Part shown: positions 1 to 30,824 of the stretch, piece after piece
How positions within the stretch are numbered: the first letter of the stretch is position 1
Layout: each line of letters begins with the position of its first letter
Origin: a virus
Length of the DNA: 30,824 nt
IMG/VR virus record: IMGVR_UViG_3300037345_000177
Span: 1 to 30,824 of that record
Direction: 5' to 3' (one strand)
The notes under the pieces: model-generated
What the model saw: only the letters and a program-made list of their open reading frames with translations
The model's database searches: none
Told to the model about the DNA's origin: nothing
Made by a program: the position numbers and the translations under genes

Positions 1-1
1 G

Positions 2-379
2 GCCTGCGCGTTTGATCCTTGGAATGCAGAGCAGCTTGCGCAGCGGATGATGGCCGAGGGCCTGCCGATGCTTGAATACCGAATGACGGTGCAGAACCTG
101 TCCGATCCGATGAAAGAACTTGAAGCGCATATCCGCGCCGGCACGATCGCCCATGGCGGCTGCCCGGTGATGGAATGGCAGATAAACAATGTGGTCGCTG
201 CGATCGACGCGAAAGACAATGTCTTCCCGCGGAAACCGCGTGACGAAGCGAAGATCGATAGTCCTGTGGCGCTCATCATGGCGCTGGGGACTGCCCTGAC
301 GAATGAGGAGGAAGCTGTGCCAACTTCCCCCTGGGATGATCCCGAATACAGCCTGACAGGCGAGGAAGCGGAGATCTAA
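2..379 (+). CDS. Terminase large subunit, C-terminal part (5' end outside window)
   Basis: The frame is open from the first complete codon at position 2, so this is the 3' end of a gene that starts outside the window. The residues fit the C-terminal nuclease-domain end of HK97/P27-type terminase large subunits: an AFDPWNA motif early on, then a W-Q-x-N-N-V segment, a conserved Asn followed by a basic PRKP stretch, and a K-I-D-S-P-V-A-L helix that closes the domain. The protein would be the ATP-driven packaging motor and headful or cos nuclease that docks on the portal. The stop codon overlaps the portal start codon by one base, which fits translational coupling. I call the family from these motifs and from the portal gene immediately downstream. 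An in-frame ATG at 47 is internal, not a real start. Confidence 0.9.
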   Translation, partial: ACAFDPWNAEQLAQRMMAEGLPMLEYRMTVQNLSDPMKELEAHIRAGTIAHGGCPVMEWQINNVVAAIDAKDNVFPRKPRDEAKIDSPVALIMALGTALTNEEEAVPTSPWDDPEYSLTGEEAEI

Positions 380-1656
380 TGGGCCCTGATGATTACGTGC
401 GCCGTTCGGTCGCAAAGATAACTGCGGAACAGCGTTCGCTCGAGAACCCGACGGTGTCGATCAGCGACACCGATGGAATGATGCATCTGCTCGGATTGGC
501 AGATGCGAATAATGCGTTGCCGCTGGTATCAATCGAGGCGGCGCTGCAAGTGCCCGCGGTCATGTGCGTGGTAGCGTTTCTTTCCCGCACGCTGGCTGCG
601 CTTCCATTGCCTACATTTGATGCTGGCGACAACGGCAAGCGCGTGGACGATGAGCCTGCGCAACTGCTCAGCTTTGCGCCAAATGAGAGCAGAACAAGCT
701 TCGACTGGCGCCGATATCACTGGCAGCAGGTCTTTACTGGCGGGCGCGGCCTCAGCTGGATCGAGCGGGCCAATGGTAGCCCGGTATCGATCTGGCCGAT
801 GGATCCGGGCCAAACTGAAATCATTCGCCGCAATGGCCGGACTATTTACCGCTTTGATGGGCGCGAATACGCTGCGACGGACGTGATCGACACGCCGTTT
901 ATGCTGAAGCGTGATCAGATTGGCAGCTACTCGCCAATCGCGAAATGTAACAAGGCGATTAGCCTGGCAATCGCCATGGGTGATTTTGCTGGCGGGTTCT
1001 TCAGCGGAGGCGGCGTGCCGCCGCTGGCGCTGGAAGGGCCATTGCCCGAAGGTCCCGATGCGTTCCGCCGCGCGCAAGATCAGATCAAGCGCGCTGTGGA
1101 TATGGCGCGCAAAGCACAGTCACCATTCTTCGGCATGCCACCGGGCCACGCGCTCAAGCCGATCGGGTTCGACCCGAGCAAAGGCCAGATGGTCGAGGCG
1201 CGGCTGTTTCAGATACAGGAGATCGCGCGCATCTGGCAGATGCCTCCGGTTTTCGTGGGAGATCTGTCGAAAGGCACCTTCAGCAATACCGAGCAGCAGG
1301 ATCTGCAGCTGGTCAAACATCTGATCGGCCAGTGGGCAAAAGCCTTCGAAGATGAGCTGACACTGAAGCTATACGGATGGAAACGTCCGTCGCGTCGCGT
1401 GAAGCACAATCTGGACGGCCTGCAGCGTGGCGATTTTAAGAGCCGTACCGAGGCTATGGCGCGAGCAATCCTGACCGGGCAGCTGAAGCCGAATGAGGCG
1501 CGCTCGCTCGAACAACGGCCACCTGAAGAAGGCGGCGATCAACTTTACGTCCAGCAGGCTACCGTGCCGCTGGTGAGCGCCGGCGTCGGGCACAATGGCG
1601 GCCCGCCAATCAATGATAATGAGGAGGACGGAGCTGATGGCGGCGACAACGACTAA
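379..1656 (+). CDS. Phage portal protein, HK97 family
   Basis: This 425-residue protein matches the usual size of HK97-type portals, the dodecameric ring at one capsid vertex through which DNA is packaged and ejected. Recognisable stretches include an early helix with VPAVMCVVAFLSRTLA, the 'Y-H-W-Q-Q-V-F-T-G' segment of the wing, and a region near residues 280-310 with RIWQMPPVFVGDLSKGTFSN followed by E-Q-Q, typical of the stem/clip in this family. The C-terminus is acidic and Gly/Asp-rich. The start overlaps the terminase stop. The 3' end overlaps the protease gene by about 20 bases, and the protease ribosome-binding site lies inside this gene. Confidence 0.95.
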   Translation: MGPDDYVRRSVAKITAEQRSLENPTVSISDTDGMMHLLGLADANNALPLVSIEAALQVPAVMCVVAFLSRTLAALPLPTFDAGDNGKRVDDEPAQLLSFAPNESRTSFDWRRYHWQQVFTGGRGLSWIERANGSPVSIWPMDPGQTEIIRRNGRTIYRFDGREYAATDVIDTPFMLKRDQIGSYSPIAKCNKAISLAIAMGDFAGGFFSGGGVPPLALEGPLPEGPDAFRRAQDQIKRAVDMARKAQSPFFGMPPGHALKPIGFDPSKGQMVEARLFQIQEIARIWQMPPVFVGDLSKGTFSNTEQQDLQLVKHLIGQWAKAFEDELTLKLYGWKRPSRRVKHNLDGLQRGDFKSRTEAMARAILTGQLKPNEARSLEQRPPEEGGDQLYVQQATVPLVSAGVGHNGGPPINDNEEDGADGGDND

Positions 1657-2254
1657 ACCGAAAGCTGATAGCCGCGAGAAGCGTGCGCTGATCGATGTGC
1701 CAGAGATCCGCATGTCAGGCGAAGGCGAAGAGCGCACAGCAGAGGGCTACGCCGTCCTGTGGGACAATGAAGCCAACATTAACGATATGTGGGTGGAAAG
1801 CTTAACCGCCACCGCTTTTGACACATCGCTTGCCACACGGGACGTCATAGCCCTGCACAGTCACGACTTCGCGCGCATCGTCGGCCGGAAGAGTTCTGGA
1901 ACTCTGACGCTGCGCTCCGACGCCAAGGGCCTCTACTTTGAAAACCAGTTGCCAGACACCAGCGATGGCCGCGACTTGGGCAAGCAGATCGATCGGGGTG
2001 ACATCGCGGGCATGAGCTTTGGCTTCCGCGCGGTGAAGCAGGAATGGGACAACGGTGTCGATCCTCCGAAGCGGACCATCACAGAAGCTGAGCTCTACGA
2101 AATTACCTACACGGCCGTCCCCGCCTACGATGACACCGAAGTGGGGATGCGCAGTCTCGAAAAGGCGCGGGCCGAACTGCGCGAGCACAACAAGAACGGT
2201 GCAGCTGCGAGGTTGCGGCTGCGACTACGCAAGACGCGCGCCGAAAACGAATAG
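1637..2254 (+). CDS. HK97-type prohead maturation protease (U35)
   Basis: This gene encodes the serine protease that sits inside the procapsid and cleaves the delta domain from the major capsid protein. I place the start at ATG 1637 because a GAGGAGG sequence lies about nine bases upstream; the frame is open further upstream to 1595, but without such a site. The 205-residue length is normal for the family. Near the middle are the H-S-H-D segment carrying the catalytic His, then I-V-G-R-K-S-S-G-T-L, then M-S-F-G-F carrying the catalytic Ser, in the expected order. A basic C-terminal tail follows. It lies between portal and capsid, the canonical position. Confidence 0.94.
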   Translation: MAATTTKPKADSREKRALIDVPEIRMSGEGEERTAEGYAVLWDNEANINDMWVESLTATAFDTSLATRDVIALHSHDFARIVGRKSSGTLTLRSDAKGLYFENQLPDTSDGRDLGKQIDRGDIAGMSFGFRAVKQEWDNGVDPPKRTITEAELYEITYTAVPAYDDTEVGMRSLEKARAELREHNKNGAAARLRLRLRKTRAENE

Positions 2255-2313
2255 CAATTTACCGGACATCCCGGTCCGAGGTGGCGAAAAGCTCCGGCTC
2301 ACCGCCCTCAATC

Positions 2314-2335
2314 GCCCGCCACTGGCGGGCTTTTT
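2314..2335 (+). terminator. Hairpin with T tract between protease and capsid genes
   Basis: A perfect 7-bp GC-rich stem (2314-2320 with 2324-2330) with a 3-base loop is followed by five T residues. This is a textbook Rho-independent terminator shape. It lies inside the late operon, so it probably attenuates rather than ends transcription, or helps set a separate capsid transcript. Confidence 0.75.
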
Positions 2336-2354
2336 CACGTCTAGGAGAGACAGG

Positions 2355-3632
2355 ATGACCCTTACAGAACTTTACGGACAGCGCGGTAAGCTTTTCGCTG
2401 ATGCGCAGGCTTTGCTCGACCAGATCAAAGACGACACTGATGCGACCACGCGAACCGATCTTGAAGATCGCGCCGAGAAGCTGATGGATGAAGCCGATGC
2501 GCTGACCAAGCGGATCAAGCTTGAAGAGCGCGGTGCCGCTGCCGAGCGTGCTGAAGAAGAACGCCGTTCGCGTCAGCGCCCAAGTGGCCGTGATGGCAGT
2601 GCTCCTGGCGTCGATAACGAAGGTGGCCAAGAGGAGCGCAGTAACGAAGAACTCGTTGCCGAGTACCGGTCTGCCTATGCAACCTACGTTTGCGGCGGCG
2701 AAAGTGCGCTTACGGGCGAGCAGCGAGCGATCCTTGCGCGCGGTGAGACTCGCGCGCAGACCGTCGGCGCCGATTCCGGTGGCGGCTATACCGTCCCGAC
2801 TACGCTGATGGCGGAACTTGTCCGCACTATGCAGGACTGGGGCCCGATGCTCGATGGCAATATCGCACGTACTATCGTGACCGCCAGCGGCAACCCGTGG
2901 GCTATCCCGACAATCGACGACACAAGCGTAACACCCGAATTGCATACCGAAGCGGGTGCTGTGACGGATGATGGCGGGAAGGATGCGACATTCGGCGCGA
3001 AGTCCCTCGGCGCGTTTGCGTTCGATACTGAATTCGTCCGCTGGAGCTGGGAACTGAGTGAAGACTCGATCTTCCCGATGGAGCAACTCCTCGGCTCGCT
3101 GCTTGGTGAACGTCTTGCCCGCTTTGGCAACAAGCAGCTGACTATCGGCACCGGTTCGAGCGCGCCGAACGGCATTGTGACCGCGTCCGCTGTCGGTAAG
3201 ACCGCTGCTGCGACGGCTGCAATCGCTGCGGACGAGATCATCGATCTCTTCCACTCGGTCAACGCAGCCTATCGTCGCAGTCCGCAGTGCCGCTTTCAGT
3301 TCGCCGACACCACTCTGGCAGCTATTCGCAAGCTGAAGGATGGCCAGGGCAACTATCTGTGGCAGATGGGCGATGTTCGCGTCAATCAGCCCGACATGCT
3401 GCTCGGCAAGCCTTACAGCGTCAACGATGACGTGCCGACAATCGGTGCTGGCAATCGCTCGATCATCTTCGGCGATCACTCCAAGTACTTCGTGCGCCGC
3501 GTCGGCTCTGTGCGGACGATTGTAGTGCGCGAACGCTTCGCCCCTGATCTCGGGATCCTCGGCGTCATGCGCCTTGATGGCGAGCTGGTCGACACCGCCG
3601 CCGTGAAGCATCTGAAGCTGGCTGCTGACTAA
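2355..3632 (+). CDS. Major capsid protein, HK97 fold, with N-terminal scaffolding (delta) domain
   Basis: The start is ATG 2355, preceded by AGGAGAG; the frame is open further upstream but without a suitable site. The 425-residue product has an acidic/basic helical N-terminal region of about 110 residues (L-Y-G-Q-R-G-K-L-F, repeated D/E/K/R helices), which is the delta scaffold removed by the upstream protease. The HK97-fold domain follows, beginning around G-A-D-S-G-G-G-Y-T-V-P. Family features include the E-loop region with acidic residues, W-E-L-S-E-D-S near residue 235 and the C-terminal R-E-R-F-A-P-D-L-G-I. It self-assembles into the icosahedral shell. The gene is flanked by hairpins on both sides, as would suit separate tuning of its abundance. 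Confidence 0.95.
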   Translation: MTLTELYGQRGKLFADAQALLDQIKDDTDATTRTDLEDRAEKLMDEADALTKRIKLEERGAAAERAEEERRSRQRPSGRDGSAPGVDNEGGQEERSNEELVAEYRSAYATYVCGGESALTGEQRAILARGETRAQTVGADSGGGYTVPTTLMAELVRTMQDWGPMLDGNIARTIVTASGNPWAIPTIDDTSVTPELHTEAGAVTDDGGKDATFGAKSLGAFAFDTEFVRWSWELSEDSIFPMEQLLGSLLGERLARFGNKQLTIGTGSSAPNGIVTASAVGKTAAATAAIAADEIIDLFHSVNAAYRRSPQCRFQFADTTLAAIRKLKDGQGNYLWQMGDVRVNQPDMLLGKPYSVNDDVPTIGAGNRSIIFGDHSKYFVRRVGSVRTIVVRERFAPDLGILGVMRLDGELVDTAAVKHLKLAAD

Positions 3633-3641
3633 ACAATGGAA

Positions 3642-3676
3642 GCCGGGCGGGGCGCACTGCGCTTCGTCCGGCCTTT
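3642..3676 (+). terminator. Long hairpin after the capsid gene
   Basis: An 8-bp outer stem (3642-3649 with 3665-3672, one G-T pair) encloses a second GCGC/GCGC stem with an ACT loop. The 3' side runs into CTTTCCTC, only weakly T-rich. It sits ten bases after the capsid stop codon, so it may be a partial terminator or a 3' stabiliser of the abundant capsid message. Confidence 0.55.
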
Positions 3677-3721
3677 CCTCGAGCCGCGCCTGCGCGCGGT
3701 TCCAGGAAGGGAGATATTTCG

Positions 3722-3946
3722 ATGAAAACTCTACGAATGAAGACCGGCCTCGGCGGACTGGCTTACAATCTCGCGCCCGGTGACGAGCACGAATTCGAGG
3801 ACGCAGAAGCGGATCGGCTGATCGAGGCGGGCTTCGGAGCGGAAGTCCGCGACGAAGCCGCTGAGAAGGCCGCCGCTGAGAAGGCCGCCGCTGAGAAGGC
3901 CGCCGCTGAGAAGGCAGCAGCCGAGAAGCCTGCGAAGAAGGGCTGA
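3722..3946 (+). CDS. Small head-associated protein with AAAEK repeats
   Basis: This 74-residue protein lies just after the capsid gene and has a GGGAG-type site upstream. Its first 45 residues (M-K-T-L-R, G-L-G-G, then G-D-E-H-E-F and a D-R-L-I-E-A-G-F end) form a small domain. The C-terminal third is an A-A-A-E-K repeat encoded by tandem 15-base units, probably a charged helix, ending in K-K-G. I do not recognise a named family. Position and size suggest a minor head protein (decoration or neck-related), which is inference. It shares its layout with the 54-residue product at 4854-5018, so the two may be diverged paralogues. Confidence 0.75.
   Translation: MKTLRMKTGLGGLAYNLAPGDEHEFEDAEADRLIEAGFGAEVRDEAAEKAAAEKAAAEKAAAEKAAAEKPAKKG
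3857..3931 (+). repeat. 15-bp tandem repeat within the small head gene
   Basis: Three identical 15-base units and one with a single change (3857-3916) are followed by a fifth, more diverged unit up to 3931. They encode five A-A-E-K type blocks in frame. Copy number could change by slippage without breaking the frame. Confidence 0.85.
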
Positions 3947-3952
3947 CGCGCC

Positions 3953-4531
3953 ATGTGGTCGGAGCCGGTGACAATAGTGCCGCCGGCTTCCGAGCCTGTG
4001 ACGCTGGACGAGGCCAAGGAATTTCTCTCGATCGACGCGGAAGAGACTGAGTTCGATGTGCTGATCGAGAGCCTGATCACCGCCGCGCGGGAGCAGGTCG
4101 AAGCGATCACCGGGTTGCGCCTGGTCGAACAGACGGTCGATTTGCGTGCAAGTGAGTGGAGCGATCTGCAGCTACTGCCGATCGGTCCAGTTCTGGACGT
4201 GGCAAACATGAGCTATCTGGACGGCGTTGGTGACGAACAGGCGGTGCCTGGCGATGTGTATGAGCTCTACGGAGCCGGACTGTCGCGAGGGTTGCAGACC
4301 TCAATTGGGAAAAGCTGGCCCTCTGATGCGCTGCGGCGACGTGATGCGATCCGGTTGGAACTGACAATTGGCTACGGTCCGGTACCGAAACCGCTGTGGG
4401 CGGCAATTTTGCTGATGGTTGGCGACGTGTTCGCGAACCGTGAAACAGTGGTGACCGGCACATCGGCTGCGAAGATCCCGACGAGCATGGCAATCGACAG
4501 TATCCTGGTGAATTACAGGCTATGGGGATGA
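3953..4531 (+). CDS. Head-tail connector, HK97 gp6-like / phiE125 gp8 family
   Basis: This 192-residue protein opens with E-P-V-T-L-D-E-A-K-E-F-L, the start of the alpha-helical 'phage conserved gp8/gp6-like' connector fold. A helix with A-R-E-Q-V-E-A-I-T-G follows, then a beta-rich middle, and a C-terminal helix with P-K-P-L-W-A-A-I-L-L-M-V-G-D-V-F-A-N-R-E. Proteins of this family form the ring under the portal that closes the filled head. It starts six bases after the small head gene, and its stop overlaps the next gene. Confidence 0.85.
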   Translation: MWSEPVTIVPPASEPVTLDEAKEFLSIDAEETEFDVLIESLITAAREQVEAITGLRLVEQTVDLRASEWSDLQLLPIGPVLDVANMSYLDGVGDEQAVPGDVYELYGAGLSRGLQTSIGKSWPSDALRRRDAIRLELTIGYGPVPKPLWAAILLMVGDVFANRETVVTGTSAAKIPTSMAIDSILVNYRLWG

Positions 4532-4857
4532 CGGGCTCCGGAAAGCGCGATCGGCGCATCGTCGTTCAACGCGATATGGCCGGCAGCGAGAACGAATTTG
4601 GCGAACCTGTTGAAGGATGGGCCCAGACGCACCGCTTCATGGCGAAAGTCGTTTACGGCCGCGGTGAAGAGCGGCGCGCAGCGGCCTTCAAAGGCGGCAG
4701 TCAGGCAGCCTCATTTCGCGTGCTGCGTTCTGCGCGATCGCGCGCGGTGAAAGTCGGCGACCGGATCAATTTCGACGGCGCGCTCTGGGATATTGAATCG
4801 ATTCCGGAGTTCGGGCGCCGCGAGCTGGAATTTACCGCCACGAGGAGAGCAGCATGA
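4522..4857 (+). CDS. Head-tail adaptor, SPP1 gp16-like (head closure)
   Basis: This 111-residue beta-barrel protein of the phage head-tail joining family has the characteristic layout: R-D-R-R-I-V-V-Q-R-D early, then N-E-F-G-E-P-V-E-G-W, then a central A-K-V segment, and near the C-terminus G-D-R-I-N-F-D-G-A-L-W-D-I followed by the final strand R-E-L-E-F-T-A. It probably plugs the connector and provides the tail docking surface. It overlaps both neighbours: its ATG lies inside the end of the upstream connector gene, and its TGA overlaps the next ATG. Confidence 0.85.
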   Translation: MGMTGSGKRDRRIVVQRDMAGSENEFGEPVEGWAQTHRFMAKVVYGRGEERRAAAFKGGSQAASFRVLRSARSRAVKVGDRINFDGALWDIESIPEFGRRELEFTATRRAA

Positions 4858-5018
4858 AAGTTCGCACATTGCGCGCGCATCGCAACGGATTCGGGGAGAA
4901 GTTCCTCAAGGCTGATGGCGACGAGTACGAACATCCGCATCCCGAAGGAGATATCGTCGCCGGGCTGATCGAGAACGCATCGGAGCGGAAGCGCAGCAAA
5001 CCAAAAGCCGCTGAGTGA
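4854..5018 (+). CDS. Small conserved head/neck protein, 54 residues
   Basis: This short gene begins with an ATGA overlap on the upstream adaptor stop and ends in a GTGA overlap with the next gene, which strongly supports translation. GAGGAGAG precedes the start. The product runs M-K-V-R-T-L-R ... G-D-E-Y-E-H-P ... G-L-I-E-N-A and ends in a basic tail. Its order of features resembles the N-terminal half of the protein at 3722 (M-K-T-L-R ... G-D-E-H-E-F ... L-I-E-A-G). Function is unknown; a small neck protein is the likely context. Confidence 0.8.
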   Translation: MKVRTLRAHRNGFGEKFLKADGDEYEHPHPEGDIVAGLIENASERKRSKPKAAE

Positions 5019-5413
5019 AACTCACTCTGGAGGGCATTGAGGAGGCAATTGCCGCCATAGCTCAGGTCGGGAACCGGGTTCACAATCGCATCGGCGACAA
5101 TGCCGCTGAAGCACTGGAGCCGGTCGCTATTACTGCTCGCCAGCTCGTGCCGGTTCGGAGCGGAGATCTGCGCGACAGCATTGTTGTCAGCAACAAGTTT
5201 AGCGAGGGCGCAGAGTTCACTGGCGGGCGCGGCGTCAACATAATCTACGTCGGGCCGCTTTCGAGCGATGTCTTCTACGCATGGTTTCTGGAATTTGGCA
5301 CCGTCTACATGGCGGCGCAGCCTTTCCTGATCCCGGCCGTCGACCAGAACGAAGCGCTGGTTTTTGAAATTCTTGGCAAGCGCGTTGGCGCAGACATTCT
5401 CGAAGGGACGTGA
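5015..5413 (+). CDS. HK97 gp10-like neck / tail-completion protein
   Basis: This 132-residue protein starts at GTG 5015. It has the gp10 family signature: helical N-terminus, then A-R-Q-L-V-P-V-R-S-G-D-L-R-D-S-I, then Y-A-W-F-L-E-F-G-T and the final A-A-Q-P-F-L-I-P-A-V. In HK97-like phages this protein joins the tail terminator to the head connector. The stop is one base before the TTG start of the tail terminator gene. Confidence 0.88.
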   Translation: MKLTLEGIEEAIAAIAQVGNRVHNRIGDNAAEALEPVAITARQLVPVRSGDLRDSIVVSNKFSEGAEFTGGRGVNIIYVGPLSSDVFYAWFLEFGTVYMAAQPFLIPAVDQNEALVFEILGKRVGADILEGT

Positions 5414-5414
5414 T

Positions 5415-5849
5415 TTGGAAGCGGACTTTCTGGCGCGGCTGCGCGCGGACAGCGGTGTAGCGGCTGCAGCCGGCACGATCGTGCTTGGCGCAGGCACGCG
5501 CCCCGCGGTCGACTGGATTGAACGCAAATCGGACGATTTAAGCGCGTTTCCGGCCCTCGTGCTTCAGATCATCTCCGAAGTCGGTTTTTACGACCAGGAT
5601 GGCCCCAGCGGGCTGGAGATGCCCCGCATCCGTCTGTCTGCCTTCGCGCCAACCCAGATGGCGGCGCGTGCGCTGCTGAGAGCGGGGCGCAAATGCATAG
5701 AACCGGCCGCCACGGTCGGCACCACACGATTTCACAGGGCCAAGCTGTTGCTGGGCCGCGACCTGCCTCCGGAGGATCTGGACGGCGGGCTAAAAATTCA
5801 CAGGACCGTGGGCGATTTTGCCGTCCCGGCCACATCTACAGGAGAATAG
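5415..5849 (+). CDS. Tail terminator / tail completion protein (DUF3168-like)
   Basis: I choose TTG 5415 as the start: it follows the gp10-like stop directly and has GAAGGGA upstream. The open frame reaches further upstream, but only inside the gp10-like gene. The 144-residue product shows the DUF3168 pattern, with a short N-terminal helix, G-T-R-P-A-V, a F-P-A-L-V-L-Q-I strand, and a middle R-I-R-L-S-A-F-A followed by a helix. These proteins, structurally like lambda gpU, cap the tail tube and stop its growth. Confidence 0.8.
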   Translation: MEADFLARLRADSGVAAAAGTIVLGAGTRPAVDWIERKSDDLSAFPALVLQIISEVGFYDQDGPSGLEMPRIRLSAFAPTQMAARALLRAGRKCIEPAATVGTTRFHRAKLLLGRDLPPEDLDGGLKIHRTVGDFAVPATSTGE

Positions 5850-5852
5850 ACT

Positions 5853-6287
5853 ATGGCTGAATCTGATGGCGTCCTTGGTGATGGCACCCAGCTGCATCTG
5901 ACGAACAATAGCGCTGCGCTGACCAAGATTCTTGGTCTGATGAGCGTGAACCGGCCCAATATCGGCATTGCGAAGGTCGAAAGCACCGACCAGGACAGCT
6001 ACAAGACCAAGGAATATATTCCCGGTCATGGCGATTGGCCCGAGCTGAAGGCCAAAATCAAGTACGAGCCGGGCAGCCCGACCGATACGCTGATCAACGA
6101 GCATCTGCTCAGCCGCCAAAAGCGACCGTTCAAGATCGTCACCGTCTCGGAAGACGGCACGACCGAGGACAACACCGGTTCGCTGTTCCTGATGTCCTAT
6201 GAGCCCGACGATGCGCCGCTCGGCGGCATTCGTACGGCCACCATCAGCGGCCAGCCCGGTCCGATCAGCCAGGCGGCGACTGCCTGA
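5853..6287 (+). CDS. Major tail tube protein
   Basis: This 144-residue protein has a strong AGGAGAA site. The sequence has the beta-sandwich character of siphophage tube proteins: a conserved W-P-E-L-K-A-K-I-K-Y-E-P-G-S segment, then P-F-K-I-V-T and a G-S-L-F-L-M-S-Y-E-P stretch near the C-terminus. Polymerised hexamers form the flexible tail around the tape measure. It sits between tail terminator and tail chaperones, which is the standard location. The stop overlaps the chaperone start. Confidence 0.85.
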   Translation: MAESDGVLGDGTQLHLTNNSAALTKILGLMSVNRPNIGIAKVESTDQDSYKTKEYIPGHGDWPELKAKIKYEPGSPTDTLINEHLLSRQKRPFKIVTVSEDGTTEDNTGSLFLMSYEPDDAPLGGIRTATISGQPGPISQAATA

Positions 6288-6760
6288 TGGCACGCGGTAA
6301 CGAACTGACCGGCGAAGCGCGGTTCACATATGATGGTGAGGATCTTCTCCTCACCATCAACAACCGCTGCTGGTACGAAGCCGAGACAGTGCTGGGCGAA
6401 TCCATGCTCGATGTTGCGCCGCGCATCATTGCAGCGCTGAAAGCGGGCCGGAACCCACTGCTGAAGCATATCGTCGCGGTCGTTTATGGCGGGCTGGTGC
6501 AAAACCATCCCGATGTCGACGAAGACTTCTGCATCGATATGATGATGTCTGGCGACGAGAATGTTCGCGAGGGCTTCATCCTCGCCATGAAGAGCGCGCA
6601 GCCGCCGAAAATCGCCGATGATGCCGCAGCAGAGCCGGGAAACGCACCGGCCCGCAAGGTACGGGCGACAAAGGCTGGTGCTGGGAAAGCATCTTCCAAA
6701 GCTGGTGCGAAGCGGGCTTCGAGCCGCAAAGTTTCTGGCGGGAAACGCCCCGCACGGTGA
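6287..6760 (+). CDS. Tail assembly chaperone, short form (gpG-like)
   Basis: This 157-residue protein matches the position and general type of the GTA gp10/TAC tail chaperones. The folded part is roughly residues 1-110, with R-F-T-Y-D-G-E-D-L-L-L-T and a helical A-P-R-I-I-A-A-L-K-A-G-R region. The last 40 residues are low-complexity Ala/Lys/Arg/Ser. That tail is explained by overprinting: the same DNA also encodes the conserved C-terminal chaperone domain in the -1 frame. This short form would bind the tape measure during tail assembly and would not be in the virion. Confidence 0.82.
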   Translation: MARGNELTGEARFTYDGEDLLLTINNRCWYEAETVLGESMLDVAPRIIAALKAGRNPLLKHIVAVVYGGLVQNHPDVDEDFCIDMMMSGDENVREGFILAMKSAQPPKIADDAAAEPGNAPARKVRATKAGAGKASSKAGAKRASSRKVSGGKRPAR

Positions 6761-7053
6761 TCCTCGCGCTGCGCGGTGCGCGGCGCAAGGCCAAAGGCGA
6801 TCTCGACCGGGCCAAGGTCGGCGCGTGGCTGACTGGCGCGCTGAGCGGCATCGCCATGTCCGGGCGCGAGTACCCCGCGCTTGGCGATCTGCTGGGCGAA
6901 ACAGAGCGCAAGCCCGATCTGCCAACCGATCAATCCGAAGCGAAAGCAAATGCACGTGCGTGGGGCCAGGTCCTGCGCGCGATGAACACAGTGCCGGTCA
7001 AGAAGCTCGCCGAAACGGAGGTGCAGGATGGCAGGATTGATAGCCAATCTTAG
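6622..7053 (+). CDS. Tail assembly chaperone, -1 frame extension (gpT-like; GT fusion)
   Basis: The -1 frame is open from 6622 to the TAG at 7051. It has no ATG in its conserved beginning, and the only standard start is GTG 6757, which would remove the best-conserved part. That part reads G-W-C-W-E-S-I-F-Q-S-W-C-E-A-G-F then P-Q-S-F-W-R-E-T-P-R, the W...G..P..FW..TP pattern of small tail chaperones of the GTA TAC type. This argues that the frame is reached by -1 slippage at 6637-6643, giving a fusion of about 255 residues starting at 6287. A separate 98-residue product from GTG 6757 (GTGA overlap with the short form) remains possible. Confidence 0.75.
   Translation, partial: CRSRAGKRTGPQGTGDKGWCWESIFQSWCEAGFEPQSFWRETPRTVILALRGARRKAKGDLDRAKVGAWLTGALSGIAMSGREYPALGDLLGETERKPDLPTDQSEAKANARAWGQVLRAMNTVPVKKLAETEVQDGRIDSQS
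6637..6643 (+). other. Programmed -1 ribosomal frameshift site (GGGAAAC)
   Basis: The heptamer fits X-XXY-YYZ and is in the required phase: the short-form frame reads GGA at 6638 and AAC at 6641. Slippage gives GGG AAA and moves ribosomes into the downstream frame, which opens after a TGA at 6619-6621. Two similar heptamers at 6683 and 6740 are out of phase. Confidence 0.72.
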
Positions 7054-10003
7054 CGCCTCCCTCGACTGGGACCTTGGCGATTTTGACCGTGGTACTGCCC
7101 ATATCGGAGGGGCCTTTGGCAGGCTGCGCGATTTGGCCGTGGGGCTGGGCGATTCCTTCACTGCTGCGGGCCGAAGAATGACACTTGGTGTGACCGCGCC
7201 GCTGGCGGGCATCGCCTCGCTGACGGTGAACGCCGCCAGCGACGCGCAGGAGCTGCAATCGGCGTTCGATTACACTTTTGGCGCGATGGCCGAGCGGATG
7301 AACCAGTGGGCGGTCGCAACTGGCGATGCGATGGGCCGTTCGACGCAGGAAATGCAGGAAGGTGCCTTTGCACTCGGCGGCTTGTTCAACGAAGCGGCGC
7401 GGACGCCCGAAGTCGCCGCTGAGATGTCTCAGAGTTTTACCGAGCTGGCGCAGGATGCTTCCAGCTTTTTCAACATGCCATTTGAGGAAGCCATCGGGCG
7501 CATCCGATCCGGATTGACCGGAGAAATTGAGCCGCTGCGCCGATTCAATATTTTCCTCAACGAAGCTTCGATCGAGGCCAAGGGCCTTGAGATGGGGCTG
7601 ATCGAGACCGGGCAGGAGCTGACTGAGCAAGGCAAGATCATGGCGCGCGCGGCACTGATTGCCGAAGGGCTCGCCGCTGCCCAAGGCGACGTCGAACGTA
7701 GCAGCGGCAGTCTAGAGAACCGGTTGCGTGCGCTGAAAGGCAATATTCACGAGCTGGCGGTCGAGTTTGGCGAAGTGCTGCTACCGTATGCGGAGCGCGT
7801 GGTTGGTTGGGTGCAGCGCGCGGTCGAATGGTTCAAGGAACTGCCGACTTCGGTTAAAGAGAACATCGTTCGCTTTGCACTGTTAGCTGCGGCCATCGGT
7901 CCAGCGATGCTGATACTGAAGACGCTGGCGGTGCTGGTTTTGCCGCTGCTGCTGACAAGTCTTGGTCCAGTCGCCATTGCGATCAGTGCCTTTGTCAACC
8001 CGCTTGGCACGCTTTTAATCATGGCCGGTAAAGTCGTGGGTGAGCTTGGCGGGTTCTCCGCCGTGTTGTCCCGCATAGCGCCATATTTCTTAAGATTGCT
8101 TGGCCCGATCGGCCTAGTGATCACTGCGATCATGTTATTCCGCGAAGGGATCACACAAGCTTTCCGCGATGTCTTTGAATTCGCCAAGGAATATCTCGGA
8201 CCAAAATTTGAAGCGTTGATCGAGGCATTTGGTCGCCTGTTCGATGTTTTCGGTGAGATTAGCGACGGACCTCTTGGCCAATTCCTGACTAAGATAAGCG
8301 AAATTGCTAACGCCATTGCCGGGGATCTTCTGACAATGCTCGGACGGCTCTGGGTCATAATGGCGGGCGGGGTGATTGATGCGGTCACCACGGTGGTCGA
8401 CATGTTTGCTCATCTTACCAGCGCATTCAATGCGGTCATCGACACAGTGAGCGCCATCATCGCTGGAGATTGGGAAACCGCCTGGGCGCGCGCCAAAAAT
8501 GCCGTCGGAGATGCCATTCAGGGCATTGCCGGATGGCTGCGCTATATTGTGCCGCCTCTGGCCATGTATCTTGAGATGGTAGGGCGCGCTATCGGGACGC
8601 AGCCGGAAGTCGGTCCGACTGGCTTCAATCGCGGCGTCCGGAACAATGGGACGTCTGGTCCGACTGGCTTCAATCGCGGGGTGCGCTCCACGAGCGAGGC
8701 AGGAAGTTATGCGGTGCCGGGATCTGGCCCGAGCTCGAGCGGCGGGGGTGGTAGCGCGAGTGCAGGCCGCACAGGCCCGACGGCAGAAGAACTTGCCGAT
8801 CGGCGCGAAGCGATACGGCTTGAACAGGAACTGGCGGTTGCGCGCGAGCGCGGCGACATCGAGGCCATTCGCGCGCTCGAACGTCAGCGCGATCTGCGCC
8901 GCGCTATCGAGCAGTATATCCGCGTTGGGCTTTCGGAGACTGAGTCTCAAATCGCGGCGGAGCGTGATCTGGCCGAGCTGGATGCGGCTCGCGCCGATGC
9001 CCGCGAAGTCTTCCTGAACGAAATGCGGCTCGACACAGAGCGGCAGGTTGCCGAGCTGAACAATGATATCGAACATCTGCGCTATCTCGACGAAGAAAAA
9101 GAGCGCGAGCGGATGATTCTTTCCCTGCGCCAGAAAGGATATGATCTGGCCGTTGCTGAAAAGATCGCGGCGGCCAGTCTGGCATCTATCGAAGAGGCTC
9201 GGCTCGATGCTGCTGAGCGCCGATTGGCGCAGCAGCAGAAGTCGCATGAAATGGAACTCGCACGGCTACGCGGCGACGATAGTGAGCTGGCGCGATTGGA
9301 AGAGGGCGAATGGTTGCGCAATCGCACCGATGATCTGATGTCGTCGGGCGGCCTGTCGCGCGCCGAAGCAGAAGCTCAAGCGATGAAAGAAGGCGCTGAG
9401 CTGGCGCATGCCGATCTGCAGGGCACCTTCCGCGATACATTCCGTGCTGGCCTTCAGGCGGCGCTCGACGGCGATCTGAAGGGGTTTTTCGAGAACTGGC
9501 TCAAAGAGAGAAGCTTCGACGCGCTGAGCAACGTGCTCGACCGGCTTGCTGACCAGTTGGCGAATCTTGTGTCGGGTGGCGGCAAGGGCGGCGGGATCTT
9601 CGAGAGCATTCTGGGCATATTTGGCGCTGGGTCAGGTGGCGGCGGCGGCAAGAGCGGCTATTTTGGTGAAATTGTAGCTGTCGGCAAGGGTCTGCCCAAG
9701 TACAACGACGGTGCGCGGGGGCTGAAGGTCAAGGGCTTCCCCGGGATCGATCAGAACTTGCTGTCCATCAACGGTGTACCATCGGCCATGATCGGCCAGG
9801 GCGAGGTGCTGGACATTCATTCGGCTGCGAGTGGCGGCAATGTGCAGCGAGTCATCATTGAGGACACCACGGGCCTGTTCAAGACGCGTGTAGAGCAGAT
9901 CAGCGGATCGCAGCTCGAGGCGGTTGCACCAGCCATGATCGCAGCGGGCGGCGCTGCCGGCGTCGCCGAGATGCAAGCCCTCAAGGCAAACAGCTGGGAG
10001 TGA
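7028..10003 (+). CDS. Tail tape measure protein
   Basis: At 991 residues this is the longest gene in the window, as is usual for tape measures, whose length sets tail length. At about 1.5 angstroms per residue a tail near 150 nm is expected. The N-terminal third has the TP901-type core (N-A-A-S-D-A-Q-E-L-Q-S-A-F ... G-L-T-G-E-I-E-P-L-R-R-F-N-I ... Q-G-K-I-M-A-R-A). Hydrophobic segments follow around residues 280-375, then long charged coiled-coil helices around residues 585-800, and a Gly-rich region before the C-terminus. GGAGG lies upstream and the start lies 26 bases inside the chaperone frame. A duplicated G-P-T-G-F-N-R-G-V-R motif lies near residues 530-555. Confidence 0.93.
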   Translation: MAGLIANLSASLDWDLGDFDRGTAHIGGAFGRLRDLAVGLGDSFTAAGRRMTLGVTAPLAGIASLTVNAASDAQELQSAFDYTFGAMAERMNQWAVATGDAMGRSTQEMQEGAFALGGLFNEAARTPEVAAEMSQSFTELAQDASSFFNMPFEEAIGRIRSGLTGEIEPLRRFNIFLNEASIEAKGLEMGLIETGQELTEQGKIMARAALIAEGLAAAQGDVERSSGSLENRLRALKGNIHELAVEFGEVLLPYAERVVGWVQRAVEWFKELPTSVKENIVRFALLAAAIGPAMLILKTLAVLVLPLLLTSLGPVAIAISAFVNPLGTLLIMAGKVVGELGGFSAVLSRIAPYFLRLLGPIGLVITAIMLFREGITQAFRDVFEFAKEYLGPKFEALIEAFGRLFDVFGEISDGPLGQFLTKISEIANAIAGDLLTMLGRLWVIMAGGVIDAVTTVVDMFAHLTSAFNAVIDTVSAIIAGDWETAWARAKNAVGDAIQGIAGWLRYIVPPLAMYLEMVGRAIGTQPEVGPTGFNRGVRNNGTSGPTGFNRGVRSTSEAGSYAVPGSGPSSSGGGGSASAGRTGPTAEELADRREAIRLEQELAVARERGDIEAIRALERQRDLRRAIEQYIRVGLSETESQIAAERDLAELDAARADAREVFLNEMRLDTERQVAELNNDIEHLRYLDEEKERERMILSLRQKGYDLAVAEKIAAASLASIEEARLDAAERRLAQQQKSHEMELARLRGDDSELARLEEGEWLRNRTDDLMSSGGLSRAEAEAQAMKEGAELAHADLQGTFRDTFRAGLQAALDGDLKGFFENWLKERSFDALSNVLDRLADQLANLVSGGGKGGGIFESILGIFGAGSGGGGGKSGYFGEIVAVGKGLPKYNDGARGLKVKGFPGIDQNLLSINGVPSAMIGQGEVLDIHSAASGGNVQRVIIEDTTGLFKTRVEQISGSQLEAVAPAMIAAGGAAGVAEMQALKANSWE
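8612..8679 (+). repeat. 23-bp direct repeat inside the tape measure gene
   Basis: Two identical 23-base copies (8612-8634 and 8657-8679) are offset by 45 bases, a multiple of three. They encode the repeated G-P-T-G-F-N-R-G-V-R motif in the linker between the hydrophobic and coiled-coil regions. Loss or gain of one unit would change tape length by 15 residues without a frameshift. Confidence 0.85.
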
Positions 10004-10008
10004 ACTGA

Positions 10009-10605
10009 ATGTCAGTTGTCGAACTTCCAACGCGCCCCGCGCCGGCGGAATGCCCCATCATGCCTATCGACTTTGGCGGCGTGCAGGAAAGCCCGCTGGG
10101 CGGAACGGCGCAGCGCGTAAACCGTCTGGGAAATCGTTGGCAGGTAAAGGTGACGCTTCCTCCCATGGAAGCAGTGCTGGCCCGGCCATGGGCAAGGGCG
10201 CTGAACAAGGCCAACCAGCGCGGCGCGCTGTGGGCCATCCGCCAGCCCGGACTGGTCATAGGGTCGCCCGGAGCAGGACTGATCACTGGCGCCGGGCAAG
10301 CAGGCAATGTGCTGAATATCGACGGGCTCAGTCCCGGCTATGTGTTCCGGGATGCGCAATTCTTCTCGGTCATCATCGGCGAGCGGCGTTATGTGTTTCA
10401 GGTGGATGAACCGCAGCGAGTTGACGGCACGGGCGCGATCGCGTTGGCCATCGAGCCTGCGCTGCGGATTTCGCCTGCGGACAATGACAGTGTGGAGATC
10501 GGCAAGCCCTATCTCGAAGGGCATCTTGCGGACTTCAGCGCAGGAGCGATCGACACCGCGCATATCTGCCGCGGCGTCAGCTTTACCATCCGGGAAGCGC
10601 GCTGA
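10009..10605 (+). CDS. Distal-tail-like protein
   Basis: This 198-residue protein follows the tape measure directly, where siphophages and the gene transfer agent place their distal tail (Dit) protein. The sequence is beta-rich, with a central R-W-Q-V-K-V-T-L-P-P-M strand and a Gly-rich G-S-P-G-A-G-L-I-T-G-A-G loop. I do not recognise a clear motif, so Dit is inferred from position and length. It would form the ring joining tube and baseplate hub. The TGA overlaps the next ATG. Confidence 0.65.
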   Translation: MSVVELPTRPAPAECPIMPIDFGGVQESPLGGTAQRVNRLGNRWQVKVTLPPMEAVLARPWARALNKANQRGALWAIRQPGLVIGSPGAGLITGAGQAGNVLNIDGLSPGYVFRDAQFFSVIIGERRYVFQVDEPQRVDGTGAIALAIEPALRISPADNDSVEIGKPYLEGHLADFSAGAIDTAHICRGVSFTIREAR

Positions 10606-11243
10606 TGGCTGCAACCGATATCGCCATCACCATTGCCGGGTTCCTGAAATGGGAAGCGCCCGACGGCGACGTGCGTCTAACAGATGGCGGTCTGGTGACC
10701 TTTTCCGCCGAGTCTTACGGCAGCGAGGATGCCATCTTCGGCACGGTGGTTTCGGCCAACCTGCCAGCATCGAGCTTTGACGGTAGCGCGGAGACGGGCG
10801 AGCTGGTGCTCGTGCCGAATGGCGATGCCGCTGAAAGTCTGTGGTGGCGCAGCGGCCTCGAAGATACGCGCATCCGATTCTACAACGGCGAGGTCGAAGC
10901 CGACGGCCACACAGTTATCGATCCCGAGATCGAAGCCGACATGCTGATCGATACGGTGGAGCTGCGCCAGAACGGCAAGGAAAACCATTTGGTGCTCAGC
11001 CTGATGAGCCGCGCCAATCGCCTGTTCTACGTCAACGAAGGCAATGTATGCTCGGATCGTTTTCACCAGACGATCTGGCCGGGCGAACTCGGTTTCCGCA
11101 ATTGCACAGATGCTCAGCAGTATTTTGCCTGGGGAACCTCCAGCCCGCCGTCTGGCGGAGTTGGCGGTGGTGGCAGCGGCGGTGGTGGCGGTGGCGGATT
11201 TGGCGGACCGATTCGTGAAGCTGTCGACCGGGTGATCAACTGA
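10605..11243 (+). CDS. Baseplate hub-like protein (DUF2163-like) with Gly-rich C-terminus
   Basis: This 212-residue protein is coupled to the upstream gene. Its order (tape measure, distal tail, this, NlpC/P60-like, tip) mirrors gene transfer agent genes g11-g15, in which the corresponding gene encodes the hub with a DUF2163 domain. The middle is beta-rich and contains N-V-C-S-D-R-F and F-R-N-C-T-D-A, two Cys that may pair or bind metal or cluster, as reported for GTA hub proteins. The end is an almost pure Gly/Ser run followed by a short helix. Family assignment is tentative. Confidence 0.62.
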   Translation: MAATDIAITIAGFLKWEAPDGDVRLTDGGLVTFSAESYGSEDAIFGTVVSANLPASSFDGSAETGELVLVPNGDAAESLWWRSGLEDTRIRFYNGEVEADGHTVIDPEIEADMLIDTVELRQNGKENHLVLSLMSRANRLFYVNEGNVCSDRFHQTIWPGELGFRNCTDAQQYFAWGTSSPPSGGVGGGGSGGGGGGGFGGPIREAVDRVIN

Positions 11244-11245
11244 TC

Positions 11246-11683
11246 ATGCGCGGATTTCCGAAGACACTGGCCGAACGCGGGCAGCGAACTCAGGCCATCA
11301 TCGATCGCTTTTACGAGCAACCTTTCAACTGGCGCGGCGCGCATTGCATAAAGCTGGCTGCAGCGCAGGGCAAAGCGATGGGCCACAAGCTCCCGCCCTT
11401 GCCAACATTTCGCAGTGCGCTTGGCGCAAAGCGGGCGCTTTCGAAGCGCGATGCTGCAAATGTTGCCGAGCTGCTCGATCATTATTTCGTGCGGCTGCCG
11501 GCACCAGCATTCGCGCTACTCGGAGATCTGTGTGTGTTGCCGGGTGAGGAAGGTCTCGACACGGTCTGTATTGCTGATGGGCAAGGCAATCTGTGGGGCT
11601 GGCACGGCAGCGATCCGTCGAAGCTGTCCGCTATCAAGTTTGCTGGCGACAGCATGATCGCAAGCTGGGCGCTCGGCAGGTGA
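11246..11683 (+). CDS. NlpC/P60-like tail peptidase (DUF6950-like)
   Basis: This 145-residue protein sits between hub and tip genes, where siphophages encode a tail-associated cell-wall peptidase. The N-terminal segment P-F-N-W-R-G-A-H-C-I-K-L-A-A resembles the nucleophile helix of NlpC/P60-type cysteine peptidases (F-x-W-G...D-C/H-C), with Cys near residue 34 as candidate nucleophile. A W-G-W-H-G strand later could carry the catalytic His. It may open peptidoglycan during DNA entry, though some members of this group are inactive structural proteins. Its stop overlaps the GTG start of the tip protein. Confidence 0.65.
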   Translation: MRGFPKTLAERGQRTQAIIDRFYEQPFNWRGAHCIKLAAAQGKAMGHKLPPLPTFRSALGAKRALSKRDAANVAELLDHYFVRLPAPAFALLGDLCVLPGEEGLDTVCIADGQGNLWGWHGSDPSKLSAIKFAGDSMIASWALGR

Positions 11684-13614
11684 GCACAGTTCTGAGAGTG
11701 GTCGGCACCATAGCCGGCGCAGTCGCTCCGTTTCTTCCGCCGCCGTTCAATGTGATTGCGGCCGTCATTGCTGTGGGCGCGCAGATCGGCGCGCAGCTTG
11801 CGGCCAAGAAACCATACGCGCAGGGCCAAGTAACGGGCTTTATGGTGGGAGCGAATAACCCGCTGCCCTATATGATGGGCGAAGCCTATACCGAAGGCAT
11901 CGAGCTTTATCGAACCGGCTACGGCGGCGAGATCAAGGATGTCGAGAACCCCTACGCCTTCATCCCGCGCGTCATCAGCTGCTGCGGGCCGATACAGAGC
12001 ATGGGGACCGCGCTGGCGGGCTTCGCTGAGCTGGGCCTGAGCGGTGGTGTCGGCACGGTTCAGGAAGCGACCGGATATTACAACGATTACCTCTACATCG
12101 ATCAGCAGCTGGGCGCGCGGCCGGAAAGCAATGCGCTGCAGTCTCCTTCGGGCTGGGGCACGCCGACAAATTGGGGAGCGAGTCACAAACTCTCCGGATT
12201 TGCTGCCGTTGGCTGGTCAATGAAATGGAGCAAGAAGGGCAAACGATTTGCTGGCGGGCAGCTTCCGCCGCTCGGTCTCGTGCCGCAGGGTGTGAAGGTT
12301 TACGATCGCCGTCTCGACAGCACCGCACCGGGCGGATCGGGATCTTGCCGATTGGGCATGGAAAGCACCTACGTCTACAGCCGCAACCCGGCTTGCCACG
12401 CTTCGACCTATGCTTACGGCAGGATCATGAACGGCGTGCCGATTTTCGGCATCCGCTTGTTCGAAGAGAAGTCGATCAACTGGAACAATGTGGTGGCCTG
12501 GGCCAATGCCTGCGACACCAATGGCTGGACTGTCAACGGCACGATTTACGAGCCCGGCGCGCAAGGCCAGAAGTGGAACAATCTCAAGCGGATTTGCGAA
12601 GCGGGCGGTGCATCTCCGGTGCAGCGCGGCGGCGTGCTGGGTTTTGATTATCAGGCTCCGCGAACAAGCCTTTACACGATTACACGCGATGATCTGGCGG
12701 GTGCGGTCTCGTCCCGCCTAGGCAAAGCATGGAAAGAGCGCATCAATACGCTGGTGCCCCGGTATCGGTCTGCAGCACACCAGTGGAGCTTCGTTCAGGC
12801 GGATGCCATCTCGGAAGCAGGATGGGTCGCAACGGACGGCGAAGAGAAGTCGGAAGAGCGGCAATGGGACCTGGTCACTTCGGTCGATCAGGTCACCGAG
12901 CTGGCGACTTATGATCTGTGGCAGCGGCGCGAGGCCGGTCCTTTTGTGGTGCCATGCAAGCCGCACATGCGGATCTTCTGGCCCGGCGATTGTCTGACGC
13001 TCGGCGAAGATCTGAAGCCTCACCCCGACGGTGCGATCAAATGCATCGTTAAGCGGCGTACACTCGACAAGCAGAGCGGCAATGTCACACTGGTGCTCGA
13101 ACTGGAAAGCGATGCCAAACATACAGCTGCGCTGGGATTGACTGGCGGCGCACCTGCCACGGTAATCTGGCCGACGCCTGAAGAAAGCGACGCCATTCAG
13201 TTCCGCAATTCGGGAGGGGCCACAGTGGCGCTTTCCAGCAGCTACACCCGCGGGCTGGCGGGGCTCATCACCCAGTCGCACAATGGCGATGGCACGGTCG
13301 ATGTGGTGATTCCCGATCACACGCGCGTTTATGCCGACGGATCGGAAGTCGCCGTAACCGGCGCCACGCTGGTACTGGCCGAGACCAGTACTTTCATGAT
13401 TTATTACGATGACGATGATTTCGGCGGCGGTGCAGTCAACTTCGAAAGCACGACCACAGCTGCCGACGCTTACTTCAGCCAGACCAACCCTTACCGCCAT
13501 TACATCGGCATCGTGACCACCGTGGACAGCGGCGACAGCGGCGGATCGTCGGGCGGTTCCAGCCCACCGGGCGGCGGTGGCTGGGGCGGAACACCCGGAA
13601 AAGAGATACCTTGA
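11680..13614 (+). CDS. Tail tip / central fibre protein
   Basis: I use GTG 11680, which overlaps the upstream stop (GTGA); the frame is open further up but only inside the peptidase gene. The 644-residue product starts with a hydrophobic, Ala/Pro-rich segment (G-T-I-A-G-A-V-A-P-F-L-P-P-P, then A-A-V-I-A-V-G-A-Q-I-G), as in many phage tip proteins that contact the envelope. The large beta-rich body contains W-P-G-D-C-L-T-L-G-E-D-L, typical of a tail-hub (gp27-like) fold. The C-terminus is Gly/Ser/Pro-rich, similar in character to the end of the hub gene. It is the likely receptor-contacting tip assembly. Confidence 0.72.
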   Translation: MSTVLRVVGTIAGAVAPFLPPPFNVIAAVIAVGAQIGAQLAAKKPYAQGQVTGFMVGANNPLPYMMGEAYTEGIELYRTGYGGEIKDVENPYAFIPRVISCCGPIQSMGTALAGFAELGLSGGVGTVQEATGYYNDYLYIDQQLGARPESNALQSPSGWGTPTNWGASHKLSGFAAVGWSMKWSKKGKRFAGGQLPPLGLVPQGVKVYDRRLDSTAPGGSGSCRLGMESTYVYSRNPACHASTYAYGRIMNGVPIFGIRLFEEKSINWNNVVAWANACDTNGWTVNGTIYEPGAQGQKWNNLKRICEAGGASPVQRGGVLGFDYQAPRTSLYTITRDDLAGAVSSRLGKAWKERINTLVPRYRSAAHQWSFVQADAISEAGWVATDGEEKSEERQWDLVTSVDQVTELATYDLWQRREAGPFVVPCKPHMRIFWPGDCLTLGEDLKPHPDGAIKCIVKRRTLDKQSGNVTLVLELESDAKHTAALGLTGGAPATVIWPTPEESDAIQFRNSGGATVALSSSYTRGLAGLITQSHNGDGTVDVVIPDHTRVYADGSEVAVTGATLVLAETSTFMIYYDDDDFGGGAVNFESTTTAADAYFSQTNPYRHYIGIVTTVDSGDSGGSSGGSSPPGGGGWGGTPGKEIP

Positions 13615-13628
13615 TCGGAGAAATGACG

Positions 13629-14021
13629 ATGCAATCCCAATTTCCGGACTGGCTGCGGCAACTTGCCGTGGATGGTCATGGCCCGTTGACGCTACCTGCC
13701 ATCGTGCGCGGCGAAATCTACAGCCAGACCATGCGCTTCGAGGTGGATTGGAGCGCCGACACGTTCTCTTGCGACATTCGCTTGGCGCCCGATGCCGGTG
13801 CGGTCTTGCATGCATTCACCATCGTCAACGGCGCATGGGATGGCCAGTTTTTCGACATCACGCTGAGCCTGACGCTGGCCGAGGTGAGCACTATCTCTGC
13901 CGCCGCGACGGACGGTGATTTAGACGGGCTGGCCGAAGTCTTTTACGCGCTCCAGCGCACCAGCGCCGGTGCCGTGCGCCGGGTTCTTGCTGGCAATATT
14001 CCTATCAGTTCGGAGGTTTAG
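13629..14021 (+). CDS. Small tail-tip-associated protein, unknown family
   Basis: I choose ATG 13629 because GGAG at 13617-13620 is properly spaced; ATG 13623 is too close to it. The product is 130 residues, starting M-Q-S-Q-F-P-D-W-L-R-Q-L, with alternating hydrophobic strands and a helix near the end (D-G-L-A-E-V-F-Y-A-L-Q). There is no signal peptide and no motif that I recognise. Being between the tip and the fibre, it may be a fibre adaptor. Confidence 0.7.
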   Translation: MQSQFPDWLRQLAVDGHGPLTLPAIVRGEIYSQTMRFEVDWSADTFSCDIRLAPDAGAVLHAFTIVNGAWDGQFFDITLSLTLAEVSTISAAATDGDLDGLAEVFYALQRTSAGAVRRVLAGNIPISSEV

Positions 14022-14024
14022 TAC

Positions 14025-15476
14025 ATGGCCACCACCACTATCCGCGTAAACGATACGCCGATCAGGGTCAGCATCGGGCCGGATGCCGAAGAAGCATCGC
14101 GTCAACGCGCGCTGGCGCAGCAGGCCCTTGCGGACACGGTTGCCGCCGGAACGGCGAAAGTCGCGCAGGCAGAAGCCGCGCGTGATGCGTCAATCGCTGC
14201 TTCGCTGGCGGCTGTACCTCGTGTCGGGCTTGAGGGCGATAGCATCATGGCGCAAAATCATGACCGGGTGGGAGTAGAGTTTATTGCCACAAGTGGGCTC
14301 GGTGAACTGATTTGGGCCCGGTCGCTGTTTCCGCATTTCGAGATGGACCAATGGGAAGACCCGGCAGATGCGCTCCACAGCAGCAAGGGTTGCAACGTCG
14401 CGGTGGGTGGGCACAGCACGTCACAAGTGATCGCACAGATGGAGGAGGTAGCGAAGATCGCTCCTGATATTCTCTGCCTCGCTATCGGTATCAACGACAT
14501 CAATGGGGGCAACACGGCTGCCTTCCCAATGGGCAATATCAAGACTATCTGCGAATATTACACCGGTCTCGGCATTCGCGTACTGCTTGCAAATCTGCGA
14601 CCGGTCGGGGCGGGGTATGCCCTCACTGATTGGTCAGATGGCAGCACACGACTTGCCGAATTGCTCGCCCTAAATGCTCTGATTGAGGACTATGCCGCTA
14701 TAACGCCAAACGTCGTTCTGGTTGATCTGATGGCCGCCTACAGCAATGGAGCAACGCCGCCCCGTCCGCGCGCCGGGGAAACTTACGACGAACTGCATCC
14801 GAACCGGACAGGTGCGTTTTGGGGCGGTGTTCTCGGGTGGCTACCGGCGTTGCGTAAAGTCATCAAGCCGCTTGTAATTGCGCGCCCTACCGGGGCAAAT
14901 ATTGTTACTGACGGCAATTTCGCTGGAACAGGAGGTATCGCAGCGACAGGCTTCACCGGAGACGTTGCTACAAACTGGCTGCTCGAGTGTTACGCTAACG
15001 GGGGTTTGGGCGCGGGGTTCGGTGCGGTCGCCTCCAAGAATGCAGCCGACCAACAAGTTGTCACCATCACGCCGGGAGGAAAGAGCTGGGAACTAGTACA
15101 GGTCAACCGTGCGTTCGGCGGCGCGTTGATGCAGGAGGGAAAGTGGTATAAGGGTTTGTTTCGCATTCGATTGAGTGCGTCCGCCTATTGGCGGGCGGTG
15201 AGCTTTCAATATAGCATTCATAGCCAGGCAATGTCGGGGGTGGACTTCACCACAGCCTATATTGGGGATACCGGCGAAGACCTCGAATTGTTGATCGAAA
15301 CACCTCATTACCAAGCCCCTTCGGGCGGTGAAATTGGCGTAACTCTGGCTTACATTTTTACCGACGGCGCATCTCCTGACCCGATGCAGTTCACGATCCT
15401 TGAAGCATACGCCGCAGAGGTAGCAGACCCCAACCCACTCCACGGTTTCACCATCCCGGACTTCGCGCGGCCATGA
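14025..15476 (+). CDS. Tail fibre/spike with SGNH (GDSL-type) esterase domain
   Basis: This 483-residue protein has three parts. Residues 1-65 are an Ala-rich helical adaptor, probably trimerising and tail-binding. Residues 66-280 form an SGNH hydrolase: block I G-D-S with Ser73, block II Gly in V-A-V-G-G-H-S, block III G-I-N-D with Asn157, and block V D-x-x-H with Asp255 and His258. The remainder, from G-A-N-I-V-T-D-G-N-F, is a beta-sandwich typical of carbohydrate-binding modules. It probably removes acyl groups from host surface polysaccharide during adsorption. The C-terminal D-P-N-P-L-H-G-F is echoed in the mini-ORF just downstream. Base composition looks less GC-rich than its neighbours by eye, suggesting exchange. 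Confidence 0.82.
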   Translation: MATTTIRVNDTPIRVSIGPDAEEASRQRALAQQALADTVAAGTAKVAQAEAARDASIAASLAAVPRVGLEGDSIMAQNHDRVGVEFIATSGLGELIWARSLFPHFEMDQWEDPADALHSSKGCNVAVGGHSTSQVIAQMEEVAKIAPDILCLAIGINDINGGNTAAFPMGNIKTICEYYTGLGIRVLLANLRPVGAGYALTDWSDGSTRLAELLALNALIEDYAAITPNVVLVDLMAAYSNGATPPRPRAGETYDELHPNRTGAFWGGVLGWLPALRKVIKPLVIARPTGANIVTDGNFAGTGGIAATGFTGDVATNWLLECYANGGLGAGFGAVASKNAADQQVVTITPGGKSWELVQVNRAFGGALMQEGKWYKGLFRIRLSASAYWRAVSFQYSIHSQAMSGVDFTTAYIGDTGEDLELLIETPHYQAPSGGEIGVTLAYIFTDGASPDPMQFTILEAYAAEVADPNPLHGFTIPDFARP

Positions 15477-15523
15477 ACGTAAATCCGACCGACCCGCGCC
15501 CGCTGCATGGGTTTGCGGCGTGA
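15473..15523 (+). CDS. 16-codon mini-ORF resembling a fibre C-terminus
   Basis: The ATG at 15473 overlaps the fibre stop (ATGA), and the TGA at 15521 overlaps the GTG of the next gene (GTGA). The peptide contains D-P-R-P-L-H-G-F and ends A-A. The same D-P-x-P-L-H-G-F occurs near the end of the fibre protein just upstream. It may be the remnant 3' end of a former fibre gene, kept as a coupling peptide. Translation is not proven. Confidence 0.5.
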   Translation: MNVNPTDPRPLHGFAA

Positions 15524-16308
15524 CCGAACCCGTTTCTCCGACACTACGGGAAAAAACACAGAGCGAAACCGTTACCGGCATCCTGGGCCAATTCCAGCGC
15601 ATGGCGAGCTGGGCCGGCGAGCGCCCCGGCCGTGCGGCGCTGGGTCTCTTCATCACCATCGTCGGGCTCGTATTCCTGGTGCCAATAGTCCTGTTCGCAC
15701 TGATGCCCGAGCGAAGCTTCGATCTGATCGACGGATTACTCAGCAATAGCGTTTCGGAGCGACTTGAGCGGGAGCTCGGCGAAGAGGTGGATCGGCTCCT
15801 CGAACGCTCGATCTCCAACTTGTGCCGGGAGACTGGCGCGTCACGGTGCGTGGTGCGTGCCTATGTCTACGAGCGCAACAGCGTGGGCCAGATTATCGCG
15901 ATCACCGATGTGTTCGAGATCATGGATCCGCAGACCGAGCGCACCGGCATTCGCGGAGCTACGCTCCCGATCGACGATGTTGATAGCTCGATTGCGTACA
16001 TGCTGACAGATCCGAGCCGGCCGCGTTGCATCGCTCGCGACCGCGAAGAATATGAGAGCGAAGGCCTGCGCGCGTTCATGGAGCGCGCGGGGCTGAAGGC
16101 GTCGGTTGCATGCCCGATCACCGGAATGGATGGAACGCCGCTGGGACTGCTCTCCGTGTCCGTTCGCACACCATTGGAGCGCAATCCGGAGCTGGTGCAG
16201 CGCACCCGCGATCGCTCGCTCGTGTTCAGCGGATACTGGTTGCAATCGCCGAAAGTGAAGGCCGCGCTCGAGCGGGCCCTTCTAATGACTGAAGAAAATA
16301 TATCATGA
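15520..16308 (+). CDS. Membrane-anchored GAF-like domain protein
   Basis: This 262-residue protein starts at GTG 15520. Residues about 38-62 form one strong membrane span, preceded by a basic stretch (G-E-R-P-G-R). A charged helical linker rich in Glu/Arg follows. Residues about 95-240 look like a GAF-type sensory fold: A-S-R-C-V-V-R-A-Y-V-Y, later G-L-K-A-S-V-A-C-P-I, then G-T-P-L-G-L-L-S-V-S. Positive-inside bias suggests a short cytoplasmic N-terminus and a periplasmic C-terminal domain, but the opposite is possible. It lies at the head of the lysis cassette and overlaps the endolysin start by ATGA. Holin, lysis regulator and superinfection factor are all possible; none is shown. Confidence 0.68.
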   Translation: MTEPVSPTLREKTQSETVTGILGQFQRMASWAGERPGRAALGLFITIVGLVFLVPIVLFALMPERSFDLIDGLLSNSVSERLERELGEEVDRLLERSISNLCRETGASRCVVRAYVYERNSVGQIIAITDVFEIMDPQTERTGIRGATLPIDDVDSSIAYMLTDPSRPRCIARDREEYESEGLRAFMERAGLKASVACPITGMDGTPLGLLSVSVRTPLERNPELVQRTRDRSLVFSGYWLQSPKVKAALERALLMTEENIS

Positions 16309-16808
16309 TGGCAATCGACTGGCCGCTCGACGAAAATTTCATCAGGCGCGGGCTGGAGAACCATACCTACGGTCCCGTTCGAAACGGCGGCAAGCGAAAT
16401 CATCAGGGCTGGGACTTCTATGCCGAGCCGGGCACGCCGTGCTTCGCGATCGCCGATGGCACCGTGGTGAAGATCCGCAATGTAGGCGATTATGGCCTGC
16501 AGGTGATCATCCGGTTTGATTTCAAGCTCGATGGCAAACCGAGCAAGCTGTTCGCGTTCTACGCGCATCTGTCGCGCGCCGATGTAAAGGAAGGTCAGAG
16601 CGTCAAGCTCGGCCAGCAGGTTGGGCTGACGGGCAACAGCGGCAATGCCAGTACGATGCGCGGCAAGGATCAGCATCTGCATTTCGAGATCCGCACCACT
16701 GCCATTACCGGGCGTGGTCTCGATGGGCGCATGTCGCCGCTGCGGGTGCTTGGGCATTGTCCGCTGCAGGCACCAGTCTTCCGCACGAAGCCTGAGGAGA
16801 CGCGATAA
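16305..16808 (+). CDS. M23-family zinc endopeptidase (endolysin)
   Basis: This 167-residue protein has the complete M23 (LytM) zinc site: H33-x-x-x-D37 in N-H-Q-G-W-D-F, and H124-x-H126 in Q-H-L-H-F-E-I-R. The auxiliary His88 lies in F-Y-A-H-L-S, and the conserved G-x-V-G-L-T-G-N-S-G turn is present. It should cut peptide cross-links of peptidoglycan. There is no signal peptide and no anchor segment, so release needs a membrane lesion made by another gene. It starts with ATGA coupling to the GAF-like gene and is followed immediately by the lipid-desaturase-like gene and the spanins, which places it in the lysis cassette. Confidence 0.88.
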   Translation: MMAIDWPLDENFIRRGLENHTYGPVRNGGKRNHQGWDFYAEPGTPCFAIADGTVVKIRNVGDYGLQVIIRFDFKLDGKPSKLFAFYAHLSRADVKEGQSVKLGQQVGLTGNSGNASTMRGKDQHLHFEIRTTAITGRGLDGRMSPLRVLGHCPLQAPVFRTKPEETR

Positions 16809-17341
16809 TGCAACTGTTCATTTTCCAGTTTCTGCTGGGATGGCTTGTTGCCGATCTGCTGTCGGGAATTCTGCACTGGGTGCAGGACCGCACGCTTGGC
16901 GACGGCGCCAACTGGATAGGGCGTCGGGTCGTGGCGCCGGCGCAACTTCATCATCGTGATCCAAGCTTTTTCTTGGAGAACAGCTTTGTTACGCCAAACA
17001 AAACTACGTGGCTGGTTATCGTACCAATAGCATCGCTCTGGCTCGCGGCGCTGGGACCGTCGATCATACTTCTCGGTGCGTTGAGTGGTGGACTGTTAGT
17101 CAATGAAGTGCATCGCCTAACACATCGTCCACCAGAAGCTGGGAGCTGGCTGCGCGTCTTGCAGCAGATCGGAATCATCCAATCGCCTGCCGGCCACGCT
17201 CGGCACCATAGAGCAACGTTCACCAATTATTGCACGCTGACAGACTGGCTCAATCCGGCCATCGAGAAGATCGAACTTTGGAATGGTCTCGAGCGAATCC
17301 TTTTACGCTTTGGGATCCCAATATCGCGAGGCATTCAATGA
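16808..17341 (+). CDS. Membrane protein of the plasmanylethanolamine desaturase / CarF / TMEM189 (Kua) family
   Basis: This 177-residue membrane protein carries the family's histidine layout: D-L-L-S-G-I-L-H-W with His23, H-H-R-D-P with His48-His49, N-E-V-H-R-L-T-H with His102 and His106, and H-A-R-H-H with His130, His133 and His134. The later Y-C-x-L-T-D-W-L-N-P and E-K-I-E-L-W-N-G-L-E motifs also follow the eukaryotic and myxobacterial members as I recall them. Hydrophobic segments lie at about 1-22, 67-82 and 84-99. Known members desaturate alkyl ether phospholipids to plasmalogens with a di-iron centre. One His usual in the HH-x-x-HH motif is Gly here. It is coupled by overlap to the endolysin before and the spanin after. 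Its substrate is unknown. Confidence 0.82.
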   Translation: MQLFIFQFLLGWLVADLLSGILHWVQDRTLGDGANWIGRRVVAPAQLHHRDPSFFLENSFVTPNKTTWLVIVPIASLWLAALGPSIILLGALSGGLLVNEVHRLTHRPPEAGSWLRVLQQIGIIQSPAGHARHHRATFTNYCTLTDWLNPAIEKIELWNGLERILLRFGIPISRGIQ

Positions 17342-17682
17342 ATTGGCCCGCCGCGATCGGTCCATTCCTCCGATCACTTACGCCGCTGGGCATCGTTCTG
17401 GCCGTTCTCGCAGCGCTGGCGCTGGCTGTGGGCGGTTGGAAGTCCTTCGATTGGTTCAACGACCGTGAAGCTGTCCAGGAGGACAGGGACGCCCACAACG
17501 CGGCAGTGAACGCTGATCTGCGCGTTGCTGAAGGCGCGGCGGGCGGAGCCAAGGCAGCGCGCGATATCGCGGATGCTGCCGAACAGGACGAACTGGAGGA
17601 TATGACCGATGAAGCCGATGATGCTGGCGATAGCCCTGCTGACGATATCTGGAACGGCGGGCTGTTCGACGCCCCGGGTTGA
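17338..17682 (+). CDS. Inner-membrane spanin (Rz-like)
   Basis: This 114-residue protein starts at ATG 17338, overlapping the previous stop as ATGA. Residues about 17-33 are a single membrane span. The rest is a charged, Ala-rich helix likely to form a coiled coil (D-R-E-A-V-Q-E-D-R-D-A-H onward), with an acidic end. The o-spanin gene begins inside it in another frame. This embedded pair is the hallmark of Rz/Rz1 spanins, which fuse inner and outer membranes in the last step of lysis. Confidence 0.8.
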   Translation: MNWPAAIGPFLRSLTPLGIVLAVLAALALAVGGWKSFDWFNDREAVQEDRDAHNAAVNADLRVAEGAAGGAKAARDIADAAEQDELEDMTDEADDAGDSPADDIWNGGLFDAPG

Positions 17683-17923
17683 ATATGCAGTTACCGATCC
17701 GGCTATCCTGAATGACTGCCCACGCACCGTCGAAAGCCCGGGCGATCTGACGCCGAATAAGCCCGTGCGAATGCCGGACGGTATTGCGGCCGTCGATCTC
17801 GCTACTACAAACAAGCGCGAAACCATGCTGACGCGCGGGATCCTCGCCTTCCGCAGCGCCTGGACGAAGTGCCGTAGTGTCGTTGTCTATGTTGAGGACA
17901 GGGATCGCTCGCTGGTCGAGTGA
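17609..17923 (+). CDS. Outer-membrane spanin lipoprotein (Rz1-like)
   Basis: This 104-residue protein has a signal peptide with a lipobox ending S-G-T-A-G-C, so Cys19 would be lipidated. The mature part is short and has two more Cys (N-D-C-P-R-T and W-T-K-C-R), typical of long Rz1-like o-spanins. The gene overlaps the i-spanin gene by 74 bases in a different frame. Together they should span the periplasm from inner to outer membrane. Confidence 0.82.
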   Translation: MKPMMLAIALLTISGTAGCSTPRVEYAVTDPAILNDCPRTVESPGDLTPNKPVRMPDGIAAVDLATTNKRETMLTRGILAFRSAWTKCRSVVVYVEDRDRSLVE

Positions 17924-17940
17924 ATTCTTGAGCCCAATTT

Positions 17941-17962
17941 GGGGGTATCGGCGGGGGTATCG
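17941..17962 (+). repeat. Direct repeat GGGGGTATCG, candidate integrase binding region
   Basis: Two exact 10-base copies at 17941-17950 and 17953-17962 lie 12 bp apart, just after the lysis genes and about 390 bp before the integrase. Pairs of GGGGGTA-type motifs near integrase genes are something I recall from DUF4102-type elements. An arm-type or attachment role here is inference. Confidence 0.45.
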
Positions 17963-18028
17963 GGTCCGACTTCGTTGCAGAAATTGCTCAGAAGTCCGCC
18001 ATTATGGCGCTTGAACGGGGCGGAGGGG

Positions 18029-18337
18029 TTATCCGCCCTGTTGAAAGTCTGCGATCTTTCGGCAGGCCCACTCGGGAATCACCTTTTCAGGATAGCCACC
18101 AAGGCGGCGGACACCAGCGGCGTGGCGCGCGCCAATGACATAGCATCCGCACTCCCCGCTGAGCGGCGGATAGAATACCGACCAAAAGTCCTCGCCAGGC
18201 GGGACAGCAAGACCATCGAGATCGATGTGCCTGGCTTCGCACCCAATCGCATCGTGCAGAAATACCCATAGCGAGTAGCCTTCTTCTTCAAGTTGGCGCC
18301 GACGCGAGGCTGAATATTCTTCGTAATTCTCGAACAT
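18029..18337 (-). CDS. Conserved small phage protein, unknown function
   Basis: This 102-residue protein on the minus strand lies between the spanins and the integrase. Residues 1-35 are charged helix, and the end carries C-G-C-Y-V-I-G-A-R-H-A-A-G-V-R-R-L-G-G. The C-x-C-Y-V-x-G-A-R pattern gives me a sense of a conserved family, but I cannot name it. Its start codon overlaps the most upstream possible integrase start, so the two are divergent with almost no space between them. It may be a lysogeny-expressed extra gene. Confidence 0.6.
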   Translation of the reverse strand: MFENYEEYSASRRRQLEEEGYSLWVFLHDAIGCEARHIDLDGLAVPPGEDFWSVFYPPLSGECGCYVIGARHAAGVRRLGGYPEKVIPEWACRKIADFQQGG

Positions 18338-18350
18338 GATTGGAAGTCAT

Positions 18351-19559
18351 ATGCTCACCAACGCCGCGGCGAAAGCCGCTGGCGCGAAGAATCGCTCCTA
18401 TAAGCTGTCCGATCAGGGCGGCATGCATCTGCTCGTTCGCCCGACCGGCACGAAGAGCTGGCAGCAGAAGTACCGCTGGCGAGGGCGGGAGAAGCTGCTG
18501 ACGCTCGGCCAGTTCCCGGATGTGTCAGTACCGCGCGCCCGAATCCTGCAGGCTGGAGCCAAGGAAATGCTCGATCGCGGCGTTGATCCTTCCAGCGCGG
18601 CCTCGAAAGCCGGTTCGCTCGATACGTTCGAGCAGCTGGCGCGGTCCTGGTACCAGCATTCGCGCGCCAGCTGGTCAGCGGCGCACGCTGCGGACGTGAT
18701 TGGCAGTCTCGAGCGCGATATTCTCCCCGACCTTGGCGAGCGCCCGGTGAGCGCGATTTCCGCTCCGGAGCTGCTCGCCCTGCTGCGCGCTGTCGAGAAA
18801 CGCGGGCGGCTTACCACGGCGCAGCGCATCCGACAGCGCCTGTCGGAGATCTTCGCCTTTGCTATTGCGCAGGGCCTCGTTGAGAACGATCCGGCGGCCA
18901 AATTGGGAGCAGCCATGAAGGACGCGCCACCGGCCCAGCCGCACCCCGCTTTGATCGGCATACATGAATGCCGCGCGCTTTTGCGCGCCTGCGACGACGT
19001 GCGCGCCCAGCCAGTTACATTGGCGGCCAGCCGATTCCTCGCGCTGACAGCCGTCCGGCTCGATGCGGTACGCGGCGCGCGCTGGAGCGAGATCGATCTG
19101 GGCGCGGCCACATGGACCGTGCCGGCATCGCGCATGAAGCTGGCGCGGGCGAAGAAGGGAAATGAGTTGTACAATCATATCGTACCACTGAGCGGCGCGG
19201 CGATGGATGTCCTCTCGTCACAGCTAAATAACAATCCTGTAATGTCGTCAGGTGATGGCCTGGTGTTTCCCGGACGCAGCGGCGACCAGCCGATCGGCGA
19301 GGGCGCCATTCGTGAGCTGTATATCCGCGCCGGCTATTCCGGGCGTCACGTGCCGCACGGTTGGCGTGCCAGCTTTTCGACGATCCTCAATGAAGAGCTG
19401 GGCGAGGGATCACGCACCACGATCGATATGGCACTGGCGCACAGCGCCAAGGGCAAGGTTGAGGCGGCATACAATCGCGCGCAGCTGCTCGGCAGTCGGC
19501 GTGAGCTGATGGATCGGTGGGGAGCGATGCTCTTGGGACAAGAAATTCCCCACACGTAG
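18351..19559 (+). CDS. Tyrosine integrase, DUF4102/P4 type (intact)
   Basis: This is a site-specific recombinase. I choose ATG 18351 because M-L-T-N-A-A-A-K-A-A-G-A-K matches the usual N-terminus of the family and GGAAG lies just upstream; ATG 18336 is also in frame. The 402-residue product has the N-terminal arm-binding domain (G-G-M-H-L-L-V-R-P-T-G-T-K-S-W), a SAM-like core-binding domain, and a catalytic domain with the first Arg in L-T-A-V-R-L-D (about residue 235), H-G-W-R (about 337), L-A-H-S and the Tyr nucleophile in A-A-Y-N-R. All catalytic residues are present. It resembles the broken integrase at 21562-22824, so the two are paralogues. Confidence 0.92.
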   Translation: MLTNAAAKAAGAKNRSYKLSDQGGMHLLVRPTGTKSWQQKYRWRGREKLLTLGQFPDVSVPRARILQAGAKEMLDRGVDPSSAASKAGSLDTFEQLARSWYQHSRASWSAAHAADVIGSLERDILPDLGERPVSAISAPELLALLRAVEKRGRLTTAQRIRQRLSEIFAFAIAQGLVENDPAAKLGAAMKDAPPAQPHPALIGIHECRALLRACDDVRAQPVTLAASRFLALTAVRLDAVRGARWSEIDLGAATWTVPASRMKLARAKKGNELYNHIVPLSGAAMDVLSSQLNNNPVMSSGDGLVFPGRSGDQPIGEGAIRELYIRAGYSGRHVPHGWRASFSTILNEELGEGSRTTIDMALAHSAKGKVEAAYNRAQLLGSRRELMDRWGAMLLGQEIPHT

Positions 19560-19565
19560 CGGGGG

Positions 19566-19608
19566 GTGCCTGGCTGCAACCAGACACACCGACGAGACTG
19601 GGCTCGTC
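19566..19608 (+). other. Two adjacent hairpins after the integrase
   Basis: The first stem pairs GTG and CTGG (19566-19573) with CCAG and CAC (19580-19587), with one mismatch. The second is a perfect 6-bp GACGAG/CTCGTC stem (19591-19596 with 19603-19608). Shorter self-complementary stretches follow to about 19655. There is no T tract. The segment could be the transcript end of the integrase, a structured leader of the methyltransferase, or part of an attachment region. Confidence 0.45.
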
Positions 19609-19676
19609 ACGAATTAGCTGGCCAAGCAGGCCGCCCCGCATCCGCGTAGCGGACACCGGGCTTTGAAAGCAATAAA

Positions 19677-20519
19677 ATGACCAAAGCAAACGATACTAAT
19701 AACGTCCTTGAAACCATCCGGGCCGTTCGTCCGGCTGCTGCCTATCTGGGCGGGAAGCGAAATCTGGCGAAGCGCGTCTGCGCCATCATCGATGACACTG
19801 ACCACGACGCGTATGCAGAGCCCTTCGTCGGAATGGGCGGAATTTTCCTTCGTCGCTCCAGCCGGCCGAAGGTCGAGCAGATCAACGATATCAGTGGAGA
19901 TGTGGCGAACTTATTTCGCGTCCTGCAGGAGCACTATCCCTATTTTATCGACATGCTGCGTTGGCGCTTGGCGAGTCGGAATGAATTCAAACGGCTAAGT
20001 GCGATGTCCGCCGACCAGCTGACGGACCTGCAGCGCGCTGCGCGCTTCCTCTATTTGCAGAAACTCGCATTCGGCGGGAAAGTGACTGGGCAGAATTTCG
20101 GCGTCAATAATCAATCGCCGGCACGCTTCCGTGTCTCTCAGATTGAACCGATGCTCGCTGATATTCACGAGCGGCTGCAGGGAGTCGTGATCGAGCAGCT
20201 CCCCTTTGCGCAGTTCATAAAACGATATGATCGGCTGGGTGTGCTTTTCTATTCGGACCCACCGTATTTTGGCTACGAGAATTATTATGGCGAGGACGTA
20301 TTCATGCGGGAGGATTTTGAGCGGTTGGCCCAGCTCGCCCGTTCGGCGCGCGGCAAGATGATCATCTCCATCAACGATCGGCCGGAAGTTCGAGCGATTT
20401 TCTCCGATTTGCACCAACGCGAGCTCACGACGACTTACTCGGTGGGAGCACGCTCTGCAGGAGCAAAGACTGCCGGTGAGATCATCATCAGCAATTTCGA
20501 GATCGGTAATCTGCTTTAG
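19677..20519 (+). CDS. DNA adenine-N6 methyltransferase, D12 (Dam) class
   Basis: This 280-residue protein has the D12-class motifs in order: Y-L-G-G-K-R-N-L near residue 24 (SAM-binding strand and conserved Lys), E-P-F-V-G-M-G-G-I-F (motif I), I-N-D-I-S-G-D (acidic SAM-contacting motif) and D-P-P-Y-F-G-Y near residue 196 (catalytic DPPY). It should methylate adenine in a short site, probably protecting phage DNA or regulating its replication. No partner endonuclease is visible nearby, so it appears to be an orphan methyltransferase. It is the last plus-strand gene before the minus-strand block. Confidence 0.92.
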   Translation: MTKANDTNNVLETIRAVRPAAAYLGGKRNLAKRVCAIIDDTDHDAYAEPFVGMGGIFLRRSSRPKVEQINDISGDVANLFRVLQEHYPYFIDMLRWRLASRNEFKRLSAMSADQLTDLQRAARFLYLQKLAFGGKVTGQNFGVNNQSPARFRVSQIEPMLADIHERLQGVVIEQLPFAQFIKRYDRLGVLFYSDPPYFGYENYYGEDVFMREDFERLAQLARSARGKMIISINDRPEVRAIFSDLHQRELTTTYSVGARSAGAKTAGEIIISNFEIGNLL

Positions 20520-20677
20520 GCATAGTGCTATGCTGAGGGGTGGTGGCACGGTTTTTGCCCTTGCCCCTCGGCAAGCCCGACTGGCGCAGCCGGTCGCCTC
20601 ACCTACCGTCTTGGAGGTGTTTTTTGTGGTTGGGGTGGGTCCGTGCGGGGGGGACCCATCCAGATATTGGAGAATGA

Positions 20678-20692
20678 AGCGGCTACGCCGCT
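20678..20692. terminator. Hairpin between convergent methyltransferase and Rep-like genes
   Basis: A perfect AGCGGC-TAC-GCCGCT stem-loop, extendable by AATGA/TCATT with a bulge, lies between two genes that converge here. It could act for both strands, but neither side has a T tract. The preceding 155 bases hold nothing else that I recognise. Confidence 0.4.
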
Positions 20693-20696
20693 CCAT

Positions 20697-21542
20697 TCAT
20701 TCTAAGGATATATAAGATCCCCCGGTTTCATTGTTCGTGCCGGATTCGCTCATGTTCTCATCGCGGCGATCAACAGCGGCAGCAAGCCTCCCAAGAACAT
20801 CCCCGAGAACGGCGTCAGCTGTGCAGGGGTGCGCTGCGTAGTATTCGCCTGCAGTCATGGTGGCTAGCATTGCAGCAAGCTCATCAGCCTTGCGCTTTCG
20901 GCGCTCTGCTTCGCAGGCAGGTAGCTCTGGCTTTCCGACCAGGCGCGCCAGCCATCCCTTCATGCCTTCCGGCACGAGGAGGGCGTAGGCGTTGCTTGCC
21001 TGCTGGACACGCGGTCCGCCGGGCTCTGGGTTGTCGACTGGTTTGGAGCGGCGCATCCATCGCAGGAAGCCATGCTGGCGAAGGCGGCAGAGCGCTTCGT
21101 GCACTGCCGAGTAAGCGTGTCCTATCGAATCAGCGATCGTCCTAACCGCTGGCTCAAGGCAGCCTGTTCGATAATCGACAACGTCGTAAAGGTATTCTAG
21201 CACTGAGAGACCAATAACGCCAAGCGCACCGTTCCTAGCCCCGGGATCGACTTCCCGGCGCTTGATGCGAGTCTCAATCTCAAAAGCGCGCGCAGCCTTG
21301 TGAAGGGCGCGTGTCCAGCGGCGTCCGCCCCTTGTCGTGCCATCGTTGATTGGCCGCCAAATTCGGTCCTCAACCTGCCCGACAGTGTATGAATTGCGCC
21401 ATACAGGCTCGCCGGTGCGCGGTGAATCGCCGCGCTCCAAATAGGCGCGGGTCTTCTTGTTGAGGGTGTTGCCTGCGATGCGTGACAGCACGAGGCCGAT
21501 TGGCTGCGCACTATGCCGCGCAGTCTGTGAAGGCGCGCTCAC
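20697..21542 (-). CDS. wHTH protein, candidate replication initiator (Rep/RepA-like)
   Basis: This 281-residue protein starts at GTG 21542. The N-terminal third holds W-R-N-S-Y-T-V-G-Q-V-E-D-R-I-W and a T-T-R-G-G-R-R-W-T-R-A-L-H-K-A-A-R motif that I associate with Rep-like proteins of sphingomonad plasmids and prophages. Residues about 110-165 form a winged helix (L-E-Y-L-Y-D, T-I-A-D-S-I-G-H-A-Y-S-A-V-H-E-A-L, then R-Q-H-G-F-L-R-W). The C-terminal third is helical and charged. It would bind DNA at an origin, or as a regulator. It is the last gene of the minus-strand early block. Naming rests on recalled resemblance, not on a catalytic motif. Confidence 0.62.
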   Translation of the reverse strand: MSAPSQTARHSAQPIGLVLSRIAGNTLNKKTRAYLERGDSPRTGEPVWRNSYTVGQVEDRIWRPINDGTTRGGRRWTRALHKAARAFEIETRIKRREVDPGARNGALGVIGLSVLEYLYDVVDYRTGCLEPAVRTIADSIGHAYSAVHEALCRLRQHGFLRWMRRSKPVDNPEPGGPRVQQASNAYALLVPEGMKGWLARLVGKPELPACEAERRKRKADELAAMLATMTAGEYYAAHPCTADAVLGDVLGRLAAAVDRRDENMSESGTNNETGGSYISLE

Positions 21543-21561
21543 GCCGCGCCTCCCGCAGCTG

Positions 21562-22824
21562 TCAGCCGCCTCTCAGAAGCGTTTCTGGCGGAGGTAAGCC
21601 TTCCATCAGCAGATCCGCCCATTCCTGCGCCAGTTCGCGCCGTCTCGGCATGTAAGCCGCGCGATTGTATCTCGCCTCCACGTCGCCTTTCACATGGGCG
21701 AGCATCAGATCGATAACTTCGCGATTGCCAGCGCGCTCGTTCTCCGATGCGCGTTCGTTCATGATGATCGAAAACGTCGAGCGCCAGCCGTGCGGCACGT
21801 GCCGGCCGCGGTATCCTGCATCGAGATAAAGCTGACTCAGCGTTGAGTCGCTGATCGGCTGCTTGCGGCGTGCTCCCGGAAACAGGAGCTGCGATCCGGA
21901 GGCCGAGCTCATCGCTGCAGCCACCGTTGCCAAGGATTGCCGCGACAAAGGTACTACGAAGTCGAAGGCCGGATCTGCTTTCTGCGTCTTGACCAGCTTC
22001 ATTCGCGCTGCTGGTATCCGCCAGTGCGGTTGATCGCCGTCCAGATCCACGAACTCTTCCCGCAGCGCCTGTCGCAGCACTCCCGGCCGCACTGCGGTCA
22101 GGGCAAGCAATCGAGACGCCAGCTTCGTCTGCACCAGCGCCCGGTTGCCGGTCCGCACATCGATCTGTTTGATCAACTTGCGCGCTTCTGAGATTGTCAG
22201 GACAGCTGGGAAGCGTCCGTTGGGAGATGGCTGCAACGCCTTGCGGATGATGGCCGCTGGATCGTTCTCCGCCAATCCCGATGATATCGCCCAGACAAAA
22301 ACTTCCGAAACATGACCGCGAACCTCGTGGGCCATCGTGCGGGCCCCGCGATCCTCGATCCGGCGCATCGCATCGAGAACCATTGGTGGAGTGATATCGG
22401 TGATCTTCTTGCGACCGAACTGCGGGAACGCATCCGCCTCCAACCTGCGCAGCACTTCTGCATGATAGCGCGGCGATAAATGCTCGGCGCGCGAGGCGTG
22501 CCACGAGCTGGCTATCTCCTCGAACGTCTCGCCGATCTTCGCTTTGCGCACTGCGGCCTGTTTCGCCTCGCCGGGATCCTCGCCCTGCAGCAGCTGAAGC
22601 TTCGCCCGATCCCGCGCGTCCCGAGCCGCCTTCAGCGACACGAGTGGATAGGGGCCGATCGTCAGCTTCCGCTCGCGTCCTGAGAAGCTGTACTTCCAGT
22701 TCCAGCTCTTGCTGCCGCTCGGACGAATTGCGAGGTAGAGGCCCCCGCCGTCGAACAGGCGCCGCTATTTCTCGCTGGGCTGCGCAGTCACGCAGGAGCG
22801 CTCGGTGAGTCGGTTGACCCTCAC
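21562..22824 (-). pseudogene. Second tyrosine integrase, DUF4102 type, interrupted by an amber codon
   Basis: From GTG 22824 the frame reads L-T-E-R-S ... A-Q-P-S-E-K, then TAG (22767-22765), then R-R-L-F-D-G-G-G-L-Y-L-A-I-R-P-S-G-S-K-S-W, so both sides of the stop belong to one DUF4102 arm-binding domain. Without the stop the product would be about 420 residues, the normal length. The catalytic domain is complete: L-T-A-V-R-P, H-G-W-R-S-T-F, L-A-H, and Tyr in A-R-Y-N-R. A product starting at GTG 22641 would have 359 residues and lack most of the arm-binding domain. It is probably inactive for normal recombination, unless read through or reinitiated. Confidence 0.85.
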
Positions 22825-22865
22825 TCGAAGCCCCCGCTAAGGCCCCCGCGCTGCTCGCGCTTGTA

Positions 22866-22955
22866 TGCGACACTTCGCAACGACATGCGGCGATAAGTCC
22901 CGCATTCCCGAGGGATACGCAAGCCTTTTGCGACATCGTGCGACAATATGCGATG
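22866..22955. repeat. TGCGA repeats upstream of the second integrase
   Basis: TGCGACA occurs at 22866, 22929 and 22939, and TGCGATG at 22949. The last three are spaced exactly 10 bp apart, about one helical turn, and are overlapped by the inverted pair ACATCG/CGATGT. The segment lies between alpA and the integrase remnant. Excisionase or integrase arm sites, or replication iterons, are possible. The whole gap 22825-23058 holds no gene that I can support. Confidence 0.5.
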
Positions 22956-23058
22956 TTGATTGGCTGGGGCGGCAGAGTATGGGGCATCAGTTGAACCTCA
23001 TGTTTTTATGTGTTTTTTCGAAATTTGCGGAGATTGAGGCCCCCGTAGGGGACTTGTA

Positions 23059-23271
23059 TTAGTAGGCTGGAGCTGCTTCTTTTTCGGCGATCCAAGCGTC
23101 GACGGACGTCTCGGTCCAAGCCCTGCGATGAGGGCGTATCATTGTTCCTGGTGGAAACTCGCCCGACTTGATCAGGCGGTAGATTGTCGCGCGATGGAGA
23201 GATGTTTTGGCCGTTACGTAGTTCATCTTCAGGAAGCGTGCGCCTAGTCCTGGCCGGCTCATACTGCTCAT
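23059..23271 (-). CDS. AlpA-family excisionase / regulator
   Basis: This 70-residue protein starts at ATG 23271 with GGGGAG upstream. The helix-turn-helix is clear: N-Y-V-T-A-K-T-S-L-H-R-A-T-I-Y-R-L-I-K-S-G-E-F-P followed by the wing R-A-W-T-E-T-S-V-D-A-W-I-A-E. AlpA proteins bind bent attachment DNA and act as excisionases or activate the integrase gene. It lies about 230 bp upstream of the broken integrase, its likely original partner. The frame is also open upstream into the ASCH-like segment, so a longer in-frame fusion product is possible. Confidence 0.85.
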   Translation of the reverse strand: MSSMSRPGLGARFLKMNYVTAKTSLHRATIYRLIKSGEFPPGTMIRPHRRAWTETSVDAWIAEKEAAPAY

Positions 23272-23384
23272 CGGCGCTCCCCTTCGCTGCGCGCCCAATT
23301 GAGGCGCTGAGCTGCGGCTTCGCTGCCGCCTTCTTTGTCCGGATGGGAATCGCGCATCTTCGCGCGGTATGCGGCATCGATGCC
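23268..23384 (-). pseudogene. J-domain-like fragment (HPDK motif), no visible start
   Basis: In the frame shifted by one from the ASCH-like gene, this stretch reads I-D-A-A-Y-R-A-K-M-R-D-S-H-P-D-K-E-G-G ... R-L-N-W-A-R and stops in a perfect ATGA overlap with alpA. This is the helix II-HPD-helix III part of a J domain. No ATG, GTG or TTG precedes it in frame, except an internal ATG that would cut off helix II. It is probably the 3' end of a gene whose 5' part was lost or frameshifted. Confidence 0.55.
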
Positions 23385-23673
23385 ATGCCTTTGGGAGGCT
23401 GCGCGCGGGCAATTGCGGGCCGAGCTCCTCGGCGTCGATCAGGGCTGCGTTGAGCTCGGTGGCGAAGAAGGCGCGCGCGCCGAGCCGATCGGCAGATGTG
23501 GGCGCCATACCAGCGAACTTGCTGCGCATGCGGAACGGCTCACGAATCCACAACAGGTCGCCAGCAGCAAGATTGCGCAGCATCCCATCGGCTGGGCGGC
23601 ACAGACGCGAAAGCCGCCCGGCTTTGAATGAGCGGGCGGCTGGCGTGCGCAGGGAGAGGGGATAGGCCTTCAT
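23272..23673 (-). CDS. ASCH-like phage protein, C-terminally altered, in frame with alpA
   Basis: ATG 23673 overlaps the stop of the upstream gene (ATGA). The protein runs M-K-A-Y-P-L-S-L-R, A-G-D-L-L-W-I-R-E-P-F-R, then A-R-S-L-P-K-A-W-H-R. Conserved phage proteins that I recall share this layout (G-D-x-L-W-I-R-E-P-F and A-R-x-L-x-x-x-W-H-R) and continue with an L-Q-x-I and E-G-F region. That continuation is missing: after W-H-R the frame becomes Arg-rich with no family resemblance and runs without a stop into alpA. Either a rearrangement removed the C-terminus or a frameshift changed it. Function is unknown, possibly nucleic acid binding. Confidence 0.5.
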
Positions 23674-23819
23674 TCGGCCTTCTCCAGCTTCGCGACCATT
23701 GCCTCGAAGCACGATTTTGCCGGATGGCGATATATGTGCTCCCCGATCGGGGCGTTATCGTTGAGCCATTCGGAAAGTGCGTGCGCGCCGGCTGCGATCA
23801 TTTCTTCGCTGACTTTCAC
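23670..23819 (-). CDS. Small early protein, 49 residues
   Basis: This short gene uses GTG 23819, overlapping the stop of the ParB-like gene (GTGA), and ends in an ATGA overlap with the next gene. Both links support translation. The product is one or two amphipathic helices (M-K-V-S-E-E-M-I-A-A-G-A-H-A-L-S, later S-C-F-E-A-M-V-A-K-L). Function is unknown. Confidence 0.7.
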   Translation of the reverse strand: MKVSEEMIAAGAHALSEWLNDNAPIGEHIYRHPAKSCFEAMVAKLEKAE

Positions 23820-24373
23820 GAAACCGCCGCCATCGCTGGAGTTGGATCAGCCTGATCGTTCACATTGGGATCGTCGGTCTCGTCGTCTTCGTCTTCTGGG
23901 CCGTCATACTCCGGACCCTTTACCCCGACATTGAACGACAGCAGCGGATGCACCCATGGCTCGGCGGCGTGTTCCAGTGCGCCGGCACATGCACCGGTGA
24001 GCACTTTGTCCTTCAGTTTCGACCAGCTGGCGAGTTCGGGTGCGCCGACGTGCGGCTGGGCCAGTTCGAGCCGCTTCATTTTGGGAAGCAGGCCGAAGAA
24101 GCGGGCGTCGGGCTTCCAGATGTCGCGCAAGGCTGCATCGTCAGCCCCTGCCAGTGCGGCGAGGTGGTCATGCGCCTCGATCTGCCAGCCCGGCGCATTG
24201 GCCGATCGCAGCAGCGCCATTCCCGCCAGCATCGAGGCGCAAACCAGCTTTTCCTGTTCGGGCAGCGACAGATAGGCTTCGAGTGCGGAGGTTGCCTCCG
24301 CATCTTCCATACAGGTGCGGACATTGAGCGGTGAAATACGCATCTGGGCGTGGGTGAGGGTGGTTCTGGTCAA
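23816..24373 (-). CDS. Internally deleted ParB-like protein
   Basis: This 185-residue protein starts at TTG 24373. Its first about 33 residues (T-T-L-T-H-A-Q-M-R-I-S-P-L-N-V-R-T then E-D-A-E-A-T-S-A-L-E-A) are the start of a ParB/Spo0J-type domain. It then passes directly to Y-L-S-L-P-E-Q-E-K-L-V-C, W-K-P-D-A-R-F-F, A-C-A-G-A-L and W-V-H-P-L-L-S-F, which I associate with the C-terminal end of phage ParB-like proteins of about 500-600 residues. The CTP-binding/nuclease core and HTH are absent. The frame is intact and the overlaps on both sides are kept. It may be a remnant or a trimmed partner or inhibitor protein. Confidence 0.62.
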   Translation of the reverse strand: MTRTTLTHAQMRISPLNVRTCMEDAEATSALEAYLSLPEQEKLVCASMLAGMALLRSANAPGWQIEAHDHLAALAGADDAALRDIWKPDARFFGLLPKMKRLELAQPHVGAPELASWSKLKDKVLTGACAGALEHAAEPWVHPLLSFNVGVKGPEYDGPEDEDDETDDPNVNDQADPTPAMAAVS

Positions 24374-24546
24374 GGGACTGGCTCCTTGGGTAGTGCGCCC
24401 GCCTTCGACGAAGCGGGGGCACGGTGAGAAGAGAGCAGTGCGTCGACGTATTTGTGGCCATCCGCAGTGAGAGTGAACCGGTCGCCATCAATGAGGCCGC
24501 TTGTGGCGAGATCTGTGCGCAGCGCGTGGAAGGCTGGATGAGTCAC
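24370..24546 (-). CDS. Small early protein, 58 residues
   Basis: GTG 24546 overlaps the upstream stop (GTGA), and the stop overlaps the TTG of the ParB-like gene (TTGA). The product reads M-T-H-P-A-F-H-A-L-R-T-D-L, then G-L-I-D-G-D-R-F-T-L-T-A-D-G-H-K-Y-V-D-A-L, which looks like a compact winged-helix tip, and ends in a Pro/Ser/Ala tail. No function is assigned. Confidence 0.72.
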   Translation of the reverse strand: MTHPAFHALRTDLATSGLIDGDRFTLTADGHKYVDALLSSHRAPASSKAGALPKEPVP

Positions 24547-24728
24547 GATGGCGCACCGTCTTCAATTGCCTGGGCAGCAGCATCCGCCGCCGCGCGATCG
24601 CGCAATTCGCGGCGCTGACGCAGCAGATTGAGCACGCGTTCATCGCGCGGGTCCATCGGGTGGATGTAGCGCGGCTTGCTGGCGGCGAAGGAGGCCATGA
24701 AGGCGAACAGGCGGCGGATGAGCATCAT
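24543..24728 (-). CDS. Small early protein, 61 residues
   Basis: This protein is coupled by ATGA to the upstream gene and by GTGA to the next. The N-terminal 20 residues are hydrophobic and basic (M-M-L-I-R-R-L-F-A-F-M-A-S-F), and the rest is charged helix (D-E-R-V-L-N-L-L-R-Q-R-R-E-L-R-D-R-A). It could be membrane-associated. The family is unknown. Confidence 0.7.
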   Translation of the reverse strand: MMLIRRLFAFMASFAASKPRYIHPMDPRDERVLNLLRQRRELRDRAAADAAAQAIEDGAPS

Positions 24729-25099
24729 GTCGCTTCTCGGTCTGGCTGCCTGTCGCGGCGGCGGGAGGGCTTGCCGACAATCAGATGCGGCCAGTTCGCG
24801 GTGGCGGCGATGCGTTCATCTGCCTGCGGACGGACCTTGCGGAAGCCTGTGGCGATGTAATATCCATCGAACCGCGCGAGTTCGAGCAGCTGGACGGGTT
24901 CGCCCGAATAGATATGGGGTTTGATGACCACCGAAGTGACGCGGTTGCGCGCGCCCTTTTTGGGCCCCTTGGTGGGACGGACGCCGCCGACAAACCACGG
25001 GCCCGAGAAAATGCATTCGGCAATATCGCCTTCGTGCCAGTTTTCCGGACTGTCTCCGGGTGGCTGCACCGGTGGCTTTTTGCGGAAGAATCCGAACAT
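24725..25099 (-). CDS. Conserved early protein, 124 residues, unknown function
   Basis: I choose ATG 25099, which overlaps the upstream stop (TGATG); the open frame continues upstream through DNA coding in another frame. The sequence begins M-F-G-F-F-R-K-K-P-P, then has W-H-E-G-D-I-A-E-C, a small SH3-like beta barrel pattern with P-V-Q-L-L-E-L-A-R-F-D-G-Y-Y-I-A-T-G-F-R-K-V-R, and a basic end. The W-x-x-G-D-x-A-x-C and the later strand with R-x-x-G-Y resemble small beta-barrel phage proteins of unknown role. Nucleic-acid binding is possible, but only inferred. Confidence 0.68.
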   Translation of the reverse strand: MFGFFRKKPPVQPPGDSPENWHEGDIAECIFSGPWFVGGVRPTKGPKKGARNRVTSVVIKPHIYSGEPVQLLELARFDGYYIATGFRKVRPQADERIAATANWPHLIVGKPSRRRDRQPDREAT

Positions 25100-25412
25100 C
25101 AGGAGTTTCCTGTTTGCGCGACGGCATCCGCCGCCGCGTCCTCGCAGCGGGGGCAGGCAAGCTGCCCCCGCTGCGGGCGCGCATTCGCGCTTGCGGCGCA
25201 GTGTGCCGAGATTGCGCGCCCTGAAAACTGGTTGGCGATAACCTGAGCAGCGAGCAGGCGCCGTGTGCCATCGCGGAGGCGGTTTTCGCGGGCGATATCG
25301 GTGGCGGGATTGCAATCGAGCAGACAAGCACCCGGCGCACACTCGCACGCTTGATTTGCAGTTTATGGGCGATGGCAACATGACAAAGGCCCTGATCGCG
25401 CAGATTGAGCAT
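25099..25412 (-). pseudogene. Frameshifted HTH / Cys-rich small gene
   Basis: Two adjacent fragments in different frames look like coding sequence. From ATG 25412 the frame reads L-R-D-Q-G-L-C-H-V-A-I-A-H-K-L-Q-I-K-R-A-S-V-R-R-V-L, a good helix-turn-helix. From 25362 a second frame, open to a TGA that overlaps the next ATG, reads D-I-A-R-E-N-R-L-R-D-G-T-R-R-L-L-A-A-Q and ends with a Cys pair (A-C-P-R-C-E-D). The second frame has no ATG, GTG or TTG. A single-base indel, or a shift near 25320, would join them. The 3' part contains one copy of a dispersed repeat. Confidence 0.5.
25169..25218. repeat. Dispersed repeat, copy A
   Basis: This 50-base GC-rich core matches 27740-27789 at about 44 of 50 positions by hand alignment; similarity continues weakly to 25152. 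The two copies are 2.5 kb apart and encode different peptides in different genes. Internal GCGCGC and GCGC blocks can pair. Confidence 0.6.
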
Positions 25413-25437
25413 CTTCTGTCACGGCAGGTGACAGCCA

Positions 25438-25836
25438 TCAGTATTCCCAATCGCCGTAGCTCTGGCAGTCTTCGCAGAATTCCGCCTCGTAGGAGTTCAC
25501 CACGAAAGTGTGCGAGTTGTGCGGCAGTATCCGTCCCGCTTCATTCCTGATGACGCTGCAAGCGTAGATCGCAGCAATCTCGGGATCGAAGTAGGTGAGG
25601 CACTCTATGCATCGGGTGCTGCCGGCAGATTTGACAGCGATGATTGAGTGCCAATCAACGTGGCGCGCTTCGTCAAAGCGGCGGAGCGTCAACTGCTCAT
25701 CGATCACTTCGACCTCGCCAGCGAAGCGGTCACGGCATTCGCTCACGCTCAGACGGCGCAGGAAGCCATGGCTATCGATGAAAGTTTCGAGCGGCCAGAC
25801 TAGTCCTTCCGCCTCGATTGTGAGACCGTGCAACAT
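25438..25836 (-). CDS. Early protein with two Cys pairs, 132 residues
   Basis: ATG 25836 overlaps the gapR stop (TGATG). The second half has C-I-E-C-L-T-Y-F and F-C-E-D-C-Q-S-Y, two C-x-x-C pairs about 40 residues apart, which could bind one zinc. A hydrophobic first half (G-L-V-W-P-L-E-T-F-I-D) precedes them. I do not recognise a named family. The gene starts directly downstream of gapR, so the two are probably co-translated. Confidence 0.72.
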   Translation of the reverse strand: MLHGLTIEAEGLVWPLETFIDSHGFLRRLSVSECRDRFAGEVEVIDEQLTLRRFDEARHVDWHSIIAVKSAGSTRCIECLTYFDPEIAAIYACSVIRNEAGRILPHNSHTFVVNSYEAEFCEDCQSYGDWEY

Positions 25837-26102
25837 CAGCCCATTCCCAGCGCGGCTTTATAGGTTTCGAGGATCATTTCCTGTTCTGAAAGATCGTTCG
25901 GTTCCATCTTCCGGATGCTCACGATCTGGGGCATGATCTTCGCGTCATATCCGACTGACTTGGCTTCTGAATAAACGTCGCGGATATCGTCGGCGATCCC
26001 CTTCTTTTCTTCTTCAAGGCGTTCGATGCGCTCGATCAGAAGGCGCAGGCGATCATCTGTTGGTTGTCCCTGCTTCGCAGGTTCGGCTTCGCGTCCAGCC
26101 AT
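25836..26102 (-). CDS. gapR: GapR-family nucleoid-associated protein (DUF2312)
   Basis: This 88-residue protein matches GapR closely: [28 protein letters not shown], then G-Y-D-A-K-I, then I-V-S-I-R-K-M, and the C-terminal A-A-L-G-M-G. In Caulobacter GapR binds overtwisted, AT-rich DNA ahead of replication and transcription and stimulates topoisomerases. A strong AAGGAG site precedes ATG 26102. The N-terminus is longer and hydrophilic compared with the host form, as I recall it. A phage copy may assist phage replication or alter host chromosome structure. Confidence 0.92.
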
Positions 26103-26103
26103 G

Positions 26104-26295
26104 TCAGGCTCCTTGTGTCATAATGATGATTGTGAGAATCGCGCCGGCAACAAAGCCGCCGAGGGCGCAAAACAGGCCGATGGCTGTGCGCTCGAGGCGT
26201 TCTGCGCGGACCTCGCGGACATCGCTCGCAGCCTTGCCGCGGTCAGGGACACGGTCTTGGAAGGGATCGAAATCAGAGGTATCAAAATCGGCCAT
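26104..26295 (-). CDS. Small single-span membrane protein, 63 residues
   Basis: The N-terminal half is acidic then basic ([20 protein letters not shown]). Residues about 38-60 are one strong membrane span ([17 protein letters not shown]). The protein would be C-tail anchored. The start codon overlaps the upstream stop region, and the stop is one base before the gapR start. Function is unknown; small membrane proteins in early operons sometimes block superinfection, but that is only a possibility. Confidence 0.75.
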
Positions 26296-26738
26296 CAGTC
26301 AGCGTCCAGCATCAGTTTTGACGCTTCGAAAACGAGCTTTACAGGCGAACCCTCGTGCGGTCTGATTGGGGCAAGCCCGTCGCAAACGAAAGCGGGAAAC
26401 TGAAGCGCGAACATTCCATCTGCCGTCTGTGCGTTGATCGTGAAGGCGTAACGGTTCTGCTTGTCGCGCTTGGCTCGGAACTGACCACCTTCGGAGGCGG
26501 GCCAGACGGCAATTTTGCCTGCATCGGGGCCGGTTCCGAAAGCGACCTTTAATTGGTGTAAATCGTTCTTCAGGCCAATTGCGCTGGCAATCTTTGCTCC
26601 GATAGTGACGCGAATGAAGCGGGCAAGCCCCCCCCCCTTCTGACCAACGGAGCGTGCTGCAACGCGCACACCGAGAACGGGGACAGTCACTGTCAGGACA
26701 GAAGCAGTTCCAAGGAAATCGATATCTTCAAAGGCCAT
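26295..26738 (-). CDS. Early protein, 147 residues, unknown function
   Basis: I choose ATG 26738 (M-A-F-E-D-I-D-F-L), with GGGAG upstream lying in the end of the preceding gene; ATG 26762 is also in frame but lies inside that gene. The sequence is beta-rich, with V-L-T-V-T-V-P-V-L-G-V-R, I-R-V-T-I-G-A-K-I and a final P-V-K-L-V-F-E-A-S-K-L. No catalytic motif is evident. It might bind nucleic acid or another early protein, but nothing shows this. Confidence 0.7.
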   Translation of the reverse strand: MAFEDIDFLGTASVLTVTVPVLGVRVAARSVGQKGGGLARFIRVTIGAKIASAIGLKNDLHQLKVAFGTGPDAGKIAVWPASEGGQFRAKRDKQNRYAFTINAQTADGMFALQFPAFVCDGLAPIRPHEGSPVKLVFEASKLMLDAD

Positions 26739-26742
26739 ATCA

Positions 26743-26922
26743 TTACTTCTCCCTGCTGGCATATTGGGTGATGAGCGCGGCGATCGGTGCGCCGCAGCTG
26801 TAGACGAAACGGCGCTCGGCCGGGTCGAACTGGCCGCAGTGGAGGTGGCCGTTCACGTCGAGCAGGAGATGGAAGCTGCCCGTTTTCGCGGCGGCATTTA
26901 TCGGGGTGAAGGAGGGGTTCAT
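26743..26922 (-). CDS. Small early protein, 59 residues
   Basis: ATG 26922 overlaps the stop of the regulator upstream (ATGA), and the TAA lies four bases before the next ATG, whose ribosome-binding site is inside this gene. The product has H-L-L-L-D-V-N-G-H-L-H-C-G and R-F-V-Y-S-C-G-A-P-I-A-A-L-I. The His/Cys pattern could bind metal. Family unknown; the overlap pattern and codon context support it as a real gene. Confidence 0.7.
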   Translation of the reverse strand: MNPSFTPINAAAKTGSFHLLLDVNGHLHCGQFDPAERRFVYSCGAPIAALITQYASREK

Positions 26923-27812
26923 GATCTGGCCTCGACCGAGATTGTCGAGAAGGTCGCCGTCGAGCCGCGTTCCTTGGCAAATTCCTGCAGCGCGGAGAGC
27001 ATGTCCTTCGCGTCATATTTCAAAAGCGAGAAGGCGATACCGATTGCGGTCATGGCAACTTGCGGATTGCTGGAACTATCGACGACTTCGAGAGCCTTTT
27101 CGCGGGCCGCGGCGGCTGCGTGGCAAGCCAAATCGACAACTTCATCCAGCTTGTCTGCCGGCACGTCGCTTTCGGCCACTAGCATAGCCAGGATTTCGGT
27201 TCGCGGGCGCTTGGGAAAGGTGATCCTAGAGAACTTCATGCTGCATGCTGCCAGCTCCGCTGCGTAAATCGTCACGCGCTCTTGTGCGGGCTCGCAGGCG
27301 GTGCACGGCGCGCTGGACGTAGGAACGGCGCAGGTGGGGCACAGTTGCGGCTGCGGAAATCGGCCCTTGTCGCCGGACAGGTGCAGATCGACCAATTGTT
27401 CGTAGATCTCCGGATCCATCGGCACGAGCATCGCCAGCGCCTCTGCCTGAGGCAGGGTCAGGTGCTGGGAATCACTCTCGGCCCGTTCAATCCGGCGGCG
27501 CGCATTGGCAATATCGTCGGCATGCGAACGCCCAGTTAACCACGGCAGGGCCGCGAGCGTTGGAGCGAGTTGCAGCAGGCCGAAGCCTGCCCGCTCGCGG
27601 CGGATGCGGAGATATTGTCCGGGAGTGATGCGGATGCGGAGATATTGTCCGGGAGTGATGTGGGCTTGTTTTGCCTCAAGCGCCGGCGCGGGCATCCGCC
27701 CACTTGGCTTTCCTCGCTTCCGGTCAGGCAGGCTGACCTCGCTGCGGGCGCGCGTTCGCGCTTGCCGCGCTGCGTGCGGAGATTCCGCGTCCGATTGAAT
27801 ATAATCGCTCAT
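26919..27812 (-). CDS. HTH regulator with Cys motif and long C-terminal extension; N-terminal 10-residue duplication
   Basis: This 297-residue protein starts at ATG 27812, preceded by AAGGAA. After an Arg-rich N-terminal 50 residues, I-T-P-G-Q-Y-L-R-I-R occurs twice in tandem, then the HTH continues as R-E-R-A-G-F-G-L-L-Q-L-A-P-T-L. I recall this I-T-P-G-x-Y-L-R-x-R-R-E start from sphingomonad phage regulators that end in a Cys cluster; here L-C-P-T-C-A and P-C-T-A-C may bind zinc. The last 106 residues (from M-K-F-S-R-I-T-F-P) are helical and might be a separate gene, but there is no stop between them. The N-terminal 50 residues contain a dispersed repeat. Likely an early-operon regulator. 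Confidence 0.68.
   Translation of the reverse strand: MSDYIQSDAESPHAARQARTRARSEVSLPDRKRGKPSGRMPAPALEAKQAHITPGQYLRIRITPGQYLRIRRERAGFGLLQLAPTLAALPWLTGRSHADDIANARRRIERAESDSQHLTLPQAEALAMLVPMDPEIYEQLVDLHLSGDKGRFPQPQLCPTCAVPTSSAPCTACEPAQERVTIYAAELAACSMKFSRITFPKRPRTEILAMLVAESDVPADKLDEVVDLACHAAAAAREKALEVVDSSSNPQVAMTAIGIAFSLLKYDAKDMLSALQEFAKERGSTATFSTISVEARS
27601..27660. repeat. Perfect 30-bp tandem duplication
   Basis: Positions 27601-27630 and 27631-27660 are identical. On the minus strand they add ten residues in frame (I-T-P-G-Q-Y-L-R-I-R) at the start of the HTH of the regulator. No substitutions separate the copies, so the duplication is recent or maintained. Confidence 0.97.
27740..27789. repeat. 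Dispersed repeat, copy B
   Basis: This copy matches 25169-25218 at about 44 of 50 positions. Here it encodes the Arg/Ala-rich N-terminal stretch of the HTH regulator, which looks atypical for the family. It may have been added to the gene by insertion. Confidence 0.6.
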
Positions 27813-27985
27813 CTAAAATTCCTTCCAGGGCTGGCGCTGGTGAGGGGCAAAGAGAATACGTTTCCGAAACTGCGAGAGGCCGGAGAGAGTGGTTTGGTTG
27901 CGGGTAAAAGCGGGGCCGGGCGTTTTCTCCCGACCCCGAGAGGGTCCGCGCCGGGTCGTTATTGGCGCGGAAAGGGTCCGGTGGT
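27813..27985. other. Intergenic region with inverted repeats, minus-strand early operon
   Basis: This is the only sizeable gap within the upper early operon. Read on the minus strand it has a CCGCGCC/GGCGCGG stem with an 11-base loop, then GACCC/GGGTC, neither followed by a T tract. They could end the upstream transcript partly. I see no convincing promoter for the regulator downstream. Confidence 0.35.
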
Positions 27986-28465
27986 TTAGGGGGGCGATAG
28001 CTCTCGCGGCTCGGGAGGTGCGCCAAGCATTGCCAAGAGCGGCTTGATCGCCTCAAAATTTTCGGCGAGCTCGCGCAGCGCTTCTTCGCGGTCGTGTTCT
28101 GTTGCTTCGAGAAGGCATGCGCGGGCGATGGCTGCATGCGCCTCCCCGCCTTCCTTCATGAGTACAGCGCCCTTGCGCAGCAGCTCGAACCGTTCGGCGA
28201 ACACGCCCTGCTGGGCCATATCGAGCTTTGCGCTGTAGAGATCGTGGAGCGGATAGCCCTCGCCGCCATGCGCCTGATAAGCGAGATCAAGCGTGATCGC
28301 GCAGCCGATTGGAATATCTTCCTCCCGGTAGGGGTCTGAGTACTTGCGGAAGATGCTGCTCGAGCGCTGGGTCAGCGCCGCCATCGTTTCATAACCATCG
28401 GGCAGCTGGCCAGCGATGCGGCTGAGGGCGTGTTCCGCCGTAAGGGGAGCGCGGCGCTTTGTCAT
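27986..28465 (-). CDS. Phage regulator-like protein, possible CII analogue
   Basis: I choose ATG 28465 (M-T-K-R-R-A-P-L-T-A-E-H-A-L-S-R-I-A-G), which overlaps the stop of the 27-residue gene (ATGA). The 159-residue protein has a helical N-terminus with a HTH-like layout (A-A-L-T-Q-R-S-S-S-I-F-R-K-Y-S-D-P), then I-P-I-G-C-A-I-T-L-D-L-A-Y and a long C-terminal helix. Family members I recall lie directly after Cro-like genes in sphingomonad prophages, where lambda has cII. A CII role is inferred from position only. The stop is followed by the hairpin region. Confidence 0.62.
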   Translation of the reverse strand: MTKRRAPLTAEHALSRIAGQLPDGYETMAALTQRSSSIFRKYSDPYREEDIPIGCAITLDLAYQAHGGEGYPLHDLYSAKLDMAQQGVFAERFELLRKGAVLMKEGGEAHAAIARACLLEATEHDREEALRELAENFEAIKPLLAMLGAPPEPRELSPP

Positions 28466-28545
28466 GAGCGGGTTCCGAAAAGGCGGCGCGATTGCAGACG
28501 ACAGGCCAGCGCGGCGAAGGGTAGATCGAAAGCCATGGTGATCAT
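28462..28545 (-). CDS. 27-residue protein between Cro-like and CII-like genes
   Basis: ATG 28545 overlaps the Cro-like stop (ATGA), and the TGA overlaps the next ATG (ATGA). The peptide (M-I-T-M-A-F-D-L-P-F-A-A-L-A ... R-L-F-G-T-R-S) is short and hydrophobic, then basic. It may act mainly to couple translation of its neighbours. Confidence 0.6.
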   Translation of the reverse strand: MITMAFDLPFAALACRLQSRRLFGTRS

Positions 28546-28811
28546 GCCGCGATACCTTCCTGCCCGGACGCACCGCCGCTTGGTGCAGGTGCATAGTCGC
28601 GGGGATAGATATCGGGACGCAGATCGTGGCGGGAGACGCCGGTCTTCGCTTCGACCGCGAGAACGTGTTCAGGGGGGAGGCGACCGATCTTATTCACCCA
28701 GTCGTTCACTGTCGCCTGAGCGCGGCCACACAGCTCGCCCAATGCTTGCTGCGAACCCAGCACGCGAATCGCGCGCTTCAGGGCATCGAGAGGAGTTGGC
28801 TGGCTTTCCAT
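28542..28811 (-). CDS. YdaS/Cro-like repressor
   Basis: This 89-residue protein matches the YdaS/DicC-type HTH family: A-L-K-R-A-I-R-V-L-G-S-Q-Q-A-L-G-E-L-C-G-R-A-Q-A-T-V-N-D-W-V, with the recognition helix near T-V-N-D-W, then L-P-P-E-H-V-L-A-V-E-A-K-T-G-V-S-R-H-D-L-R-P-D-I-Y-P, the usual end of the domain. The C-terminal 20 residues are Ala/Gly/Pro-rich. It is the first gene of the leftward early operon and the likely Cro equivalent. Confidence 0.85.
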   Translation of the reverse strand: MESQPTPLDALKRAIRVLGSQQALGELCGRAQATVNDWVNKIGRLPPEHVLAVEAKTGVSRHDLRPDIYPRDYAPAPSGGASGQEGIAA

Positions 28812-28817
28812 TTAGCC

Positions 28818-28846
28818 TAGCTATCGGCTTTCTGTTAGAGCGTCAA
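28818..28846 (-). promoter_or_regulatory. Candidate promoter of the early operon
   Basis: On the minus strand, TTGACG (28846-28841) and TAGCTA (28823-28818) are separated by 17 bases. The -35 is good and the -10 weak. Transcription would begin close to the Cro-like ATG at 28811, leaving almost no leader. Confidence 0.45.
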
Positions 28847-28856
28847 TTGGAAATTC

Positions 28857-28864
28857 GTGATCAC
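28857..28864. promoter_or_regulatory. GTGATCAC palindrome, candidate operator
   Basis: A perfect 8-bp palindrome lies in the divergent region between the Cro-like gene and the plus-strand reading frame, next to the candidate -35 element. An inverted GTTAG/CTAAC pair (28834 and 28867) surrounds it. A repressor site is plausible but not shown. Confidence 0.35.
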
Positions 28865-28896
28865 ACCTAACGGCATTCCTATTGGATAAGACTGCT

Positions 28897-29058
28897 ATGA
28901 CTATCGGCGACAATATCCGCACCCGCCTACGCGACCTCGATCAATATCCCGCTTTGGTTGAACTCGGATTCGGTCAGGCCGTGCGCGCCAATCAAGTGCG
29001 CGTCGGTTTTCAGCGTTTCAGCGTATTGGAGTATCTGCGCTTCAAGGTCAGTGTTTAG
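28897..29058 (+). CDS. Short reading frame at the repressor position, possible CI stump
   Basis: This 53-residue frame starts M-T-I-G-D-N-I-R-T-R-L-R-D-L, the style of a Cro/CI-type HTH N-terminus, then continues with sequence that does not form a clear HTH and stops at TAG 29056. It is divergent from the Cro-like gene, where a CI repressor is expected. No SD is convincing. It may be a truncated repressor or not coding at all. Confidence 0.4.
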   Translation: MTIGDNIRTRLRDLDQYPALVELGFGQAVRANQVRVGFQRFSVLEYLRFKVSV

Positions 29059-29506
29059 CTGACACGGGATGACTGCTGGCATCTGCTAGGTCGCCCTTCG
29101 AATGGTTGTTGACCAAAATCGGCTCTAGGATCGACTCTGCAAGATACCGCACAACCGGCACTACAACCCCGTCCCCGATCAGATGATAGGCTTCGTTGTA
29201 GCTGTTCGGCAACTTATAGTCGTCTGGCAACCCCATGAGGCGCGCAGCTTCGCGGCTCGACAAGAGCCTGGTCCGCACGTCGTCACCCTTCACCACGATA
29301 ATCAGTTGTCGGATCGATCCGCCCGACGACGTCCGAAGACACCCGGCAATGTCGTCGAACCGGACTTCGGCGCGCTGCACCTTGGCATCGTCCTCATCAA
29401 GGCGGGTCCGCTTGTAGATCGTCCCGATGAGCAACTGGCCCGACCGTTTTGCTGCCGCCAGCTTCTCGGCGTTTACGCCGCTCATCATGGCTAAGGCGCT
29501 AGGCAC
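29048..29506 (-). pseudogene. Cytosine-C5 DNA methyltransferase, C-terminal fragment
   Basis: The fragment contains the C-terminal motifs of phage Dcm-type enzymes: R-F-D-D-I-A-G-C-L-R-T-S-S-G-G-S-I-R-Q, then motif IX R-L-L-S-S-R-E-A-A-R-L-M-G-L-P-D-D-Y, then motif X-like G-D-G-V-V-V-P-V-V-R-Y-L-A-E. The catalytic P-C motif and the SAM-binding N-terminus are absent. GTG 29506 is the most upstream start in the open frame, but coding-like residues continue upstream to about 29575, across a 41-bp repeat-bounded segment, before a stop. The fragment cannot be an active methyltransferase alone. Confidence 0.75.
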
Positions 29507-29507
29507 G

Positions 29508-29560
29508 CCCCCGCCAGAAGAAGAAAAGGCGAAGCGCCTTAGTTCATACCCCCGCCAGAA
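29508..29560. repeat. 12-bp direct repeats bounding a palindromic segment in the Dcm fragment
   Basis: CCCCCGCCAGAA occurs at 29508-29519 and 29549-29560. Between them lies AAGGCG-AAG-CGCCTT, and CTAAGGCGC (29491-29499) pairs with GCGCCTTAG (29534-29542). Removing one repeat plus the spacer (41 bp) would shift the frame. The structure looks like a small palindromic insertion. Confidence 0.65.
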
Positions 29561-29733
29561 TAAGGGCTGACCAACGCTGCGTCACATCTTGATGTTTCAG
29601 ATTTATCGACGCGTGTCGCAAAGTGCATAATCGCCCGGGCTTCAGCGACCGGGGCGGAGGGTGCCTCCGCCGCTTTGGGGCTGGAATTGGCGCAGTTTAT
29701 TGGTATGTTCCACTCGGCACGGGAGGTCGCCGC

Positions 29734-30732
29734 TTGGACCAGACGCCCATTGATGACGATCGCAAAGAGCTTCGCATCTCTCCGGAGATGGCGAGTACCA
29801 AGCTGCTCGTCCTGCGCTTTATCCGCAACTACATTGGCAAATGGAAGCAGAGCCCCAGTCAGGGTGAGATTGTGAATGGCTGCAAGCTGACCCGCACCAG
29901 CGTTCGCAATGCGCTGCGATCGTTGCAGCGCGACGGCCTGATCCTCCGCACGCCCGGGCCGCGCGGCATCGCCCTGCCGGCACAGCGAGACGCGGCACTG
30001 CGCACGCTTGAAGCGCTTGGCTATCAGATCAATGCCGACCTGCATTTACCCCTCCTGCCTCCCCCGGTGCTGGATTATCCGATTCCAGCAACGAGCGAGA
30101 TTATACTGGTGAACGGGACGAAGGCAGCGAATAAGGCGCTTAGCGAGCACCGGCGCAAGGTCGGCAGTGATTTTGCGATTCGTCATCCTGCCAGAGCAGC
30201 GGACGAGCGGGCGCTGAAGCAGGCCAACAGGGCCGCTGCGCGCGATTACGGCCACAAGGTCCACGGAACCGTGGAGACGCACGCCAAGGCTGCCCGCATC
30301 AGGCAGGGATCGCTCGCGCTGATGTTCGAGAAAGGCCAGATCACAATCAACCAGCTGGCGGCGAGCCAACAGATCCGCGTCGTGGTGGAGCGCATAGGGC
30401 TGGATGTGAAGATTGGCTCTGTCAGCCTTGAAGCTCGCGTTGATGAAAGCCGGAGCGGATCGGGGTCCTTCTTCGAGAGCCTTGGCGCGGTGCGGGCGGA
30501 GGTTGCTTACAATGCCTGGCGAAAGGCGCTGGGTGATCGGGTGGGCATCGTGCTGCTGATGATCGTGGACGATATCGCCTTCAGCTCCGCAGCCCGCCTT
30601 CATCGGATGGGGCCGCCAAGAGCGCGGCGTATCCTGATCGATGCGCTCGATGCGTGGAGTAAATATATGGGCGATGCCTGCAACAAAGTGGACGAGGCGA
30701 CGCTGTTGGCGGCGCAGGCAGGCGTACTCTGA
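29734..30732 (+). CDS. Two-domain HTH regulator (LexA-like wHTH plus DUF6456-like C-terminus)
   Basis: I choose TTG 29734 because GGGAGGT lies seven bases upstream; the open frame reaches back to 29623 without a comparable site. The 332-residue product has a winged helix at about residues 21-82 (S-T-K-L-L-V-L-R-F-I, then S-P-S-Q-G-E-I, then T-R-T-S-V-R-N-A-L-R-S-L-Q-R-D-G-L-I). A basic linker follows. The C-terminal part (F-F-E-S-L-G-A-V-R-A-E-V-A-Y-N-A-W-R-K-A-L-G, later P-R-A-R-R-I-L-I-D-A-L-D-A-W) has the layout of DUF6456-type regulators. It may control the rightward genes beyond the window, or replication. It is the only complete rightward gene in this end region. Confidence 0.72.
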   Translation: MDQTPIDDDRKELRISPEMASTKLLVLRFIRNYIGKWKQSPSQGEIVNGCKLTRTSVRNALRSLQRDGLILRTPGPRGIALPAQRDAALRTLEALGYQINADLHLPLLPPPVLDYPIPATSEIILVNGTKAANKALSEHRRKVGSDFAIRHPARAADERALKQANRAAARDYGHKVHGTVETHAKAARIRQGSLALMFEKGQITINQLAASQQIRVVVERIGLDVKIGSVSLEARVDESRSGSGSFFESLGAVRAEVAYNAWRKALGDRVGIVLLMIVDDIAFSSAARLHRMGPPRARRILIDALDAWSKYMGDACNKVDEATLLAAQAGVL

Positions 30733-30824
30733 GGTAGAAAAATCGCGCGCGCCAGCATTTACCCCTGCTCAGACGTGACAAAAACGGCCAAATCCGACCC
30801 CGCAACAGGTGCGCCCCGAGAGGA
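30733..30824 (+). other. Window end, no gene seen
   Basis: The last 92 bases hold no reading frame, hairpin or promoter that I can support. They probably lead to the next plus-strand gene. Confidence 0.4.

Follow-up and report, generated by a model that had tools for sequence, protein, structure and literature searches.

Integral membrane proteins of the PF10520 (CarF/TMEM189/FAD4) superfamily are best known from mouse PEDS1 (TMEM189), Myxococcus CarF, and plant FAD4. The substrates of PEDS1 are ether lipids, and FAD4, a delta-3-trans-16:1 phosphatidylglycerol desaturase, acts on phosphatidylglycerol, aided by a peroxiredoxin (PMC12456178). In mouse PEDS1, eight histidines are essential (H96, H121, H122, H187, H191, H215, H218, and H219) (PMC7149458), as is one aspartate (D100), and 20 further fully conserved residues are common to FAD4 and PEDS1 (PMC8960569). 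A ninth histidine (H131 in PEDS1, H113 in CarF) is required, or nearly so, for normal function (PMC8960569, PMC9131029). In the literature, we found no enzyme assays of phage members of the family and none with a product for bacterial members other than CarF. For phage-encoded desaturases in general there is a known precedent in cyanophages (Roitman et al. 2018, as cited in PMC8224337), whose enzymes are membrane lipid desaturases viewed as metabolic genes.

We analyzed a 30,824-base IMG/VR virus contig that carries an integrase gene (the window, meaning the whole stretch of DNA). An ATG-initiated ORF on its plus strand (16808-17341) encodes a protein of 177 aa. The original prediction, made from the letters of the DNA, had assigned this protein to the CarF/TMEM189 family on the strength of eight histidines in the family layout and of DWLNP and EKI motifs, and had called for a PF10520 profile search. 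That search gave a match of 107.4 bits to Pfam PF10520, Lipid_desat (E 1.1e-30; gathering cut-off 26.4 bits), with profile positions 1-164 of 175 covered, so the histidine pattern is not due to chance. A weak second match was to the fatty-acid hydroxylase family PF04116.

The protein contains exactly eight histidines, which fill all eight essential positions and, with one aspartate, form its predicted ligand set (H23, D27, H48, H49, H102, H106, H130, H133, and H134). Residues 23, 27, and 48/49 correspond to 96, 100, and 121/122 of mouse PEDS1, and residues 102, 106, 130, 133, and 134 to 187, 191, 215, 218, and 219, with identical spacing in each block. Thus, D27, four residues after the first histidine, is the essential aspartate (mouse D100). 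The linker between the two histidine blocks is 12 residues shorter than in mouse PEDS1. Both predicted motifs were found, DWLNP at residues 146-150 and EKI at 153-155. Of the 27 homologs that we collected, which are otherwise ~22-50% identical to the window protein, 26 retain all eight histidines; invariant columns number 13 of 177 overall (hypergeometric P about 6e-11 for the eight histidines). One phage copy (L049:419-958) has lost a catalytic histidine (HGRLH) and is possibly inactive. The profile match and the residue mapping confirm that the window protein belongs to the PF10520 superfamily and that its predicted metal-ligand set is intact. It shares this set and its local spacing with PEDS1 and CarF, from which it differs in being phage encoded and in its length (177 aa versus 281 for CarF).

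An AF2 model built from 13 sequences was all-helical and confidently predicted (pLDDT 87.1, pTM 0.79). The best viral fold match was a Harvfovirus Lipid_desat (PF10520) protein (TM 0.67, E 8e-6), and the best PDB matches were three chains of Scs7p, a di-metal fatty-acid 2-hydroxylase (TM 0.44-0.52, probability up to 0.92). As the E values of the Scs7p matches were 0.27-0.73, the resemblance of the modeled fold to di-metal lipid hydroxylase and desaturase folds is at most suggestive. PDB sequence searches found no relative of the window protein and detected no solved structure for the family.

The original prediction had also raised the concern that the replacement of one family histidine by glycine might alter the chemistry. 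The residue in question, G129, lies just before H130 and aligns with mouse H214, where an alanine mutant stays active (PMC8960569); in other phage copies, this site is G, S, E, or H. Since G129 corresponds to a non-essential histidine and the eight essential ones are kept, the concern falls away, and we rejected the loss of an essential histidine as an explanation.

Two other positions bear on the substrate. Mouse H131 (CarF H113) is N58 in the window protein, which therefore lacks the ninth histidine, and mouse F118 is A45 (16940-16942). Both are absent from nearly all phage and bacterial relatives, in which the F118 site is mostly Asn; F118 is probably among the 20 residues conserved between FAD4 and PEDS1 (Ala in the window, Asn in its phage kin). 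Alanine at residue 45 sets the window protein apart from all other intact alphaproteobacterial-type phage copies examined, which have Asn. As the F118A mutant of PEDS1 keeps 5.9% activity (PMC8960569), the activity of the window enzyme could be low, and Ala at this residue may lower or change it.

These substitutions weigh against a true CarF/PEDS1 enzyme, that is, a plasmanylethanolamine desaturase that would make vinyl-ether plasmalogens from host alkyl-ether lipids. Such an enzyme would belong to the same Pfam family and carry the same essential residues, and the window protein does match the NCBIfam CarF equivalog model NF045946 weakly, at 65.7 bits; the cut-off of that model is 500 bits. 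To our knowledge, the ether-lipid substrate is mostly absent from aerobic bacteria. Genuine bacterial CarF has been reported from Cystobacterineae and Leptospira only, and plant and alphaproteobacterial (Bradyrhizobium) homologs, which also lack H131, failed to complement carF (PMC9131029). Together, N58, A45, and the low model score make a plasmalogen desaturase very unlikely. Thus, the superfamily assignment of the original prediction held, and plasmalogen chemistry as its leading function was not supported.

An acyl-chain desaturase of the FAD4 or alphaproteobacterial type fits the residues better. FAD4, like the window protein, has the eight histidines without H131, which is found only in PEDS1-type members; the plastid context of FAD4 is absent for the window protein. 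Hyphomonas PF10520 proteins, which are chromosomal, 195-234 aa long, and ~30-36% identical to the window protein, have its histidine/aspartate set and neither H131 nor F118. The absence of the PEDS1-specific residues makes an acyl substrate the preferred one. Three Hyphomonas genomes (G001, G003, and G004; loci L014-L016 and L018) each carry two chromosomal PF10520 paralogs, one of which lies in a conserved neighborhood beside a purD-like gene.

Chromosomal copies are rare. In Alphaproteobacteria, 4 of 289 sampled genomes had a PF10520 match above the cut-off; in Pseudomonadota it was 5 of 398, and in Bacteroidota 2 of 247. Every count takes in the genome used as the center of its search. Given this rarity, a phage may often bring chemistry that its host lacks. 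The plasmid collection contained no homolog of the window desaturase. Bacteroidota copies (L012 and L013) lie near primase/replication-like ORFs, with a small antisense ORF just upstream in both, and these loci are probably mobile elements. In a tree of 23 proteins, a modestly supported branch (77/91) set nine alphaproteobacterial-type phage copies apart from the rest; when four more copies were added, this grouping was broken, with weak support. A single clade of phage copies, and a single origin of the gene in phages, is thus neither shown nor excluded by these trees.

In the window, the desaturase gene is embedded in a lysis cassette on the plus strand. Upstream is the gene for a 167-aa M23 peptidase (16305-16808; PF01551 E 1.3e-22; PHROG endolysin 9.6e-17) that has both the HxxxD and HxH motifs and is the probable endolysin. 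The start of the desaturase overlaps its stop (TAATG, 16806-16810), and a GAGGAG ribosome-binding site (16794-16799) lies inside the M23 gene, 8 nt before the desaturase ATG. At the other end, the desaturase stop overlaps the ATG (ATGA, 17338-17341) of a 114-aa protein with one transmembrane segment (residues 14-32; 17338-17682), a putative i-spanin. In an overlapping frame follows a 104-aa putative o-spanin with a lipobox-like SGTAGC (17609-17923). As neither has a Pfam or PHROG family match, both spanin assignments rest on architecture, namely the usual i-spanin/o-spanin layout. The coupling by overlap on both sides that had been predicted is therefore present. Before the M23 gene lie an ORF for a 262-aa protein with one transmembrane segment (residues 43-61) and a GAF-like domain (15520-16308; PF01590 E 2e-4, score 22.3, just under the cut-off of 22.4) and, closing the tail module, an ORF for a GDSL lipase/esterase-like protein (14025-15476; PF13472 E 1.5e-12; PHROG lipase 8e-24), both on the plus strand.

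Beyond the cassette is a tyrosine integrase gene (18336-19559, plus strand; PF22022, PF13356, and PF00589; PHROG integrase 1.2e-48), adjoined by a gene for a D12-class adenine DNA methyltransferase (19677-20519; PF02086 6.6e-21). A 102-aa antisense ORF (18029-18337, minus strand) between the o-spanin and integrase genes has a weak match to a Mu F-like domain (E 0.017). The original prediction had called the element a prophage. The integrase does indicate a temperate phage, and since no host flank was found in the 30,824-base contig, temperate phage is the safer term. The DNA of the portal, protease, and capsid region is ~68% identical to Rhizobium phage 16-3. A search of Alphaproteobacteria with the window tail fiber gave weak matches only, and for Sphingobium 16S there was no long match of at least 90% among 176 sampled genomes. 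The host is probably an alphaproteobacterium.

A temperate phage could carry the gene for lysogenic conversion, such that the lipids of the lysogen would be altered, as the original prediction had suggested. We found in the window sequence no promoter or terminator of the desaturase's own beyond chance, which argues against this role, as do the frames that overlap late lysis genes on both sides and the presence of the gene in a phage described as lytic (Erythrobacter phage vB_EliS-L02, below). We rejected lysogenic conversion, which we regard as highly improbable. The gene has a GC content of 54.5%, compared to 60.4% for the genome, and a GC3 of 0.58, compared to 0.65-0.74 in its direct neighbors, suggesting that it was gained recently.

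We searched 50,697 phage records and scanned IMG/VR with alignments for further copies. The phage records yielded two matches, in vB_EliS-L02 and in a 595-kb uncultured phage (LR756511.1). The IMG/VR relatives all came from the alignment-based queries; viral scans with the single window desaturase, the huge-phage copy, the window M23 peptidase, or the GAF-like protein as query gave no relatives. The window desaturase has no match in PHROGs. Phage L02 has been isolated and is described as lytic (PMC9127768); neither "desaturase" nor "lipid" occurs in the paper describing it. Its protein, UIS25202.1, annotated as hypothetical, is 43% identical to the window protein and has all eight histidines; unlike the window gene, it is encoded between phoH and portal, away from lysis genes. 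L02 is CbK-like, and its kin (L004-L008) also carry the desaturase in the portal region. Directly 5' of the desaturase, L02-like phages have an ORF of ~180 aa with apparent transmembrane segments (L001:1798-2340, L006:3753-4289), which is unannotated in L02 and has no PHROG match.

The copy in the 595-kb phage (L002:4992-5450) is 27% identical to the window protein. It has the eight histidines together with the H131, D100, and F118 equivalents, the full PEDS1/CarF signature, and scored 90.5 bits against the CarF model, above the 65.7 of the window protein. We consider it a candidate plasmalogen-type desaturase of a huge phage.

In all, further copies on phage or viral contigs occur in ~7 contexts besides the window, nearly all in late genes, and in nearly all copies checked the desaturase start overlaps or abuts the upstream late gene. 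As we found no report in the literature of the CarF/TMEM189/FAD4 family in phages, these copies are apparently an unreported, recurrent set. Three of the ~8 contexts are linked to lysis genes: the window itself, a pair of phage loci (L030 and L047), and, putatively, a pair of Mu-like loci (L029 and L048). In L030 and L047, the desaturase, which is ~50% identical to that of the window, directly follows holin, amidase, i-spanin, and o-spanin genes (PHROG holin 6e-15 and amidase 4e-47 in L030; L047 has the identical gene order). In L029 and L048, which apparently come from isolate genomes, as judged by their IMG numbers, it follows holin-like and DUF2730/Rz-like ORFs and precedes gp26, gp27, and terminase; here, the lysis assignment is weak, as the spanin-like match has an E value of 0.006 and the holin-like ORF has no family. 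Elsewhere, the gene is in a head-tail connector region (L036), in a Mu-like virion-morphogenesis region (L037, L038, and L049), or on a 415-kb contig (L050), and no lysis genes neighbor it in L001-L008 or L036-L038. Among the copies collected, the exact order of endolysin, desaturase, and spanin was seen only in the window. The nearest integrase relative (L009) has T7-type holin, endolysin, and spanin-like genes and no desaturase, which marks the desaturase as an accessory gene.

These contexts bear on whether the multi-helix protein could itself form the lysis lesion in place of a holin. No ordinary holin was recognized among the window lysis genes with Pfam or PHROG, as the original prediction had noted in proposing this role, and a multi-pass protein does adjoin the endolysin. 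However, a holin and the desaturase occur in the same cassette in L030 and L047, so the desaturase is unlikely to replace the holin. Conserved catalytic histidines would not be expected of a holin, most copies are away from lysis genes, and the window desaturase matched no holin family in Pfam or PHROG. The slot before the endolysin, where L009 has its holin, is filled in the window by the GAF-like protein, a holin candidate by position only, which may be an unusual or signal-controlled holin or a lysis regulator. We therefore rejected the holin substitute, which is almost certainly wrong.

Linkage to lysis genes in three lineages could instead mean that the lipid product times lysis, tuning holin triggering or the membrane fusion driven by spanins. 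We consider this somewhat unlikely: in at least three other contexts the neighbors of the gene are portal, head, or tail genes, such that any late slot may do, and the Mu-like linkage is built on weak matches. The operon position favors a late role without singling out lysis. For the proposal that the phage alters host lipid before lysis, a late lipid change is the best reading; a role specific to lysis is tentative, as the linkage holds in only 3 of ~8 contexts.

Another reading is that the desaturase, like those of cyanophages, is a general auxiliary metabolic gene that adjusts membrane fluidity or the redox/ROS state of the infected cell for virion production, its position among lysis genes being incidental. 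In unrelated phages with sizes of 30-595 kb, the gene occupies a variety of late positions, which is consistent with this, as are the base composition that suggests recent gain and the absence of the gene from the related temperate L009. The cyanophage desaturases reportedly belong to a different family, of the classical acyl-lipid type, and are not encoded in a lysis operon. This reading is a real possibility, though short of probable, and it leaves the repeated junctions with lysis genes unexplained.

The explanation that we favor, with moderate confidence, is that the gene encodes an intact, minimal PF10520 di-iron desaturase, made late with the endolysin and spanins, that changes the lipid composition of the host membrane. 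The phage would make the 177-aa enzyme late in infection, translated in a chain with the endolysin and spanins. Most likely residing in the host inner membrane and using O2 and host electrons, the enzyme would introduce a double bond into a chain of existing host phospholipid, near its head-group end, by analogy with FAD4 and PEDS1. Possibly, the reaction is instead a hydroxylation. The substrate would more likely be an acyl chain, as for FAD4, than an ether-linked alkyl chain. The family, the full set of essential residues, the late operon position, and the recurrence in unrelated phages are observed; catalytic activity, the substrate, and a benefit from membrane conditioning, as opposed to some other use of the product, are inferred. 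Membrane lipid composition would change while virions are assembled and shortly before lysis, and the phage may benefit through conditioning of the membrane for virion production or for the action of holin and spanins.

The isolated pair of phage L02 and Erythrobacter litoralis DSM 8509 makes the phage branch of the family assayable. With the phage copies, an enzyme family relevant to human plasmalogens also gains small and divergent members. More broadly, phages may have repeatedly taken up a PF10520 desaturase as a late membrane-conditioning enzyme that chemically remodels the inner-membrane lipids of the host shortly before and during lysis, adding a lipid-chemical layer to holin, endolysin, and spanin; this generalization is speculative, and we regard it as unlikely. 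That unrelated phages repeatedly carry the gene, and that three lineages couple it to lysis genes, nonetheless suggests that phages alter host lipids late in infection.
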